Shown here: positions 1 to 64,000 of the stretch, in pieces | Layout of the letters: every line of letters starts with the position of its first letter | Numbering within the stretch: position 1 is the first letter of the stretch | DNA from: Tepidibacter sp. | GTDB taxonomy: Bacteria > Bacillota > Clostridia > Peptostreptococcales > Peptostreptococcaceae | DNA length: 64,000 nt | Assembly (NCBI RefSeq): GCF_025210165.1 | Contig: NZ_JAOASI010000068.1 | Location: 1 to 64,000 of the forward strand | Reading direction: 5' to 3' | Position numbers and translations under genes: made by a program | Notes under the pieces: generated by a model | What the model was told of the DNA's origin: nothing | What the model saw: the letters and a program-made list of their open reading frames with translations, nothing else | Database searches by the model: none

Positions 1-134
1 TGAAAGGCAAAAAATAACCTCTTTAGAGGTAGCCTGAAAAAATAAGCGGTTGGCAGACCTTTCAATGTATCTTGAGATACAGCGAGTAATATGCCCTTCT
101 AGGGCTGGAGCAAACCACCCGTTTTACGGGTGGT
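1..134 (+). mobile_element. Putative right end of an IS605/IS1341-type element with omega-RNA-like hairpins
   Basis: Four short hairpins follow one another: 17-30 (ACCTC/GAGGT), 67-80 (GTATC/GATAC), 93-105 (GCCCT/AGGGC) and 114-134 (ACCACCCG/CGGGTGGT). Serial hairpins ending in a CACCC/GGGTG stem resemble the right end of IS200/IS605-family elements, where the omega RNA of TnpB lies. No tnpB is visible; it would lie before base 1. The family call comes from memory of such ends, not from an alignment. A structured 3' UTR of another gene is the alternative. Confidence 0.4.
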
Positions 135-139
135 CCTGA

Positions 140-412
140 TTAGCAAGAGAAACTATCTATATTTCTAATATCTGTTCCCCAAAATCTCCAACCGCCTCTC
201 ATCCATCTAAATCCAGCTACAGAGGTAGGACCGACAAATACTAGCCAAGTCCAAAAACTTCGTCCATTTTCAAGCCATATATAAGTAAATTTATAACGAC
301 AGAATCTTATAGCTCCTGGATCTACCATTTTTAAACCTGGACCTGAGCTTGGTTTTTTAGGTGTATATGAAGGTGGAGGTCCGGGAGGTTGTTGACGATT
401 ATATAAAAACAT
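140..412 (-). CDS. Small proline-rich N-terminus conserved-type protein, function unknown
   Basis: The 90-residue product starts with a proline-rich stretch (residues 8-26, with PPGPPPSY) and continues into a tryptophan- and arginine-rich segment containing FWTWLVFVG. It has no signal peptide and no recognisable catalytic motif. The ATG at 412 is preceded by AAGGAGGG about 8 bases upstream, so the start is well supported. Short proteins of this type occur in other clostridia, sometimes labelled transporter without real support (recollection). The gene lies next to the putative IS end and is divergent from the metal exporter. Its role is unknown. Confidence 0.7.
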   Translation of the reverse strand: MFLYNRQQPPGPPPSYTPKKPSSGPGLKMVDPGAIRFCRYKFTYIWLENGRSFWTWLVFVGPTSVAGFRWMRGGWRFWGTDIRNIDSFSC

Positions 413-510
413 GCATTTCCCTCCTTTCTTATATTAATTTATGATATAAAATTAAAAATTGATACAATATTAAAATTTTTAAAAATATGTTCAAAATCAA
501 ATTAATATGA

Positions 511-537
511 TATAATTGACAATGATAATTAAAATCA
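511..537 (+). promoter_or_regulatory. Candidate promoter -10 with overlapping Fur/MntR-like palindrome
   Basis: An extended -10 (TGATATAAT, 508-516) is followed at 523-537 by TGATAATTAAAATCA, close to the Fur-type 7-1-7 consensus TGATAATNATTATCA. It sits about 80 bases before the exporter at 618. An operator just downstream of a -10 is a plausible block to initiation. The -35 is poor and the region is AT-rich, so chance similarity is possible. Confidence 0.35.
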
Positions 538-617
538 ATTAAAAACAAATGAATAAAATTTTTAAAATATAAATAAAAGGGTATTATATAAAATATAGAA
601 AGGAGAAGTGAAAATAT

Positions 618-1853
618 ATGATAAGAGACATATTAAATATAATTTTAACTAGTGCTGAAAATGCTTTCTTACAAGTTAGTGTATTCGTAGGGGTAGTACT
701 GCTTTTATTTGGATATATAAACTACAAAAAATCAGGAAAATTTGTGGAAAGTATAGAAAAATCAAAAAAAATACAACCTATATTAGGCGCTTTACTGGGA
801 TTAACTCCTGGATGTGGGGGTGCAATATTTATAATGCCTTTATTTGTAAAAGGTAAGGTAAGCTATGGAACTATAGTAGCAACTCTTATAGCAACTATGG
901 GGGATTCTGCTTTTGTAATAATATCAACGCTACCAATACAGTATATAGTAGTTAGTGTAATATCTTTTGTAGTAGCTATTATAACGGGGTATGTAGTTGA
1001 TTATTATAAAGTAGGAGAAAAACTTATAAAAAATATTACTAAATTACCAAGTGAAGAAATTAAAAAGATAAATGAGGAATCTGATCATACGGTTCAAAAT
1101 ATGAGTATTAATTACATGCATATCGGACATGAAGAAGGTGATGAAATTGATATAGCTCTTCATCATAATGCTAAAGGGCATCAAGATATTAACAGTATAG
1201 GCTATAAAATAACGCATAGTAGTTTTTATGTATACTGGGCTTTTATATTCGTAGGTTTTATTTTAGGTGTTATGTTACTTTTTCAAATGGATGTAAATAC
1301 TCTAGGTATAAAGAATTTAGGTAAGATTATTGGGATAAGCGGTACAGTTATATCCATAATAATGATGATAATGAGCAATAAGTTTTTACAAGATGATACA
1401 CATGAGGAAGAAGAGCTTAAAAGAATGTCTTTAAAAGAAACTTTGATACATAATGCTCAAGAAACTGCATTTGTATCAACTTGGGTGTATGTTGCATATT
1501 TAATATATGAAATATCTATATTTACAATAGGGAATGGGAATTATGCTTTAGGTGAACTTGCACTTACTAATATTATGGTATCTCAAGGCTTAGTATCTGT
1601 TATAGTAGGAGCTTTGATTGGATTAATACCAGGTTGTGGTCCTCAGGTTATTTTTGTAACTTTATTTACAAGAGGAATGGTTCCTTTTGCAGCACTAGCT
1701 TCAAATGCCATATCACAGGATGGAGATGCTTTGTTTCCTCTTTTGGCTATAGATAAAAAGTCATCATTATGGGCAACTATTATAACTACAATACCAGCTC
1801 TAGTTGTTGGAATTATAATTTATTTTATAGAAATAAAAATGGGCTTATTTTAA
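618..1853 (+). CDS. Putative manganese/heavy-metal exporter, 10-TM ArsP_2-like permease
   Basis: The 411-residue membrane protein is built of two related halves. Each carries a G-L-x-PGCG motif (TPGCGG at residues 63-68, IPGCGP at 337-342), followed by a segment ending in GDSAF or GDALF. Between the halves is a hydrophilic, histidine-rich loop (H168, H171, H182, H183, H188) that could bind metal. This layout matches the family annotated as putative manganese transporter or 10-TM heavy-metal exporter. The start is ATG with AAAGGAG upstream. It is a single-gene unit closed by a terminator that overlaps its stop. The exported ion cannot be told from sequence; the Fur/MntR-like site upstream favours a transition metal. 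Confidence 0.75.
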   Translation: MIRDILNIILTSAENAFLQVSVFVGVVLLLFGYINYKKSGKFVESIEKSKKIQPILGALLGLTPGCGGAIFIMPLFVKGKVSYGTIVATLIATMGDSAFVIISTLPIQYIVVSVISFVVAIITGYVVDYYKVGEKLIKNITKLPSEEIKKINEESDHTVQNMSINYMHIGHEEGDEIDIALHHNAKGHQDINSIGYKITHSSFYVYWAFIFVGFILGVMLLFQMDVNTLGIKNLGKIIGISGTVISIIMMIMSNKFLQDDTHEEEELKRMSLKETLIHNAQETAFVSTWVYVAYLIYEISIFTIGNGNYALGELALTNIMVSQGLVSVIVGALIGLIPGCGPQVIFVTLFTRGMVPFAALASNAISQDGDALFPLLAIDKKSSLWATIITTIPALVVGIIIYFIEIKMGLF

Positions 1854-1868
1854 GCCCATTCTTATTTT
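1838..1868 (+). terminator. Rho-independent terminator of the metal exporter gene
   Basis: A 10-bp stem AATGGGCTTA/TAAGCCCATT overlaps the stop codon and is followed by CTTATTTT. Confidence 0.75.
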
Positions 1869-1908
1869 ACTGATAACTTGTTAAAAAGTTATACTTGAGA
1901 TTATTTTG

Positions 1909-1972
1909 GAGCAACGGAGCCCATAGGGATCGCTGCTAATATGAGTCACCGCGTTAGTGCGTAGACGAATTT
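1909..1972 (+). repeat. Dispersed intergenic repeat, copy 1
   Basis: This 64-base segment is about three quarters identical to 15530-15592 on the same strand. Shared blocks include GAGCAAC, ATGAGTCA, CGCGTTAG and GTAGACGAATTT. The 3' part can fold: GTC/GAC closes a small CGC/GCG hairpin, and the base changes between copies keep that stem. Both copies lie in the 3' region after a terminator. The family is not one I can name. Confidence 0.6.
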
Positions 1973-2124
1973 TATTTAGGTTTTTTATTTTTTTTAGACA
2001 CTGGCTTACTTGTGTTTTGGCTTACAGAACCTGTTTGCTTTGGTTGAAGAGCGTTAGGGATATTCAGTTCATCGGCAAATTCTAATCTATCATTACATGA
2101 TTTGTTTTTAGTATTTTTATACAT
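1972..2124 (-). CDS. Small lysine/asparagine-rich protein, function unknown
   Basis: This 50-residue gene begins at an ATG preceded by GGAGGT seven bases upstream. The product starts MYKNTKNKSCNDRLEFAD, continues with ELNIPNALQPKQ and ends in a basic lysine-rich tail. It has one cysteine, no membrane segment and no signal peptide. The clean Shine-Dalgarno and uninterrupted frame support a real gene. A spore-associated or nucleic-acid-binding role would fit the composition, but that is a guess. Its 3' end abuts the dispersed repeat at 1909-1972. Confidence 0.6.
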   Translation of the reverse strand: MYKNTKNKSCNDRLEFADELNIPNALQPKQTGSVSQNTSKPVSKKNKKPK

Positions 2125-2205
2125 TGTTTTACCTCCATTTAAATATTCTTTATATTAATTTAACCAATGAAATAAATTATATATGTGAAGTTTTTTACTT
2201 TTTTG

Positions 2206-3297
2206 TTATATTATGCTCTTATCTTTTAATTTAATATTTATATATTTTTCAAGTTGTATTTTTATAATAGCCATAGCAGGAACTCCCAAAAACATACCTG
2301 CAATACCAAATAGTCCTCCGCCTAATATAACTGCAACTATAATCCATAGCGGATTTAATCCGACTTTATCTCCTAAAATTTTAGGTCCAAGGTAAAGACC
2401 ATCAAATTGTTGAAGTAATAATATGAATAAAGCAACCCAAATAGCTTGTATAGGGTTATTTATTAAAGTAATAAGTATAGCAGGAACTGCTCCTATAAAT
2501 GGACCAAAGTAAGGAATCATATTAGATATACATATTATTATACTGATTAAAAGAGCATAAGGAACCTTTAACATTAATAAACCTACAAAACATATAATAC
2601 CTATTATCAAAGAATCTATAGATTTTCCTATTATATATTGGGAAAAAATTTTGTTAACTATCTTAAAAAAATCTGCAACCTTATCTGATTTAAATTTTCC
2701 TAAAATAGCATATAAAAGTCTTTTGATATTATATATAAGATTTTCTTTATCTTTTAATAGGTAAATAGATATTATAACTCCAAGTATAGCATTTAATAAA
2801 TTAGAAGTAATATTAATAGCTTGAGTAACTAAATTACTAGATGTAATATTTAAAAATCCTAATATTTCATTTATTATCTCTGTTAAATTCTCTTTTAAAA
2901 AAGGATTACTGTACTGTAGTAATTTAGATTTTATGATATTTTTATTTACCCATTCTTGAGCTGTAGACATATACACTGGAAGATCTTCAGATAAATCGTT
3001 TATACTATCTATTATTTTAGGAGATAGTATAGTAATTGTGAAGTTTATAATACTTATTAATAATAAGTAAATAAGCATTATACTAAAAGACCTTCTCATG
3101 TTAAATTTTCTCTCAAAATAAACCATTATTGGGTTGAGAATATATGCAATACAAACAGCCCAAATAAAAGGACTTATCAAAGAAAGTATAGAGTTAAATT
3201 TTTGAATAAAAAATTCTGGATTGTTTACAAGTTTAAAGATAATTAATGATATCAATAGTAAAAAAATCACATGTTTAGTTTTATATTTTGAAAACAT
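2206..3297 (-). CDS. AI-2E family transporter (UPF0118-type permease)
   Basis: The 363-residue polytopic membrane protein has an N-terminal pair of membrane helices, a central soluble stretch (residues about 80-150) and a C-terminal helix cluster. Motifs IPYFGPFIGAVPA and LVPK-like GPKILGDKVGLNPLWIIVAVILGGGLFGIAGMFLG (given here only as landmarks G-P-K-I and G-G-G-L-F-G) are typical of the AI-2E/PerM family. Length is normal. The ATG at 3297 has AGGAGG five bases upstream. Family members transport various small solutes or ions, so the substrate is undetermined. It is transcribed alone, divergent from the pseudouridine synthase. Confidence 0.85.
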   Translation of the reverse strand: MFSKYKTKHVIFLLLISLIIFKLVNNPEFFIQKFNSILSLISPFIWAVCIAYILNPIMVYFERKFNMRRSFSIMLIYLLLISIINFTITILSPKIIDSINDLSEDLPVYMSTAQEWVNKNIIKSKLLQYSNPFLKENLTEIINEILGFLNITSSNLVTQAINITSNLLNAILGVIISIYLLKDKENLIYNIKRLLYAILGKFKSDKVADFFKIVNKIFSQYIIGKSIDSLIIGIICFVGLLMLKVPYALLISIIICISNMIPYFGPFIGAVPAILITLINNPIQAIWVALFILLLQQFDGLYLGPKILGDKVGLNPLWIIVAVILGGGLFGIAGMFLGVPAMAIIKIQLEKYINIKLKDKSII

Positions 3298-3489
3298 TAC
3301 AAACCTCCTGCAGAATAACTTAATGTATTTGAAATATTATGATATAAGAGGTATTTTAACATTATATGAAGTCTTATACAATATAAATTGGTTAAAATCT
3401 ATAGAAAAAAAACATATATAAATATATAATAAAAAAGTATGTATTATGAAAAATATGATTTAGCAACAAATTAGAAGAGGAGAGCTATT

Positions 3490-4197
3490 ATGAGATTAAA
3501 TAAATATATGGCACTGTGTGGAGTAGCATCAAGAAGAAAATCTGATGAATTAATAAAAAACAAGAAAGTAAAAGTTAATGAAAAAATAGTACAAGAGCTA
3601 GGAATAGATGTTGATGAAAATCAAGACAAAGTAGAAGTTAATGGGAAAATAATAAAATTAGAACAAAAAAATGTATACATACTTATAAATAAGCCCGAAG
3701 GATATGTTACAACTGTAAAAGATCAGTTCAAGAGAAAGGCAGTATTAGATTTGGTTAAAGATATTGATGAAAGAATATACCCTATTGGAAGACTTGACTA
3801 TGAAACGTCAGGACTTTTAATACTAACTAATGATGGAGATCTTACATATAAATTAACACATCCTAAGCATGAAGTTGTTAAAACTTATTTAGCAAGACTA
3901 AAATTTGTACCTGATAAAATTAAAATAAAACAGTTTGAGACTGGATTAAAAATAGATGAGTATGTAAGTGCACCAGCAGAGTTTAGAGTTATAAAAAAAG
4001 AGGAAAAGCAAAGTATATGTGAAATTAAAATACATGAAGGTAAAAACAGACAAGTGAGAAAAATGTGTAAAGCTATAGGTCATCCTGTTTTATCTTTAAG
4101 AAGAATAGCTATAGGAGATATAAAACTTGAAAATTTAAAAGTAGGAAAATATAGAAACTTAACTCAAAAGGAAATAAATTATTTAAAATCTTTATAA
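3490..4197 (+). CDS. RsuA/RluB/RluE-family rRNA pseudouridine synthase
   Basis: The 235-residue protein has an N-terminal S4 RNA-binding domain (residues 1-47, MRLNKYMALCGVASRR) and a pseudouridine synthase domain. The catalytic motif GRLDYETSGLL is at residues 100-110, with D103 the predicted nucleophile. GKNRQVRKMCKAIGHPVL is the conserved C-terminal motif. The family isomerises uridine to pseudouridine in 16S or 23S rRNA; the exact site (RluB-like or RsuA-like) is not decided. The ATG has AGAGGAGAG upstream. The next gene begins 15 bases after its stop, so it probably heads a three-gene unit with the GNAT-like and MnmM-like genes. Confidence 0.9.
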   Translation: MRLNKYMALCGVASRRKSDELIKNKKVKVNEKIVQELGIDVDENQDKVEVNGKIIKLEQKNVYILINKPEGYVTTVKDQFKRKAVLDLVKDIDERIYPIGRLDYETSGLLILTNDGDLTYKLTHPKHEVVKTYLARLKFVPDKIKIKQFETGLKIDEYVSAPAEFRVIKKEEKQSICEIKIHEGKNRQVRKMCKAIGHPVLSLRRIAIGDIKLENLKVGKYRNLTQKEINYLKSL

Positions 4198-4212
4198 TTA
4201 GAGGTGAAAATA

Positions 4213-4650
4213 ATGATAAGTATTTGCAAAATGTATGAAAAAAGTGAAATTAATATTAAATCTATTCTAGATAAAGAAGATATAGATTATAGCAAAATTA
4301 AACAAAATATATTGTGTGCATATGAAAATAATCAACTTTTAGGATTTGCAGGTTATGAAATAAAAAATAATATGGCTTTTTTAAAAACAATAAATGTTAT
4401 TGACAAAACGTTAGGAATGGTTTTAAAAGATGGACTTATAAAGTCTTTATTAAATATGGCTGATATTAATGGCATAAATATATTTATGGTTAAAAAATAT
4501 GATGAAATGAGTTTTTACAAAAACATAGGATTTAATGATTTAAATAATAGAGATTTTTTATTAGATATTAATATAGACGAAAATGAATATTTATATATAA
4601 AACTTACAGACTTTTTTAAAAATCCTTGTAAGAATAACAAAGAATATTAG
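4213..4650 (+). CDS. GNAT-like acetyltransferase, divergent
   Basis: The 145-residue protein has the strand order and motifs of a minimal GNAT fold: a substrate-side strand QLLGFAGYEIKNN, a strand AFLKTINVI, then a helix GLIKSLLNMADINGI and the late motif MSFYKNIGF. A classic R/Q-x-x-G-x-A acetyl-CoA loop is not clear (LGMVLKDG is the nearest match), so the assignment is moderate. I chose ATG 4213 over the in-frame GTG 4204 because the GTG is part of the ribosome binding site AGAGGTG. It sits between two RNA-modification genes and just before the MnmM-like gene. Its substrate is unknown. Confidence 0.65.
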   Translation: MISICKMYEKSEINIKSILDKEDIDYSKIKQNILCAYENNQLLGFAGYEIKNNMAFLKTINVIDKTLGMVLKDGLIKSLLNMADINGINIFMVKKYDEMSFYKNIGFNDLNNRDFLLDINIDENEYLYIKLTDFFKNPCKNNKEY

Positions 4651-4660
4651 GAGGAAAAAT

Positions 4661-5236
4661 TTGAGATCTAAATATTTAACTAATGTAACTGATTTAACAA
4701 AATTAATAAATAAAGACATAATTAAAGAAGGGCATGTAGTTATAGATGCTACGGTTGGTAATGGATATGATACACAATATTTAGCTGAAAAAGTAGGGAA
4801 CACAGGAAAAGTTTATGGTTTTGATATACAAAAGCAAGCTATAGAAAATACTGAAAAAAGACTAAGAAAAGAAAATTTATTCGACAATGTTAGACTTATA
4901 TTAGATGGACATGAAAATATGGATAAACATATAAATGAAAAAGCAGATTGTATATTTTTTAATTTAGGTTATTTACCTAAATTAGACCATAGTATAAAAA
5001 CTAAACCAAACACAACTATTAAAGCATTAAAAAAATCACTTCATTTACTAAAAAAAAATGGGATATTAAGTATTTGTGTATATTTAGGACACGAGGGTGC
5101 TATAGAAGAAAAAGAAGAAATAGAAAAATTATTATTTGATTTAGAACAAAGAGAATTTGATGTATTAAAATGTAGTTTTAAAAATCAAAAAAATAATCCT
5201 CCACAACTTATATTGGTAGAGAAAAAAGTAGATTAG
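4661..5236 (+). CDS. mnmM: MnmM/YtqB-like SAM-dependent RNA methyltransferase
   Basis: The 191-residue class I methyltransferase has motif I DATVGNGYDTQYLAE at residues 27-41 and a catalytic-region FNLGYLPKLDH near residue 106, the N-L-G-Y-L-P signature of the rRNA_methylase/YtqB family. The B. subtilis homologue MnmM methylates 5-aminomethyl-2-thiouridine in tRNA anticodons, and that role is inferred here. The start is TTG, with AGGAGG overlapping the stop of the preceding gene. It is the last gene of its unit and is followed by a terminator. Confidence 0.8.
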   Translation: MRSKYLTNVTDLTKLINKDIIKEGHVVIDATVGNGYDTQYLAEKVGNTGKVYGFDIQKQAIENTEKRLRKENLFDNVRLILDGHENMDKHINEKADCIFFNLGYLPKLDHSIKTKPNTTIKALKKSLHLLKKNGILSICVYLGHEGAIEEKEEIEKLLFDLEQREFDVLKCSFKNQKNNPPQLILVEKKVD

Positions 5237-5237
5237 A

Positions 5238-5265
5238 AATAGCTCTTTATTAGGGCTATTTTTTG
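5238..5265 (+). terminator. Rho-independent terminator after mnmM
   Basis: Stem AATAGCTC/GGGCTATT (one G-U pair) followed by TTTTTTG. Confidence 0.7.
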
Positions 5266-5449
5266 TTCAAAAATATAGATGAATTAGTGTGAAATATTGG
5301 GAATTCGCCGTTTGGAATTTTTAGAATAAAGAAAGTTTTATTTCAAAATGAAAGTATTTCGAATAGAAATGAAATTTAAATTGCAAAAACTTAAAAAGTT
5401 TGATAATATGAAGTAAACAAAGATTTTAAAATGCATTGGGGGTAAAAAA

Positions 5450-5677
5450 ATGCCAGGGGATGATAAAAAAATAGTTATAGAATATGATTGGTGTAAGGGA
5501 TGTGGAATATGTATAGAGTTTTGTCCTAAAAAAATTTTATATATAGAAAATGATAAGGTAAATATAAAACAAGAAGATAAATGTATAAAATGTGGATTAT
5601 GTGAGATGCGATGTCCTGATTATGCAATATACTTAGAAAAAGTAATTTGTAAGGAGAGTGAATCGTATGCACAATAA
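5450..5677 (+). CDS. korD: 2-oxoacid:ferredoxin oxidoreductase, delta (2[4Fe-4S] ferredoxin) subunit
   Basis: The 75-residue ferredoxin-like subunit has two CxxCxxCxxxC clusters (C15, C18, C21, C25 and C45, C48, C51, C55, each closed by CP). It passes electrons from the thiamine-diphosphate centre to ferredoxin. GGGGGT lies seven bases before the ATG. It is the first gene of a four-gene operon and overlaps the alpha gene by 11 bases. A short delta subunit encoded first is typical of KOR/VOR-type enzymes; which 2-oxoacid is used cannot be read from sequence. Confidence 0.88.
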   Translation: MPGDDKKIVIEYDWCKGCGICIEFCPKKILYIENDKVNIKQEDKCIKCGLCEMRCPDYAIYLEKVICKESESYAQ

Positions 5678-6818
5678 TATAAAATTTCTTCAAGGGAATG
5701 AAGCTTGTGTACATGGAGCTATATATGCTGGTATGAAATTTTTTGCTGGATATCCAATAACTCCTTCAACTGAAATTGCAGAATTATCATCTGTAATGCT
5801 TCCTAGAATTGGTGGTAAGTTTATACAAATGGAGGATGAAATAGCTAGTATGGCAGCTGTTATTGGTGGATCATTAGGGGGATTAAAATCAATGACAGCG
5901 ACAAGTGGGCCAGGATTTTCATTAAAACAAGAAAACATAGGATATGCATGTATTACAGAAATACCATGTGTAATAGTAAATGTGCAAAGAGGAGGACCTA
6001 GTACTGGACTTCCGACTTGTCCATCGCAAGGAGATGTAATGCAGGCAAAATGGGGGACTCACGGGGATCATCCAATAATAGTTCTGTCGCCAACGAGTGT
6101 TAGTGAAACATTTGAACTCACTGTAAAAGCATTTAATTTTTCAGAAAAATACAGAACTCCTGTAATATTGTTAATGGATGAAGTTATAGCACATATGAGA
6201 GAAAAAGTAATAGTTCCAAATAAAGGAGATATGCCTGTAATAAATAGAAAAAAACCTAAAGTAGATCCAAATGAGTATAAAGCATATGAATATACTGAGG
6301 ATTTAGTTCCTGCTATGGCAAATTTTGGAGAAGGATACAGATACAATGTAACAGGACTTGTACATGATGAAACAGGATTTCCTGTTAATAGCACTGATGA
6401 AGCTGAAAAGCTATTAAATAGATTAATGGGCAAGATAAATTCAAATTTAGATGATATATTAATATACGAAGAATATTTAGTTGATGATTCTGATATCTTA
6501 TTTGTGACATTTGGTTGTATGGCAAGGTCAACTAAAGAGGCAGTTGAGAATCTTAGAAATGAAGGTATAAAAGCAGGTATGTTTGTTTTAAAAACAATAT
6601 GGCCATTTCCAGAGGAAAAAATAAAACAAATAAGTGAAGATAAAAATATGATATTTGTTCCAGAAATGAATTTAGGACAAATAAGGCAAGAAGTAGAGAG
6701 AATAGTTCAAGATGATTGTAATATTTATGGAATTAATAAAGCAAATGGAGAAATTATAACTCCTAAGTACATAAATGATTGCGTAAAGGGGGTATTGAAA
6801 AAATGCCTAGTGAAGTAA
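5667..6818 (+). CDS. korA: 2-oxoacid:ferredoxin oxidoreductase, alpha subunit
   Basis: The 383-residue product carries the GYPITPSTE signature near residues 27-35, which sets the pyrimidine-domain fold of KorA/VorB-type alpha subunits, and the stretch ATSGPGFSLKQENIGYA. The C-terminal third (VTFGCMARSTKEAV, FVPEMNLGQIRQEVERI) matches the family end. I chose ATG 5667, not GTG 5658, because AAGGAG lies just upstream of 5667. The enzyme oxidatively decarboxylates a 2-oxoacid to an acyl-CoA, reducing ferredoxin; run in reverse it fixes CO2. 2-oxoglutarate is most likely, branched-chain oxoacids possible. Confidence 0.88.
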   Translation: MHNNIKFLQGNEACVHGAIYAGMKFFAGYPITPSTEIAELSSVMLPRIGGKFIQMEDEIASMAAVIGGSLGGLKSMTATSGPGFSLKQENIGYACITEIPCVIVNVQRGGPSTGLPTCPSQGDVMQAKWGTHGDHPIIVLSPTSVSETFELTVKAFNFSEKYRTPVILLMDEVIAHMREKVIVPNKGDMPVINRKKPKVDPNEYKAYEYTEDLVPAMANFGEGYRYNVTGLVHDETGFPVNSTDEAEKLLNRLMGKINSNLDDILIYEEYLVDDSDILFVTFGCMARSTKEAVENLRNEGIKAGMFVLKTIWPFPEEKIKQISEDKNMIFVPEMNLGQIRQEVERIVQDDCNIYGINKANGEIITPKYINDCVKGVLKKCLVK

Positions 6819-7630
6819 TAAAAAATAATTTTAGAGTAGATAGACTTCCACATATTTGGTGTCCTGGATGTGGGCATGGAATATTGATGAGAAGTATAGC
6901 AGTTGCAATAGAAGAATTGGGTTTAGATAAAGATAAAGTATGTATAGTATCTGGTATAGGTTGCTCATCAAGAGCAGCAGGCTACATGGATTTTAATACA
7001 TTGCATACAACACATGGAAGAGCGATTGCATTTGCAACTGGTCTTAAAGTTGCAAATCCAGATTTAAAAGTTATAGTTATATCAGGAGATGGAGATGCTA
7101 GTGCTATAGGCGGAAATCATCTGATACATGCATGCAGGAGAAACATAGATATAACAACTATTATATTCAATAATAATATATATGGAATGACAGGCGGACA
7201 ATATTCTCCTACAACTCCTAATAAAGAAAAAGGTACTACAGCACCTTATGGAAATATAGATAAGGCATTTGATATTTGTGAACTAGCATCAGGTGCAGGA
7301 GCAACTTATGTAGCTAGAGCTACTGTATATCATGCAAAAAAAATGGTTGAATATGTTAGAAAAGGTATAAATCATAAAGGATTCTCTTTAGTAGAAGGGG
7401 CAAGCATTTGCCCAACTTATTACGGAAGAAAAAATAAAAAAGGTAGTGCAGTTGATTCAATAAAAGAAATGAAATATAAATTTATTGATATATCAAATAA
7501 AGATAAGTTAGATAGAGATGATATAAAGAACAAGATATTAATGGGAGAATTTAAAGATGTTAAGGAACCTGAATATATAGAAGAATATTTTAAAATTATA
7601 GATATGTTTAAAAAGGAGATGTCTGTGTGA
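6803..7630 (+). CDS. korB: 2-oxoacid:ferredoxin oxidoreductase, beta (TPP-binding) subunit
   Basis: The 275-residue subunit has the N-terminal motif WCPGCGHG (C20, C23) and a thiamine diphosphate/Mg site, GDGDASAIGGNH followed by NNNIYGMTGGQ, as in KorB. The ATG at 6803 is chosen over the upstream TTG 6779. The start overlaps the alpha stop, and the gene overlaps the gamma gene by four bases, which suggests translational coupling. It lacks the extra C-terminal cluster ligands of pyruvate synthase beta chains, fitting a KOR/VOR-type four-subunit enzyme. Confidence 0.88.
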   Translation: MPSEVIKNNFRVDRLPHIWCPGCGHGILMRSIAVAIEELGLDKDKVCIVSGIGCSSRAAGYMDFNTLHTTHGRAIAFATGLKVANPDLKVIVISGDGDASAIGGNHLIHACRRNIDITTIIFNNNIYGMTGGQYSPTTPNKEKGTTAPYGNIDKAFDICELASGAGATYVARATVYHAKKMVEYVRKGINHKGFSLVEGASICPTYYGRKNKKGSAVDSIKEMKYKFIDISNKDKLDRDDIKNKILMGEFKDVKEPEYIEEYFKIIDMFKKEMSV

Positions 7631-8172
7631 AAAAAGAATTGAGGTTAACAGGATCTGGTGGGCAAGGATTGATACTCGCTGGTATAATATTAGCTGAGAG
7701 TGCTATAAAAAATGGATTTAATGCAGTTCAAAGTCAATCATATGGACCAGAGGCTAGAGGGGGGGCTAGCAAATCAGAGGTTATAATAAGTGATAGAGAT
7801 ATAAATTATCCAAAAGTTAATAAACCAGATTTACTTTTGTGCCTAACACAAAAATCTTTTGACAAATATGCAAAAAATATAAGTAAAAAATCCATATTGC
7901 TAGTTGATTCTTGCGTGAATATAGGGGATAATATAGATATTGACTTTTGTTATAAGATACCTATAATAGATACTGCTAAAGAGAAAATAGGAAAGCAAAT
8001 GGTTTCAAATATAGTTGCATTAGGGGCTATTGAAGAACTTATTGAGGATATCGAAGACGAAAGTTTAAAAGAAGCAATATTAGCAAGAGTACCTCAAGGT
8101 AGTGAAAAGTTAAATATAAAAGCTTTTGATGAAGGGAAAATGTTGATAAAAAATATATTAAATAGGAGTTAA
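7627..8172 (+). CDS. korC: 2-oxoacid:ferredoxin oxidoreductase, gamma subunit
   Basis: The 181-residue protein starts GTG (GTGA overlap with the beta stop; AAGGAGA upstream). It carries LTGSGGQGLILAGIILAE and QSQSYGPEARGGASKSEVIIS, the hallmark motifs of the gamma domain. Length matches the family. It completes the delta-alpha-beta-gamma operon. Only seven bases separate it from the RpiR-type regulator, so the two are probably co-transcribed. Confidence 0.88.
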   Translation: MKKELRLTGSGGQGLILAGIILAESAIKNGFNAVQSQSYGPEARGGASKSEVIISDRDINYPKVNKPDLLLCLTQKSFDKYAKNISKKSILLVDSCVNIGDNIDIDFCYKIPIIDTAKEKIGKQMVSNIVALGAIEELIEDIEDESLKEAILARVPQGSEKLNIKAFDEGKMLIKNILNRS

Positions 8173-8179
8173 GTTTTAT

Positions 8180-9040
8180 ATGGAAGAAGCTAGAGATTTA
8201 ATTGTTATTATAAAAGAACAATTTCCTAAATTAAGCAAAGGTCAAAAACTTATTGCCCAGTTTATACTTTCAAACTATGACAAAGCTGCGTTTATGACTG
8301 CTGGCAAATTAGGTGAAAAAGTAGGTGTAAGTGAATCTACAGTAGTTAGATTCGCTAATGCATTAGGATTTGACGGATATCCTAAACTTCAAAAATCACT
8401 ACAGGAGCTTATAAAAACAAAGCTTACAACAGTTCAAAGAGTAGAGATGTCTAAAGAGTATTCTAATGATTGGACTATACTTAAGAAAGTATTAAAATCT
8501 GATATAGAAAATATAAAATCAACTGTAGAAGAACTGGATGAAGAAAGTTTTCAAAGAGGGATAAATAAGATATTAAAAGCAAAAAAAATATATATAGTAG
8601 GTCTTAGAAGTTCTACTGCTATATCTGAATATCTAGGTTTTTATTTAAATATAATATTAGATAATGTAAATATAGTGAGTTATGGAATAAGTGATGTATT
8701 TGAGCAAATTCTTAAAGTTACAGAAGATGACTTAGTAATAGCTATAAGTTTTCCGAGATATTCAAAGAAAACATTTGAGCTTGCTAATTATGCTAAAAAG
8801 CAAGGAGCTAGTATAATATCATTAACAGACAGTGTGCTTGCCCCTGTTGCATCTATATCTGAAGAAATTATTCCAGTTAAGAGTAATATGGCTTCATTCG
8901 TTGATTCTTTAGTTGCTCCTTTAAGTGTTGCAAATGCGATAATAGTTGCTATAGGTATGAGAAAAAAAGAAGAAATAAAAGAGTATTTTGATAAATTAGA
9001 AACCATATGGAAAGAATATCGTGTCTATGACGAGAAATAG
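8180..9040 (+). CDS. MurR/RpiR family transcriptional regulator
   Basis: The 286-residue protein has an N-terminal RpiR-type helix-turn-helix (residues about 1-77, with KLGEKVGVSESTVVRFANALGFDGYPKLQ) and a C-terminal SIS sugar-phosphate-binding domain (residues about 125-260, YIVGLRSSTAISEYL and VIAISFPRYSKKTFELANYA). Such regulators respond to phosphosugars. Its place at the end of the oxidoreductase operon suggests it may control that operon, but no operator was identified. A strong terminator follows. Confidence 0.88.
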   Translation: MEEARDLIVIIKEQFPKLSKGQKLIAQFILSNYDKAAFMTAGKLGEKVGVSESTVVRFANALGFDGYPKLQKSLQELIKTKLTTVQRVEMSKEYSNDWTILKKVLKSDIENIKSTVEELDEESFQRGINKILKAKKIYIVGLRSSTAISEYLGFYLNIILDNVNIVSYGISDVFEQILKVTEDDLVIAISFPRYSKKTFELANYAKKQGASIISLTDSVLAPVASISEEIIPVKSNMASFVDSLVAPLSVANAIIVAIGMRKKEEIKEYFDKLETIWKEYRVYDEK

Positions 9041-9062
9041 GAAATTTTCCTATTTCTTTTTA
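9033..9062 (+). terminator. Rho-independent terminator after the RpiR-type regulator
   Basis: Near-perfect palindrome AGAAATAGGAAA/TTTTCCTATTTCT running into TTTT, overlapping the stop codon. Confidence 0.8.
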
Positions 9063-9110
9063 TAATGAGTAGGAAATTATATTCTTATTTAAAATTATAG
9101 ATAAGTATAA

Positions 9111-9170
9111 ATTCCGTCACGAATTTCAAAAAAGTCTACCTTGAAAAGCTTCAAAGGAAGACTTTTTTAT
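9111..9170 (-). repeat. Hairpin-plus-palindrome dispersed repeat, copy 1 (minus orientation)
   Basis: In reverse complement this matches 61551-61610: AAAAAAGTCT, an AT-rich loop with a TTC/GAA element, AGACTTTTTT, then GAAA and an ACGAATT-type palindrome. A shorter relative is at 47457-47506. The outer stem AAAAAAGTCT/AGACTTTTTT could act as a terminator in both directions. The conserved flank beyond the stem shows it is a repeat family and not just a terminator. Confidence 0.55.
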
Positions 9171-9232
9171 TTTTGAAAAGATTTATTATATAATATTTAG
9201 TTGAATTATAATAAAAAAGAGGAGGACTATAT

Positions 9233-9853
9233 ATGAATAGATTTTTCATAGTAAGACATGGAGAAACTTTTTGGAATATAGATGGTAGAACTCAAGGTCA
9301 TGGAGATTCAAAATTAACTAAAAATGGAATTGAACAAGCTAGAAAACTTGCCAAAAAGCTTTCGAAATACAATATAGATTATATATATAGTAGCGATCTT
9401 GGTAGAACTATTCAAACCTCTGAAATAATTTCTAATACTTTGAGTAAAAAGATAGATTATAAAGAATCTCTTAGAGAAATAAATTTTGGAGATTGGGAAG
9501 GTCTTACAATAGAAGAAATAAAAAGAGATTATCCAGATGTTTATACTGTATGGAGAAATGAGCCACATAAAGCGTTAATACCTAAAGCTGAAAACTTGTA
9601 TAAGTTAAAACAAAGACTATTGGTTTGTATAAATGAATTGAATGAGAAACACGAAAATTCTAATATAGTGCTGGTATCTCATGGAATGTCAATAAAAGTA
9701 TTACTACTTGCCTTATTAGAAAGTGAGTTATCAAATATATATAAGATAAAACAGGATAATACAGCTTTAAATATAGTAGAGTTTAGAAACTATGGACCAG
9801 TAATAATAAAGACTAATGATACAAGTCATTTAGAAGGTGAAAAATATGAGTAA
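9233..9853 (+). CDS. Histidine phosphatase family protein (phosphoglycerate mutase-like)
   Basis: The 206-residue protein has the RHGE catalytic motif at residues 8-11 (H9 is the phospho-acceptor), a second arginine in SDLGRTIQTSEII, and SHGMSIK carrying the second catalytic histidine. The EINFGDWEGLT segment supplies the acid. These are features of cofactor-independent phosphatases of the CobC/PhoE/GpmB group. The substrate is unknown; alpha-ribazole phosphate or a broad phosphatase role is possible. RBS GAGGAGG precedes the ATG. The gene overlaps the next by eight bases, starting a long run of co-directional genes. Confidence 0.85.
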   Translation: MNRFFIVRHGETFWNIDGRTQGHGDSKLTKNGIEQARKLAKKLSKYNIDYIYSSDLGRTIQTSEIISNTLSKKIDYKESLREINFGDWEGLTIEEIKRDYPDVYTVWRNEPHKALIPKAENLYKLKQRLLVCINELNEKHENSNIVLVSHGMSIKVLLLALLESELSNIYKIKQDNTALNIVEFRNYGPVIIKTNDTSHLEGEKYE

Positions 9854-11051
9854 GGTTATTGTAATTGGAGCAGGTCCAGCAGGTATGATGTCTGCAATAG
9901 CAGCTGCTAGGAATAATGAAGTAATATTAATCGAGAAAAATAAAGAATTAGGTAAAAAATTAAAAATTACAGGTGGTGGAAGATGTAATATAACTAATAA
10001 AAGAGATATAGAAGACTTTCTTGAAAAAATAATAAAAAATCCTAAATTTCTATACAGTAGTTTGTACACTTTTACAAATATAGATCTTCTAGATTTTTTT
10101 ATAAAACGTGGTATAAAATTCAAAATAGAAGAAGACTTTAAAGTTTATCCTGAAAAAGATAAGTCTGATGTAATAATAAAAGTATTAAATGATGAGTTGA
10201 ATAAAGTCGGAGTAAAAGTAATATATGAAAAAACACTTACAGATATTATTGTTGAAGATGAAGAAGTTAAGGGTATTATATTAAATGATAATCATACCAT
10301 AAAAGCTGATAAAGTAATAATTGCTACTGGTGGGCATTCTTATTCTAAGACTGGATCTGATGGGAAAATTCATAGTTTATTAAAAAAATATGGAGAAAAT
10401 ATAACTAAAATATATCCAGCTTTAGTACCTCTTGTATTTAGTGAAGGTTGGATAAAGAATTTACAGGGAATTTCATTGAAAAACATAAAGGTATCTGCAA
10501 AATACTTTAAAAATAAAAAAATAAGTATAGAGGGAGATATTTTATTTGCACATTTTGGATTAACTGGACCTGTTATACTTAATTTATCTTCTTATATAAA
10601 TAAATATTTGCAAGATGGGAATATTGAATTGAAATTTGACTTTGTTCCAAATATATCAAAGGATGAAGTGCGAAAAATTATAAGAAATAATAATAATAAA
10701 AGTATATATAATAATCTAAAAGAGATTCTTCCTGTTAATTTTACAAAACAGCTATTAGAATACTTAAGTATTAATAAAAAGCCAAATAATTTGACAAAAG
10801 AAGAAGAAAACAAGATAGTAGATAGTATAAAAGAGTTAAAATTAAATTGTAAGGGAACAAAAAGTATAAATGAAGCTATAGTCACTTCGGGAGGAATAAG
10901 CGTTAAATCTATAAACTCATCTACTATGGAATCTAAATCTATAAAAAATCTTCATTATGCTGGAGAAATTATTGATATAGAGGGTTTAACTGGAGGATAT
11001 AATCTTCAAATTGCTTTCTCAACAGGCTATCTAGCTGGTATAAGTGTATAA
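9846..11051 (+). CDS. NAD(P)/FAD-dependent oxidoreductase, HI0933/YhiN/BaiN-like
   Basis: The 401-residue flavoprotein has an N-terminal dinucleotide motif GAGPAGMMSAIAAA, then KKLKITGGGRCNITN, the HI0933 family signature. A central ATGGHSYSKTGSDG and a C-terminal HYAGEIIDIEGLTGGYNLQIAFSTG FAD motif follow. Relatives include BaiN, which reduces bile-acid intermediates, but most members have no known substrate. I chose ATG 9846 over GTG 9837 because the GTG belongs to the RBS GAAGGTG. It overlaps the upstream phosphatase gene by eight bases. The family commonly precedes cmk in clostridia. Confidence 0.85.
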   Translation: MSKVIVIGAGPAGMMSAIAAARNNEVILIEKNKELGKKLKITGGGRCNITNKRDIEDFLEKIIKNPKFLYSSLYTFTNIDLLDFFIKRGIKFKIEEDFKVYPEKDKSDVIIKVLNDELNKVGVKVIYEKTLTDIIVEDEEVKGIILNDNHTIKADKVIIATGGHSYSKTGSDGKIHSLLKKYGENITKIYPALVPLVFSEGWIKNLQGISLKNIKVSAKYFKNKKISIEGDILFAHFGLTGPVILNLSSYINKYLQDGNIELKFDFVPNISKDEVRKIIRNNNNKSIYNNLKEILPVNFTKQLLEYLSINKKPNNLTKEEENKIVDSIKELKLNCKGTKSINEAIVTSGGISVKSINSSTMESKSIKNLHYAGEIIDIEGLTGGYNLQIAFSTGYLAGISV

Positions 11052-11086
11052 AGTTTGATATAATATTGATTTGCGATGGTGATAAA

Positions 11087-11470
11087 ATGAGGACATTAGC
11101 TATAAGAGGAGCTACTACTGTAGAAAAAAATGAAAAAACATGTATATTAAATGAAACGAAGATATTAATAAAAAAAATAATAGATATGAATAATTTAAAT
11201 GAAGACGATATAGTTAGCATTATATTTACAATGACAAGGGATTTAGATGAAGTATATCCTTCTGTTGCTGTAAGAGAATTATTGAATCTTAACGATATAC
11301 CTCTTTTAAATTTTGAAGAAAAGTATATAAAAAATAGTTTAAATAAATGTATAAGAGTATTAATGCATGTGAACACAGATATAAAAAAAAATAAAATAAT
11401 TCATATTTATTTAAATGAGGCCAAAAAGTTAAGAACAGATTTGAGTATAAGGAGTGGATCTAATGAATAA
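11087..11470 (+). CDS. aroH: Chorismate mutase, AroH class
   Basis: The 127-residue protein matches the monofunctional trimeric AroH type. It starts MRTLAIRGATTVEKN, includes the active-site arginine of RGATT, ends its core with SIIFTMTRDLDEVYPSVAVREL, and has NKCIRVLMHVNTD as the late motif. It converts chorismate to prephenate for phenylalanine and tyrosine. ATG 11087 is preferred over an upstream TTG 11066 because GGTGA precedes it and the product then has family length. It overlaps cmk by eight bases. A TGATATAAT sequence at about 11058 could be an internal promoter. Confidence 0.9.
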   Translation: MRTLAIRGATTVEKNEKTCILNETKILIKKIIDMNNLNEDDIVSIIFTMTRDLDEVYPSVAVRELLNLNDIPLLNFEEKYIKNSLNKCIRVLMHVNTDIKKNKIIHIYLNEAKKLRTDLSIRSGSNE

Positions 11471-12110
11471 TATGGTTATAGCAATAGATGGGCCAGCGGG
11501 GGCAGGGAAAAGCACTATTGCAAAAATAATATCAAATAGACTTAATATAAACTATATAGATACAGGAGCAATGTATAGAGCTATTACATATAAGTCTATA
11601 AGAGATGGGATTAATATTAATGATGAAGAAGCTTTGATAGAAATGGCTAAAAAAACTCATATAGACTTTAAAGACAATAATATATATTTAGACGATGAAA
11701 TTGTAAATGATGAAATAAGAACTTTAAGTGTAAGTGGAAAGGTTTCAAAAGTTGCTCAAATAAAAGAAATAAGAGAAATAATGGTAGAAATTCAAAGAAA
11801 AATGGGTAGAAAATACTCTGTAATAATGGATGGTAGAGATATTGGAAGTTATGTATTTAAGAATGCAAATCTCAAATTTTATCTAACAGCAGGTATAAAT
11901 GAAAGAGCAAGAAGAAGATATAATGAATTAAGAACAAAAGGACATAATATAGATTTAGAAGATATAGTTAATGATATTAAAAACAGAGATGAAATAGACT
12001 CAAAAAGGTCTTTTGCTCCACTGATTAAAGCTGATGATGCTGTAGAAATAGATACTACTAGTAAAAATATAGAAGAAGTAGTTTCTGACATAATGGAATA
12101 CATAAAATAG
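11463..12110 (+). CDS. cmk: Cytidylate kinase
   Basis: The 215-residue (d)CMP kinase has P-loop GPAGAGKST at residues 10-18, YIDTGAMYRAIT, and the substrate motif MDGRDIGSYVF. Length is standard for bacterial Cmk. The start is ATG 11463, with AAGGAG eight bases upstream; GTG 11454 lies inside that ribosome binding site. It is part of the aroH-cmk-plsC-ispH-rpsA run, a common Firmicutes neighbourhood (cmk and rpsA are also adjacent in E. coli). Confidence 0.95.
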   Translation: MNNMVIAIDGPAGAGKSTIAKIISNRLNINYIDTGAMYRAITYKSIRDGININDEEALIEMAKKTHIDFKDNNIYLDDEIVNDEIRTLSVSGKVSKVAQIKEIREIMVEIQRKMGRKYSVIMDGRDIGSYVFKNANLKFYLTAGINERARRRYNELRTKGHNIDLEDIVNDIKNRDEIDSKRSFAPLIKADDAVEIDTTSKNIEEVVSDIMEYIK

Positions 12111-12122
12111 GAGGAGAGTTAT

Positions 12123-12716
12123 TTGGGATTATACGAGGTATGTAAAGGGATATTTATTCCAATTATGAGTGTGTTTTATAAAATAGAAATAATTGGTAAA
12201 GAACATGTTCCTATGGATGAACCTTTAATATTTGCTTCAAATCATAAAAATAATTTAGACCCGATGTTAATAGGAGCATTAATGCCAAGGAAAGTTTCTT
12301 ATATGGGAAAAAAAGAACTTTTCGAAAATAAAATAGTTGGATCTTTTTTAAAAGGTATAAATGTTTTTCCTGTCGATAGAAGCAAAACAGATATATCTAC
12401 TATAAAAACAGCTCTTAAAATATTAAAATCAAATGGAGCTTTGGGTATATTTCCACAGGGTACTAGAATGAAACAGGAAAGTTTAGGAAAAGCAAAAGCT
12501 GGAACAGGCATGTTGTCGATTAGAGGCAAGGCTAGAGTTTGTCCTGTATCTATAATAGGTACATATAAATTATTTAGTAAAATTACTATATACATAGATG
12601 AACCTATAAGTTTTGAGTCATACTATGGACAGAAATTAAATTCAAAAGATTATGAAATCTTGAGCCAACAGGTTTTAGATGTCATAGGTGAAAATATAAA
12701 AAAATACAAAGGTTAA
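12123..12716 (+). CDS. plsC: 1-acyl-sn-glycerol-3-phosphate acyltransferase
   Basis: The 197-residue PlsC-family enzyme has the catalytic NHKNNLDP motif (H41, D46) and the glycerol-phosphate-binding FPQGTR at residues 110-115. An N-terminal hydrophobic segment (FIPIMSVFYKIEII) suits membrane association. It acylates lysophosphatidic acid to phosphatidic acid. The start is TTG 12123 with AGGAGGAG upstream. It lies between cmk and ispH, as in many clostridia. Confidence 0.9.
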   Translation: MGLYEVCKGIFIPIMSVFYKIEIIGKEHVPMDEPLIFASNHKNNLDPMLIGALMPRKVSYMGKKELFENKIVGSFLKGINVFPVDRSKTDISTIKTALKILKSNGALGIFPQGTRMKQESLGKAKAGTGMLSIRGKARVCPVSIIGTYKLFSKITIYIDEPISFESYYGQKLNSKDYEILSQQVLDVIGENIKKYKG

Positions 12717-12729
12717 GGAGGGGATGTGT

Positions 12730-13569
12730 TTGAAGTTTAAGGTTGCTGATTATGCTGGATTTTGTTTTGGAGTTCAAAGAGCTATGGATATGGCATGGGA
12801 TGAATTAGAAACGATTGATGAATATGAAGTTTATTCATTAGGTCCTCTTATACATAATAAACAAGCTGTAAAGGTATATGAAGATAAAGGGTTAAATGTT
12901 GTAGATAACTTAGATAAAGTAAATGAAAAATCTAAGATTATAATAAGATCTCATGGGGTATCAAAAGATATATATAGAAATGCTGTAGATAAGAACCTTA
13001 AAGTTATAGATGCTACTTGTCCTTTTGTAAAAAAAATACAAGATATAGCTAATAAATACTATAATAAAGGTTATAAAATTATAATTGTAGGAGACAAATA
13101 TCATCCCGAGGTTGTAGGGATAAATGGCTGGTGTAATAATGAAGCTAAAATTATAAAAAATATAGAGGATTTAAATGAAATTCCTAGAAATTATAAGAGG
13201 TATTGTGTCGTTGCACAAACTACTATAAATTTAAAAATGTATCAAGAAATAAGCGAAAAATTAAAAAATATTCTAGAAGATGTTATTGTACATAATACTA
13301 TTTGCTTGGCAACTAGAGATAGACAAAAGTCAGCAAGTAGATTATCAGAAGAAGTCGATTGTATGATTGTAATTGGAGGTAAACATAGTTCGAATACTCA
13401 AAAGTTGGTTAATATATGTGAGGAAAATGTTAAAACATATCATATAGAGACTGTCAGTGATTTAGAAGAAGATGATATTAAAAAATATTCTTTTGTTGGG
13501 ATTACAGCAGGAGCATCAACTCCTAGTTGGATAATAGAAGATGTAATAAAATTTATAAAAAATATTTAA
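12730..13569 (+). CDS. ispH: 4-hydroxy-3-methylbut-2-enyl diphosphate reductase
   Basis: The product has the three [4Fe-4S] cysteines of IspH/LytB in AGFCFGV (C12), DATCPFV and NTICLATRDRQ. It also carries the conserved RSHG, the HPEVVG histidine and the SSNTQKLV motif. It makes IPP and DMAPP in the last step of the MEP pathway. I prefer the TTG at 12730 because the in-frame ATG 12724 directly abuts the ribosome binding site AAGGAGGGG. In some clostridia IspH is fused to ribosomal protein S1; here S1 follows as a separate gene 30 bases later. Confidence 0.92.
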   Translation: MKFKVADYAGFCFGVQRAMDMAWDELETIDEYEVYSLGPLIHNKQAVKVYEDKGLNVVDNLDKVNEKSKIIIRSHGVSKDIYRNAVDKNLKVIDATCPFVKKIQDIANKYYNKGYKIIIVGDKYHPEVVGINGWCNNEAKIIKNIEDLNEIPRNYKRYCVVAQTTINLKMYQEISEKLKNILEDVIVHNTICLATRDRQKSASRLSEEVDCMIVIGGKHSSNTQKLVNICEENVKTYHIETVSDLEEDDIKKYSFVGITAGASTPSWIIEDVIKFIKNI

Positions 13570-13599
13570 TTAAAATAAATGCAAGGGAGAGATATATAA

Positions 13600-14643
13600 A
13601 TGAATAATGAAATGGAACAACTTCTTAAAGAAGAAAATTTATTCAAGACTATAAAAGTAGGACAAAATGTAGAAGGTAAAGTTATTTTAGAAAAATACGA
13701 TGAATATTATATTGATTTAAATTATAAAACAGATGGAGTTCTTCCTAAATCAGAGGTTTGTGAGGAGCAAGAAATAAAAATTGGAGACGTTATTGATGTT
13801 AAAGTTATAAAAATGGATAGAAATTCAGGAGATGTCATTGTTTCTAATAAACAAGCTCAAGAAGTAAAAACATGGAATGAATTAGAAATAGGACAAATCA
13901 TAGATGTTAAAGTAACAGATGAATCTAAGAGCGGACTTATAGTAAGTTATAAAGGTATAAGAGGATTTATTCCGCTTAGTCATATAAATAATAAGTATAT
14001 TAATAATATAGATTTCAAAGAATATAAAAGTATAGTTATGAGTTGTGAAATTATAGATGTAGATTCTAGCAAAAAAAGATTTGTTCTTTCAAGAAAAAAT
14101 GTTTTGATTAAACAAGAAGAAAAGAAAAAGTTAGACTTTATGGAAAATACAAAAACTGGAGATTTATTAGAAGGTACAGTAAAAGATATAAAGGATTATG
14201 GAGTATTTGTAGATTTAGATGGATTTGTAGGACTTGTTCATAATTCGGAGTTGTCTTGGTCTAGAAGACATGAATGTGAATATAAAATAGGAGATTTAGT
14301 AAAGGTTAAAGTTATATCTTTAGATAAAGAAACTCAAAGGCTTGCTCTTAGTATAAAAGCATTACAAAAAAGACCTTGGGATAATTTTATAGAAAATTAT
14401 AATGTAGGAGATATTTTAACTGGGAATATAAAAGTAGTTAAAGATTATGGAGTTTTTGTAAGACTAAAGGAGGCATTAGATGGGTTCGTACACATATCTA
14501 ATCTTTCTTGTGAGTTTGTTAAAAATCCAAAAGACATAGTTAAAGTAGATGAAGAAGTTAAAGTTAAGATAATAAATATTGATAATGAAAATGAAAAGAT
14601 AGAACTTACTATGAATATAAATGAGGAGGATGAAGGCATTTAA
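13600..14643 (+). CDS. rpsA: 30S ribosomal protein S1 (four S1 domains)
   Basis: The 347-residue protein consists of four S1 RNA-binding repeats: about residues 17-85 (VGQNVEGKVI), 99-167 (IGQIIDVKVT), 184-253 (TGDLLEGTVKDIKDYGVFVDLDG) and 270-340 (VGDILTGNIKVVKDYGVFV). The third and fourth are the best conserved. Four domains is the usual low-GC Gram-positive form, against six in E. coli. AGGGAGAG precedes the ATG. Its stop overlaps the cheR start by one base. Confidence 0.9.
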   Translation: MNNEMEQLLKEENLFKTIKVGQNVEGKVILEKYDEYYIDLNYKTDGVLPKSEVCEEQEIKIGDVIDVKVIKMDRNSGDVIVSNKQAQEVKTWNELEIGQIIDVKVTDESKSGLIVSYKGIRGFIPLSHINNKYINNIDFKEYKSIVMSCEIIDVDSSKKRFVLSRKNVLIKQEEKKKLDFMENTKTGDLLEGTVKDIKDYGVFVDLDGFVGLVHNSELSWSRRHECEYKIGDLVKVKVISLDKETQRLALSIKALQKRPWDNFIENYNVGDILTGNIKVVKDYGVFVRLKEALDGFVHISNLSCEFVKNPKDIVKVDEEVKVKIINIDNENEKIELTMNINEEDEGI

Positions 14644-15416
14644 TGAGAGGATATGATGTTTTTAAAGACAAAATTTATAAGAAGACAGGAATAAATCTTT
14701 CTTTGTATAAAGAAAAACAAATGATTAGAAGGTTAGAATCATTAGTTACGAGAAATGGATATAGTGATTTTGAAAAATATTTTGATGCTATAAATAAAAA
14801 TACAGATTTATTTAATGAATTTATAAATTATATGACTATAAATGTTTCGGAATTTTACAGAAATGCAGAACAGTGGAAAGTTATGGAGAATACTATAATT
14901 CCTAAACTTCTAGAGAAGAATAAAAATCTTAAAATATGGAGTGCTGCTTGTTCTACAGGAGAAGAGCCTTACTCTCTAGTTATGTTACTTAGTAAATTTA
15001 TGCCTTTAAATAAGATTAATATTATTGCAACTGATTTGGATAAAGAAGCAATGGCAAAAGCTAAATTAGGTATGTATCAAGAAAAGAGTTTGAGAAATTT
15101 ACCTAAAGAGTTTATAACTAAATATTTTGATAAAAAATTAGATAGATTAATGATAAAAGATGAAATAAAAAATAGAGTTACATTTAAAAGACATAATTTA
15201 TTAGAAGATAAATATATAGATAATTGTGATTTGATAGTATGTAGAAATGTAATGATATATTTTACTGAAGAAGCTAAAGCAGACATATACTCTAATTTTA
15301 GTAAATCATTAAATAGTAATGGTGTTTTATTTGTTGGAAGTACTGAACAAATAATAATGCCAAATAAATATAATTTAAAACCTATAAAAACATTTTTCTA
15401 TGGTAAATCAAAATAA
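14643..15416 (+). CDS. cheR: CheR-type chemoreceptor glutamate methyltransferase
   Basis: The 257-residue protein has an all-helical N-terminal domain (residues 1-75) and a SAM-binding domain with WSAACSTGEEPYSLVMLL (motif I), ATDLDKEAM and CRNVMIYFTEEAKADI. CheR methylates glutamates on methyl-accepting chemotaxis proteins. No other chemotaxis gene is in the window, and location after rpsA outside a che operon is notable, so the target is inferred. Start ATG overlaps the rpsA stop (TAATG). Confidence 0.9.
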   Translation: MRGYDVFKDKIYKKTGINLSLYKEKQMIRRLESLVTRNGYSDFEKYFDAINKNTDLFNEFINYMTINVSEFYRNAEQWKVMENTIIPKLLEKNKNLKIWSAACSTGEEPYSLVMLLSKFMPLNKINIIATDLDKEAMAKAKLGMYQEKSLRNLPKEFITKYFDKKLDRLMIKDEIKNRVTFKRHNLLEDKYIDNCDLIVCRNVMIYFTEEAKADIYSNFSKSLNSNGVLFVGSTEQIIMPNKYNLKPIKTFFYGKSK

Positions 15417-15455
15417 AAAAATCTTACAAGAAATATAATTTTTATTCGTTATAAA

Positions 15456-15492
15456 ATATACTGTTGACTAATTAGTCAACAGTATATTTTTT
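15456..15492 (+). terminator. Terminator after cheR, 32-bp perfect palindrome
   Basis: Two 16-base arms (ATATACTGTTGACTAA and its complement) with no spacer are followed by TTTTT. It ends the phosphatase-to-cheR run. Confidence 0.75.
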
Positions 15493-15529
15493 CTATAAGA
15501 AATCATATAATTTTGAATCTATTATCTTT

Positions 15530-15592
15530 GAGCAACAAAGATCATTGGGATGGTGTAGACATGAGTCAACGCGTTAGCGAGTAGACGAATTT
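15530..15592 (+). repeat. Dispersed intergenic repeat, copy 2
   Basis: This matches the segment at 1909-1972 on the same strand, with one gap and about three quarters identity, including CGCGTTAG and GTAGACGAATTT. The CGC/GCG mini-hairpin inside GTC/GAC is kept. It lies just after the cheR terminator and directly before the accB promoter. Confidence 0.6.
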
Positions 15593-15596
15593 ATTA

Positions 15597-15654
15597 TTGT
15601 ATGTGCAAATAATAATATGGTATAATATGATATAGTATTAGTACCAGGTATAAA
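15597..15654 (+). promoter_or_regulatory. accBCDA promoter with FapR-like operator
   Basis: A -35 TTGTAT (15597-15602) and a -10 TATAAT (15621-15626, extended by TGG) are 18 bases apart. At 15638-15654 is TTAGTACCAGGTATAAA, which agrees at 14 of 17 positions with the FapR consensus TTAGTACCTRGTACTAA, R being purine. The site lies between the -10 and the ribosome binding site, where a bound repressor would block accB transcription. FapR senses malonyl-CoA, the product of this operon. No fapR gene is in the window. Confidence 0.6.
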
Positions 15655-15669
15655 AAGGAGGTATAATTT

Positions 15670-16122
15670 ATGAATATAAATGAAATTAAAGAATTAATTA
15701 TGGCAATAGATAAAACTAGTATAAATAAATTTGATATAGAAATGAAAGATTTAAAATTATCTATACAAAAAGGTGGCATTACGAGTATGGAATGTATTAC
15801 TAATGTCGAAGATGAAGTTGAAAAAGAAATAAATATAATTGAAAACAAAGAAATCGAAAAAACTGAAACTGATGACAATACATACATAGTAAATGCTCCT
15901 ATAATGGGGACTTTTTATTCAGCTTCAAGTCCAGAAGCTGGTGATTATGTCAATGTTGGAAATCAAGTGAAAAAGGGAGATACTTTATGCATTCTTGAAG
16001 CTATGAAGCTTATGAATGAAATAGAGTGTGATGTTGATGGAGAAATTATAGAGATATTAGTAGAAAATGAAGAGTTAGTTGAATACGATCAACCTTTATT
16101 TAAGATTAAAGTTAATGGGTAA
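15670..16122 (+). CDS. accB: Acetyl-CoA carboxylase biotin carboxyl carrier protein
   Basis: The 150-residue protein has an N-terminal helical part, an acidic linker (residues about 45-70) and a C-terminal biotinyl domain with EAMKLMNE, where K113 is the biotinylated lysine. The APIMGTFYSASSPEAG motif marks AccB and separates it from pyruvate carboxylase-type carriers. RBS AAAGGAGG precedes ATG 15670. It is first in the accB-accC-accD-accA operon for malonyl-CoA synthesis, the first committed step of fatty acid synthesis. Confidence 0.95.
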   Translation: MNINEIKELIMAIDKTSINKFDIEMKDLKLSIQKGGITSMECITNVEDEVEKEINIIENKEIEKTETDDNTYIVNAPIMGTFYSASSPEAGDYVNVGNQVKKGDTLCILEAMKLMNEIECDVDGEIIEILVENEELVEYDQPLFKIKVNG

Positions 16123-16137
16123 TTGAGGGAGGATATT

Positions 16138-17505
16138 ATGATAAAAAAGCTACTTATTGCAAATAGGGGAGAAATAGCTATTAGAATAATAAGAACATGT
16201 AAAGAAATGGGAATAAAATCCGTTGCTATATATTCTCAAGCAGATAAGGAATCTCTGCATAGATATATGGCAGATGAATCTATATGCATAGGTCCTAATA
16301 GTATAAGCAAAAGTTATAATAATATAGATAATATAATATATTTAGCAATGAAAATGAAATGTGATGCGATTCATCCAGGGTTTGGTTTTTTATCTGAGAA
16401 CTCTGATTTTGCTAAAAAATGTATAGAAAATAATATTATATTTATAGGTCCTAATTATGAACAAATAGACAAAATGGGGGATAAATCAACAGCTAGAGAT
16501 ACTATGATAAATTCTAATGTACCTGTTGTACCAGGGTCAAAAGGTATAATTTTAGATATAGAAGATGCAATTGTAACTGCTAAAGAAATTGGATATCCAG
16601 TTCTTATAAAAGCTTCAAGCGGAGGTGGTGGCAAAGGAATGAGAGTTGCTAATGATGAAGAAGAATTAGTAGCTAATTTCAATATAGCCAAAGCTGAAGC
16701 ACTATCTGCATTTGGAAATGATGAAATGTATTTAGAAAAATATATAAAAAATCCTAGACATATAGAAGTACAAGTTTTTGGAGATTCATTTGGAAATTCA
16801 GTTCATTTTGGAGATAGAGACTGCTCTATGCAAAGAAGAAATCAAAAAGTTATAGAGGAATGTCTTTCTCCTTATTTAGATGATGAAACTAGAAATAAAT
16901 TATATGATGCAGCAATAAAAGCAACAAAATCTGTAAATTATATAGGAGCTGGAACGGTTGAATTTATAGTTGATAATGATAAAAATTTCTATTTTATAGA
17001 AATGAATACTAGAATTCAAGTAGAACATCCTATTACTGAAATGATAACTGGGATTGATTTGATAAAATTACAAATATTGATAGCATCTGGAAAACAAATT
17101 CCTTATACTCAAGAAAATATAAAGTTTAATGGACATGCAATAGAATGTAGAATAAATGCTGAAGATGCATTTGATAATTTTAGACCTTGTCCCGGTAAAA
17201 TAGAATCCATTCATGTTCCAGGAGGGCTTGGAGTAAGATTTGATAGCTTTGTATATGGTGGATATGTAATACCACCTTTATATGATTCAATGATAGGAAA
17301 ACTTATATGTTGGGCAAATGACCGAGAAGAATGTATAAATAGAATGAGAAGAGCTCTAGATGAATTAATTATAGAAGGCGTAGAAACTAACGTAGAATTT
17401 CAGAAAAAATTAATGGCAAGTGAAGTTTTTGTAAAAGATGAACACCATACTAAATTTATAGAAAATGAGTTTATGAATAAATTTATAGAGGTGAAATATG
17501 ATTAA
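16138..17505 (+). CDS. accC: Acetyl-CoA carboxylase, biotin carboxylase subunit
   Basis: The 455-residue ATP-grasp enzyme begins IKKLLIANRGEIAIRIIRTC. It has the glycine-rich ATP loop SSGGGGKGMRVA, HFGDRDCSMQRRNQKVIEE, and the catalytic EMNTRIQVEHPITE. It carboxylates biotin on AccB. The ATG at 16138 follows GGGAGG; the in-frame TTG 16123 lies before that site. The gene overlaps accD by eight bases (ATGATTAA), implying coupled translation of catalytic subunits. Confidence 0.95.
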   Translation: MIKKLLIANRGEIAIRIIRTCKEMGIKSVAIYSQADKESLHRYMADESICIGPNSISKSYNNIDNIIYLAMKMKCDAIHPGFGFLSENSDFAKKCIENNIIFIGPNYEQIDKMGDKSTARDTMINSNVPVVPGSKGIILDIEDAIVTAKEIGYPVLIKASSGGGGKGMRVANDEEELVANFNIAKAEALSAFGNDEMYLEKYIKNPRHIEVQVFGDSFGNSVHFGDRDCSMQRRNQKVIEECLSPYLDDETRNKLYDAAIKATKSVNYIGAGTVEFIVDNDKNFYFIEMNTRIQVEHPITEMITGIDLIKLQILIASGKQIPYTQENIKFNGHAIECRINAEDAFDNFRPCPGKIESIHVPGGLGVRFDSFVYGGYVIPPLYDSMIGKLICWANDREECINRMRRALDELIIEGVETNVEFQKKLMASEVFVKDEHHTKFIENEFMNKFIEVKYD

Positions 17506-18349
17506 AAAATTATTGAGTAAAGAAAAAGGATACGCACAAGTATCTGTTAAAAAAAAGTTTAATACTAAGAATGTTGATGAAAAATTTTGGATAAAGTGTG
17601 AAAGTTGCAATAATAATATATTTATAAAAGAAGTAGAAGAAGGTTTTAGCTTGTGCCCTAAATGTGATCATCATTTTAAACTTTCTGCTAGAAAGAGAAT
17701 TGATTTATTAATAGATGAAAAAACGTTTGAAGAGCTAGACGAAGATTTAGTTTCTATAAATAGATTAGAATTTCCTGATTATGACGAAAAGTTAGAAAGA
17801 TACACTGGGAAAAGTAGAGAAAAAGAGGCTGTTATAACTGGTCGTGGTAAGCTAAGCGATATAGATGTTATACTTTGTGTTATGAATTCGGAATTTATGA
17901 TGGGTAGCATGGGGTATATAGTTGGAGAAAAGATAACTAGGGCTATTGAATGTGCTATAGATAATAAATTACCTGTTATAATAGTGTGTGCGTCTGGAGG
18001 AGCTAGAATGCAAGAAGGTATAATATCTTTAATGCAAATGGCAAAAACTTCTCAAGCTTTAAATAAACTTAGTGAGAATGGGTTACCATACATATCTGTA
18101 TTGACAGATCCAACAACTGGTGGAGTAACAGCAAGCTTTGCTATGCTTGGAGATATTATAATTGCAGAGCCGAATGCTTTAATAGGCTTTGCTGGCCCTA
18201 GGGTTATAAAACAGACAATAAAACAAGATCTTCCTGAAGGATTCCAAAGATCTGAATTTTTATTGGAACATGGATTTTTAGATTTGATTGTAAGTAGAAA
18301 AAATATGAAAAATAGAATTCACCAAATATTGAAAATACATGGGTATTAA
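17498..18349 (+). CDS. accD: Acetyl-CoA carboxylase carboxyltransferase subunit beta
   Basis: The 283-residue subunit has the N-terminal four-cysteine zinc ribbon (C34, C37, C53, C56) and the crotonase-type carboxyltransferase core with ASGGARMQEGIISLMQMAKTS and DPTTGGVTASFAMLGDI. With AccA it transfers the carboxyl group from biotin to acetyl-CoA. The ATG overlaps the accC stop. AccA follows after 12 bases. Confidence 0.95.
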   Translation: MIKKLLSKEKGYAQVSVKKKFNTKNVDEKFWIKCESCNNNIFIKEVEEGFSLCPKCDHHFKLSARKRIDLLIDEKTFEELDEDLVSINRLEFPDYDEKLERYTGKSREKEAVITGRGKLSDIDVILCVMNSEFMMGSMGYIVGEKITRAIECAIDNKLPVIIVCASGGARMQEGIISLMQMAKTSQALNKLSENGLPYISVLTDPTTGGVTASFAMLGDIIIAEPNALIGFAGPRVIKQTIKQDLPEGFQRSEFLLEHGFLDLIVSRKNMKNRIHQILKIHGY

Positions 18350-18361
18350 GGAGGTCTAAGT

Positions 18362-19309
18362 ATGAATAGTTTAGATATAGATAAACCCATTATAGAGCTT
18401 GAAAATAAGATTGTAGAATTTGAAAAAATATCAAAAGAAAATAATATAGATTTATCTGATGAAATAAATATGCTTAGCAATAAGCTTATAAATCTAAAAA
18501 ATGAAATATATGAAAATTTAACGGCTTGGCAAAAGGTAAATATAAGTAGAGCCTCTAGTAGACCTACAACTGAGGACTATATAAAAAATATATTTAATGA
18601 ATTTATAGAATTTCATGGTGATAGATTATACAAGGATGATAGAGCTATAGTTGGAGGTATAGGAATAATAGAAGATATGCCTGTTACTATAATAGGACAT
18701 CAAAAAGGAAGAGATGTAAAAGAAAATATAGAAAGAAACTTTGGTATGCCACATCCAGAAGGATATAGAAAGGCTTTAAGACTTATGAAACAGGCAGAAA
18801 AGTTTAACAGACCTATAATAACATTTATAGACACTCCAGGAGCGTTTTGTGGTCTTGAAGCTGAAGAAAGAGGTCAAGGCGAAGCGATAGCTAAAAATTT
18901 ATTTGAAATGAGTTCTTTAAAGGTACCTGTAATATCTATAGTTATAGGAGAAGGAGGAAGTGGAGGAGCGTTAGGTCTTGGTGTATCTAATAAAGTAGCT
19001 ATGTTAGAGCACTCTATATACTCTGTTATATCTCCGGAAGGGCTTTCTAGTATACTATGGAAGGATGCTTCTAAAGCGAATGAGGCATCTGAAATAATGA
19101 AACTTACAAGTTCTGATTTATATGAACTGAATATAATTGATAAAGTAATAAAAGAACCATTAGGTGGAGCTCAGAAAAACGTTGAATTTACATCAAATAA
19201 AATGAAAGAATATATAGTTGAACAATTAAATGACTATGTTGATAAAAATGAAGAAGAAATAGTTTTTGAAAGATACAGTAAATTTAGAAAAATCGGATAT
19301 AATTTGTAA
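18362..19309 (+). CDS. accA: Acetyl-CoA carboxylase carboxyltransferase subunit alpha
   Basis: The 315-residue subunit has an N-terminal helical region (residues 1-60) with the [13 protein letters not shown]-like segment, then [53 protein letters not shown] and [15 protein letters not shown]. These are the standard AccA oxyanion-hole and CoA-binding motifs. AAGGAGG precedes the ATG. It is the last gene of the operon; no strong terminator was seen before spoVS. Confidence 0.95.
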
Positions 19310-19411
19310 ATAAAAAAGGGTTTAGATTTTGAATGTAGAATAGTAATAAATAAGAAATCCAATTTTAAATGTACAAGTAAATATAATAATATTAAGGGGG
19401 GCATATTTGAA

Positions 19412-19672
19412 ATGGAAGTATTAAAAGTTTCGTCAAAATCTAATCCAAATTCTGTAGCAGGGGCTCTAGCTGGAGTTTTAAGAGAAAAAGGTTCAGCGGA
19501 AATACAGGCAATAGGAGCAGGTGCTTTAAATCAAGCTGTTAAGGCAGTTGCTATAGCTAGAGGATTTGTTGCACCAAGTGGCATGGATCTTATATGTGTA
19601 CCAGCATTTACTGATGTTGACATTGATGGTGAAGAAAGAACAGCTATAAAGCTTATAGTAGAACCTAGATAA
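19412..19672 (+). CDS. spoVS: Stage V sporulation protein S
   Basis: The 86-residue protein matches SpoVS over its whole length: MEVLKVSSKSNPNSVAGALA, IQAIGAGALNQAVKAVAIARG and a C-terminal DGEERTAIKLIVEPR. SpoVS is a small Alba-like protein; in B. subtilis its loss blocks stage V of sporulation, and it also affects septation. AAGGGGGG lies upstream. It is good evidence for an endospore former. It is separated from accA by about 100 bases and ends in a bidirectional terminator. Confidence 0.95.
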   Translation: MEVLKVSSKSNPNSVAGALAGVLREKGSAEIQAIGAGALNQAVKAVAIARGFVAPSGMDLICVPAFTDVDIDGEERTAIKLIVEPR

Positions 19673-19673
19673 C

Positions 19674-19699
19674 AAAAGAACCTCTTAAGAGGTTCTTTT
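19674..19699. terminator. Bidirectional terminator between spoVS and the small gene at 19698
   Basis: Perfect 26-bp palindrome AAAAGAACCTCTT/AAGAGGTTCTTTT with A/T flanks on both sides; it serves convergent genes. Confidence 0.85.
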
Positions 19700-19913
19700 A
19701 ATTTTGAGGATTAAACATTTGAAGCATCATCATAATTTGGTCCATTGTCATTCCGTATTGTTCTAGTAATCTATCAATTATAGGTGAAAATTCTTTCATT
19801 AAATCATCTTTGTTATTTTTAACCAATGATTCAATTTGTGGAACTATAGATTTTATAAATTCTATTTGTTCTTTTTCTGATAGATTATTAAAATTTGAAA
19901 CAAGATCATTCAT
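19698..19913 (-). CDS. Small helical protein, function unknown
   Basis: The 71-residue protein starting MNDLVSNFNNLSEKEQ is predicted to be all helical, with an acidic first half and a methionine-rich C-terminus (MTMDQIMMMLQMF). ATG 19913 follows AAGGAGG; an in-frame upstream start at 19952 would add 13 residues but has no ribosome binding site. No family is recognised. It converges on spoVS and shares a terminator with it, so a sporulation link is possible but unsupported. Confidence 0.7.
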   Translation of the reverse strand: MNDLVSNFNNLSEKEQIEFIKSIVPQIESLVKNNKDDLMKEFSPIIDRLLEQYGMTMDQIMMMLQMFNPQN

Positions 19914-20001
19914 ATTTAAAAGCCTCCTTATTATTAAAGTGCATTTACCCAATGACTATTATATAAAAAAAATGTGTTTTTGGAAATACTATAAAATCAT
20001 A

Positions 20002-20041
20002 ATAACATAAAAGCAGCCACTAGTGGCTGCTTTTATGTTAT
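20002..20041. terminator. Terminator, 40-bp perfect palindrome, for the gene at 20038
   Basis: The core AAAAGCAGCCAC/TAGTGGCTGCTTTT extends outward to a 40-base perfect palindrome that includes the stop codon of the minus-strand gene. Confidence 0.8.
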
Positions 20042-20226
20042 CCTTCAAATTTATCTAATAAATTTTGAAGTTTTTGTGCTTGGACTCCTGATTCTTCTGC
20101 AAACTGTTTAAATAGATTGCATACCTCTGAATCATTTACTTTTTTTGAGAATGATTCATAGTCCCTAACGTCTTCTTGAGCATCTAATAATTTTTTTACT
20201 ATAGTGTCTCTAGTATTTAATTCCAT
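20038..20226 (-). CDS. Small helical protein, possibly ferritin-like, function unknown
   Basis: The 62-residue protein (MELNTRDTIVKKLLDAQEDVRDYESFSKKV...) is helical and acidic, with a pattern E-x-x-x-x-x-x-x-x-x-E-V-x-N-L-F-K-Q-F-A-E-E-S-G that recalls half of a ferritin-like or DUF2383-type bundle. The metal ligands are too few to claim one. ATG 20226 is preferred over TTG 20235 because AGGAGTTG precedes it at the right spacing. It is a single-gene unit with its own long palindromic terminator. Confidence 0.65.
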   Translation of the reverse strand: MELNTRDTIVKKLLDAQEDVRDYESFSKKVNDSEVCNLFKQFAEESGVQAQKLQNLLDKFEG

Positions 20227-20373
20227 AAAAATCAACTCCTTTTACTGTAGTTTTTTCATTATCAATAATTATTATACATTTATAAATTGTTTTATATTTA
20301 ATTTTAAATGTAGAACTAATCTTAATTAATTGGTAAAATAAATATATATTATTTAAAATTAGGAAGTGATATT

Positions 20374-21198
20374 TTGAAAAATTTAGTTACAGCAAAATGG
20401 TTAAAAGAAAATAATAATGACGATATAGTTGTAGTTGATTGTAGATTTGATTTACAAACACCTTTGTATGGATAAGATAGTTATTTAAAAAATCATATTC
20501 CAAATTCAGTATACATGGATATGGATAAAGATCTAGCAGGTGAAGTAAAAGAACATGGAGGAAGACATCCATTACCTGATTTAAATATATTTAAATCAAA
20601 ATTAGAAAGTTGTGGAATAGGAAATGATACAACAGTTATAGCTTATGATGATGGAGAAATTGCAGGAGCAGCTAGATTTTGGTGGATGTTAAAATATATA
20701 GGACATACCAAAGTACATATTTTAGATGGAGGGATAAAATCTTGGATAAAATCGGGTTATTTTTTAACATCTGATATTCCTAAGAAAAACAAAAAATGCT
20801 TAGATATAAATATAAATGAATCTATAATAGCTACTGTAGACGAAGTTAGAAGAAATATAGATCAAGATAAATCTATTATAATTGACTCAAGATCGCTTGA
20901 AAGATACAAGGGAGAAGTAGAACCTATTGATAAAAAAGCAGGTCATATACCTAGTGCTCAAAATTATTTTTGGCTAGATGTTTTAGAAGATGATAAAATG
21001 AAGGATATAAAAAAATTAAAAGATCACTTCAACGAAGTATTGAAATATAAAAATGTAATTGTGCATTGTGGATCTGGAATAACTGGCTGTGTAAACTATG
21101 TTGCTCTTGATGAAATAGGAGTAAAATCAAAACTTTATCTAGGATCATGGAGTGATTGGATAAGCTATGACGAAAATGAATTGAAAACAGGAGAATAA
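20374..21198 (+). pseudogene. Sulfurtransferase (tandem rhodanese, SseA-like) interrupted by an in-frame TAA
   Basis: Read from TTG 20374 (AGGAAGTG upstream), the frame encodes LVTAKWLKENNNDDIVVVDC..., the normal N-terminus of a two-domain thiosulfate/3-mercaptopyruvate sulfurtransferase. TAA at 20473-20475 stops it after 33 residues. The same frame continues (DSYLKNHIPNSVYMDMDKDL) to 21198. The C-terminal domain keeps the active-site loop HCGSGITGC and IDSRSLERYKGE. The stop falls where family members have a lysine or similar residue, so a single base change is enough. Re-initiation at ATG 20515 would lack half the first domain. A read error must be excluded. Confidence 0.75.
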
Positions 21199-21242
21199 AT
21201 ATAATAAATTTAATTTTAAAGCAAGAAAGGAAGATTATAACT

Positions 21243-22253
21243 ATGACTATAAAAAGAAAAATTAAAAACACTGCTGTGTTAGTAAGTATTTTGTCTCTTA
21301 TGGGCATTAACTCTATGAACGTATTTGCAAATCAAAATATATCTGATTGGGCAAAAACAACATTTAGTGCAATGAAGGAGAAACAACTAATACCTAAGTC
21401 ATTGCAGAATGATGAAAATTTTCAAGATGAAATAACTAGAGAAGAGTTTGCAGAATTAGTAACTACATACTATTTACAATTAAAACCTCAATCAATAGAA
21501 GGTGAGGGAATATTCGAAGATACAGTGAATCCTTTAGTGCAATTAGCAGGTAGACTTGGAATAGTAAATGGAACAGGTAAAGGAAAGTTTGCTCCTGATG
21601 ATAAATTGACAAGAGAACAAGCTTCAACAATGTTTGCAAGAGCAGAAAAAATGATAAACGATAACTTAGAAATAACTACAGAAAACTCTTTTAATGATAA
21701 AAGTAAAATATCAAGTTGGGCAAATGAAGGTGTATCGACAATGAATAAACAAGGAACAATCAAAGGATATCCTGATGGCTCATTTAAACCGCAACGTGAA
21801 ATGTCAAAAGAACAAGCAATAGTAGTAACAGCAAGAATGGGTAAGAAACATGGTATATTGGAGTTTGATGAAAATAAGGAACCTGCTCCTAGTAATTCAA
21901 TAGAAGAATACGCAAATAAATATGATTATAAAATACATTCAAGTGATAAATATATAACTGTAGCAGATAAAAATGGTGAAGACCTTATATCAATGGAAAG
22001 AAAAGAAAAAGAATATGTATATGCTTTTGGAACAGATCAGATATCTAAAAATACAGAACAATCTTATGAATTTATAGAACTGAATACAAAGTTTGAAAAA
22101 TTTGATGAATTGAAAAAATCTGTAGACACTTATATAGATAATAAAGAATCAGGAGTAAAAACGGTATATATAGATGGAATAAAAGTATCAATATATAATA
22201 CTAGTTATGGACTAATTTTAACTGTTTCAAATGAAGTGAAAATAGAAAAATAA
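21243..22253 (+). CDS. S-layer homology (SLH) domain protein, secreted
   Basis: The 336-residue protein has a signal peptide (residues 1-29, basic start then AVLVSILSLMGINSMNVFA). Three SLH repeats follow: about residues 32-95, 96-150 (GIVNGTGKGKFAPDDKLTREQASTM) and 154-205 (GTIKGYPDGSFKPQREMSKEQAIVV). SLH triplets bind pyruvylated cell-wall polymers, anchoring the protein outside the cell. The C-terminal 120 residues are lysine- and aspartate-rich and match no family I know. It is followed by a polysaccharide deacetylase, another envelope gene. Confidence 0.85.
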   Translation: MTIKRKIKNTAVLVSILSLMGINSMNVFANQNISDWAKTTFSAMKEKQLIPKSLQNDENFQDEITREEFAELVTTYYLQLKPQSIEGEGIFEDTVNPLVQLAGRLGIVNGTGKGKFAPDDKLTREQASTMFARAEKMINDNLEITTENSFNDKSKISSWANEGVSTMNKQGTIKGYPDGSFKPQREMSKEQAIVVTARMGKKHGILEFDENKEPAPSNSIEEYANKYDYKIHSSDKYITVADKNGEDLISMERKEKEYVYAFGTDQISKNTEQSYEFIELNTKFEKFDELKKSVDTYIDNKESGVKTVYIDGIKVSIYNTSYGLILTVSNEVKIEK

Positions 22254-22365
22254 TTTTGATGTAAATAGATAAATGGATTATACTAAATTAAAAACAATAG
22301 AATAAATATAATATTCATATAATATCTATTAATGTATACAATTTTTAGTAAGGAGATAGTTTTAT

Positions 22366-23133
22366 ATGAAGAATATGAAGATTATATTTATAGTTATTAT
22401 GGTAATTTTAATAGGATATGAGTCTGGGATGACAATTGTAGATTCTATGAAAACTAATGGAAGCCTACTTAACAGAATATCGGACAATACAGAACTTGTT
22501 TGGAATGGTCCTAGGGATAAAAAAGTTATAGCTATTACCTTTGATGATGGACCTCATCCGAGGTATACACCTAAAATATTAAATCTGCTGAAAAAATATG
22601 ATGTAAAAGCTACATTTTTTGTATTGGGGAAACATGTTTCGTTCTATCCAGAACCATTGAAGAGAATAAAATCTGAAGGCCATGAGATAGGAAATCACAC
22701 ATATTCTCATGTTGATGTAAAAAAAATACCTAGTAGAAAAATAGAAGAAGAATTTAATAAAACACAAGAAAAAATATATGAAGTAATAAAAGAAAAACCC
22801 AAAATATTCAGACCGCCATTTGGGTCCTACAACAAATATCTTAAAGAGTTAGCAAAAAAACATAATGTTAAAATAATACTATGGTCATCTAGTCAAGATT
22901 GCAAGGATTGGAGTAATCCTGGAGTTAAAAAAATAGCAAACACAGTTATCGATAATGTAGGAAATGGAGATATTATATTACTCCATGATTATGTAAATAC
23001 TACAAGTCAAACATATGAAGCATTAAAAATAATATTACCAGAACTTAAAAGAAGAGGTTATAAATTTGTAACGGTATCCGAACTTATAGAAAATAAAGGC
23101 TATGAAGATGAAATGAAAATTATAGAAAATTAA
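22366..23133 (+). CDS. Polysaccharide deacetylase (NodB homology), membrane-anchored or secreted
   Basis: The 255-residue protein has an N-terminal hydrophobic anchor or signal (residues 5-17) and a NodB domain: TFDDGPHP (catalytic D60, metal D61), GHEIGNHTYSH (metal H110, H114), RPPFGSYN and the late LLHDYVNTT histidine motif. All metal and catalytic residues are present, so it should be active on N-acetylated wall glycans, most likely peptidoglycan. The motif order matches the PdaA/CDA group. AAGGAG is 10 bases before ATG 22366. Confidence 0.9.
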   Translation: MKNMKIIFIVIMVILIGYESGMTIVDSMKTNGSLLNRISDNTELVWNGPRDKKVIAITFDDGPHPRYTPKILNLLKKYDVKATFFVLGKHVSFYPEPLKRIKSEGHEIGNHTYSHVDVKKIPSRKIEEEFNKTQEKIYEVIKEKPKIFRPPFGSYNKYLKELAKKHNVKIILWSSSQDCKDWSNPGVKKIANTVIDNVGNGDIILLHDYVNTTSQTYEALKIILPELKRRGYKFVTVSELIENKGYEDEMKIIEN

Positions 23134-23169
23134 AATACACATTCCGTTGAGAATGTGTATTTTAATTTT
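23131..23169. terminator. Bidirectional terminator between the deacetylase and the small gene at 23169
   Basis: Stem TAAAATACACATTC/GAATGTGTATTTTA with a six-base loop, serving convergent genes. It is duplicated at 23471-23516. Confidence 0.85.
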
Positions 23170-23351
23170 TATTCTAGTGTAGTATTTTCAAAAGTTTGTG
23201 TTCCAGATAGTCTATGTCCTTCGCTTTCTGAAACTATATAGCTAAATATACCTTGCTTATTATAAGCTTCAACTTTTGATACAACCTCATCTATATACAT
23301 AGGCTGTGAAATAGAGTTGTTATCAGAACGGATTATTATATATTTTTGCAT
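23169..23351 (-). CDS. Small paralogous protein A, function unknown
   Basis: The 60-residue protein (MQKYIIIRSDNNSISQPM...) is soluble, without cysteine. Its core Y-x-I-I-R-S-D-N-x-S-I-S-x-P-M and QGI-x-SYIVSE-x-EG-x-R is shared with the neighbour at 23515. AGGAGG lies before the ATG. No family is recognised. It is one product of a tandem duplication, with a private terminator. The conserved half suggests a small alpha/beta fold. Confidence 0.7.
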   Translation of the reverse strand: MQKYIIIRSDNNSISQPMYIDEVVSKVEAYNKQGIFSYIVSESEGHRLSGTQTFENTTLE

Positions 23352-23470
23352 AAAATCCTCCTTAATCTAATTATTTGCAAATAAAGATTATATTAATTTA
23401 AGTCTTGTTTTATATACTATTATTATAATTCCTCAAAAAAATATTTAAATACTAAGAATAATGTGGGAAT

Positions 23471-23516
23471 AACTATAAAAATACACATTCAATTAAGAAT
23501 GTGTATTTTTATAGTT
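23471..23516. terminator. Terminator of small paralogue B
   Basis: Perfect 20-bp arms (23471-23490 and 23497-23516) around a six-base loop; the inner part repeats the terminator at 23131. Confidence 0.85.
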
Positions 23517-23697
23517 ACTTCCATTCAGGAGTATAAAAATGTCCATCTTTAGTTATTCTTTTTCCTTCATCTTCTGATACTATATAACTTGATATACCTT
23601 GTTTATCATAATCTTTTACTGTGGATATAGCTTTTTGTCTATCCATTGGCTTCGAAATTGACTTATTATCGGAACGTATTATTACATATCTCTCCAT
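23515..23697 (-). CDS. Small paralogous protein B, function unknown
   Basis: The 60-residue protein (MERYVIIRSDNKSISKPM...) is about half identical to the protein encoded at 23169-23351, with the same length and the shared YIVSEDEGKR motif. Divergence is mostly in the middle helix and the C-terminal dozen residues. AGGAGG precedes the ATG. The function is unknown. The pair is transcribed away from pabA. Confidence 0.7.
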   Translation of the reverse strand: MERYVIIRSDNKSISKPMDRQKAISTVKDYDKQGISSYIVSEDEGKRITKDGHFYTPEWK

Positions 23698-23915
23698 AAA
23701 ATCCTCCTTAATATAATTATTTATTGAAAAGATGATGTTGATTTAACTTTTTCTTTATATACTATTATAATTTCTCAAAAAAATATTTAAATACTAAGAA
23801 TAATGTGGAAAATGTATATATATATGTAGATAAGAAATTTATAAAAATAGAGCTGTTTAATGGTATAATGTATATGATATTTACAATATTTTTGACAAAA
23901 AAAGGAGGAAAAAAT

Positions 23916-24494
23916 TTGATCTTAATGATAGATAATTATGATTCTTTTACTTATAATTTAGTTCAATTTTTAGGCGAATTAGGGGAAAAAATAATAGTTA
24001 AAAGAAATGATGAAATAACACTGCTTGAAATAGAAAAACTAGATCCAGAAATTATAGTATTATCTCCTGGACCTTGTTCTCCTAATGAAGCAGGTATTAG
24101 CATAGATGTTGTAAATTACTTTAAAGAAAAAAAACCTATACTTGGTATATGCTTAGGACATCAAACTATAGCACAAGTATTTGGAGCAATAGTAAAAACA
24201 GCTATAAGACCTGTACACGGAAAGGTTCATGCTATAAAACACTTTAACAAAGGAGTATTCAAAGATTTAAATAATCCACTAAAAGTTACAAGATATCATT
24301 CTTTAGTTGTAGATAAAGAAACATTAAGTGATAATATCGAAATAACAGCTATTACTGATGAAGGCGAAATAATGGGAATTAAACATAGAAATTATCTTAT
24401 AGAGGGGGTTCAGTTTCATCCAGAAGCGATACTTACTGAACAAGGCCATGAAATATTAAAGAATTTTTTAAGACAAGCTAGAGGGGAGGATTAG
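23916..24494 (+). CDS. pabA: Aminodeoxychorismate synthase, glutamine amidotransferase component
   Basis: The 192-residue class I amidotransferase has MIDNYDSFTYNLVQFLGE, the nucleophile motif GICLGHQ (C79) and the closing HPEAI histidine-glutamate pair. It supplies ammonia to PabB; the family also includes TrpG, but the pabB-pabC-fol context makes PabA the right name. TTG 23916 is chosen because AAAGGAGG lies seven bases upstream; the longer frame from 23805 has no ribosome binding site. GGTATAATG at about 23861 is a likely -10. Confidence 0.92.
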   Translation: MILMIDNYDSFTYNLVQFLGELGEKIIVKRNDEITLLEIEKLDPEIIVLSPGPCSPNEAGISIDVVNYFKEKKPILGICLGHQTIAQVFGAIVKTAIRPVHGKVHAIKHFNKGVFKDLNNPLKVTRYHSLVVDKETLSDNIEITAITDEGEIMGIKHRNYLIEGVQFHPEAILTEQGHEILKNFLRQARGED

Positions 24495-24496
24495 AT

Positions 24497-25846
24497 ATGA
24501 TAAGAGAAATATTAACAAATTTAAATTCATTTGAAATATATACTTTATTTAAAGATGAGAAACATAGTTTTATACTTGATAGCGCTATGGATGAAGAAAA
24601 TTTAGGAAGATATTCATTTATAAGTTCAAATCCTTTTAAGGTTTTAAAATACAAGGATAGTGAAATCAACCCTCTAGAAAAACTAAGAGTAGAGCTTAAG
24701 AAATATAAAATTAAAAATGATACAGGACTACCTTTTATAGGTGGAGCAGTAGGATATTTATCGTATGATCTAGGTAATTATATAGAAAAATTACCTAGAA
24801 CTGTAGTTGATGATATGAAAGCTCCTGATTTATATTTTGGACTATATGATTGGGTAATTGTAATTGACCATTTAATGAACAAAACATTTATAGCAACTCC
24901 AGATATAAACGTTAGAGATGAAAATTATATAGTAAACTATTTATCTAAATTAATAAGTAATGCTCAAGACAATGGAGTAGATAAATTGTGCTATGAACAA
25001 AAGACATTTCCAAGAGTAAAATTAGAATCAAATTTTAAAAAGAAAGATTACATAGATGCAATTGAAAAAATGAGAAATTATATAAGAAGTGGTGATATAT
25101 ATCAAGCAAATATGACACAAAGATTTCATGGTAAAGTTAGTATGTCAAGCTTTGAATTATATAGAGATCTTAGAAGAATATCACCTGCCCCTTTTGGAGC
25201 TTTTTTAAATTTTGAAGATATTCATATATTATCAAACTCTCCAGAAAGATTTATAAAAGTTAATAATAAATTTATACAGACGAGACCAATAAAAGGAACT
25301 AGACCTAGAGGAAAAAGTAAAGAAGAAGATTTATTGTTGAGAAATGAACTTTTAAATAGCGAAAAGGATAAAGCTGAATTATTGATGATTGTAGATCTAG
25401 AAAGAAATGATATAGGTAGAATTTCTAAAATAGGGACAGTAAGGGTACCCGAGTTGTTTAAGTTAGAAGAATATTCAAATGTTCATCACTTAGTATCAAC
25501 TGTTGTTGGAGAAATTAAAGAAGACAAAGATATAGTTGATGTTATAAGTTCAACTTTTCCAGGAGGTTCAATAACTGGAGCTCCTAAAATAAGGGCTATG
25601 GAGATTATAGATGAATTAGAACCCACAGCTAGGAATGTATATACAGGCTCAATTGGATACATAGGATTTGACTCTAATGCTGATTTTAATATATCAATTA
25701 GAACTATAATAAAAAAAGATGAGGATATATTTTTCCAAGTTGGAGGGGGAATAACTTGGGATTCTAATCCAGAAGAGGAGTATGAGGAAACTCTTCATAA
25801 AGCAAAATCAATTATGAATGCTATAAGAGGATATTATGAAGAATAG
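24497..25846 (+). CDS. pabB: Aminodeoxychorismate synthase component I
   Basis: The 449-residue chorismate-binding enzyme has an N-terminal domain (FIGGAVGYLSYDLG) and a C-terminal catalytic core with SGDIYQANMTQRF, TRPIKGTRPRGK, LLMIVDLERNDIGRI and PGGSITGAPKIRAMEIIDELEP. These motifs and the context favour PabB over TrpE. GAGGGGAGG precedes the ATG, two bases after pabA. It overlaps pabC by 11 bases. Confidence 0.93.
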   Translation: MIREILTNLNSFEIYTLFKDEKHSFILDSAMDEENLGRYSFISSNPFKVLKYKDSEINPLEKLRVELKKYKIKNDTGLPFIGGAVGYLSYDLGNYIEKLPRTVVDDMKAPDLYFGLYDWVIVIDHLMNKTFIATPDINVRDENYIVNYLSKLISNAQDNGVDKLCYEQKTFPRVKLESNFKKKDYIDAIEKMRNYIRSGDIYQANMTQRFHGKVSMSSFELYRDLRRISPAPFGAFLNFEDIHILSNSPERFIKVNNKFIQTRPIKGTRPRGKSKEEDLLLRNELLNSEKDKAELLMIVDLERNDIGRISKIGTVRVPELFKLEEYSNVHHLVSTVVGEIKEDKDIVDVISSTFPGGSITGAPKIRAMEIIDELEPTARNVYTGSIGYIGFDSNADFNISIRTIIKKDEDIFFQVGGGITWDSNPEEEYEETLHKAKSIMNAIRGYYEE

Positions 25847-26591
25847 TGCTTCTTTTAATAGCGAATTAACTAAATTTGGAATAGGAATATTTGAAACTAT
25901 GAAGGTAATTGATAGTAAAGTTATGTTTTTAGATGATCATTTAAACAGAATGTATAGTTCCATTGAAAAACTAGATTTGAATATAACCATTGATAAAAGT
26001 GAATTAAAAGAAAAAATAAATAGTTTTTCACAAAAATTGGATTATAAAGCATTAAGAGTAAGTGTATATGATGAAGGATATAATATTCAATTAAGAGATA
26101 TAACTTATACTAATAATAATTACATAGAAGGGTTTAAATTAAACATATCCCCAATTAAAAGAGGGCAAAGTATAATATATAATCATAAAACTACAAATTA
26201 CTTTGAAAATATATATTCTAAAAGATATGCTTTATCTAAAAATTTCGATGAAGCATTAATAATAAGTTTAAATGATGAAGTTTTAGAAGGATCTATGAGC
26301 AATATTTTTTTTATAAAAGAAAATACAGTATATACGCCTATTATAGATAAATCAGTTTTACCTGGTATAATAAGGGCCAAAGTAATTTCTATTTGTAAAA
26401 AAACGGACATAGAATTAATTGAAAAAATAATAAAATTAGATGAAATTAAAAATTTTGAATTTTGCTTTATAACAAATAGCCTTATGGACTTAATGATGGT
26501 TACAAGAATAAATAATATAAACTATAAAAAAGAAAGTAATATATTTAGAAAAATAAATTCTAAGTTAAAGGAACTATATTATGAATATTAA
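25836..26591 (+). CDS. pabC: Aminodeoxychorismate lyase (class IV PLP enzyme)
   Basis: The 251-residue protein is a fold-type IV PLP enzyme: FGIGIFETMKV near the N-terminus, predicted PLP lysine K118 in HKTTNYFEN, and EALIISLNDEVLEGSMSNIFF with LPGIIRAKV. It releases pyruvate from aminodeoxychorismate to give p-aminobenzoate. Its position directly after pabB, with an 11-base overlap, decides the call over BCAT or D-amino acid aminotransferase. It overlaps the next gene by 11 bases. Confidence 0.88.
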   Translation: MKNSASFNSELTKFGIGIFETMKVIDSKVMFLDDHLNRMYSSIEKLDLNITIDKSELKEKINSFSQKLDYKALRVSVYDEGYNIQLRDITYTNNNYIEGFKLNISPIKRGQSIIYNHKTTNYFENIYSKRYALSKNFDEALIISLNDEVLEGSMSNIFFIKENTVYTPIIDKSVLPGIIRAKVISICKKTDIELIEKIIKLDEIKNFEFCFITNSLMDLMMVTRINNINYKKESNIFRKINSKLKELYYEY

Positions 26592-27234
26592 ACAAGCATA
26601 TGAAGAATTGATATTAAAACTCAAAAATGACCAAAATAACATAGCTATAGTAGTAGTTGGGTCTAGTGCTGATTTAAATTTTGATAAAAATATAAATGAT
26701 ATTGATTTGTTTATAATAACTAAGCACGGAGATAGGCAAATTAGAAAAAGGTATAGTAGGCAAAACATTGATTTTGATATAAATTATTTTTCTGAAAACT
26801 TAGCTTATGAATTAATACATAAAAAGAAGCTCTTTTTTATAGAGGGAATTATTAAAGGGAATAGTATATATGATAAAAAAAATATATTAGGAGATATTAG
26901 AAAATATGCTGAAATTGAATATAAAAAAGGACCTTTAAAATACAATTTATCTCAAAAAAAAGAATTAAAACTTAATATTATAGATAATATAAAAAGAATA
27001 AAAAATAGCAAGGACTTAGCTTATATTCATTTTATGTCAAACTTATGCTTAAAAGATATACTAAAATCTTATTTTATAGTGAATAATAAATGGGTTCCAA
27101 AAGATAAAAAACTATTAAAAAAAATAAAAGAAAAAGATTATTATTTAAATAATCTTTCTAAAAATTTACATATAAGTTATGATTCTAATATTCTAAATTC
27201 TATGGTTGAATATGTATTTAAAAATATAAAATAA
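26581..27234 (+). CDS. Nucleotidyltransferase-fold protein within the folate operon
   Basis: The 217-residue protein has an MNT-type nucleotidyltransferase motif: [11 protein letters not shown] (residues 23-33, a G-S core) followed by DIDLFIIT, giving the paired acidic residues, and a third possible acid in DFDINYF. The rest is lysine-rich and helical. It starts inside the end of pabC (AAAGGA upstream) and ends 17 bases before folE, so it is probably co-transcribed with the folate genes. No folate enzyme has this fold in the standard pathway. It may act on a nucleotide or tRNA, or be a bystander. Confidence 0.7.
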
Positions 27235-27251
27235 CTAGGGGGTTGGGAGAT

Positions 27252-27815
27252 ATGGATAAAGAAAAAATAAAAAGAGCAGTAAGGGATATATTAGAAGCAA
27301 TAGGTGAAGATCCTAATAGAGAAGGATTAATTGATACGCCTGATAGAGTCGCTAGAATGTTTGAGGAAATATATAGCGGGTTAAATGAAGATCCAAAAAA
27401 ACATTTACAATTATTTTTTCAAGATGAAAAGCATGAAGAATTAGTCCTTGTAAAAGATATACCTTTTTATTCAATGTGTGAACATCATTTGGTACCATTC
27501 CACGGAAAAGCTCATGTGGCTTATATTCCAAAAGGAGGAAAGCTTACAGGTTTATCTAAACTTGCAAGAGTAGTTGAAACTGCTGCTAAAAGACCACAAT
27601 TACAAGAAAGAATAACAAAAACTGTAGCTGATGCAATTGTTGAAGTCTTAAATCCATATGGAGTTATAGTAGTACTTGAGGCTGAACACATGTGTATGAC
27701 TATGAGAGGTGTGAAAAAAGCTGGTTCAAAAACTGTAACTTCAGCTGTAAGAGGTATATTTGAAAAAGATGTAGCTGCAAGAGCTGAAGTTATGAGTTTG
27801 ATAAACTATAAATAG
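27252..27815 (+). CDS. folE: GTP cyclohydrolase I, type 1 FolE
   Basis: The 187-residue enzyme has the zinc ligands in [10 protein letters not shown] and in [12 protein letters not shown], plus [15 protein letters not shown] and the [10 protein letters not shown] motif. It converts GTP to 7,8-dihydroneopterin triphosphate. I chose ATG 27252, after AGGGGGTTGGGAG, over TTG 27243, which lies in the ribosome binding region. folP follows after 12 bases. Confidence 0.95.
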
Positions 27816-27827
27816 GAGGCGTTTGAT

Positions 27828-28619
27828 TTGTTTAATTTTGGAGAAAAGACATATGTAATGGGAATTCTAAATGTAACTCCTGATAGTTTTTCAGACGGAG
27901 GAGAATATACTAATGTAGACCTTGCTATAGAACATTCTGAGGAAATGATAAAACAAGGAGCAGACATTATAGATATAGGAGGAGAATCTACAAGACCTGG
28001 ATCAGAATTTGTAGATGAGAGTGAAGAAATAAAAAGGGTAGTTCCTGTAGTTAAAAAATTAATAAGCAGAATTGACGTACCTATATCGGTTGATACATAC
28101 AAAGCATCTGTTGCAAGGGAAGTCCTAAAGCTTGGAGTACCTATTATAAACGATGTATGGGGACTACAAAAGGATGAATTAATGGCTGATGTAATTGCAA
28201 AATACAATGCTTATATAGTTATTATGCATAATCAGTATGGTACAGAATACGATGAAGATATTATACTGTCTATAAAGAAATTTTTAAATAAAAGTATACA
28301 AATAGCAAAAAAGGCTGGTATAAAGGATGATAAAATAATACTTGACCCAGGAATTGGATTTGGTAAAACACCAGAGCAAAATATGCATGTCATGAAACGT
28401 ATCCATGAATTGAAAGATTTAGGATATCCAATTTTATTGGGAACATCTAGAAAGTCTATGATCGGAAAAATTTTAGATCTTCCTGCTAAAGAAAGAGTAG
28501 AGGGGACCATAGCTACTACTGTTATGGGGATAATTCAAGGAGTGGATATAGTAAGGGTACATGATATAAAAGAAAATATAAGAGCTGCAAAGGTTACAGA
28601 TGCTATATATAGAAAGTAG
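27828..28619 (+). CDS. folP: Dihydropteroate synthase
   Basis: The 263-residue TIM-barrel enzyme has MGILNVTPDSFSDGGEY, ADIIDIGGESTRPGS, the substrate-binding SVDTYKASVAR, and DPGIGFGKT with GTSRKSMIGK. It joins p-aminobenzoate from PabABC to the pterin made by FolK. TTG 27828 is the start (AGGAGG upstream). All sulfonamide-site motifs are intact. Confidence 0.95.
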   Translation: MFNFGEKTYVMGILNVTPDSFSDGGEYTNVDLAIEHSEEMIKQGADIIDIGGESTRPGSEFVDESEEIKRVVPVVKKLISRIDVPISVDTYKASVAREVLKLGVPIINDVWGLQKDELMADVIAKYNAYIVIMHNQYGTEYDEDIILSIKKFLNKSIQIAKKAGIKDDKIILDPGIGFGKTPEQNMHVMKRIHELKDLGYPILLGTSRKSMIGKILDLPAKERVEGTIATTVMGIIQGVDIVRVHDIKENIRAAKVTDAIYRK

Positions 28620-28628
28620 GTATAAATA

Positions 28629-28988
28629 ATGGACAAGATTATATTAAGTAATTTATCATTTTATGGATATCATGGAGCATTAAAAGAAGAAAATATACTT
28701 GGTCAGAAGTTTTTTATTGATATAGAGATTTACTTGGATTTTAAAAAAGCTGGGGAAAGTGATAATGTTATGGATTCTGTTCATTATGGTGAAGTTTATG
28801 AGGTTGTAAAAAAAGTAGTTGAAAATGAAAAGTACAACTTATTAGAAGCTCTAGCAGAAAATATATCAAAACAAGTATTTGATAATTTTGATTTAGTTAA
28901 AGAAATTATGGTTAGAGTTAAAAAACCAGAGGCTCCAGTAAATGCAATATTTGATTATTTTGGTGTAGAGATAAGGAGAAAAAAGTAA
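28629..28988 (+). CDS. folB: Dihydroneopterin aldolase
   Basis: The 119-residue protein has the family pattern LSFYGYHGALKEENILGQKFFIDIEI, with the Y/H-G active-site region, then DSVHYGEVYEVV and a late NLLEALAENI motif and VKKPEAPV. It cleaves dihydroneopterin to 6-hydroxymethyl-dihydropterin. GTAGGT is the weak upstream Shine-Dalgarno. The stop overlaps the folK ATG by one base. Confidence 0.93.
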   Translation: MDKIILSNLSFYGYHGALKEENILGQKFFIDIEIYLDFKKAGESDNVMDSVHYGEVYEVVKKVVENEKYNLLEALAENISKQVFDNFDLVKEIMVRVKKPEAPVNAIFDYFGVEIRRKK

Positions 28989-29473
28989 TGAGTAGAGTTT
29001 ATCTTGGACTTGGAACTAATGTAGGAGATAGATTGAAATATTTGAATGATGCTATAGATTACATAAAAAAAATTGAAAATACAAAAATAGTTAGAATATC
29101 CAAGGTATATGAAACACGACCGTGGGGATATACTAATCAAAATGACTTTTTAAATCTTTGTGTAGCTATAGAGACGAATTTAAAACCTAAAGATTTACTA
29201 CAAAAATGCTTAGAAGTAGAGCTTAATCTTAAAAGAGAGAGAACAATTAGGTGGGGACCTAGAACTATAGATATTGACATTTTAATATATGATGATATAA
29301 TTTGTAATGATGAAAAATTAACTCTTCCTCATCCAAGAATACAAGAAAGAGCTTTTGTGCTGATACCTTTGATTGATTTGAACGAAAAATTGACGATAAA
29401 AGGTAGGTTACTAAAAGATTGGTTAAGTGAATTAGATGTGGAAGAAATAAAGGAGTACATAGGGAATGAGTAA
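28988..29473 (+). CDS. folK: HPPK, 2-amino-4-hydroxy-6-hydroxymethyldihydropteridine diphosphokinase
   Basis: The 161-residue enzyme carries [34 protein letters not shown], and the ATP/Mg motif [16 protein letters not shown] with [11 protein letters not shown]. It pyrophosphorylates hydroxymethyl-dihydropterin for FolP. GGAGAAAAA precedes the ATG. It overlaps aroF by eight bases, coupling folate synthesis to shikimate-pathway entry. Confidence 0.95.
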
Positions 29474-30242
29474 AATCATACTAAAAAATATGGATATTAC
29501 TATAAATTTAAATAATGGTACAACTATTCCGAATGATAAACTTATAATTGCTGGACCTTGTGCAGTGGAAAGTTATGAGCAACTTTTAATGATTGCTAAA
29601 TTTATAAAAAGCAAAGGTGCAAATGTATTAAGAGGTGGAGCATATAAACCTAGGACTTCTCCCTATTCTTTTCAAGGTATGAGGGAAGAGGGTCTGAAGA
29701 TATTTAAATCAGTAAAAAAAGAAGTCGATATTCCTATTGTTACAGAATTAATGGATGCAAGAGATATTGATAAAATATATGAGGTAGCAGATATTATACA
29801 AATTGGATCTAGAAATATGCATAATTTTTCTCTACTCACTGAGGTTGGAAAGCAGGACAAGCCTATACTTTTAAAAAGAGGTATGTCTGCTACAATTAAA
29901 GAATGGATAAATGCAGCTGAATATATAGCTGTTGGAGGAAATACGAATATAATAATGTGTGAAAGAGGAATTAGGACGTATAATGATTATACTAGAAATA
30001 CGTTAGACTTGGCTGCAGTTCCTATAATAAAAAATGAAATAGGACTACCTGTCATAGTAGATCCAAGTCATGGAACAGGAATAAAAGAGTTAGTTAAACC
30101 AATGAGTTTGGCTTCTTTTGCAGCTGGGGCAGATGGTATAATGATAGAAGTTCATCCAGAACCCGAAAAAGCACTTTCTGATGGACCACAATCGTTAACA
30201 TTTAATGAATTCGAAGACGTTGTAGAATCTTTAAAGAAATAG
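29466..30242 (+). CDS. aroF: 3-deoxy-7-phosphoheptulonate synthase, type I-beta
   Basis: The 258-residue protein has the DAHP/KDO8P synthase core: [10 protein letters not shown] (residues 27-36), [46 protein letters not shown] and DPSHGTGIK. It condenses PEP and erythrose-4-phosphate. At this length it has no N-terminal ACT-like or chorismate mutase regulatory domain, so feedback inhibition may be absent. It is the last gene of the pab-fol operon, supplying chorismate for p-aminobenzoate and linking to aroH upstream. A terminator follows at once. Confidence 0.93.
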
Positions 30243-30269
30243 GGCTATCTTAGCCCTGTTTATTTTTTT
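30241..30269 (+). terminator. Rho-independent terminator of the pab-fol-aroF operon
   Basis: Stem AGGGCTA/TAGCCCT, three-base loop, then TTTATTTTTTT. Confidence 0.85.
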
Positions 30270-30365
30270 AAAAATATTTTTCAAAAATAAAGAAGGAATT
30301 TATTTAAAAAAGTCGAATTATAGTAAATTGTATTTATAAAAACTAATACAAAAGTAATATGTAAC

Positions 30366-30432
30366 TATTAATTCTTGATAAAATTTAAGAATTTTCAAAT
30401 GAAGGAAATATGAATTTTATCAAGAATTAATA
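30366..30432. repeat. Long perfect inverted repeat upstream of dnaG
   Basis: 20-base arms (30366-30385 and 30413-30432) are perfectly complementary around a 27-base interior, ending 29 bases before the dnaG ATG. An alternative smaller stem ATTCTT/AAGAAT (30371-30376 with 30387-30392) uses part of the left arm. There is no T-tract, so it is not a standard terminator. A second small hairpin CACCT/AGGTG then covers part of the dnaG ribosome binding site. Confidence 0.7.
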
Positions 30433-30461
30433 AATATTACACCTAAATAGAAGGTGATTGT

Positions 30462-32252
30462 ATGAATGATATGCACGAGATTATAGAAGAAATAAAATCA
30501 AGAAATGACATTGTAGATATAATATCTAGCTATATACAGGTGAAATCTGCTGGATTAAATTATAAAGCACTATGCCCTTTTCATTCAGAAAAAACACCAT
30601 CATTTTCAATAAGCACTCAAAAGCAAATATATAAATGCTTTGGATGTGGAGAAGGTGGGGATGTTATAAACTTTGTAATGAAAATGGAAAATATAGATTT
30701 CATGGAGGCCTTAGAATTTCTAGCTCAAAAATCGGGCGTTGAAATTAACAAAGGAAAAATAAGTGATGAATCTAAAGAAAATATAAATAAAAAGCAGAAA
30801 TTATATCAAATTAATTTAGATGCAGCTAGATATTTTTTTAAATCCATGTCTGATTTGAATAATAATGGATACAAATATTTGAAAAACAGAGGACTTGACG
30901 ATAAGGTGATTAAATATTTTGGTCTAGGGTATTCAAGAAATGACTGGAACGATTTAAATAATTATTTATTGAAAAAAGGATATAATCAGCAAAACTTAAT
31001 AGATGCTGGATTAGCAATTCAAACTAAAAATAAAAAAAAACATATAAATAGGTTTAGAAATAGGGTTATGTTTCCTATATTTGACCAAAGAGGAAAGGTT
31101 ATAGCTTTTGGAGGACGAGTATTAGATAATTCTCTTCCAAAATATTTAAACTCATCAGAAACTATACTATTTAATAAAAGAAAAAATTTATATGGCTTAA
31201 ACTTTGCTAAAAAGAATATAAAGAATGATACATTGATAATAGTAGAAGGTTATATGGATGTTATAAGTCTTTTTCAATATGGTGTAAAAAATGTAGTTGC
31301 ATCACTAGGAACTGCTTTAACTATTGAGCAGGCAAAATTAATAAAAAAATATACCAATAAAGTAATTGTAGCTTATGATAATGATGAAGCTGGTATTAAT
31401 GCTACACTAAAAGCTATTGATATATTAAATGGTGTCAATCTGAACGTAAAAGTATTAAATCTTGGAAAATGCAAAGATCCAGATGAATATATAAGAAGAG
31501 AAGGTTTAGAGGGGTTCAATAAGTTATTAGAAGACTCCATACCATTAATTCAATTTAAGATAGATATATCAAAACAAAAATATAACTTGAATAATGATCA
31601 AGATATACTCTTATTTACAAAAAATGTAGCTAATATAATAAAAAATATTAAAAGTCCTATTGAAGTTGAATATTATATTAACAAAATATCTAAAGAAACA
31701 AATATATCTATACATGCCATAAATAGTGAAATTTATGGTGAAAATTATAAGTTTAATAAAAATAAAAAAAATTTTAAACAAAAAGAAATGGAAGAAATAA
31801 AAATTAAGCAAAATGGCATTGAAATTGCAGAAAAGCAAATTATTCATATATTTCTAAATAACAAAAAATATAGAAAAGATATTTTGATGAATCTAGATAT
31901 AGATGATTTTTCATTTAAAGAAAGTAAAGAAATATTAAATTATATAATTAAAAGTAATGAATTGGATATAATAACTATTGACAAATTGAAAAAAATAGGC
32001 ATATCAGAAGAATATATACAGGATGTATATAATATAAATATAGATTCAAACATTAATTTAAATGATATTATAAATACTTTGCAAAAAAACAGTTTAAAAA
32101 GAAAAAGAGATTGTTTACTTAAAAGGCAGCATGAATTACAGCAAAAAAAACAGAATGATAAAAATATAGAAGCAAGTGAGGTTGATAGAGAATTGTTAGA
32201 TATTGCAATGAAGATAATACAATTAGAAAAAGAGATGAAGAATATTTTATAG
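30462..32252 (+). CDS. dnaG: DNA primase
   Basis: The 596-residue primase has an N-terminal CHC2 zinc finger (C38, H41, C59, C62), the RNA-polymerase core with the toprim segment ([29 protein letters not shown] then [11 protein letters not shown]), and a weakly conserved helical C-terminal helicase-interaction domain. It primes Okazaki fragments. AAGGTGATTG lies upstream of the ATG. Rich asparagine and lysine runs in the C-terminal half reflect the low GC content. rpoD follows after 16 bases, the standard macromolecular synthesis operon order. Confidence 0.96.
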
Positions 32253-32268
32253 AAAGGAGGGACTTGAA

Positions 32269-33384
32269 ATGGCGAAAAAGATAAGCAAAGAACAAAGACA
32301 ATCTGTAAAAGAATTAATGGATAAAGGAAAGAAACAAGGGTCTTTAACATATAGCGAAATAATGGAAGTTTTAGGAGAAGTTCAGTTAGACAAGGACCAA
32401 ATTGAAAATTTATATGAGACATTAGGTCAAATGGGAATTGAAGTACTAGAAGAAAAAAATAAAAAAGAAAGTATTAAAGTAGAAAAAGATGAAGAAGATA
32501 GCGAGGATGAAGAATTTGATTTTGAAAGTATAGATTTATCTTTACCTAAAGGTATAAGTATAGATGATCCGGTTAGGATGTATTTAAAAGAAATTGGCAA
32601 AATACCTCTTCTTTCTGCTCAAGAAGAAATAGAACTTGCTAAAAGAATGGAACAAGGTGATGAAATAGCTAAAAAGAGATTAGTTGAAGCCAATCTTAGA
32701 TTAGTTGTAAGTATAGCTAAAAGATATGTAGGAAGAGGAATGTTATTTCTTGATTTGATACAAGAGGGAAACTTAGGTTTAATAAAAGCAGTTGAAAAAT
32801 TTGACTATAGTAAAGGATACAAGTTTAGTACTTATGCGACATGGTGGATAAGACAAGCAATAACTCGTGCTATAGCAGATCAAGCTAGAACTATAAGAAT
32901 ACCTGTTCATATGGTTGAAACTATAAATAAATTGATAAGAGTATCTAGACAATTACTTCAAGAGTTAGGAAGAGAACCAAAACCTGAAGAAATAGCTAAA
33001 GAAATGGATATACCGGAGGATAAAATAAGAGAAATATTAAAGATAGCACAAGAGCCAGTATCATTAGAAACTCCTATTGGAGAAGAAGAAGATAGTCATC
33101 TTGGCGACTTTATACCAGATGAAGATGCACCTGCACCTGCAGAAGCTGCAGCCTATTCTCTTTTAAAAGAGCAAATTGAAGAAGTTTTAGGATCTTTAAA
33201 TGAAAGAGAACAAAAGGTTTTAAAGTTAAGATTCGGATTAGCAGATGGAAGAGCAAGAACTCTTGAAGAAGTAGGTAGAGAATTTGATGTTACAAGAGAA
33301 AGAATAAGACAAATAGAAGCAAAAGCATTAAGAAAATTGAGACATCCAAGTAGATCTAAAAAATTAAAAGATTATTTAGATTAA
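32269..33384 (+). CDS. rpoD: RNA polymerase primary sigma factor (SigA/RpoD)
   Basis: The 371-residue sigma-70 factor has a region 1.1 (residues 1-70), an acidic linker, then [18 protein letters not shown] (1.2), [40 protein letters not shown] (2.1-2.2 landmarks RYVGRGM and QEGNLGL), [15 protein letters not shown] (2.3-2.4) and a region 4 with [20 protein letters not shown]. It recognises the TTGACA/TATAAT promoters seen in this window. AAAGGAGGG precedes the ATG. Confidence 0.97.
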
Positions 33385-33413
33385 AAAAATTCGCCTATAA
33401 GGCGAATTTTTTT
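33383..33413. terminator. Bidirectional terminator after rpoD
   Basis: Stem AAAAAAATTCGCC/GGCGAATTTTTTT with a five-base loop; it serves rpoD and the convergent gene at 33414. Confidence 0.9.
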
Positions 33414-33599
33414 CTAATTCCAATATTGAGGTATATTTGCATGCTCTATTTCTTTTTTTAATTTTTCTTTTGATATATTTTCTTCTTGAGCATCTTGTAT
33501 TTGAGCATTTATTTCCTTGGCTTCTTCAGCCCATTCAAAGGTAGTACCACCCCATTTATATCTTAATAATTTTTTGGGGGGAATTATTTTTCTTTTCAT
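33414..33599 (-). CDS. Small protein, function unknown
   Basis: The 61-residue product starts MKRKIIPPKKLLRYKWGGTTFEWAEEAKEI and then becomes an acidic helix, ending HANIPQYWN. The basic N-terminus and tryptophan/tyrosine-rich ends suggest a soluble protein. GAGGTGA lies before the ATG. It sits between rpoD and trmK on the opposite strand and shares a bidirectional terminator with rpoD. No family is recognised. Confidence 0.65.
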   Translation of the reverse strand: MKRKIIPPKKLLRYKWGGTTFEWAEEAKEINAQIQDAQEENISKEKLKKEIEHANIPQYWN

Positions 33600-33666
33600 A
33601 TTAAATCACCTCATTATTATTATTTTTTAAATATTTATTTTAATTCAAAAAAGGAAGTGTAAAAAA

Positions 33667-34374
33667 ATGAAATTAACTCCAAGGTTAGAAGCAGTAGCTG
33701 ATTTAGTTAGTGATAATATAAAAGTAGCAGATATAGGAACAGATCATGGCTATATACCTGTATATTTAATAAAAAAAAATAAGATACAAAATGCAATAGC
33801 AGCAGATATAAATAAAGGACCATTAGATAATGCAAGAAAAGAAATTTATTCAAACAATTTAGAAGATAGAATAGAACTAAGATTGGGAAGTGGACTTAGC
33901 GTATTAAAACTTGGAGAAGTAGATGAAGTAGTAATAGCTGGCATGGGAGGAGTTTTGATAAGTCAATTAATAGAAAATGAACTTGAGATAGCAAAGAAAT
34001 TAGATAAGATAATATTACAACCAATGCAGGCATCAAGTGAGCTTAGAAAATATCTACATAAAAATAGTTTTATTATTGAAGAAGAAATTTTAGTTAAAGA
34101 AGATTTTAGAATATATGAAATAATGGTGGTTACGTATGACGAAACTGGAAAGCGTCAAGAATTTATAGAAGATGAAATTTACTATGAAGTGGGAAAAGGA
34201 CTTTTAAAAAATAAACCTTCTTTAACTTTAGAGTTTATAGATAAAAAAATAAAAGAATATTGTAAGATAATAGAAAAATTAGAAGGAAAAGAAGGTGGAA
34301 AAATAGAATCTAAAATATATGAATGTAAAAATAAAATTAAAAAGCTTGAGGAGTTGAAAAATGATGTATGTTAA
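33667..34374 (+). CDS. trmK: tRNA (adenine-N1)-methyltransferase TrmK
   Basis: The 235-residue methyltransferase starts KLTPRLEAVADLV and has motif I VADIGTDHGYIPVYLI, AADINKGPLDNA, and the family's AGMGGVLISQLIE motif followed by LQPMQASSELRKYL. TrmK methylates A22 in tRNA. AGGAAGTG precedes the ATG. Its C-terminal coiled coil (residues about 185-235) is typical. It overlaps the Nif3 gene by 14 bases; rpoD-trmK-Nif3 order is common in Firmicutes. Confidence 0.93.
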   Translation: MKLTPRLEAVADLVSDNIKVADIGTDHGYIPVYLIKKNKIQNAIAADINKGPLDNARKEIYSNNLEDRIELRLGSGLSVLKLGEVDEVVIAGMGGVLISQLIENELEIAKKLDKIILQPMQASSELRKYLHKNSFIIEEEILVKEDFRIYEIMVVTYDETGKRQEFIEDEIYYEVGKGLLKNKPSLTLEFIDKKIKEYCKIIEKLEGKEGGKIESKIYECKNKIKKLEELKNDVC

Positions 34375-35464
34375 AGATATAATAGAAATATTTGAAAATA
34401 AATATCCTAAATCACTAGCTTATAATTGGGATAATATAGGCTTAATTATAGGGGATGGAATGTCTAAAGTAGAAAAAGTTCTTGTTACATTAGAAGCTAC
34501 TCAAGCGGTTGTAGATGAAGCTGTAGAAAATAAAGTGGACTTAATAATAACTCATCATCCATTTATATTTAAAGGAATAAAAAAAATAAACAAGTCTACA
34601 ACAAAAGGAAATGATATATATAAGTTAATAAGAAATGATATTAGCTTATATTCATCACATACTAATTTTGATATAGCTTTTGATGGATTAAATGATGAAA
34701 TAGTTAAAAGATTAAGTCTAAAAGATGTTCAGGTATTAGATTATACATTCGAGGAAAAATTATATAAAATATCTGTATATACACCAGCTTCTCATCAGGA
34801 TGATATGAGAAAAGCTATGGCGGATGTCGGTTGTGGTAATATTGGAAACTATAGTGATTGTTCATTTACTTTTAACGGTGTGGGAAGATTTAAACCTTTA
34901 AACGATTCTAATCCTTATATAGGAGTAAAAAATGAAATAGAGGCTGTAGAAGAAGTTAAAATAGAAAGTATATGTGGAGAAAGTAACTTAAGTCAGGCTA
35001 TAAATAAGATAATAAAAGTACATCCATATGAAGAAGTTGCATATGATGTATATGAATTAAAAAATACAGGCAAAAAATATGGACTTGGACGAATTGGTAA
35101 ATTGCAGGATACTATGAAGCTTAAAGAATTATCAGCTGCTTTAAAAGAATTGTTAAATATAGAAAGTTTAAAAGTTACAGGAAATTTAGAAGATGATGTA
35201 AAAAAAATAGCTGTAGTAACTGGATCAGGAGTTGAATTTATAAATAAAGCTCATACTATGGGTGCAGATGTTTTAATTACTGGAGATGTAAAATACCATG
35301 ATGCTCAAAATGCTTTAGAATTAGGTATAAAGCTTATTGATGCTGGTCATTTTGGGAGCGAAAATATATTTGCAGATATAGTTTTACAATATTTACAAAA
35401 AGAATTTAAAAATATAGAAATATTAAAATCAAAATCTAATATAGATCCATTTGTTATAATATAA
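34361..35464 (+). CDS. Nif3-like dinuclear metal-centre protein (GTP cyclohydrolase 1 type 2 homologue)
   Basis: The 367-residue protein has the metal-binding LIITHHPFIFKGIKKI (residues 65-80), SSHTNFDIAFDGLND, and a C-terminal half with ADVLITGDVKYHDAQNALELG and DAGHFGSENIF supplying further ligands. Between them lies an inserted PII-like domain (residues about 130-230), as in the longer Nif3 members such as YqfO. The hexameric family binds two metals; its activity is still debated. GAGGAG precedes ATG 34361. A weak terminator follows. Confidence 0.9.
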   Translation: MMYVKDIIEIFENKYPKSLAYNWDNIGLIIGDGMSKVEKVLVTLEATQAVVDEAVENKVDLIITHHPFIFKGIKKINKSTTKGNDIYKLIRNDISLYSSHTNFDIAFDGLNDEIVKRLSLKDVQVLDYTFEEKLYKISVYTPASHQDDMRKAMADVGCGNIGNYSDCSFTFNGVGRFKPLNDSNPYIGVKNEIEAVEEVKIESICGESNLSQAINKIIKVHPYEEVAYDVYELKNTGKKYGLGRIGKLQDTMKLKELSAALKELLNIESLKVTGNLEDDVKKIAVVTGSGVEFINKAHTMGADVLITGDVKYHDAQNALELGIKLIDAGHFGSENIFADIVLQYLQKEFKNIEILKSKSNIDPFVII

Positions 35465-35492
35465 GGAATAGTTTTGTCTACTCCTTATTTTA
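35462..35492 (+). terminator. Weak terminator after the Nif3-like gene
   Basis: Stem TAAGGAATAG/CTACTCCTTA with one mismatch, followed by TTTTAA. Readthrough to the zinc-ribbon gene is likely. Confidence 0.5.
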
Positions 35493-35520
35493 ATATAAAA
35501 AATTCGTTGGAGGTATTATT

Positions 35521-36213
35521 ATGAATAAAATTATAGAATTAGATAAAAAACATGATTTAATAGATAAAATTAAAAATAAAATAGCTTATATACAAGACCA
35601 TCCTAAAATATCAGAATTGAGAACGAAATTATATAAAATAGAGCAAGCTGAAAAAATGTATATAAAGCAATTAGAACTTTTAAAACAAGCAATTATAACA
35701 TTAGAAAATAATTTGAAAAATAAAGAAGAGGAATTGAAAAAAATAGATGAAGATTTATACAGTGGATTAATAAAAGATATAAAATTACTTGAAAATATAA
35801 AAAATAAAGAAATGAATTTACAAGAATCAAAAGAACAAATTGAACAAGAATTGATAGAAAATATGGATGTGGTCGAAAATTTAAATATTAAAATCCAAAA
35901 ATGCAAAACTAAATGTGATGAATTAAAACAGATTATTGAAAATTCAAATCAAAAAATCAACGAAAAACTAGATGAATATACAAAAAAATTATATATTAAT
36001 TTAGAACAGATAGAAAAATTTAGAAGTGAAATAAATAATGAAAATTTAACTAAATATTACAATATTAGAAAAAGATATAAAAATGCTTTGGTGAAAGTTG
36101 AGAATAATATCTGCGGTGGATGCAATGTTGAACTTTTTATGAATAAAATTAGTAAATTAGATAATGATGAAATTATAGAATGTGAGAATTGTGGAAGATT
36201 AATGTATAAATAG
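35521..36213 (+). CDS. Coiled-coil protein with C-terminal C4 zinc ribbon (CT398/zf-RING_7-like)
   Basis: The 230-residue protein is a long antiparallel coiled coil (residues about 1-185) followed by a zinc ribbon with C198, C201, C221 and C224. This architecture matches the C4-type zinc-ribbon proteins usually found next to Nif3 genes. The chlamydial homologue CT398 binds sigma-54 and secretion proteins, so a hub role in protein or nucleic acid contacts is plausible. GGAGGT precedes the ATG. Confidence 0.85.
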   Translation: MNKIIELDKKHDLIDKIKNKIAYIQDHPKISELRTKLYKIEQAEKMYIKQLELLKQAIITLENNLKNKEEELKKIDEDLYSGLIKDIKLLENIKNKEMNLQESKEQIEQELIENMDVVENLNIKIQKCKTKCDELKQIIENSNQKINEKLDEYTKKLYINLEQIEKFRSEINNENLTKYYNIRKRYKNALVKVENNICGGCNVELFMNKISKLDNDEIIECENCGRLMYK

Positions 36214-36283
36214 TGTATTTATACGAAAGCTAAAAGTTCTAATACTCAACCACTTTAAGGCTGAAGACAAGAACTTAACAGCT
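36204..36283 (+). other. Unassigned structured intergenic segment
   Basis: After the zinc-ribbon gene two folds are visible: GTATAAAT/ATTTATAC (36204-36211 with 36217-36224), then AGCT (36228-36231/36280-36283) enclosing AAGTTCT/AGAACTT (36234-36240/36270-36276). The inner loop is less AT-rich than its surroundings. It resembles part of a structured RNA, but I can match it to no known class. It may be a 3' UTR. Confidence 0.35.
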
Positions 36284-36305
36284 TCTGGATATAAATAAAA
36301 TTGAT

Positions 36306-36524
36306 TTATTCTCTAGTATAAATCTTAGGTATATACAAATTTATATTGTTTATTGAAACTATAAGATTATATACATAATCTATATGATCGTCTAAATTAT
36401 CAAATGGAAAATAAATGCTTTTAATGATTTGTTTTTTATCAAGAATGGTTAAACTTTTTTGCGTAGCATCAAATTTAATGGATATGTGCGTATTGTATTT
36501 TAAAAGTTTAGATAGTTTATTCAA
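36306..36524 (-). CDS. Small protein, function unknown
   Basis: The 72-residue product (read from TTG 36524) is soluble with alternating hydrophobic strands (SISIKFD-like, SLTILDKKQIIKSIYFPF) and a C-terminal INLYIPKIY. The GTG at 36533 lies inside the ribosome binding site GAGGTG, so the TTG three codons later is the better start. No family is recognised. It is alone on the minus strand between the zinc-ribbon gene and the acetate transporter. Confidence 0.6.
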   Translation of the reverse strand: MNKLSKLLKYNTHISIKFDATQKSLTILDKKQIIKSIYFPFDNLDDHIDYVYNLIVSINNINLYIPKIYTRE

Positions 36525-36692
36525 TAAAATCACCTCTGTAATAATTAGTATATTTTACATTATATACTAATTATTATTTTTTTGTGTGAATTTGCGAAAA
36601 AAAACAATTAAAATGTTTAAAAAAGTAGAATTTTGTGATAATATAGACACTGGAGAATTTATAATATACTAAATTATTTATAGGAGGGTTTT

Positions 36693-37310
36693 ATGAACAC
36701 TAATGAAACAAAAATTGTAAAAATTAGTAATGCAGATCCATCTGCATTGGGATTATTTGGGTTAGCTATGGTAACTCTTGTAGCATCGTCTCAAAAGTTG
36801 GGTATTACCCAAGGAGTATCATTTGTTATACCGTGGGCAATATTTTTAGGAGCATTTGCGCAATTATTTGCTTGTATTAACGATTCAAAAAAAGGGAATG
36901 TTTTTGGAACAACTGCTTTCGGAGGATATGCATTTTTCTGGTTTGCAGTTGCAACTTCATGGCTTATTCAAAATGGCGTATTTGGAGAAAAATTAGCAGC
37001 TGGAGTAGATGTTAAACAACTTGGATTTGCTTTTTTAGGATATTTAATATTCACTTTATTTATGACTATAGGGGCTATGGAAACTCATAAAGTGTTATTT
37101 ATAATATTTGTATTGATAGATTTCTTATTTATAGGACTGACTTTAAGTACATTTGGCATAATGCCTGAACTTGCTCATGAGATTGCTGCAATTTCAGAAC
37201 TTCTTATTTCAATAATGGCTTTCTATGGATCGGCAGCTTCTGTGTTGAATCTTCATTTTGGAAGAGTATTTCTTCCTGTTGGAAAACCTTTTGGAATATT
37301 CAAGAAATAG
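36693..37310 (+). CDS. satP: Acetate uptake transporter, GPR1/FUN34/SatP (AceTr) family
   Basis: The 205-residue protein has six predicted membrane segments and an N-terminal NADPSALGLFGLAMVTL, a variant of the NPAPLGL signature at the mouth of SatP channels. AFFWFAVATSWLIQNG and the closing ASVLNLHFGRVFLPVG also match. It moves acetate or succinate with protons. AGGAGGGT precedes the ATG. A TGTGATAATAT -10-like element is present near 36635. It stands alone between hairpins. Confidence 0.88.
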   Translation: MNTNETKIVKISNADPSALGLFGLAMVTLVASSQKLGITQGVSFVIPWAIFLGAFAQLFACINDSKKGNVFGTTAFGGYAFFWFAVATSWLIQNGVFGEKLAAGVDVKQLGFAFLGYLIFTLFMTIGAMETHKVLFIIFVLIDFLFIGLTLSTFGIMPELAHEIAAISELLISIMAFYGSAASVLNLHFGRVFLPVGKPFGIFKK

Positions 37311-37367
37311 ATAATTTTATTATTTTAAAATTATTGGTAATTATATAAAAAACAAGTTTAGATTAAT

Positions 37368-37415
37368 ATAAAAATAAGAGATTTACTTATCAATAAGTAA
37401 ATCTCTTATTTTTAT
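37368..37415. terminator. Bidirectional terminator after satP
   Basis: 22-base perfect arms (37368-37389 and 37394-37415) around the loop TCAA, with a T-rich 3' end. Confidence 0.8.
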
Positions 37416-37484
37416 ACATCAATTATACAATTCATAATTAAAATAGGAATATAATTTCCTATTCGTTATAAAAAATATTTAATA

Positions 37485-37513
37485 TTGAAAAATTTTATAA
37501 AAAAATATATAAT
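37485..37513 (+). promoter_or_regulatory. Sigma-A promoter of the XapX gene pair
   Basis: TTGAAA (37485-37490) and TATAAT (37508-37513) are separated by exactly 17 bases, 70 bases before the first ATG. Confidence 0.7.
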
Positions 37514-37582
37514 TAATATGGAATCGGTAACATATCATATAAATTAATAAAATTAGAGTTAGTTCATGAAAGGATGATATAA

Positions 37583-37756
37583 ATGAATGACATTAAAGTA
37601 GTATTATTATCTTTATTAACAGGAATAATGACAGGAATTATCTTTACAATTTTAAAGTTTCCATTACCAGCACCACCTAATATACAAGCTTTTATGGGTA
37701 TATTTGGAGTTTGGTTTGGTGCATTTGTGATAAAAAAATTCGAAAAGTGTAAATAA
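37583..37756 (+). CDS. XapX domain small membrane protein 1
   Basis: The 57-residue protein has two hydrophobic helices flanking the motif KFPLPAPPNIQAFMGIFGVWFG, which matches the XapX (DUF1427) signature of P-x-P-A-P-P followed by a G-rich helix. AAAGGATGAT lies upstream of the ATG. The short C-terminal tail is basic (KKFEKCK). XapX peptides often accompany transporters or purine genes; function is not established. It precedes a close relative by 18 bases. Confidence 0.8.
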   Translation: MNDIKVVLLSLLTGIMTGIIFTILKFPLPAPPNIQAFMGIFGVWFGAFVIKKFEKCK

Positions 37757-37774
37757 AGAATGGGGGATTAATTA

Positions 37775-37939
37775 ATGGAAGCGTTAATAATATCATTAAA
37801 AGCAACTTTAGCAGGAACAATATTAGGAGCAATCTGTCAAAAATTAAAATTACCTTTACCAGCACCTCCTGTTTTTGCAGGTGTAATGGGAGTTCTAGGT
37901 GTAATAATTGGAGGAAAAATAGCACAATTATTATTTTAA
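37775..37939 (+). CDS. XapX domain small membrane protein 2
   Basis: The 54-residue protein repeats the architecture of its neighbour: helix, KLPLPAPPVFAGVMGVLG, helix. The shared L-P-L-P-A-P-P core indicates a tandem pair, possibly two subunits of one complex. GGGGGAT precedes the ATG. A strong terminator follows, so the two genes form a self-contained unit from the promoter at 37485. Confidence 0.8.
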   Translation: MEALIISLKATLAGTILGAICQKLKLPLPAPPVFAGVMGVLGVIIGGKIAQLLF

Positions 37940-37942
37940 GTA

Positions 37943-37974
37943 AAAAATCCGGTATATTAATATACCGGATTTTT
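37943..37974. terminator. Bidirectional terminator after the XapX pair
   Basis: Palindrome AAAAATCCGGTATA/TATACCGGATTTTT with loop TTAA; it also serves the convergent gene at 37976. Confidence 0.9.
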
Positions 37975-37975
37975 A

Positions 37976-38794
37976 TTACTTAGCTATATATTTTTGAGCA
38001 ATTTTTATATTGTTTTGATGTACATTATCGATTCTATTACTACTATGAGTTCTACTACCTATAAAATGTATATCAAATACTCCATGCATTCCGTTGTTTT
38101 TGATTGCATCTAAATTAGTACCTGGACCATAATCATCACTTCTCCAATTAGTATAAGACGCTGAAGGTGCATTATCGTTTCCAGCATGAGGCATACCAGC
38201 CATAGACGCTGGTAGAGATAGTCCATTGTAAGTAACTACTATTGGACGTTTATACCAAGACCAATTTCCACCGAATATACTTTTATATATAGCAGTATCA
38301 TATTCGCTTATAGTTTCTGCATCTATATGATTAGTTCCATATGTTCTATTAGCTTTGAATAATTTTCCAGAATATATATCGAGTACTTCAAAAGTACCAC
38401 CTCTAGGGATTGCATACTGAATTTTTGAAAACCATGACCAATTAGATGAGGTTGTTGTACTTCCTCTTGTTACAGAAGGGGTATTTCTAGCATTCAATGA
38501 GTTTAGTTTTTGAATTGTACTCTTTCCGACTATACCATCTACTACTAAGTTGTTAGCCTTTTGAAAATCTAAAACTGATTTTTTTGTTATACTTCCATAA
38601 TAACCAGTAGGGTTAACTTGAAAATATCCTAATTCTTTTAGATTATTTTGTAAGGTAGTAATACTTTGATTTCTCATTCCTGTTTTAAGTAATAATGAGC
38701 TGTTAATTTGAGAATAGGCATTAACTATATTAGCATGCAAAGGAGTAAATGCTATTCCCAAACTTAATATACTAGATATTATTATTTTTTTCAT
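37976..38794 (-). CDS. Secreted peptidoglycan-binding protein with uncharacterised C-terminal domain
   Basis: The 272-residue protein has a signal peptide (residues 1-26), a PG_binding_1 repeat (residues about 38-95: LKTGMRNQSITTLQNNLKELGY, then SVLDFQKANNLVVDGIVGKSTIQKL), and a 160-residue C-terminal domain. That domain holds W, H and D residues: HIDAETISEYDTAIYK, GMPHAGNDN, and GVFDIHFIGSRTH. The conserved-looking histidines and aspartates suggest a metal or catalytic site, but no hydrolase family is matched. AGGAGG precedes the ATG. Likely a cell-wall or spore-wall protein. Confidence 0.75.
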   Translation of the reverse strand: MKKIIISSILSLGIAFTPLHANIVNAYSQINSSLLLKTGMRNQSITTLQNNLKELGYFQVNPTGYYGSITKKSVLDFQKANNLVVDGIVGKSTIQKLNSLNARNTPSVTRGSTTTSSNWSWFSKIQYAIPRGGTFEVLDIYSGKLFKANRTYGTNHIDAETISEYDTAIYKSIFGGNWSWYKRPIVVTYNGLSLPASMAGMPHAGNDNAPSASYTNWRSDDYGPGTNLDAIKNNGMHGVFDIHFIGSRTHSSNRIDNVHQNNIKIAQKYIAK

Positions 38795-38990
38795 ACTTTT
38801 CCTCCTGTGGATTATATAATTTATCTATAATATAAATATAATACAAATGTCGAAAAAAGTCGAAGGGAATTAATGTAATTCATATTCTTTAAAATAAGAT
38901 TGTTGATTATAATAATTAGTGTATAATTAAAGTATCTATTTGTAGGTTTTGAATCGAATAAATTTTTATAAGAGGTAAGAGGTGTTTATC

Positions 38991-39815
38991 ATGATAAATA
39001 GTGAAGGGGAATACTACGTTTCAAATGGGACAATATATAGAACAGACCAAAAAAAAGATTTTTCAGAAAATAATAATATTAATGTATATGAAGTGATAAG
39101 AGTAATAAATGGGAAACCTTTATTCTTAGAACAACATCTTGAAAGGTTATTTAAATCTGCTGAAATACTTGGATTTAAACTTAATATACCAAAGAGAAAA
39201 ATAGTCAAAGATATAAAATTATTAATAGAAAAAAATAATTGCAAAAACATCAACATAAAATTAATATTTAGTAACTTGGATAATGAAGATCAAAACTTAA
39301 TAATTTTTTGTGTAAAAAGCTATTATCCAGACAAACAATTATATGAGACTGGAATAAATACAATCATATATTATTCTGAAAGAGAAAAGCCAAATGCTAA
39401 AGTAGGAAATAGAAAATTAAGAGAAAAAATAAATAATGAACTTAAATTAAAAAATGCCTTTGAAGCTTTGCTTGTTAATAAGGAAGGATTAATAACAGAG
39501 GGAAGTAGATCAAATATATTTTTTGTTAAAGGAGATAGTATATATACTGCTCCAGCAAGCGATGTGTTGTTAGGCGTTACTAGAACTGTAGTGGTTGACA
39601 TATGCAAACGCTTAAATATAAAAATAAAAGAAATTTGCATAAAAGAGAGCGATATACCTTGTTTAGACGGAGCATTTATGACAGGCACTTCTGTTAATGT
39701 TTTACCGATTAAAAGTATAGAAAAATATAATTTAAACTCGACTTATAACTCTATAATAATGAAAATAATTAGAGAATACGACAATAGTATAAATGAATAC
39801 TTATATAAAAAATAA
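38991..39815 (+). CDS. Class IV aminotransferase (BCAT/D-amino acid transaminase-like)
   Basis: The 274-residue fold-type IV PLP enzyme has VYEVIRVINGKPLFLEQHLERL, EALLVNKEGLITEGSRSNIFFV and a lysine in NRKLREKIN as the probable PLP anchor. It resembles both BCAT-like and D-amino acid transaminases, and aminodeoxychorismate lyase; a true pabC is elsewhere, so an aminotransferase is favoured. ATG 38991 is preferred over GTG 38982, which lies in the RBS AAGAGGTG. It appears monocistronic. Confidence 0.75.
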   Translation: MINSEGEYYVSNGTIYRTDQKKDFSENNNINVYEVIRVINGKPLFLEQHLERLFKSAEILGFKLNIPKRKIVKDIKLLIEKNNCKNINIKLIFSNLDNEDQNLIIFCVKSYYPDKQLYETGINTIIYYSEREKPNAKVGNRKLREKINNELKLKNAFEALLVNKEGLITEGSRSNIFFVKGDSIYTAPASDVLLGVTRTVVVDICKRLNIKIKEICIKESDIPCLDGAFMTGTSVNVLPIKSIEKYNLNSTYNSIIMKIIREYDNSINEYLYKK

Positions 39816-39933
39816 TATTATACGATAATCTTTACTTCCGGAAATTTATTCCTAGTAGAATATAAAAACATTAGTTTAAACAAACATAATATAATCTTAA
39901 ACAAATCATTAATATAAAAAAGGAGGAAAAATT

Positions 39934-40737
39934 TTGACACCCATTCAAAAATTAAAATTACTAAAAAATAATTTAAGTAAATTAGATAATCTAACTGTAG
40001 CGTTTTCAGGAGGAGTTGATAGTACATTTCTTTTAAAAATAGCTAAAGATGTTTTAAATGAAAATGTATTAGCTGTAACAGTTAATGCATTCATTCATAC
40101 TAAAAAAGAAATCCAAGAATCTATAAATTATGCCAGTGAAATATATGTTAAACACACAGTTATACATGTAAATGATATAAATATTAAAGAATTTATAGAT
40201 AATCTTCCAGAAAGATGTTACTTTTGCAAAAAAGAGATTTTCACAAAAATAATAGAAATTTCTAACGAAAATGATATAAACAATATAGCTGATGGAAGTA
40301 ATATTGACGATTTAAGTGATTTTAGACCAGGTATGAAAGCTCTAAAAGAATTAGGTATAATGAGTCCTTTAAAAGAAGCTGGTCTTACAAAACAAGAGAT
40401 TAGAGATTTATCTAAAATGTTGGATATACCTACTTGGAACAAACCATCTTTTGCTTGTCTTGCATCTAGGATTCCTTATAATCATAAAATAACCCCACAA
40501 AAACTTGATATGATAGAAAAAAGTGAAGAATATATTTCTCAACTAGGATTTAAACAGTTTAGAGTTAGACATCATGGAGAAATAGCAAGAATAGAATTAG
40601 AACAAAATGAAATTTTGAAATTTTTAGAATCAGGATCATCAGATAAAGTTTGTAAATACCTAAAATCTTTAGGGTTTAGCTACGTAACTATAGACCTTAT
40701 GGGTTATAGAACAGGAAGTATGAATGAGGTTTTATAA
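39934..40737 (+). CDS. larE: ATP-dependent sacrificial sulfur transferase LarE
   Basis: The 267-residue PP-loop enzyme has SGGVDSTFLLKIA (residues about 25-37) and the sulfur-donor region RCYFCKKEIF, with NIADGSNIDDLSDFRPGMKAL and CLASRIPYNHKIT. LarE turns its own cysteine, or a cluster sulfur, into the thiocarboxylates of the nickel-pincer cofactor. Two cysteines in the C-x-x-C motif here resemble LarE forms that use a [4Fe-4S] cluster (inference). TTG 39934 is the start (AGGAGG upstream). No larB, larC or larA is in the window. Confidence 0.88.
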   Translation: MTPIQKLKLLKNNLSKLDNLTVAFSGGVDSTFLLKIAKDVLNENVLAVTVNAFIHTKKEIQESINYASEIYVKHTVIHVNDINIKEFIDNLPERCYFCKKEIFTKIIEISNENDINNIADGSNIDDLSDFRPGMKALKELGIMSPLKEAGLTKQEIRDLSKMLDIPTWNKPSFACLASRIPYNHKITPQKLDMIEKSEEYISQLGFKQFRVRHHGEIARIELEQNEILKFLESGSSDKVCKYLKSLGFSYVTIDLMGYRTGSMNEVL

Positions 40738-40819
40738 AATTAAATAGAAATTTATATAAAGTATATGATACAATTAGTTGGTAATTATATATAATAATAT
40801 ATACAGCAGGAGGAGTGTA

Positions 40820-41962
40820 ATGAAAGATATAACCTTGATAGCACCATGTTTTTTTGGAGTCGAAAAAATACTTAAAAGAGAAATTGAAAATTTAGGATAT
40901 GAAATACAAAAGGTAGAAGATGGAAGAGTTACTTATAAAACAGATATTTATGGTATATGCAAATCGAATTTATGGCTTAGAACAGCAGAAAGAGTATTAT
41001 TAAAAATTGGAGAATTTGAAGCTAGAAGCTTTGAGGAACTATTTCAAAACACTAAAAAATTACCTTGGCATAAATACATAAAAAAAGATGCTGTTTTTCC
41101 AGTATCAAAAGCTTCTTCTATAAAGTCTAAATTGTATAGTATTCCAGATATACAATCTATAGTGAAAAAAGCTGTAGTTGAAAATTTAAAACAAGAATAT
41201 AAAGTTAACTGGTTTGATGAAAATAGTGATGAAAAGTATCCTATATACGTGTTTATACACAAGGATAAAGTTACTATATCAATAGATACATGTGGTCAAG
41301 CTCTTCATAAGAGAGGGTACAGAGAAAATGCTAGTAAAGCACCTATTAGAGAAACTTTAGCTGCTGCTATTGTTTCATTGACACCTTGGAAACATGATAG
41401 AGTATTAGTAGATCCATTTTGTGGTTCAGGAACTATTTTAATAGAAGCTGCAATGATGGGTCTTAATATGGCTCCAGGTCTTAATAGAGAATTTTTATCA
41501 GAAAACTGGAGTATATTAGGCAAGAAGCTATGGTGGAAAGCTAGAAAAGAAGCTTTTGATATGATGAAAACAGATATTGATTTTAAAATATATGGATCTG
41601 ATATAGATGATGAGGTACTTGAAATAGCAAAAGAAAATGCTAGACTTGCAGATGTAGATAATTATATTGAATTTAAAAAGCAAGATGCTAGAAATTTAAA
41701 AAGTGACTATGAATACGGATTTATTATTTCTAATCCTCCGTATGGGGAAAGATTAGAAGACAAAGATAGTGTAAGACAACTATACAAAGAAATATCTCTT
41801 CCTTTTAAGAAATTAAATACATGGTCATTTTACATAATAACAGCTTATAGTGAGTTTGAAGATGCATTCGGAAGAAAAGCTGATAGAAAAAGAAAATTAT
41901 ACAATGGTATGCTAAGAAGTGATTTATATCAATACTATGGACCTAAACCTTTAAAAAAATAA
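40820..41962 (+). CDS. RlmL/YpsC-type THUMP class I SAM-dependent RNA methyltransferase
   Basis: The 380-residue protein has an N-terminal THUMP-like domain (residues about 1-155) and an N6-adenine-type methylase core with VDPFCGSGTILIEAAMM, YGSDIDDEVLEIAKENA and the catalytic SNPPYGERL. It belongs to the YpsC/RlmL-N group that modifies 23S rRNA (m2G at position 2445 in E. coli numbering). ATG 40820 has GCAGGAGGAG upstream; the longer frame from 40778 is not supported. Confidence 0.88.
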   Translation: MKDITLIAPCFFGVEKILKREIENLGYEIQKVEDGRVTYKTDIYGICKSNLWLRTAERVLLKIGEFEARSFEELFQNTKKLPWHKYIKKDAVFPVSKASSIKSKLYSIPDIQSIVKKAVVENLKQEYKVNWFDENSDEKYPIYVFIHKDKVTISIDTCGQALHKRGYRENASKAPIRETLAAAIVSLTPWKHDRVLVDPFCGSGTILIEAAMMGLNMAPGLNREFLSENWSILGKKLWWKARKEAFDMMKTDIDFKIYGSDIDDEVLEIAKENARLADVDNYIEFKKQDARNLKSDYEYGFIISNPPYGERLEDKDSVRQLYKEISLPFKKLNTWSFYIITAYSEFEDAFGRKADRKRKLYNGMLRSDLYQYYGPKPLKK

Positions 41963-41970
41963 ATATAAAT

Positions 41971-41998
41971 AAAAAAATCCGCTTAAGCGGATTTTTTT
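41971..41998. terminator. Bidirectional terminator between the RlmL-type and ABC-F genes
   Basis: Perfect 28-bp palindrome AAAAAAATCCGCTT/AAGCGGATTTTTTT, ending just before the ABC-F stop codon. Confidence 0.9.
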
Positions 41999-42000
41999 AT

Positions 42001-43557
42001 TTAAACTATTTTAGTAGTCCAATCTTCACAATTCCATACATCAGTCACAATATCTTTATAAAAATCAAGTTCATGACATATAAGAAGTATACTTCCCTTA
42101 TATTCTTTTAAAGCTTTTTTAAGTTCTTCTTTAGCTTCAACATCAAGATGGTTTGTAGGCTCGTCTAACAATAGTATATTAGTATTAGTATTTATAAGTT
42201 TACAAAGCCTTACCTTTGCTTGCTCTCCTCCACTTAAAACTTTCACTTTACTTTCTATATGCTTTGTAGTAAGACCGCATTTAGCAAGAGCTGCACGCAC
42301 CTCATATTGAGTAAATACAGGAAATTCTTGCCAAACCTCTTCTATACAGATGTTGTTATTACCATCCTTAATTTCTTGTTCAAAATAACCTATGCTTTGT
42401 TCATATCCAAGCTCTACTTTACCAGATAAAGGTTTTATACGTCCTAATATGCTTTTTAATAGGGTAGTTTTACCTATTCCATTAGCACCTACTAAAGCTA
42501 TTTTTTGGCCTCTCTCCATCTTTATGTTTAAAGGTTTTGTCAATGGATCATCATAACCAATTATAAAATCTTTCGTCTCAAATATTAATCTACCAGAAGT
42601 TTTTGCTTGTTTAAAATTAAATTGTGGCTTTACACGTTCTTGTGGTAATTCAATTCTATCCATTTTATCTAATTTTTTTTGTCTAGACATGGCCATATTT
42701 CTTGTTGAAATTCTAGCTTTATTTCTAGCTACAAAATCTTCAAGTTCAGCTATTTCTTGTTGTTGTCTTTTATATTCTGCTTCAAGCTGGCGTTTTTTAG
42801 CTTCATATATCTGCATAAAATTATCATAATCGCCTACATAACGATTCAGCTCTTGATTTTCCATATGGTATATAAGATTTATAACACTATTTATAAATGG
42901 TATGTCATGAGATATAAGAATAAAGGCATTTTCATAATTTTGTAAATATCTTTTCAACCATTCTATGTGTTGTTCATCTAAATGGTTAGTAGGCTCATCT
43001 AATAATAAAATATCTGGTTTTTCTAATAATAGTTTTGCAAGTAATATTTTTGCTCTTTGGCCTCCACTTAAATCATTTACGTCCTTATTAAGTCCTATTT
43101 CTGTAAGTCCTAAACCTTTTGCAACCTCTTCAATCTTTGCATCTATAACATAAAAATCATTATTAGTTAATATATCTTGAATAGTACCTACATTCTCAAG
43201 CATATCTTCTAGCTCTTCTGGTGTTGCTTCAGCCATTTTGTCATATGTTTCATTAATTTCTGATTCTAAATCAAAAAGGTACTTGAACGCATCTTTTAAA
43301 ACATCTCTTATAGTTCTTCCTTTTTCTAAATAAGTATGCTGATCTAAATAACCAACTCTTACACGTTTTGCCCATTCTATTTTACCTTCATCAGGCTCTA
43401 TTTTACTTGTTATTATATTCATAAAAGTGGATTTTCCTTCTCCATTTGCACCTATAAGTGCTATATGCTCTCCAGGCAAAAGTCTAAATGATACATTGTT
43501 AAATATAGCTCTATCTCCAAAACCATGGCTCAAATTTCTTACTGTTAATATACTCAT
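42001..43557 (-). CDS. ABC-F type ATPase (YfmM-like)
   Basis: The 518-residue protein has two ATP-binding domains in one chain and no membrane part. Walker A is GANGEGKST (about residues 36-44) and GANGIGKTT (second half); the signature motifs LSGGQRAKI and LSGGEQAKV and two LLLDEPTNHLD Walker B motifs are intact. The interdomain linker (residues about 240-320) is charged and helical, as in ABC-F ribosome factors. The N-terminus recalls Bacillus YfmM (recollection). It may rescue or protect translating ribosomes. Start ATG with AGGAGAT upstream. Confidence 0.9.
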   Translation of the reverse strand: MSILTVRNLSHGFGDRAIFNNVSFRLLPGEHIALIGANGEGKSTFMNIITSKIEPDEGKIEWAKRVRVGYLDQHTYLEKGRTIRDVLKDAFKYLFDLESEINETYDKMAEATPEELEDMLENVGTIQDILTNNDFYVIDAKIEEVAKGLGLTEIGLNKDVNDLSGGQRAKILLAKLLLEKPDILLLDEPTNHLDEQHIEWLKRYLQNYENAFILISHDIPFINSVINLIYHMENQELNRYVGDYDNFMQIYEAKKRQLEAEYKRQQQEIAELEDFVARNKARISTRNMAMSRQKKLDKMDRIELPQERVKPQFNFKQAKTSGRLIFETKDFIIGYDDPLTKPLNIKMERGQKIALVGANGIGKTTLLKSILGRIKPLSGKVELGYEQSIGYFEQEIKDGNNNICIEEVWQEFPVFTQYEVRAALAKCGLTTKHIESKVKVLSGGEQAKVRLCKLINTNTNILLLDEPTNHLDVEAKEELKKALKEYKGSILLICHELDFYKDIVTDVWNCEDWTTKIV

Positions 43558-43775
43558 TATATAATCTCCTTTAGTAAAGTTTTAAAAATAACACAATTAA
43601 AATTATATAATAGTGTGAGTTTTTTTGGAATACAAAATTTATGTATTTTCAAATATTAAAGTATTTTGATGTAGAATTTTATCAATATTATAATAGATAT
43701 ATCATTTCTATTATTGATAATCAATTAATTATATGAGATACTTAACGTATATTATTAATTTAAAGGGGTTAAACT

Positions 43776-44195
43776 ATGGTAGAATATACATTTGAATTTA
43801 ATGAAAATTTATACGATATAAATATATCCAATTGTATGGATGAAGAAAGTAGTGAAGTAAACTTCCTAATTGGACTCACAAATAAAAAAATAATAAATTT
43901 ACTAAAACAACAAAAAAACATAGATTTTGATATAGCTTATTACGATCAAGCTTGTCAAAATTGCTTGAATGGAGTATCAGAAAAAGCTAAATACTTTAAA
44001 TTTCTTGAATATTATTTTTATGTATTTGCTAAAAATGATAAATATGTAATGAGCAACATATCTGAAGAATATGAAAATACATCATTTAAGAAAATGTTAA
44101 AAAAAGGTATCGTAGATAGTAGTTATATAATTAGCATTATAGTATGTATTGAATGTGGCAAATATAGCATTGAAATAGAAGATTGTGATTCTTAA
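43776..44195 (+). CDS. Cysteine-containing protein, function unknown
   Basis: The 139-residue soluble protein has an acidic N-terminus, a CQNC pair (C67 and C70 region, YDQACQNCLNG) and a later CIECG, giving a possible four-cysteine metal site. The middle is rich in aromatic residues (YFKFLEYYFYVFAK). AAAGGGG precedes the ATG. It is flanked by a 215-base AT-rich gap and a terminator, so it is transcribed alone. A zinc-binding role is inference from cysteine spacing only. Confidence 0.65.
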   Translation: MVEYTFEFNENLYDINISNCMDEESSEVNFLIGLTNKKIINLLKQQKNIDFDIAYYDQACQNCLNGVSEKAKYFKFLEYYFYVFAKNDKYVMSNISEEYENTSFKKMLKKGIVDSSYIISIIVCIECGKYSIEIEDCDS

Positions 44196-44199
44196 TAAT

Positions 44200-44256
44200 A
44201 AAAAATCTAATTGTAGTTAGTAATTCAAAATTATTAATCTATGATTAGATTTTTTT
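44200..44256 (+). terminator. Terminator after the gene at 43776
   Basis: Outer stem AAAAAATCTAAT/ATTAGATTTTTT with a further paired interior (AATT and TAGTTAG-type arms), then TTG. Confidence 0.65.
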
Positions 44257-44337
44257 GTCTAATAAACTTCTTGAAATTCATATACATATGTTGATATATA
44301 GTTTTGGATACTATATTATATAAGAGAGGTGATTAAA

Positions 44338-44928
44338 ATGATAGATGAAAATGAACTAATTGAACTTATAAAAGAACTATGTTTAGGTGAAAAGGTGGAA
44401 TTAGAAGATATACCAGACTTAAACTTATATATGGATCAAGTAACCAATTTCATAGATGAAAAACTTTATAATCTGAAAAGAAATGATAATGATAAGATAT
44501 TGACTAAAACAATGATTAATAATTATACAAAGCAAGGACTATTAATGCCATCTAATAATAAAAAATATAGTAAGCAACATATAATACTAATGATTTTGGT
44601 TTATTACTTAAAACAAGTATTATCTCTAGATGATATAAAGCTACTGTTTGAACCTATACTTAAGGATATGTCAAATACAGAAGATGATATAGTATCATTA
44701 GATAATATATATTCAATTTTTTTAGAACTAAAAGATAGTGAAATAGAGGATTTTGAAAGTTTTATATCATCAAATATAAGATCTATCAAACAAAAAACAA
44801 ATGAAATAGAAAAGGAAAACCAAGATTTAGCCCAATTATTTTTAATTGTAATAATGCTAGTTGCACAAGCAAATGCCCAAAAAAGACTTGCTGAAAAAAT
44901 AATAGATGTTCATTTTAAAAATAAATAG
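44338..44928 (+). CDS. DUF1836 domain protein
   Basis: The 196-residue protein has the DUF1836 layout: an N-terminal helical stretch, then a MerR-like segment ILTKTMINNYTKQGLLMPSNNKKYSKQHIILMILVYYLKQVLSLDDIK (landmarks N-Y-x-K-x-G-L-x-P and LSLDDI), and a C-terminal hydrophobic helix LAQLFLIVIMLVAQANAQ. The middle looks like a winged-helix DNA-binding motif. Such proteins are probably regulators. ATG 44338 is preferred; GTG 44329 is inside the RBS GAGAGGTG. It precedes a cupin gene. Confidence 0.8.
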   Translation: MIDENELIELIKELCLGEKVELEDIPDLNLYMDQVTNFIDEKLYNLKRNDNDKILTKTMINNYTKQGLLMPSNNKKYSKQHIILMILVYYLKQVLSLDDIKLLFEPILKDMSNTEDDIVSLDNIYSIFLELKDSEIEDFESFISSNIRSIKQKTNEIEKENQDLAQLFLIVIMLVAQANAQKRLAEKIIDVHFKNK

Positions 44929-45022
44929 CACATAAGTAACACATGTTACTTAATTAATTCGATTTTTATTTTATACTGTATATAAGTAAAAACATATTTT
45001 ACAATAGAAAGGAGAAAACAAC

Positions 45023-45370
45023 ATGAATAACCATTTTATAAAAAACATAGATTTTTCAAAGCCAGTTGAAACAACATCATTAGTTGATTATCAAAAAGGA
45101 AGCGTTATTAGCAAGACTTTAACTCAAAATAAATATGTAAATGTAACTGTATTTGCTTTCGATAAAAATGAAGAAATAAGTACTCATAAATCTGAAGGTG
45201 ATGCTATGGTATCTATTTTAGATGGAGAAGCTATGATTACAATAGGTGAAGAAAGCTTTAAGGTTAAACAAGGAGAAACTATAGTAATGCCAGCTAATAT
45301 AAGTCATTCTTTATTAGCCACAAAAAAATTCAAAATGATATTAACGGTAGTATTTAATATTGATAAATAA
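45023..45370 (+). CDS. Small cupin domain protein
   Basis: The 115-residue protein is a single cupin barrel with motif 1 (EEISTHKSEGDAMVSILDGEA, one histidine) and motif 2 (GETIVMPANISHSLLATKKF, second histidine). The ligand set is partial but compatible with a metal site. AAAGGAG precedes the ATG. It may bind or isomerise a small molecule, or sense one; context (DUF1836 upstream) gives no substrate. The gene ends before a hairpin that also covers the next ribosome binding site. Confidence 0.85.
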   Translation: MNNHFIKNIDFSKPVETTSLVDYQKGSVISKTLTQNKYVNVTVFAFDKNEEISTHKSEGDAMVSILDGEAMITIGEESFKVKQGETIVMPANISHSLLATKKFKMILTVVFNIDK

Positions 45371-45407
45371 AATTTTATTATATATGTTTTAAATTATGCT
45401 TTTTAGC

Positions 45408-45451
45408 AAACACTCCTTATATAGTTTAACAAATTTATATAAGGAGTGTTT
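45408..45451 (+). promoter_or_regulatory. Perfect hairpin enclosing the ribosome binding site of the gene at 45457
   Basis: 16-base arms AAACACTCCTTATATA (45408-45423) and its exact complement (45436-45451) flank a 12-base loop. The Shine-Dalgarno AAGGAG (45441-45446) is completely paired with CTCCTT. The next gene's ATG is at 45457, six bases past the stem. It could also act as a weak terminator for the cupin gene (TTTATT follows). Confidence 0.6.
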
Positions 45452-45456
45452 ATTGT

Positions 45457-45666
45457 ATGATGGAAAATGAATATTTAAAGAAAAGGTTTTTGTTGTTCAA
45501 TACTATATCTCATAAATTAGATTCAGTATCTTTTTATGATGAAAAAAATTTTAGCCAAATAAAAAATTTGTTGAATTCATATATAAATGAATATGAAGAA
45601 CCAGAGTGCTGTTTAATAAAAAAATTTGATTTGATTAAAAATTGCATTGAAGACTCAACAAAATAA
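45457..45666 (+). CDS. Small protein with occluded ribosome binding site, function unknown
   Basis: The 69-residue product (MMENEYLKKRFLLFNTISHKLDSVSFYDEKNFSQIKNLLN...) is soluble, helical, and has adjacent cysteines (PECCLIKKF). It resembles short regulators or coiled coils, but no family is recognised. Its AAGGAG lies inside a perfect 16-bp hairpin, so translation is probably limited unless the hairpin opens. A clear terminator follows. Confidence 0.6.
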   Translation: MMENEYLKKRFLLFNTISHKLDSVSFYDEKNFSQIKNLLNSYINEYEEPECCLIKKFDLIKNCIEDSTK

Positions 45667-45688
45667 ACAACTATATATAATATAATCC

Positions 45689-45726
45689 AAAAGACTTAAA
45701 ATAAAAAAAGATTTTAAGTCTTTTTA
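45689..45726. terminator. Terminator after the gene at 45457
   Basis: 13-base perfect arms AAAAGACTTAAAA/TTTTAAGTCTTTT around an A-rich loop, then TTTAATTTT. Confidence 0.75.
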
Positions 45727-45772
45727 ATTTTACTAAAAATACAGGTTAAATATAGTTTATAATATATTAGAG

Positions 45773-47416
45773 GTGATTAAAATAAGAAAAAAAATCTATT
45801 TAATAATATTAATAGCATTTATTCTTTTAATAAGACCTATATTTTCACAAGAAAATTATTCTATCGAAAATTTAAGAATGTATATAAACATAAATGACAA
45901 AGGAGATGCTCATGTCATAGAGATTATAACTTATAATTTTTATTCTAAATCAAATGGAATAACAAGAAGTGTATACCTAGAGGATAATTCTAAATTAGAT
46001 AATTTAAGAGGATATGAAATATATCCAAATAAAAAACAACTGGCGTTAGATTTATTTGAACATAATATTAGACTACATGATAAAACAAGTCCTGAAACTA
46101 AAATATATAAAATAGAATATGATTTAGAAGATGTCATAATCAAACATAATAGTGCTGATGAGTTGAAATTTAAAGTCTTTGATATTGATAATAATAATTC
46201 TATAAAAAATTTAAATATCTGTATATATTTTCCACAGGGTGAAATATATACAGATATTAGAGCTTTTCAACATGGATATTTGTATAAAAATATAAACATA
46301 CATCAAAATACAGTTAATTACACTATAAATGATTTTCCTAAAAATATAGAATTAGAATTAAAAGTACTCTTACCCCAAGCGATACCTACATATAGTGTCC
46401 AGAATAATAATAAATATACATTATATAACGATTTAGTGAATAAAGAAATTAATATTGAATCAAAGTATAAAAATATAATAAATAGAATAAAAAAAATTAA
46501 TATATTATCTATATCTTTATTAATTATAGAATTTTTTTATCTATTAATTTTATTTTTTGATAGATTATTTCTTCAAAAAGGGAATTTACCTAGAAACTAT
46601 AATTTGAAATTACCAACAGATTGTACTCCTGCAATTATGGCTAGTCTATTAAAACGTAAGAAAATCAAGAGTAGAGATTTTTTCATTACTATAGCTGACC
46701 TGATTAGAAAAGGATATATCTTAGAAGTAGATGATAAATTTAAACTAACCAATAAAGATCCAACAATATTAAAAAATCACGAAAAGTATTTATTAAATTG
46801 GTTATTTGGTTTTGTTGGAAATAACAAACTTATTTGCTTAGAAGATATAAAAAAATATAATAAAAATAAAAAAAATTTTATCGAATTTAAAAGGTTTTAT
46901 AATAACTGGAAAAGAAAAGTATATACAGAGTGCGAAGATTTTGGATATCTAAAAACAAACAATATAATAAAATTTTTATTATATTTATATTCATATTTTA
47001 AAATTTTATTAGGAATTTTATTTATCTATATACATTCTCCATATCTATATAGAATATCTATAGCTCTTATTGTATCTGGATTTATAAATAATATATACCT
47101 TATAAAATCTAGATTAACAAGATTAGGATATATAGAACGTAAAAAATGGATTAGCTTCAAAAAATTCATAATCAATTTTAAAAATACAAAAGTATTGGAT
47201 TCAGATAACACTGAAATTTGGAAAACTTACATAATTTATAGCATTTCAATGAGGATACATAAAGAACTATTGTACAAACTTAGAAATAATGAAGAAATAG
47301 TAAAATGTATATATTTCAATAAAGCTAACGATAAAAAATTTATAAAATTATTAAACGAAGCGTTTCGAACTAATGAATTAGATTCGGTTTTTATGTTTAA
47401 AAAAAGTAATAAATAG
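45773..47416 (+). CDS. DUF2207-like membrane protein with unclear start
   Basis: The 547-residue frame (first codon GTG 45773) has an N-terminal signal (IYLIILIAFILLIRPIFSQ), an extracytoplasmic DUF2207-like beta domain (residues about 28-215, SNGITRSVYL), a membrane helix near 245-265, a cytoplasmic stretch (about 275-400) and two more helices. DUF2207 proteins are envelope proteins of unknown role. The GTG sits in the RBS GAGGTG; at the ideal spacing is ATA 45782, where relatives of this leader have ATG. The next in-frame ATG is residue 38, which would delete the signal peptide. Confidence 0.7.
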   Translation: MIKIRKKIYLIILIAFILLIRPIFSQENYSIENLRMYININDKGDAHVIEIITYNFYSKSNGITRSVYLEDNSKLDNLRGYEIYPNKKQLALDLFEHNIRLHDKTSPETKIYKIEYDLEDVIIKHNSADELKFKVFDIDNNNSIKNLNICIYFPQGEIYTDIRAFQHGYLYKNINIHQNTVNYTINDFPKNIELELKVLLPQAIPTYSVQNNNKYTLYNDLVNKEINIESKYKNIINRIKKINILSISLLIIEFFYLLILFFDRLFLQKGNLPRNYNLKLPTDCTPAIMASLLKRKKIKSRDFFITIADLIRKGYILEVDDKFKLTNKDPTILKNHEKYLLNWLFGFVGNNKLICLEDIKKYNKNKKNFIEFKRFYNNWKRKVYTECEDFGYLKTNNIIKFLLYLYSYFKILLGILFIYIHSPYLYRISIALIVSGFINNIYLIKSRLTRLGYIERKKWISFKKFIINFKNTKVLDSDNTEIWKTYIIYSISMRIHKELLYKLRNNEEIVKCIYFNKANDKKFIKLLNEAFRTNELDSVFMFKKSNK

Positions 47417-47456
47417 CATGTCATACTAGAAAATTAACAATTAAATGATATAATAT

Positions 47457-47506
47457 AAAAAAGTCTTACTCTGAAGATTCTAACTGTAGACTTTTTGAAA
47501 CTTATA
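47457..47506 (+). repeat. Hairpin-type dispersed repeat, partial copy 2
   Basis: AAAAAAGTCTTACTCTGAAG, a short loop and GTAGACTTTTTGAAACTTAT align with 61551-61600 and, inverted, with 9111-9170. The final palindrome is missing. It lies just before the ribosome binding site (GAGGGGG) of the helicase-like gene. Confidence 0.5.
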
Positions 47507-47522
47507 GAAGAGGGGGATACAG

Positions 47523-49313
47523 TTGAAAATATATTCAAAAAATATTCATTCTAATTTAGATTCTCTTAGAACAAAAGATAGTGAGATTCATTTTTATGAA
47601 AATTGTATAAACTCTTTAAGTGGGATAGGAATAACAAAACTAGTCCCTGTAAATGGTATTAATATAGATTTAATGTATATTAAGAATAATAATATTCTAT
47701 TTATTAAATTCATGGATACTACTGAAGAAATATATTCTATACTAGAAGATGAATTGATAGAAGTAATGGAAGAAGAATATAGTACATTAAAGGAAGGTTT
47801 AAAAAATTTCAATTTAAATATCACATATAATTTAATATACATTATGCCCTATATCGAAATAGATAATAATGAAAATGATTTTATAAATAATCATATTATT
47901 GATAATAATAACTATAATAAATTAATTAATGATACAAGCCTATTAGATAAATATTTAATAGGTGAGAATGACGATGTTACTTTAAACTTACTTAGATTCT
48001 ATATATCTCCAGAATATCATGTTATAAAAAAATATAGTAAGAAAAATTCAAAAAATGATTTTTTTAAAACAATATCATTTTCTAAAGATGAATATGAATA
48101 TAGTTCGTTATTTTTAAACCCTTCTCAAATTGAAAAAATTAATTCTATAAAATATGGAAATACTTTATTTATAGGTCCTAACGGAAGTTCTAAAACCACT
48201 ATATTAATATCAAGAGCTATAAAGCTTGCTAAATTATATCCAAAGGAAAGATTTTTATTCTTAACATATAATAAGCAATTGATGAATGAGATAAAAAGTC
48301 AAATTAATTTATTGTATAAATCACCTGATAACTTAGATATATACAATTATCATGGGTTTATATTTAAAATGGCAAAAGATTTAAATTTAGTAATAGATTA
48401 TAATAAGCTTAAAATGAACTTTTCTAAATATTTTAAAAATGTATTTTTACAAGTACAAAATACCTTAAAAAACAAGAGAATATATAAAGGTATTTTTATA
48501 GATGCTTGTGAGAACTTTAATGAAGAAGAAATAAAATTTATTCAAGGTATATTGTTTAAATCTAAAAATATTTTTAATATATCAGTTGATAAATCCGCAG
48601 ATATACAAAGTAATATAAAATCATTTAAAGGATTTTGGGAAAATATGAACTTAGATGATACTCTAACTTTTGAATACAACTATAAACAAACACAAAAAAT
48701 ATCTTCATTTGTAAATAATTTCAGAAACAACATCAAGAAATATATAAAAAAATTTGACAAAAATTTACCTGATGATTATTATTTAAATACAGAATCTTTG
48801 CAATACGAAGGCGAAGATGTAGAAATTATATTTGTTGATGATATAGAAGAAAAAATCAAATCAATAATATGGGAAATAGAATACTTAGTAACTCAAAAAG
48901 GATTTAATTATTCAGATATAATAATTGTATATCCGTATAATAAGAGGAAGTTAAAAAATGGGAATATGATATACTTCCAGTATATTTTAAGAAAAGCACT
49001 AGAAGAAAGTAATATACCTTATATATATTCAAATGATGAATTAACAAATTTAAGCAATAAAAATGGAGTAACAATATCTAATATATATTCCATAAACAAT
49101 TTGGAATATAAGTCACTTATATTATGCCAAATTGAAATGTTATATGGTCATCATTTAAATGATTCTAGTCCTAATAATGAAGTTAACAATTTCATAAAAA
49201 ATCTAAATATGATATGCACTGCACTGACATGCGCTCTAGACAAGATTACAATAGTAACAACATTTAAAGAAGAAAATAGTGATATAATAAAAATGATTAC
49301 AGAATCTCTCTAA
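47523..49313 (+). CDS. Superfamily I (UvrD/Rep-like) helicase homologue with missing catalytic residues
   Basis: The 596-residue protein has an N-terminal NERD-like region (1-170), a Q motif (NPSQIEKI), Walker A GPNGSSKTT (218-226; K224, T225 kept) and later helicase motifs: FEYNYKQTQKISSFV (IV-like), VTISNIYSINNLEYKSLIL (V-like) and TALTCALDKI (VI-like). The Walker B region reads FIDACEN (325-331), lacking the DE pair of active helicases, and the motif VI arginine is C570. It may bind ATP without unwinding DNA. TTG 47523 has GAGGGGG upstream. It is not in a recognisable repair operon. Confidence 0.75.
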   Translation: MKIYSKNIHSNLDSLRTKDSEIHFYENCINSLSGIGITKLVPVNGINIDLMYIKNNNILFIKFMDTTEEIYSILEDELIEVMEEEYSTLKEGLKNFNLNITYNLIYIMPYIEIDNNENDFINNHIIDNNNYNKLINDTSLLDKYLIGENDDVTLNLLRFYISPEYHVIKKYSKKNSKNDFFKTISFSKDEYEYSSLFLNPSQIEKINSIKYGNTLFIGPNGSSKTTILISRAIKLAKLYPKERFLFLTYNKQLMNEIKSQINLLYKSPDNLDIYNYHGFIFKMAKDLNLVIDYNKLKMNFSKYFKNVFLQVQNTLKNKRIYKGIFIDACENFNEEEIKFIQGILFKSKNIFNISVDKSADIQSNIKSFKGFWENMNLDDTLTFEYNYKQTQKISSFVNNFRNNIKKYIKKFDKNLPDDYYLNTESLQYEGEDVEIIFVDDIEEKIKSIIWEIEYLVTQKGFNYSDIIIVYPYNKRKLKNGNMIYFQYILRKALEESNIPYIYSNDELTNLSNKNGVTISNIYSINNLEYKSLILCQIEMLYGHHLNDSSPNNEVNNFIKNLNMICTALTCALDKITIVTTFKEENSDIIKMITESL

Positions 49314-49349
49314 TTGCCATGAAATATAGCTTTATTAACAAAAAGACAA

Positions 49350-49401
49350 ATAAAGTAAAATAAGAATGTAGGTACGTACCTACATTCTTATTTTACTTTA
49401 T
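49350..49401. terminator. Bidirectional terminator, 52-bp perfect palindrome
   Basis: The centre GGTACGTACC is flanked by 21-base arms of AT-rich sequence. It ends the convergent helicase-like and uppP genes and includes the uppP stop codon. Confidence 0.85.
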
Positions 49402-50234
49402 ATAATTTTGAATATGTGAATAGCATTAAGAAAGTAATTAAAGAGTATTATTGCAGAAAGTATTATTCTATAGTATCCAAATATTTTAAAATCCTTTCTT
49501 TTTATGTAATTCATAAAAAAAGATATAACACATATAGCTACAATAAATGAACCTATAATACCTACCAGTAATACGATCCATTGATTAGATGTTATAGCTA
49601 CTCCGCTTTTAATCATCTTAAGTAAAGAATAAGCCGTTGCACCTGCCATTGTAGGTATTGCTAAGAAGAAAGAAAACTCTGCAGCTATTTGTCTTGACGT
49701 TCCTAAAAGCATTGCCCCTATAATTGTAGCAGCTGACCTTGAAGTTCCAGGAATCATTGCTAGACATTGAATTATTCCTATTGAAAAAGCTTTTTTATAA
49801 CTTAGTTTATCAAAACTATCTATATTAACTCTCTTGGAGCTTTTTTCTAAAACTAATATAAAAATACCACCAATAAAGAGCATTACAGCTACCACTATAG
49901 GATTACTTAAGTAATTTTCTATTATATCCGCAAATAAAAAACCTAATATAGCAGCTGGAATAAATCCTACTATTACTTTTGACCATAAACTAATCGTTTG
50001 CTGTTTTTGTATTTGTGTTTTAGATTTATCAAAAGGATTGAGTTTTTTTAAATACAAGACTACAACCGATAAAATAGCACCGAACTGAATAATAACATTA
50101 AAATAAAATCCAAAATTACCTTCAAAGTTTATCCACTGGTTTACAAGAATTAAATGCCCCGTGCTACTAATAGGCAAGAATTCTGTAATCCCTTCTACAA
50201 TAGAAAGGATTATAGCTTTTAAAATATCGCTCAT
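49398..50234 (-). CDS. uppP: Undecaprenyl-diphosphatase (UppP/BacA)
   Basis: The 278-residue polytopic enzyme has the two active-site motifs: VEGITEFLPISSTGHLILV (residues about 13-31) and IPGTSRSAATIIGAMLLG (about 160-177). It recycles the lipid carrier undecaprenyl phosphate for peptidoglycan synthesis and confers bacitracin resistance when overproduced. Length and helix count are standard. GGAGG precedes the ATG. It is a single-gene unit. Confidence 0.95.
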   Translation of the reverse strand: MSDILKAIILSIVEGITEFLPISSTGHLILVNQWINFEGNFGFYFNVIIQFGAILSVVVLYLKKLNPFDKSKTQIQKQQTISLWSKVIVGFIPAAILGFLFADIIENYLSNPIVVAVMLFIGGIFILVLEKSSKRVNIDSFDKLSYKKAFSIGIIQCLAMIPGTSRSAATIIGAMLLGTSRQIAAEFSFFLAIPTMAGATAYSLLKMIKSGVAITSNQWIVLLVGIIGSFIVAICVISFFMNYIKRKDFKIFGYYRIILSAIILFNYFLNAIHIFKII

Positions 50235-50378
50235 TGCAAAGCCTCCTTCAAATTATGTACTTTAATACATTCTATAAAATTAACATATAAAGTATATCAA
50301 TAAAACTTAATTTTTTCAAAGGATTTTAATTATTAAATTAGAATTATTATAATTTAATGATTTTATTCATCTTCAAGT

Positions 50379-50387
50379 TGTGGATAA
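50379..50387 (-). promoter_or_regulatory. Consensus DnaA box upstream of the recombinase gene
   Basis: TGTGGATAA, the complement of the perfect DnaA box TTATCCACA, 80 bases before the recombinase ATG. An opposite-strand match lies just after the gene at 51398. Confidence 0.5.
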
Positions 50388-50466
50388 ATATAATTTTCGT
50401 TATGAATACTTTTTTACTTGAAGTATAATTAATGTGAACTTAAAATAATAAAGGGAGGGAGTATTT

Positions 50467-51366
50467 ATGAAGAATTTATCAGAATATGAATATAAACTAT
50501 TCAAGGAATTTTCTAGAAAACTTAAACCTCTAAGTAAAACTGATTATTTAAATAAGATAATTTTATTTAAATCAACTTTAAATAATAAAAATTTACTAAA
50601 TATAAATATTAATGAAAGTAAACAATTCATAGAATATATAAATAATATATATTCTAAATCAACTTGTGAAAAAATATATAGTTATTTACATAGTTTTTAT
50701 AATTTCTTAGTAAAAGAAAATTATATACAAAATAATCCTTTTTCTAACATCAATAAGCCTTATGTATCTAGAATAAAAAACAAAAACGATGTATTGAGTC
50801 TTGATGAATTAGATAAATTAATATCTATATTTCCTCATTTAAATGAACGAGATAAGGCTATAATTTCTTTTTTAATTAGCACAGGGTGTTTACTAAATGA
50901 GTTGATAAGTTTAAAATGGAAGGACTTGATAGTTAATAATAAAACTAATTATTCATGTAAAATAGGCTCTGGTAAAAAAGAACGTATTGTAGAACTTCCT
51001 TCTTATTCATGGGATTTAATTATGGATTATAAAGACTCTATACAGGTTAATAGTATTGATGATTTTATTTTCAAGAGTAGAAATAGGAATACAATCACTG
51101 ATAGAAATGTAAGACTTATAGTAAAAAAAGCTTTATCCTTAGCTGGACTTAGTAATTATTCAGCAAAAGATTTTAGACATTCTTTTGCTACATTTTCTTT
51201 AAAATCCGGGATAAAAGATGAAAATCTAAAAGAAAAACTAGGATGGAGTGATAAGAACTATGCAACAAGATATAAATATGTAATTAATTTTGTAGGTAGT
51301 GATAATGTTGATTATATTATAGATGATGATAAATCAAATATATATAAATCAAAAAATAATAAATAG
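50467..51366 (+). CDS. Tyrosine recombinase (XerC/D-type) lacking the first catalytic arginine
   Basis: The 299-residue integrase-family protein has an N-terminal SAM-like domain (1-100) and a C-terminal catalytic domain. The motif usually TGLRxSEL reads STGCLLNEL, so catalytic Arg I is L142. Lys (K170/K171), R237 with H238 in KDFRHSFAT (the H-x-x-R histidine is K234), W260 in LGWSD and a candidate nucleophile Y269 in ATRYKYV are present. GGGAGGGAG precedes the ATG. Length matches the Xer/integrase group. With Arg I missing it may be inactive or an accessory factor. Confidence 0.8.
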   Translation: MKNLSEYEYKLFKEFSRKLKPLSKTDYLNKIILFKSTLNNKNLLNININESKQFIEYINNIYSKSTCEKIYSYLHSFYNFLVKENYIQNNPFSNINKPYVSRIKNKNDVLSLDELDKLISIFPHLNERDKAIISFLISTGCLLNELISLKWKDLIVNNKTNYSCKIGSGKKERIVELPSYSWDLIMDYKDSIQVNSIDDFIFKSRNRNTITDRNVRLIVKKALSLAGLSNYSAKDFRHSFATFSLKSGIKDENLKEKLGWSDKNYATRYKYVINFVGSDNVDYIIDDDKSNIYKSKNNK

Positions 51367-51397
51367 TCATAGTCTCAAGTGTAGCTTTTTCAATCAG

Positions 51398-51406
51398 TTA
51401 TCCACA
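51398..51406 (+). promoter_or_regulatory. Consensus DnaA box downstream of the recombinase gene
   Basis: TTATCCACA, a perfect DnaA box in the 90-base gap between the recombinase and the dipeptidase gene. Confidence 0.5.
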
Positions 51407-51454
51407 AAACAAAAAATGATATAGTTTCCTATAGAATAAAAAGAGGTGAAATAA

Positions 51455-52387
51455 ATGCAATATAAAATAATAGATAGCCACTGCGATACTATAACAAGGA
51501 TAGAAGATAATAATTTATCTTTTTATGATAATGATATTACTCATATAACTTTGAATAAATTATTAAAATCTAATGTTAAAATTCAATTTATGGCTGTATA
51601 TATAGATTACACTATTCCTTTTCCAGATTCATACTTTAAGGCTATAGGGTATATAAATAAATTGTATGAATATGAAAAAAATACTAATAATTTAAAGATA
51701 ATAAAAAATAAAAGTGATTTAGATTATGTTATGAATAATGATAATATAATAGGAATTATTATTTCAATAGAAGGAGCTCATATAATAGATGATCATATAG
51801 AAATAACAAAATCATTAAACCTATTAGGGGTAAAATCATTAACTCTAACATGGAATTATAAAAATAAGGTAGCTTGTGGCACTATGGAAAGTATTGATTC
51901 TGGACTAACTGATTTTGGGAAGTCTGTTATAAACAATATGAATAACATGAATATGATAATAGATGTTTCTCATTCTTCTTATAAAACATTTTATGATGTT
52001 TTAAAATTGACTAAACAACCTATAATAGCTTCTCATTCTTTAAGTAATTATATAAATGAACATAAGAGAAATTTAACTGATGATCAAATAAGAGCAATTT
52101 CTAATATCAACGGAGTAATAGGCATTAATTTTTATGAAGAATTTGTTGGGAAAAATAAAAATATACCTTCATTAGTAGATCATATAGAAAGAATAGTAAA
52201 TATAGGTGGGTATAAATGTATAGGATTTGGATCCGATTTTGATGGATGCAAGGTTATAAATCCTTTAAAAGATTGCACATATCTATACTTAATAATAGAT
52301 GAACTATTAAAGAGAAACTACAAAAATGATTTTATAGAAAAAATATGTTATAAAAATTATTTAGATTTATTATCTAAATTTTACTAA
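51455..52387 (+). CDS. Membrane dipeptidase (renal dipeptidase, M19 family)
   Basis: The 310-residue metallopeptidase has the zinc ligands in DSHCDT (residues 7-12), the bridging glutamate in SIEGAH, histidines in DVSHSS and ASHS, and the late GFGSDFDG. All M19 landmarks are present, so it should be an active dipeptidase, acting on peptides or D-amino acid-containing substrates. Bacterial members are cytosolic, and no signal is seen. GAGGTG precedes the ATG. The next gene, an aminotransferase, follows 58 bases on, with its own TGATATAAT -10 near 52394. Confidence 0.9.
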   Translation: MQYKIIDSHCDTITRIEDNNLSFYDNDITHITLNKLLKSNVKIQFMAVYIDYTIPFPDSYFKAIGYINKLYEYEKNTNNLKIIKNKSDLDYVMNNDNIIGIIISIEGAHIIDDHIEITKSLNLLGVKSLTLTWNYKNKVACGTMESIDSGLTDFGKSVINNMNNMNMIIDVSHSSYKTFYDVLKLTKQPIIASHSLSNYINEHKRNLTDDQIRAISNINGVIGINFYEEFVGKNKNIPSLVDHIERIVNIGGYKCIGFGSDFDGCKVINPLKDCTYLYLIIDELLKRNYKNDFIEKICYKNYLDLLSKFY

Positions 52388-52444
52388 CTTTGATATAATT
52401 AAATTAGATTTAAATATAGTTATATATTAGATAGGAGAGATATT

Positions 52445-53635
52445 ATGGAACTTTCAATTAAACATAGTAATATTTCATCATCACTAACTTTAGCTATAAG
52501 TGCTAAAGCTAAAAAAATGCAAGAAGAGGGGATTAAAGTTATAAGTTTTAGTGTAGGAGAACCTGACTTTAATACTCCCAAAAACATAAGAGATAAAGCT
52601 ATTGATGTAATTCAAAACAATAATATAGGCTACACAGCAGCTTCTGGTATGCCAGCTCTTAAAAGTGCTATATGTAATAAGTTAAAAGTAGACAATAATC
52701 TTGTCTATGATCCAAAAGAAATAATTGTATCAAATGGTGCAAAGCATTCTTTGTATAATATATTCCAAGCTATTTGTAATCCAGAAGATGAGGTTATAAT
52801 TTCTACTCCTTACTGGGTAAGCTATCCTGAATTAGTTAAGATGGCTGGAGCTAAGCCTGTACTAATTGATTGTGATGAGAATAATGACTTTAAATACAAT
52901 ATAGACGATTTAAAGAAAAACATAACAAATAAAACTAAGGCTATAATACTAACTAGCCCGTCTAATCCTACTGGATCTGTATATACATTAGAAGAATTAC
53001 AACAAATAGCAGAATTAGCCATACAAAATGATATAATAGTAGTTTCTGATGAAATTTACGAAAAACTTATATATGATAATCAAAAGCATATAAGTATAGC
53101 TTCTTTAAATGAAAAGATAAAAGAATTAACTATAGTTGTAAATGGATTATCTAAGTGTTGTGCTATGACAGGATGGAGAATAGGATATACAGCTTCTAAT
53201 GAAAAAATAGCTAGTATAATGTCTAATATCCAAAGTCATGCTACATCAAATCCTAATACTATAGCTCAATATTCTGCAATTGAAGCCCTCCAAGGAGATC
53301 AGTCTTCAATTGAATATATGAGAAAAGAATTTGATAAAAGAAGAAAAAAAATGGTTGAGATTATAAATGATATTCCTAATATCTCATGTAATATGCCTAA
53401 AGGTGCATTTTATGTAATGGTTAATATATCAGAAGTTATAGGTAAAAAACTAGGAAATTATGATATAAATAGTTCTATGGACTTTGCAAATTATCTATTA
53501 GAAAACTCTCATGTAGCTGTTGTTCCTGGAGTAGCATTTGGAAATGATAATTATATTAGATTGTCATATGCAACATCTCAAGAAAATATAATAGAAGGAT
53601 TAAATAGAATAAAAGAAGCATTATCTAAAAAATAA
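52445..53635 (+). CDS. Class I/II aminotransferase, aspartate aminotransferase-like
   Basis: The 396-residue PLP enzyme has VISFSVGEPDFNTP, SNGAKHSLYNIFQA, SPSNPTGSVYT, the PLP-lysine motif NGLSKCCAMTGWRIGY and the substrate arginine in NYIRLSYA. This is the class Ib aspartate aminotransferase layout (AspB-like) and length, but aromatic or alanine aminotransferase activity is not excluded. TAGGAGAG precedes the ATG. A strong palindromic terminator follows. Confidence 0.88.
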   Translation: MELSIKHSNISSSLTLAISAKAKKMQEEGIKVISFSVGEPDFNTPKNIRDKAIDVIQNNNIGYTAASGMPALKSAICNKLKVDNNLVYDPKEIIVSNGAKHSLYNIFQAICNPEDEVIISTPYWVSYPELVKMAGAKPVLIDCDENNDFKYNIDDLKKNITNKTKAIILTSPSNPTGSVYTLEELQQIAELAIQNDIIVVSDEIYEKLIYDNQKHISIASLNEKIKELTIVVNGLSKCCAMTGWRIGYTASNEKIASIMSNIQSHATSNPNTIAQYSAIEALQGDQSSIEYMRKEFDKRRKKMVEIINDIPNISCNMPKGAFYVMVNISEVIGKKLGNYDINSSMDFANYLLENSHVAVVPGVAFGNDNYIRLSYATSQENIIEGLNRIKEALSKK

Positions 53636-53641
53636 GGATTG

Positions 53642-53683
53642 AAAATAAGCTTGGTACTATTTAAATAGTACCAAGCTTATTTT
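53642..53683. terminator. Terminator, 42-bp perfect palindrome
   Basis: The centre TATTTAAATA is flanked by GGTAC and its complement and AT-rich ends. It closes the aminotransferase gene and lies just before the purB promoter. Confidence 0.8.
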
Positions 53684-53707
53684 ACCTTACATTAAATCTA
53701 AAAACAT

Positions 53708-53736
53708 TTGTTAAAGTTCGCATTATATTGTATAAT
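53708..53736 (+). promoter_or_regulatory. purB promoter
   Basis: TTGTTA (53708-53713) and TATAAT (53731-53736) with a 17-base spacer, 43 bases before the purB ATG. No PurR or guanine riboswitch feature was seen. Confidence 0.7.
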
Positions 53737-53778
53737 ACTATTGTGATATGAAAAAATAAATATTTTAAGGAGGATATT

Positions 53779-55215
53779 ATGCAAAAACACGATTATTATC
53801 AAAATCCTTTAATTCAAAGATACGCAAGCAAAGAAATGAGTTACATATTTTCTCCAGAAAAGAAATTTAAAACTTGGAGAAAGTTATGGACTGTTCTTGC
53901 TGAGTGCGAAATGAAATTAGGAATTAATATAACTGATGAGCAAATCAAAGAACTTAAAGCTAATATAGATAATATAAATTTTGATGATGCAAAAAAATTC
54001 GAGAAAGAAACAAGACATGATGTTATGTCTCATGTTAAAGCTTATGGACTTTTATGCCCAAATGCCAAAGGTATCATTCATTTAGGAGCTACAAGTGCTT
54101 ATGTAGGAGATAATACAGATATTATCATTATGAAAGATGCAATGGAATTAGTATTAGTTAAGCTTGTAAATTTAATTAATAATTTAAAAAAGTTTGCTTT
54201 TAACTATAAAAATATACCTACGCTTGGGTTTACACACTTTCAAGCTGCTCAGCTAACTACTGTTGGAAAAAGAGCTTCTCTTTGGATACAAGATTTATTA
54301 ATAGATTTTGAAGATTTAAATAACAGACTTGAGAATTTGAAATTAAGAGGAGTAAAAGGTACTACAGGAACGCAGGCAAGTTTTTTAAGTTTGTTTGAAG
54401 GAGACCATGATAAAGTAAAAAAATTAGATGAACTTGTAACATCTAGTATGGGATTTAAAAAATCATATGCAGTAACTGGACAAACCTATACTAGAAAATT
54501 AGATCATCAAATTTTATCTATTTTATCATCTATAGCTCAGAGTATGCATAAAATGACAAATGATATAAGATTACTTCAAAGTTTAAAAGAAATAGAAGAA
54601 CCTTTTGCTAAAAATCAAATAGGGTCTTCTGCCATGGCTTATAAAAGAAATCCTATGAGAAGTGAAAGAATTTCCTCATTATGCAAATATGTAATATCAG
54701 AAACATTAAACCCAGCTCTAGTTCACTCTACACAATGGCTAGAAAGAACTTTAGATGATTCAGCAAACAGAAGATTAAGTATAGCTCAATCATTCCTTGC
54801 TATAGACTCAATATTAGAAATTGGTATTAATGTTACTGATGGATTAGTTGTATATGAAAATATGATTAAAAAGCATATAAATGAAGAACTTCCTTTTATG
54901 GCTACAGAAACTATATTAATGGAAGCTGTTAAAAGAGGGGGAGATAGACAACATCTTCATGAAAAGATAAGAGTTTATTCAATGGAATCTGCTAAAAATG
55001 TAAAAGAACTGGGTAAGCAAAATGATTTGATGGATAAAATAATAAATGATTCTGAGTTTAAAATGACTAAAGATGAAATTTTATCTATAATGGACCCTAT
55101 TAACTTTATAGGTAGAGCTTCAGAACAAGTAGTTGAGTTTATAGAGACTGAGGTTGACCCTATAATCGATCTATTTAAAGATAGACTTGGATTAAGTATA
55201 GATTTAGAAGTATAA
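53779..55215 (+). CDS. purB: Adenylosuccinate lyase
   Basis: The 478-residue enzyme has the fumarase/aspartase signature GSSAMAYKRNPMRSE (about residues 288-302), THFQAAQLTTVGKRA, and the early TRHDVMSHVKAY histidine motif. It acts twice in purine synthesis, releasing fumarate from SAICAR and from adenylosuccinate. No other purine gene is near. AAGGAGG precedes the ATG. A terminator overlaps the stop region. Confidence 0.95.
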   Translation: MQKHDYYQNPLIQRYASKEMSYIFSPEKKFKTWRKLWTVLAECEMKLGINITDEQIKELKANIDNINFDDAKKFEKETRHDVMSHVKAYGLLCPNAKGIIHLGATSAYVGDNTDIIIMKDAMELVLVKLVNLINNLKKFAFNYKNIPTLGFTHFQAAQLTTVGKRASLWIQDLLIDFEDLNNRLENLKLRGVKGTTGTQASFLSLFEGDHDKVKKLDELVTSSMGFKKSYAVTGQTYTRKLDHQILSILSSIAQSMHKMTNDIRLLQSLKEIEEPFAKNQIGSSAMAYKRNPMRSERISSLCKYVISETLNPALVHSTQWLERTLDDSANRRLSIAQSFLAIDSILEIGINVTDGLVVYENMIKKHINEELPFMATETILMEAVKRGGDRQHLHEKIRVYSMESAKNVKELGKQNDLMDKIINDSEFKMTKDEILSIMDPINFIGRASEQVVEFIETEVDPIIDLFKDRLGLSIDLEV

Positions 55216-55250
55216 GCAGTAAAAAAGATTAATCTTTTTTACTGCTTTTT
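55214..55250 (+). terminator. Rho-independent terminator after purB
   Basis: 34-bp palindrome with centre GATTAATC and arms AAGCAGTAAAAAA/TTTTTTACTGCTT, then TTT. Confidence 0.85.
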
Positions 55251-55337
55251 ATTTCTACTATAGGCTTTCTAAGTAAAATGTTTAAAAGAGCATCTTTTAT
55301 AAAGTATACCAACCTACCTTTCTAAATTAGAAATCAT

Positions 55338-55367
55338 TTGACATTTAGTACAGTATTGTAATATTAT
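55338..55367 (+). promoter_or_regulatory. Candidate promoter of the DUF3793 gene
   Basis: TTGACA (55338-55343) and TATTAT (55362-55367), 18 bases apart, 67 bases before the ATG. Confidence 0.5.
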
Positions 55368-55433
55368 ATTAATATAAATGGAAATGATAGTTATTTTCAG
55401 TTGATTTAAATTTTCTTGAAAGGTAGATGATCT

Positions 55434-56030
55434 ATGAATAATAAATTAAATAATTGCTTTTGTACAAGAGATAATACAGATTCTTTTACAAAATGGCTAT
55501 TTCAATTACTAGGACCTGTGATATTTGGGGTCAAACCTGCTGAAATAATAAGTTTTCCTTACTCAGACAAACAAAATTCATATAGATTAATAGAAATTAA
55601 ACGTATTTTAAATAATACCAACAAGATATCCTACAAAGAATTTAGTTACTGTAATAAATGTACTAAAATATTATTTTATAATTCGACCAAACTAAACAAC
55701 ACATTATCAGAATACAGAAACTTAAAGTTTTTAAAATCATCAGGATATCCTAATAATTACGATTTTGATAGATATCTTAATTTTATAATAGAAAAAATGA
55801 AAACAGGATATATCCCAGATGAAATAGGTATATTTTTAGGGTATCCATTAAAAGATGTCTTAGGATTTATTGGCCACCCTTCTTTAAAACTTACAAAAAT
55901 AAACGGATGGAGAGTTTATGGCGACTCTAAAATATCGGATATCAAATATATTCAGTTTATAAATGCAAAAAATAAAATGAAAGAATTATTGAATTATCAT
56001 AATGTTGATAATATTTTAAAGGTAATATAA
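55434..56030 (+). CDS. DUF3793 family protein
   Basis: The 198-residue protein shows the DUF3793 pattern: LLGPVIFGVKPAEIISFPYS near the N-terminus, CNKCTKILFYNSTKLNNTL in the middle, and the strong C-terminal GYIPDEIGIFLGYPLKDVLGFIGHP with GWRVYGD. It has a CNKC pair and further cysteines near the start (CFC). The family is common in anaerobic Firmicutes and has no proven function. Relatives lie near iron or flavodoxin genes (recollection), which would fit a redox or iron role. GAAAGGTAG precedes the ATG. Confidence 0.85.
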   Translation: MNNKLNNCFCTRDNTDSFTKWLFQLLGPVIFGVKPAEIISFPYSDKQNSYRLIEIKRILNNTNKISYKEFSYCNKCTKILFYNSTKLNNTLSEYRNLKFLKSSGYPNNYDFDRYLNFIIEKMKTGYIPDEIGIFLGYPLKDVLGFIGHPSLKLTKINGWRVYGDSKISDIKYIQFINAKNKMKELLNYHNVDNILKVI

Positions 56031-56087
56031 ATCACTTATAAGCATATTTATAAATATAATATATAAAAAAGTAAAGGAGGTCTCAAT

Positions 56088-56387
56088 ATGATTAACTCTA
56101 TATATGTATGGATAATATTTATTCTTTTAATCAATGCTGGATATATATATTATATTTATAAAACATTTGGTGAAAAAATAGCTTTAAAGCAAGCAAAAGA
56201 AATAGCATATAAACTTATGCTTTATGCTGAGAAAAATTTTGAAACTAATGAAGAAAAATTTCAGTGGGTAGCCAAAAAGTTTTACGAAACAATACCGTCA
56301 TCTATTAAACAAATCATAACACAAGATATGATAGAAGATTTCTTACAAAAAACATATGATGAAATGAAGGAAGTTCTAAAAAATTAA
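56088..56387 (+). CDS. Small membrane protein resembling LL-H-type phage holins
   Basis: The 99-residue protein has one N-terminal membrane helix (residues 4-24) and a charged helical tail AKEIAYKLMLYAEKNFETNEEKFQWVAKKFYETIP...DMIEDFLQKTYDEM. This matches the C-terminal pattern of the phage holin LL-H family. No lysin or phage gene is near, so a chromosomal membrane-anchored role is more likely than lysis. AAAGGAGG precedes the ATG. A long hairpin begins 17 bases after its stop. Confidence 0.65.
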   Translation: MINSIYVWIIFILLINAGYIYYIYKTFGEKIALKQAKEIAYKLMLYAEKNFETNEEKFQWVAKKFYETIPSSIKQIITQDMIEDFLQKTYDEMKEVLKN

Positions 56388-56403
56388 TATACAAAGCCTT
56401 GGG

Positions 56404-56460
56404 ATTAAGTCTCCTTTATTATATAATATATTTAACCTAATATAATAAAGGAGACTTAAT
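56404..56460 (+). promoter_or_regulatory. Perfect hairpin enclosing the ribosome binding site of the MBL-fold gene
   Basis: 21-base complementary arms (56404-56424 and 56440-56460) flank a 15-base loop. The Shine-Dalgarno AAAGGAG (56447-56453) is paired with CTCCTTT, and the 3' arm ends at the base before ATG 56461. There is no T-tract, so a terminator role is unlikely. This is the second such hairpin in the window (compare 45408-45451). Confidence 0.7.
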
Positions 56461-57102
56461 ATGATTTTAAAAAGATTTGTTATAGGTAAAATAAGTACTA
56501 ATTCATATGTAATTCACGATAAACATACTCTTGATGGTGCAGTTATAGACCCTGGTGATAATTCTAAAATATTAATAGATTATATAGATAAAAATAATTT
56601 AAAATTAAATCACATAATACTTACTCATCATCATTATGACCATATAGGTGCTGTACAAGATCTAAAAAAGAAATATAGTTGTGATATTTTTATTCATAAA
56701 AAAGATTTAAAAGGGCTTAAAAATCCAAGTATAAACTTATCAAAAAAAGCAAATCGTAAATCTATATCAGTTGATGCAAATAAAATTTTTTTAGACAATT
56801 CAGTTATAAATATAGGAAATATATGCTTAGAAGTCATCCATACTCCTGGACATACAAAAGGTAGTATATGTTTAAAAGTGAAGAATCAAAATATAATCTT
56901 TACAGGAGATACTTTGTTCAATGATGGAATAGGTAGATTAGATTTGCCAGGTGGTAGCGAAGAAGATATGATAAATACTATAAAAAATATAGTATCAAAG
57001 TGGAGTGATGATATTAAAATTTATCCAGGTCATGGCAATTGGGATATGATGGGAAATATAAAGCTTAGAAATGAAGAATATGAATATATAATGAATATAT
57101 AA
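56461..57102 (+). CDS. MBL-fold metallohydrolase (glyoxalase II-like)
   Basis: The 213-residue enzyme has the metal motif THHHYDHIGA, VIDPGDNSKI, TPGHTKGSICLK, FTGDTLFNDGIGR and the final PGHGNW. All metal ligands are present. It resembles YcbL/glyoxalase II-type thioester hydrolases; the substrate is unknown. Its ribosome binding site lies wholly inside a perfect 21-bp hairpin, so expression is probably controlled at translation. Confidence 0.88.
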   Translation: MILKRFVIGKISTNSYVIHDKHTLDGAVIDPGDNSKILIDYIDKNNLKLNHIILTHHHYDHIGAVQDLKKKYSCDIFIHKKDLKGLKNPSINLSKKANRKSISVDANKIFLDNSVINIGNICLEVIHTPGHTKGSICLKVKNQNIIFTGDTLFNDGIGRLDLPGGSEEDMINTIKNIVSKWSDDIKIYPGHGNWDMMGNIKLRNEEYEYIMNI

Positions 57103-57190
57103 TAATATAATTTACTCATAATTCTTAATAATAATTAATATTTTGATAATAATGATATATAGACTATATTAATTATATTAGAGGTGAATT

Positions 57191-57397
57191 ATGGAGAATA
57201 AGCTAGATTATATAAAATATCATCTTGATAACGGATACAAAATAAAAAAATTAAAAAGAAAAAATAGACATATAGGTAAAATTATTCTTTCTTCTCAAAA
57301 TCATCAGAAGAAGATTATAGCTTTATTTGGTGATGAACTTATCAAAACAACTCAATTCTATTTTGAATTGCTTGATAAAGGGTATGATTTATTATAA
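57191..57397 (+). CDS. Small basic protein, function unknown
   Basis: The 68-residue product (MENKLDYIKYHLDNGYKIKKLKRKNRH...) is lysine-rich, with a beta segment IGKIILSSQNHQKKIIALFGDELI and a C-terminal helix. GAGGTGA precedes the ATG. No family is recognised. The basic patch (KKLKRKNRHIGK) could contact nucleic acid. It lies between the MBL-fold gene and the MltG-like gene. Confidence 0.65.
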   Translation: MENKLDYIKYHLDNGYKIKKLKRKNRHIGKIILSSQNHQKKIIALFGDELIKTTQFYFELLDKGYDLL

Positions 57398-57439
57398 GAT
57401 ATTAATATTCAATATAATTTAAATATAGGAGGAAATTTA

Positions 57440-57898
57440 GTGAATAAAGTATTTATACTAATATTAGTACTAGGTATATCAATAGGGCTTTTGTTAGGAT
57501 CATCTGTGAATATACTAGCAAATAACAATTCTCAACCTAAACTCAAAGAAAAAAATGAATTTTCTCAACCAATAGATAAAGTGGATAATAATCAAAACAA
57601 TACTAATCAAGTTACAAAAGAAGAACCTGTTAAAGAAGAAATTGTTGAGGAACCTATTGAAGAAAAGGTTGTTGAAGAAGATATTGTTAAAGAAGAATAT
57701 GTTACTATAGTTATACAAAATGGATTTACTTCCAATAAAGTAGCTGATATTTTATATGACCATGAACTTATCTTTAACAAGAACGATTTTTTAACTCTTC
57801 TTAGATGTTTAAATTTGAGTTCTAGACTTAGAATAGGGGAAAAAACTATAAAAAGAGGAAGTAGTATGATGGAAATTATAGATATAATAACTAATTAA
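57440..57898 (+). CDS. Membrane-anchored protein with MltG-type LysM-like domain, no catalytic domain
   Basis: The 152-residue protein has an N-terminal membrane anchor (VFILILVLGISIGLLLGSS), a Glu/Lys/Val-rich linker with repeated VEEPIEE-like units (about residues 60-88), and a C-terminal part YVTIVIQNGFTSNKVADILYDHELI...RLRIGEKTIKRGSSMMEIIDII. The latter matches the LysM-like segment of MltG endolytic transglycosylases. The MltG catalytic glutamate domain is absent. GTG 57440 is the start (AGGAGG upstream). It may bind wall glycans. Confidence 0.75.
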   Translation: MNKVFILILVLGISIGLLLGSSVNILANNNSQPKLKEKNEFSQPIDKVDNNQNNTNQVTKEEPVKEEIVEEPIEEKVVEEDIVKEEYVTIVIQNGFTSNKVADILYDHELIFNKNDFLTLLRCLNLSSRLRIGEKTIKRGSSMMEIIDIITN

Positions 57899-57924
57899 AC
57901 TACCTACTAAAATTTAGGTGGTTT
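57898..57924 (+). terminator. Terminator after the MltG-like gene
   Basis: Stem AACTACCTA/TAGGTGGTT (one G-U pair) followed by TTTTC; it overlaps the stop codon. Confidence 0.7.
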
Positions 57925-57971
57925 TTTCTATAATAACTACATTATTTTCCAATAGAAAGGAATATTAAATA

Positions 57972-58739
57972 ATGAGAAATATAAAAATTACAATTAAATA
58001 TGACGGAAGTAAGTATAAAGGATGGCAAAGATTGAAAACGACAGATTCAACTATACAAGCCAAAATTGAAGCTGTCGTTTCTAAAATGACAGGTGAGAAA
58101 ATAGAAATAATAGGATCTGGAAGAACAGATGCTGGTGTTCATGCAATTGCTCAAATAGCGAATTTTAAAACTAATTCTCAAATGAACATTTCTAAAATGC
58201 ATGAATATTTATACAATTATCTACCTCACGATATAGTAGTTATTAATATAGAAGAGGTTGATATTAGATTTCATTCAAGATATAATGCTCTATCTAAAAC
58301 TTATTTATATAAAATAGACAACAATAAAATACATGATCCTTTCTTAAGAAAATATACAACGCATATACCAGATAAATTTAATATTGATAATATGAAAAGA
58401 GCTTGTAAACATCTTATAGGTGAACATGATTTCTCTAGCTTTAAATCTTCTAAATCTAAAAAGAAATCTAGCGTTAGAACTATAAATTATATAGATATAG
58501 AAGTAGAAAATGGATTTATTGACATCAAAATAAATGGAAATGGATTTTTACATAATATGGTTAGAATTATAGTTGGAACTTTAATTGATGTAGGTCATGG
58601 AAAGATAAAACCTGACTATATAAATAATATATTAAAAAGCAAGGATAGATCTTTAGCAGGATCAACTGCATACTCTCAAGGCTTATATCTATATAAAGTA
58701 AATTATAATGATACTCTAAAAAAAGAAACAAGCTTCTAA
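57972..58739 (+). CDS. truA: tRNA pseudouridine(38-40) synthase
   Basis: The 255-residue enzyme has the catalytic motif GSGRTDAGVHAIAQ (D near residue 54), YDGSKYKGWQR, RYNALSKTYLYKI and the closing GNGFLHNMVRIIVGTLIDVG. TruA modifies uridines 38-40 of tRNA anticodon arms. In many Firmicutes truA sits in the ribosomal protein operon; here it is separate, suggesting an extra copy or a moved gene. GAAAGGA lies upstream of the ATG. Confidence 0.93.
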   Translation: MRNIKITIKYDGSKYKGWQRLKTTDSTIQAKIEAVVSKMTGEKIEIIGSGRTDAGVHAIAQIANFKTNSQMNISKMHEYLYNYLPHDIVVINIEEVDIRFHSRYNALSKTYLYKIDNNKIHDPFLRKYTTHIPDKFNIDNMKRACKHLIGEHDFSSFKSSKSKKKSSVRTINYIDIEVENGFIDIKINGNGFLHNMVRIIVGTLIDVGHGKIKPDYINNILKSKDRSLAGSTAYSQGLYLYKVNYNDTLKKETSF

Positions 58740-58926
58740 TACTGAATCAATCAAATTAAAAATATTAAATTATCATCTGATTTAAAAATATTTTAAATCT
58801 TGAAAAAGTTCTTTAATATAAATAAAATTACAATTAAAAAAGCCTTCTTAACTTATAATTCTAAGAATAATTATTAATATTTAAGAATATTATTTATAGA
58901 ATAAGATAAGTAAAGGAGGTTTTTTA

Positions 58927-59046
58927 ATGCACTGTATATTAAAAATAACTACAAAGTCAAAAAATCTTAAAAACACATTAAAAATATTTATACAACTTCA
59001 AAAATCCGGATTAATACCTAATGAATTATCAAAATGGGGGAAATGA
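58927..59046 (+). CDS. Small basic peptide gene, function unknown
   Basis: This 39-codon frame (MHCILKITTKSKNLKN..., ending LSKWGK) has an AAAGGAGG seven bases before its ATG, a stronger ribosome binding site than many longer genes here. The peptide is basic and mildly amphipathic. No family is recognised. A small protein or leader peptide is possible; the bidirectional terminator follows within 20 bases. Confidence 0.45.
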   Translation: MHCILKITTKSKNLKNTLKIFIQLQKSGLIPNELSKWGK

Positions 59047-59059
59047 TAAAAAAATCTGT

Positions 59060-59095
59060 AAAAAGACCTCTAAAACATAAAGGTCTTATTTTATA
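59060..59095. terminator. Bidirectional terminator at the end of the DUF4397 gene
   Basis: Stem AAGACCT/AGGTCTT with A-rich upstream and T-rich downstream flanks; it serves both strands. Confidence 0.75.
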
Positions 59096-59733
59096 TAGCT
59101 ATTTCCATCTAAAGGTATTAAAACTTGTAAAGAAGGCTGATCATCTAAAAGACCAACTGCATATATACTATAAAATCTGTTCGGCTTAAGGTTAACATTA
59201 GGTACTATTAAAGCTGTTTGATCAGTTCCTGTAGCTCTTGCTTCAAATGTATAATTCCCTGGTGATACAGGTATATATTCTGTTACTTCTTCATATTCCA
59301 CATCTTCAAATATTATAGTCCCATTTGGTAAAGTTATATCTACGTTTGGTGTGTTTGGAGATAGGTGAACAAACCTAACCATAGTTTTATTGGTAGGTAT
59401 AGGTTCTATAGGTTCTAATATAGGTAATAAATCTAGTTCTGATGCATAGCCTGTAGCAGCAACAGTTGCTATAGTGTCATTAGGAACCTGAATATTCTTT
59501 ACTAAAACTGGATTTTGTGTAGTCCCAGATGCAAAAACAGATATTACATAGTTTCCAGGAGCTACACTAATATAAGGAGTAAAACCTTTATAAGGTAGAT
59601 TTCTAGCTATTAAGTTGTTATTTGCATATATATCTACAGGTGGAGCATCTGGAGAAGCATGTAATACTCTAATATGAGAAGGTTTCACTTGTCTAATATA
59701 CGGCATATATGGATATAAAAAATTATTAATCAT
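59086..59733 (-). CDS. DUF4397 domain protein, two repeats
   Basis: The 215-residue protein has two DUF4397 beta-sandwich units: SHIRVLHASPDAPPVDIYANNNLIARNLPYKGFTPYISVAPGNYVISVFASGTTQ and TMVRFVHLSPNTPNVDITLPNG...ITEYIPVSPGNYTFEARATGTDQ (landmarks VxHASPDAPxVD and YxSVxPGxY). No signal peptide is evident, although such proteins are usually surface-associated. ATG 59733 is chosen because AAAGGTG precedes it; the frame from 59751 lacks a site. Confidence 0.85.
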   Translation of the reverse strand: MINNFLYPYMPYIRQVKPSHIRVLHASPDAPPVDIYANNNLIARNLPYKGFTPYISVAPGNYVISVFASGTTQNPVLVKNIQVPNDTIATVAATGYASELDLLPILEPIEPIPTNKTMVRFVHLSPNTPNVDITLPNGTIIFEDVEYEEVTEYIPVSPGNYTFEARATGTDQTALIVPNVNLKPNRFYSIYAVGLLDDQPSLQVLIPLDGNSYIK

Positions 59734-59798
59734 AATCTCAACACCTTTCAAATATCTTCTATATAATATATGATATAATTTAAAAGATGTTATTCTAT

Positions 59799-60071
59799 TT
59801 ATTGAAAAGTTATAGGATGTCCATTGTTAATATCATATCCAAGCCCTACCAATCCACCGATTATTATTAATGTAAATATCGATATCATAACTATTTTATC
59901 AAATTCATTTCTCTTAAAACTGTTTCTAAGAGCATACATACAAAATGTTAATACAGATCCAACTACAAATATAAAGTAAGGTATTATACCAAAGTTATCT
60001 ATAAACCATTTTATAAAATAGTGAAATATAATAAATTTAGGTGAGGGGAAATTATAATCAGAAACATTCAT
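59799..60071 (-). CDS. Small membrane protein with two transmembrane helices, function unknown
   Basis: The 90-residue protein has hydrophobic helices at about residues 28-47 (GIIPYFIFVVGSVLTFCMYAL) and 62-79 (IVMISIFTLIIIGGLVGLGYD), with a basic loop RNSFKRNEFDK between. AGGGAGT precedes the ATG. The C-terminus lies outside the second helix. No family is recognised. It lies between the DUF4397 gene and brnQ. Confidence 0.7.
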   Translation of the reverse strand: MNVSDYNFPSPKFIIFHYFIKWFIDNFGIIPYFIFVVGSVLTFCMYALRNSFKRNEFDKIVMISIFTLIIIGGLVGLGYDINNGHPITFQ

Positions 60072-60160
60072 ACTAAAACTCCCTTCTGTTTCATTTGAAA
60101 AGTTTAATTTTTCTAAAAATTCTTATTTTTATTATATAACAAAATTTAATAAAATCAAAC

Positions 60161-60202
60161 AAAAAAATCCTTACCATCTATAGAGACAATAAGGATTTTT
60201 TT
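60161..60202. terminator. Terminator of brnQ
   Basis: 13-base perfect arms AAAAAAATCCTTA/TAAGGATTTTTTT around a 16-base loop, just downstream of the brnQ stop. Confidence 0.85.
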
Positions 60203-60207
60203 ATTTA

Positions 60208-61497
60208 TTATATATTTTCCTGCTTTTTCTTTATAGTAGCCATAGCAATTATAGATCCTATTATAGCTGGTAGTATCCATGCAAATCCAGCACTAGCTAA
60301 TGGTAATCTAGAGATAAAAGCATTAACTGATGATATTTGAACACCCATAGCTGCTAAAGCATCAAATAAACTTATACACACTGCTCCAAATACCGCACCC
60401 GTATATGCTGTCTTGTTGGGTATATAATCATCAAATATATTGAAAATAATTAAGATTATACCTACAGGGTAAACCGTTACAAGTAGAGGAACTGCTATTT
60501 TAACTATTTGATCAACTCCAAAGTTAGACATAACAGCACTAAACACTGTAACACCAATAACTATAGGCTTATATCCAATTCTATCATTTGAAAGTTTAGA
60601 GAAGTATTCTCCACAAGTTGCTGTAAGTCCAACTGAAGTAGTTAAACATGCTAATGATACAGATATTCCTATTAGAGCTTTTCCAGCATTGCCTAATACA
60701 CTTTCTGTAATGCTTATAGTTAATTGAGTTCTTGCTATATCAGCTGGGAATATACCACTTGATGTAGCTCCTAAATACATTAATCCACCATATATAATAG
60801 CAAGACCAGTAGCTGCAACAAGACCAGCCATTACAGTTAATTTAATTTGATCTTTAGTATCAGTGTATCCTTTTTGAACTAAAGAACCAATTACTATTCC
60901 AGCAAAAACCATAGAAGCCAAAGCGTCCATAGTTTGATATCCTTCTGTAAATCCTTTTGAAAATGGATTTTGCATTCCTGTGTCAATAGGAGTTCCTATA
61001 GGATTCATAATTCCTTTTACTATAACTACAAGTAATGATATTAATAAAATAGGCGTAAGGATTTTTCCTATTTTGTCAACTATTCCAGATGGGTTTATAA
61101 CTAAGAATAATGTTACCCCAAAGAATATAACAGATACTAATATAGGACTTATTGAAGGGAATAAAGGTTTAAATCCCATTTCAAAAGTAGTAGCTCCAGT
61201 TCTAGGTATAGCTAAAAGAGGTCCTATAGCTAACATTATAACAGTTCCTATAATTTTACTAAATGTAGGATTAACTTTATCAGCTAAATCACTTAAACTA
61301 CCACCAGCTTTAGATGCAGCTATAATACCAAGTACAGGCATTCCTATACCTGTTAATAAGAATCCTATTAATCCAGGTACCCAAGCATTACCTGTCATAA
61401 GTCCAAGAGCAGGTGGGAAGATTAAATTTCCTGCACCAAAAAACATTGCAAATAGTGCAAATCCTACTACGATTACATCTTTAGATGTTTTGTTCAT
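60208..61497 (-). CDS. brnQ: Branched-chain amino acid transport system II carrier protein
   Basis: The 429-residue polytopic carrier has the family N-terminus VGFALFAMFFGAGNLIFPPALGLMTGNAW and GFTEGYQTMDALASMVFAGIVIGS, with about 12 helices. BrnQ takes up leucine, isoleucine and valine with sodium or protons. GGAGG precedes the ATG. A candidate attenuator was searched for in the 540-base upstream gap; no T-box motif was found, but two repeats and a long hairpin lie there. Confidence 0.93.
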   Translation of the reverse strand: MNKTSKDVIVVGFALFAMFFGAGNLIFPPALGLMTGNAWVPGLIGFLLTGIGMPVLGIIAASKAGGSLSDLADKVNPTFSKIIGTVIMLAIGPLLAIPRTGATTFEMGFKPLFPSISPILVSVIFFGVTLFLVINPSGIVDKIGKILTPILLISLLVVIVKGIMNPIGTPIDTGMQNPFSKGFTEGYQTMDALASMVFAGIVIGSLVQKGYTDTKDQIKLTVMAGLVAATGLAIIYGGLMYLGATSSGIFPADIARTQLTISITESVLGNAGKALIGISVSLACLTTSVGLTATCGEYFSKLSNDRIGYKPIVIGVTVFSAVMSNFGVDQIVKIAVPLLVTVYPVGIILIIFNIFDDYIPNKTAYTGAVFGAVCISLFDALAAMGVQISSVNAFISRLPLASAGFAWILPAIIGSIIAMATIKKKQENI

Positions 61498-61550
61498 TTT
61501 GTTTCCTCCTTCAAATTCGTATAAATAATTATTTATTAAAAGACTATAGT

Positions 61551-61615
61551 AAAAAAGTCTTCCTTTTAAAGATTTTCAATGTAGACTTTTTTGAAACTCA
61601 TAACGAATTCGTTAT
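61551..61615 (+). repeat. Hairpin-plus-palindrome dispersed repeat, copy 3
   Basis: AAAAAAGTCT, a loop, and AGACTTTTTT form a 10-bp stem; GAAACTC and the perfect palindrome ATAACGAATTCGTTAT (61600-61615) follow. It matches the inverted copy at 9111-9170 and the partial copy at 47457-47506. Confidence 0.6.
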
Positions 61616-61788
61616 AAAATCATAATCTTTAATATACTTATGTAATATATTGTCTTGAGTGAATTTTATGACAATTCATTCCAACGGTTTGCGATTTCAA
61701 AGTAATTATAACAACATTCACCACAAATATCAATAGATTAAAGCTTGTGCGATTTTTTAAAAAATTGTATATATTTCAAAAAAAGAAA

Positions 61789-61868
61789 TAATTACATTAC
61801 TGGTATTCAAACAAAAGAAGCGTGTATTAACACACGCTTCTTTTGTTTGAATACCAGTAATGTAATTA
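61789..61868. repeat. Very long perfect inverted repeat (37-bp arms, 6-base loop)
   Basis: The arms 61789-61825 and 61832-61868 are exactly complementary around ATTAAC. The loop-proximal part is GC-richer (GAAGCGTGT/ACACGCTTC). On the minus strand it is followed by TTTCTTTTTTT, so it can end transcription from the gene at 62040; but the arms are far longer than a terminator needs. It may instead be a small mobile hairpin or an RNA. Confidence 0.75.
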
Positions 61869-62039
61869 GTATGATACCTTTATGAAATTAGTCCTTCGTT
61901 TATTTTTTTGAAATCTTTAGAAAATACAAACAAAAGATTTTTGAGGTGTTATTTTCTTAAGGTTGTTTAATCATTATTTATTAAATAATAGATTTCAACA
62001 AAAACACTTATATGATCTTTAAAATATAATTTTAAATAA

Positions 62040-62303
62040 TTAAGAAATATAATATTGTTCTAGATTTAAATTTGAATTATAATTTATACTCGATTTATTA
62101 TTCATCTCTATATTCATTATTTTATCAGTCTGTTTTACAGGAGTGAGTAAAGAAAATAAGCCAACGACACTGAGTATAACTATAAATATCATTAATAGAA
62201 CCTTATTATTTTGAGATTTTATCTTTCTGAAATAATTATTTTTATTTTGCTGTTTATGTTTGATCTTTTTTTTAGCTAAATTAAAATCAATAACTTTTGA
62301 CAT
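62040..62303 (-). CDS. Small single-pass membrane protein, function unknown
   Basis: The 87-residue protein has a basic cytoplasmic N-terminus (KKKIKHKQQNKNNYFRKIKSQNNK, lysine-rich) followed by one membrane helix (VLLMIFIVILSVVGLFSLL) and an asparagine-rich exterior tail ending in YYIS. A type II topology is likely. AAAGGGGGT precedes the ATG. The layout recalls small divisome or sporulation membrane proteins, but no family is recognised. Confidence 0.7.
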   Translation of the reverse strand: MSKVIDFNLAKKKIKHKQQNKNNYFRKIKSQNNKVLLMIFIVILSVVGLFSLLTPVKQTDKIMNIEMNNKSSINYNSNLNLEQYYIS

Positions 62304-62482
62304 ACTCTAACCCCCTTTTTAAATGTTCGCCTATATTATATATTATTATAGCAGATAAACAATGTGAATGGTTTGAGTTTTTAGAAAATTCATTTTTTTA
62401 TTTCTTACATATTTACATTCTTCTTATTAAATGTTATGCTTTTTTTTATGCATTAATAACTAAATATTAAGGAGAAGATTTA

Positions 62483-62680
62483 ATGAGAGAAGAATGTAAA
62501 AAATGTGGCTTATGCAAAAATGTAACTTCAGAACCATTAGAAGAATACATAGAGTTAATAGATGATAATATCGACTTAAAAGAAAATAAAAATTCTACAA
62601 CTGAGATTAAGTACTATCAACAACCAAAACCTTTACCAAAAGAATATATAGAATTAGTAGGTGATTTTGAAGATAAATAG
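62483..62680 (+). CDS. Small cysteine-cluster protein, function unknown
   Basis: The 65-residue protein has an N-terminal CKKCGLC (residues 5-11), resembling a half ferredoxin or zinc knuckle, then an acidic stretch with two similar blocks, EEYIELIDD and KEYIELVGD. A single cluster of this size cannot form a full [4Fe-4S] site without a partner. AAGGAGA precedes the ATG. No family is recognised; the near-repeat of the EYIEL block is its most distinctive feature. Confidence 0.65.
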   Translation: MREECKKCGLCKNVTSEPLEEYIELIDDNIDLKENKNSTTEIKYYQQPKPLPKEYIELVGDFEDK

Positions 62681-62696
62681 AGCATAGTAAGCTAAT

Positions 62697-62736
62697 AAAA
62701 ACAACTGTATTATATTTTAGTGCGGTTGTTTTTATT
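62697..62736 (+). terminator. Terminator after the gene at 62483
   Basis: Stem AAAAACAAC/GTTGTTTTT, extended by C-T-G opposite C-G-G, then TATTG. Confidence 0.75.
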
Positions 62737-63087
62737 GCAAGTGAATTTTAGATAAACATTGTCGAATTTAAGTGCAATTTGAAAATAATGAAATAGATAA
62801 AAATAATTTAATAATTAATTTATACTTATAAAACTAATATATATAGGATTAAGCAAATATAAGCAATATGAGTATTACTTAGATGTTTTTATTCAACTAT
62901 TCCCTAAATATACATTTAGAAACTAGTTTAGTTTTGTTTTTTAAAGATACCTTCTACGGTATCTTATAGCCTTTGTTCTATTAAATAAATACATTTTATA
63001 AATTATGCTTAGTCAATATTTAATATTTTTATTTGCTTAAATTAATAATTATAAAAATGATTATAAATTCGTAACGAAAATTATATG

Positions 63088-63159
63088 CTTATCCACAATT
63101 CAAATAAAAATATAATAATTTATTAATGATATTATATTTTTATTTGAATTGTGGATAAG
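63088..63159. repeat. Perfect inverted repeat with a DnaA box in each arm
   Basis: 30-base arms (63088-63117 and 63130-63159) are exactly complementary around a 12-base loop. The outer ends carry TTATCCACA (63089-63097) and its complement TGTGGATAA (63150-63158), both perfect DnaA boxes, pointing in opposite directions. The interior is almost pure A/T. It lies 15 bases downstream of the minus-strand regulator gene's stop. Confidence 0.75.
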
Positions 63160-63173
63160 TTATTAAGATTTTT

Positions 63174-63416
63174 TTATACTTCCATATGATTTACTCTTAC
63201 GCCATCTAATTTGCTTAATTCATTCATCATATTATTTATCCTATTTTTTTCTGCTCTTAAATTCAATGTTATCAATCCAGTATTTACTTCTATAGGATCG
63301 TGCATCCCAAACCTATTCAAAATAACATCTCCATTTTGTGTTAATATTTCTTGTACTTTAGTAGCCGAATCTGTTCTTTGATCTATCCTTATTGCTGCAA
63401 TACTTAAATTATCCAT
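63174..63416 (-). CDS. TM1266-like iron-only hydrogenase system regulator
   Basis: The 80-residue protein has the ACT/NikR-like fold pattern of the TM1266 family: IAAIRIDQRTDSATKVQEILTQNGDVILNRFGMHDP then GLITLNLRAEKNRINNMMNELSKLDGVRVNHMEV. In related genomes this regulator is found with HydEFG maturases; none is in this window. ATG 63416 has GGAGGT upstream; the longer frame from 63446 is not supported. Its ligand is unknown. Confidence 0.85.
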   Translation of the reverse strand: MDNLSIAAIRIDQRTDSATKVQEILTQNGDVILNRFGMHDPIEVNTGLITLNLRAEKNRINNMMNELSKLDGVRVNHMEV

Positions 63417-63602
63417 AATATACCTCCAACATTTAATCTTATACATTTTATTTTAGACTTTTCTCTAATTTTTATACCTAAAACTAATATAAGTCTCAAT
63501 AAATAATAAATGGATATCTTCAAAAATCATGGAATATTAGAATAATACTATTTAAATAAGGATATTCTAAGTTTAGTATTTGTTTATTAGGAGGTTTCAT
63601 TT

Positions 63603-63923
63603 ATGAATATTAAAAACACAACTTGGAAAGAATTTTTAATAAATAAAGGATTTGATGAGTCTATATCAAAATCTTTTATAGGATTTATATCTTGGAAAGA
63701 AGGTGAACATTTTTCTAAACTAGGAGAAGAAATAAATGATGTTTTAGATGGATACGAAGGAAAAATAGTAGTTAAAGATGTTGTATATGGTAAGTATAAA
63801 AGTATAGGTATATTATTTTTTAGTAAAGAGATATCTCAACATATTGCAAGTAATATTTTTAAAGCAATACAACACTGCGAATATAATGAAGTCTATGATA
63901 TGAAAGATATAGATTATATTTAA
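63603..63923 (+). CDS. Small soluble protein, function unknown
   Basis: The 106-residue protein (MNIKNTTWKEFLINKGFDESISKSFIGFISWKEGEHF...) is mixed alpha/beta, with GYEGKIVVKDVVYGKYKSIGILFFSKE as the probable sheet core. AGGAGG precedes the ATG. No family is recognised. It is the last complete gene in the window; a 9-bp inverted repeat AAATGAACT/AGTTCATTT at about 63949-63991 may be its terminator. Confidence 0.7.
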   Translation: MNIKNTTWKEFLINKGFDESISKSFIGFISWKEGEHFSKLGEEINDVLDGYEGKIVVKDVVYGKYKSIGILFFSKEISQHIASNIFKAIQHCEYNEVYDMKDIDYI

Positions 63924-64000
63924 TTCTAAAAATACTACTCATAATACAAATGAACTAAATATCATACTTATATATGTAATCCAGTTCATTTATATTATGA

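Follow-up and report, generated by a model that had tools for sequence, protein, structure and literature searches.

A conserved hairpin overlapping a predicted promoter is a candidate translational insulator of a hydrolase gene in Tepidibacter

The window analysed here is a 64,000-nt stretch of a Tepidibacter sp. contig (NZ_JAOASI010000068.1, positions 1 to 64,000; assembly GCF_025210165.1). It contains a gene for a metallo-beta-lactamase (MBL)-fold hydrolase that is preceded, on the same strand according to the open reading frame list, by genes encoding a DUF3793 protein and a small protein of 99 aa (Table 1). The best NCBIfam match of the hydrolase is TIGR03413, with a score under that model's cutoff, and the small protein has no match in Pfam or NCBIfam. 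Between the small-protein gene and the hydrolase gene lies an inverted repeat that ends at the base before the hydrolase start codon and overlaps a predicted promoter.

Table 1. Coordinates of genes, promoter-like sequences and hairpin parts at the hydrolase locus (window positions).
Feature	Position	Strand	Remarks
Promoter-like TTGACA-18-TATTAT upstream of the DUF3793 gene	55338..55367	+	11/12 consensus matches
DUF3793 protein gene, 198 aa, upstream of the hydrolase gene	55434..56030	+	PF12672, E 1.5e-34
Small protein gene, 99 aa	56088..56387	+	From the open reading frame list
-35 element TTGGGA (predicted)	56399..56404	+	Outside the stem save for its last base; invariant in four species
Hairpin 5' arm	56404..56424	+	Also the promoter spacer and part of the -10 element; no substitutions in four species
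-10 element TATAAT (predicted)	56422..56427	+	17 bp from the -35 element; invariant in four species
Hairpin loop	56425..56439	+	Predicted transcription start at about 56432-56436, inferred from the position of the -10 element
Hairpin 3' arm	56440..56460	+	Contains AAAGGAG (56447-56453); last base adjoins ATG at 56461
Metallo-beta-lactamase-fold hydrolase gene, 213 aa, glyoxalase II-like	56461..57102	+	PF00753, E 3.7e-29

An inverted-repeat search returned the two arms as a perfect 21-bp stem (100% complementary) enclosing a 15-nt loop. A 101-nt RNA containing the hairpin is predicted to fold at -25.7 kcal/mol, compared with -11.5 +/- 2.6 kcal/mol for dinucleotide shuffles (z = -5.4), and none of the 200 shuffled sequences folded as well. 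By sequence and predicted fold, the stem in the long RNA pairs the Shine-Dalgarno sequence. The arms and the comparison with shuffles thus bear out the original prediction, made from the letters of the window, of a 21-bp hairpin that occludes the ribosome-binding site (RBS) and abuts the MBL-fold gene. The 3' arm does run through AAAGGAG to the base before the ATG, as had been described, with the trivial offset that the noted end, 56461, lies one base into the start codon. Other inverted repeats recorded in the window are a perfect 30-bp repeat with a 12-nt loop at 63088-63159, in which each arm contains TTATCCACA, or the complement of this DnaA box-like sequence, and a repeat at 61789-61868 with 40-nt arms that are 98% complementary and no loop.

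The hairpin is present, at one locus each, in all four of the Tepidibacter genomes that make up our alignment, which include those of T. mesophilus and the congener G003 and represent only four species. In G003 the hairpin is repeated on a second contig that duplicates part of the chromosome, and apart from this contig no second copy was found elsewhere in the Tepidibacter genomes. A mobile or repeated element was rejected on the ground of this single site per genome, the duplicated contig excepted. The contig itself (G003:C2, 38213 bp) repeats chromosomal sequence, with two loci that match G003:C1 with the same scores and at nearly the same offset, and may be an assembly artefact. Across positions 56398-56460, 61 of 63 are invariant in the four species, compared with 65 of 135 four-fold degenerate sites (48%) and 114 of 147 other intergenic positions. 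Variation is confined to 56436 in the loop (C/T) and 56445 in the stem, where the change from A to G in T. mesophilus, the sole informative stem change, retains G-U pairing with U56419. Conservation sets in six bases 5' of the stem, at the -35 element, where the block opens with CTTGGG. Judged from this alignment, the hairpin is a genus-level feature under strong constraint. The outcome that the original prediction had named as speaking against it, loss of the hairpin from close relatives that keep the gene, was not seen within the genus, where all four genomes retain the hairpin. The closest named relative is T. mesophilus (78% identical protein), and no such hairpin was found upstream of the genes of more distant homologues, with 57% identity or less. 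Conservation alone does not prove the stem, because the nearby segment at 57128-57187 is also highly conserved. This segment is a non-coding block, conserved in 0.92 of its columns in the four species, that lies upstream of a small open reading frame starting at 57192 and is accompanied by the sequence TTGATA-16-TATATT.

The sequence TTGGGA-17-TATAAT agrees with the promoter consensus at 10 of 12 positions (TTGGGA fits TTGACA at 4 of 6 bases) and appears to be a sigma-A-type promoter that overlaps the 5' arm. Scored with an approximate B. subtilis sigma-A weight matrix, it reaches 11.6, slightly more than the 11.3 of the promoter-like sequence upstream of the DUF3793 gene. First-order Markov sequence gives a score of at least 11.5 within a 15-nt start window with a probability of 7.5e-4. 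Such a score at such a distance from a start codon was found for 2 of 851 genes in the window plus a G003 sample, which is the number expected from the hydrolase gene and its G003 orthologue, both of which are listed with that score. Promoter-like matches as such are commonplace in this AT-rich region (28 found, 22.5 expected). The 17-nt spacer of the hydrolase promoter is invariant in the four species, whereas several positions differ in the spacer of the DUF3793 promoter, and this invariance fits the expectation that the 5' arm is held by pairing. With conserved promoter elements and a start predicted in the loop, the leader of the hydrolase mRNA would be about 27 nt long and would lack the 5' arm. 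A promoter in the 5' arm implies that only read-through RNA should carry the complete hairpin. Of the earlier reading, the occlusion of the RBS is supported by the structure and its presence in four of four genomes, and the placement of the hairpin in the leader of the gene's own mRNA gives way to the predicted promoter inside the 5' arm.

The promoter-like sequence upstream of the DUF3793 gene, whose TTGACA is invariant in the four congeners, is a probable source of read-through transcription into the hydrolase gene, and a terminator scan called no terminator between this promoter and the hairpin. Just 3' of the same promoter, at 55385-55399, lies a Fur-box-like sequence, TGATAGTTATTTTCA, with 2 mismatches; the window contains 34 matches with at most 3 mismatches against 34.0 by chance, so the site is not enriched and is a lead only. 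In RNAs that carry both arms of the hairpin, the calculated cost of opening the region from the Shine-Dalgarno sequence to the AUG is 13.4-18.3 kcal/mol, compared with 2.9-3.2 kcal/mol in RNAs that start at 56432-56436. The corresponding values for the two upstream genes are 4.5 and 5.9 kcal/mol, both higher than that of the hydrolase RNA starting in the loop.

We propose that the hairpin insulates the hydrolase gene from translation of read-through RNA and is built around that gene's own promoter, and we put the probability of this reading at roughly two in three. Polymerases arriving from the DUF3793 and small-protein genes, with no recognisable terminator before the hydrolase gene, would produce a long RNA containing both arms, in which the 21-bp stem would bury the Shine-Dalgarno sequence and the hydrolase would not be made. 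Because the stop codon of the small-protein gene lies 16 nt 5' of the hairpin, a ribosome terminating there should not melt the stem. The gene's own sigma-A promoter, overlapping the 5' arm, would instead start an RNA in the loop, giving a short mRNA without the 5' arm in which the stem could not fold, the RBS would be free and the hydrolase would be translated. This is the most likely reading of the sequence, its conservation and the calculated accessibility, from which we infer use of the hydrolase promoter, read-through, and a difference in translation between the two RNAs.

The strong stem and conserved loop would also be accounted for if the long transcript were the one mainly translated, with the 5' arm opened or removed on need by a small RNA, by a protein or through cleavage by RNase III, whose substrates are about as long as this perfect 21-bp duplex. 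Such a regulated leader would leave unexplained why a good promoter with invariant elements is placed so that its RNA begins in the loop. No Rfam family, and hence no known cis-regulatory RNA of that collection, scores above its gathering cutoff anywhere in the window, and we know of no trans-acting partner, and we consider this explanation unlikely. A comparable arrangement is that of ISPpu9, for which an antisense RNA has been proposed to open a blocked RBS (PMC8450116). The inverted repeat flanks the predicted start, with its centre near it, and might act in DNA as the binding site of a dimeric repressor, the folding of the RNA being incidental. Operators often overlap promoters, but two 21-bp arms 15 bp apart far exceed the usual dimer sites. 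The complementarity is moreover unbroken through the Shine-Dalgarno sequence to the base before the ATG, the genomes contain no second copy, and the A-to-G change at 56445 in T. mesophilus breaks the symmetry of the DNA while keeping a G-U pair in the RNA, which as a single change is weak evidence. An operator of this kind seems to us improbable.

The position of the hairpin, 16 nt 3' of an upstream stop codon, would suit a transcription terminator or attenuator that ends the upstream genes. An intrinsic terminator consists of a G+C-rich stem followed by a U-tract, whereas this stem is AT-rich, neither arm is followed by a T-tract (the sequence 3' of the stem is ATGATTTT) and the terminator scan did not call it; termination here would also cut off the gene that the hairpin abuts. 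We regard this role as very improbable, and the original prediction had already judged a terminator a weak explanation for want of a T-tract, a judgement that the scan and the sequence after the stem uphold. An RNA thermometer could be imagined from the presence of the RBS within the stem, in a genus that includes moderate thermophiles. The predicted unpaired probability of the Shine-Dalgarno sequence, however, is at most 0.0014 over 25 to 70 C, with the modelled stem staying closed to the upper end of this range, and virtually the same sequence occurs in T. mesophilus, a mesophile as its name implies. The idea of a temperature-responsive hairpin, to which the original prediction had pointed, fails on this modelled fold, and we find it scarcely credible.

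The original prediction had further linked the hydrolase hairpin to a second one, at 45408-45451, as signs of a shared mode of control, and had proposed a wider search for start codons behind such stems. Of 935 RBS-preceded starts surveyed in the window and in 1.2 Mb of sequence from a congener, 9 have a stem of 12 bp or more over the RBS, compared with none in three shuffled sets. Two of the nine reach 20 bp and match the hydrolase gene and its orthologue. RBS-covering stems are thus more frequent than in shuffled sequence. The element at 45408-45451 is, in the window, a perfect 16-bp stem over the RBS of a 69-aa open reading frame. Mismatches break the stem in each of the three congeners, where the fold is nevertheless better than that of shuffles. 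With a score of 3.8 for its best sigma-A site, compared with 11.6 at the hydrolase hairpin, it has no convincing promoter. Because of the interrupted stem and this low score, the two hairpins are not a demonstrated common system, and the claim of shared control is unsupported.

Some other genes are also preceded by conserved stems. A perfect 15-bp stem at L160:10069-10115 (G003:C1:110069-110115) covers the RBS of a DUF1779 (YwmB-like) gene, is 94-98% conserved in all four Tepidibacter and is preceded by TGTATA, which might be a sporulation-sigma -35 element and would then repeat the architecture of the hydrolase hairpin. The open reading frame just after this gene is, as we read its translation, presumably MurA-like. 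We rejected a guess of sigG for a 257-aa gene of G003 that has a conserved RBS hairpin, since the gene encodes the DUF1779 protein. A conserved stem of 14-15 bp also lies just upstream of a SipL-like gene with SPOCS and LysM domains, at L156 about 15768-15818 (G003:C1 about 35768-35818), where it follows a terminator-like hairpin and leaves the GGGGGG RBS mostly outside. We offer tentatively, as a possibility against which the odds still lie, that RBS-covering stems overlapping their own promoters are a recurrent selected device in the genus (at the hydrolase gene, the DUF1779/YwmB-like gene and perhaps others) that keeps terminator-less co-directional neighbours translationally separate.

With the proposed insulator, a loosely defined RBS hairpin yields a precise prediction that can be put to the test, namely a transcription start in the loop. 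The proposal also suggests that ordinary metabolic genes of Clostridia are kept apart by translational insulation against read-through of the sort reported for a phage lysis gene and for a sporulation sigma factor. If such insulation is common, transcript abundance over these genes would overstate their expression, part of the RNA being untranslatable.

IS10 and IS200 are protected from external promoters in that read-in transcripts fold and hide the transposase RBS. These are mobile elements, whereas the Tepidibacter hairpin belongs to no mobile element and keeps to one and the same locus across the four species. In the literature on read-through-specific hairpins in bacteria we found little beyond T4, sigG and ISPpu9. 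In long early transcripts of T4 gene e, an inhibitory stem lowers lysozyme synthesis 100-fold; in this gene, as in soc, 49 and I-TevI, late promoters upstream of the RBS give well-translated RNAs without the 5' strand, and in phages related to T4 a promoter lies within the DNA that encodes the 5' strand (PMC3014915). T4 gene e and the Tepidibacter hydrolase gene have in common that a stem in the long transcript, predicted in the case of Tepidibacter, buries the translation initiation region. They differ in that the T4 gene is under temporal control from a phage late promoter, whereas the Tepidibacter case concerns a chromosomal hydrolase gene with a predicted sigma-A-type promoter. In B. subtilis, a stem of 20 or more pairs at sigG has been proposed to block the spoIIG read-through RNA, and this stem is impossible in RNA from the sigG promoter (PMC5942855). 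There both promoter and gene belong to the sporulation sigma factors, whereas in Tepidibacter an MBL-fold hydrolase is paired with a predicted sigma-A-type promoter. With the features that its sequence presents, the Tepidibacter hairpin likely joins the kind represented by T4 gene e and sigG, on an unrelated gene.
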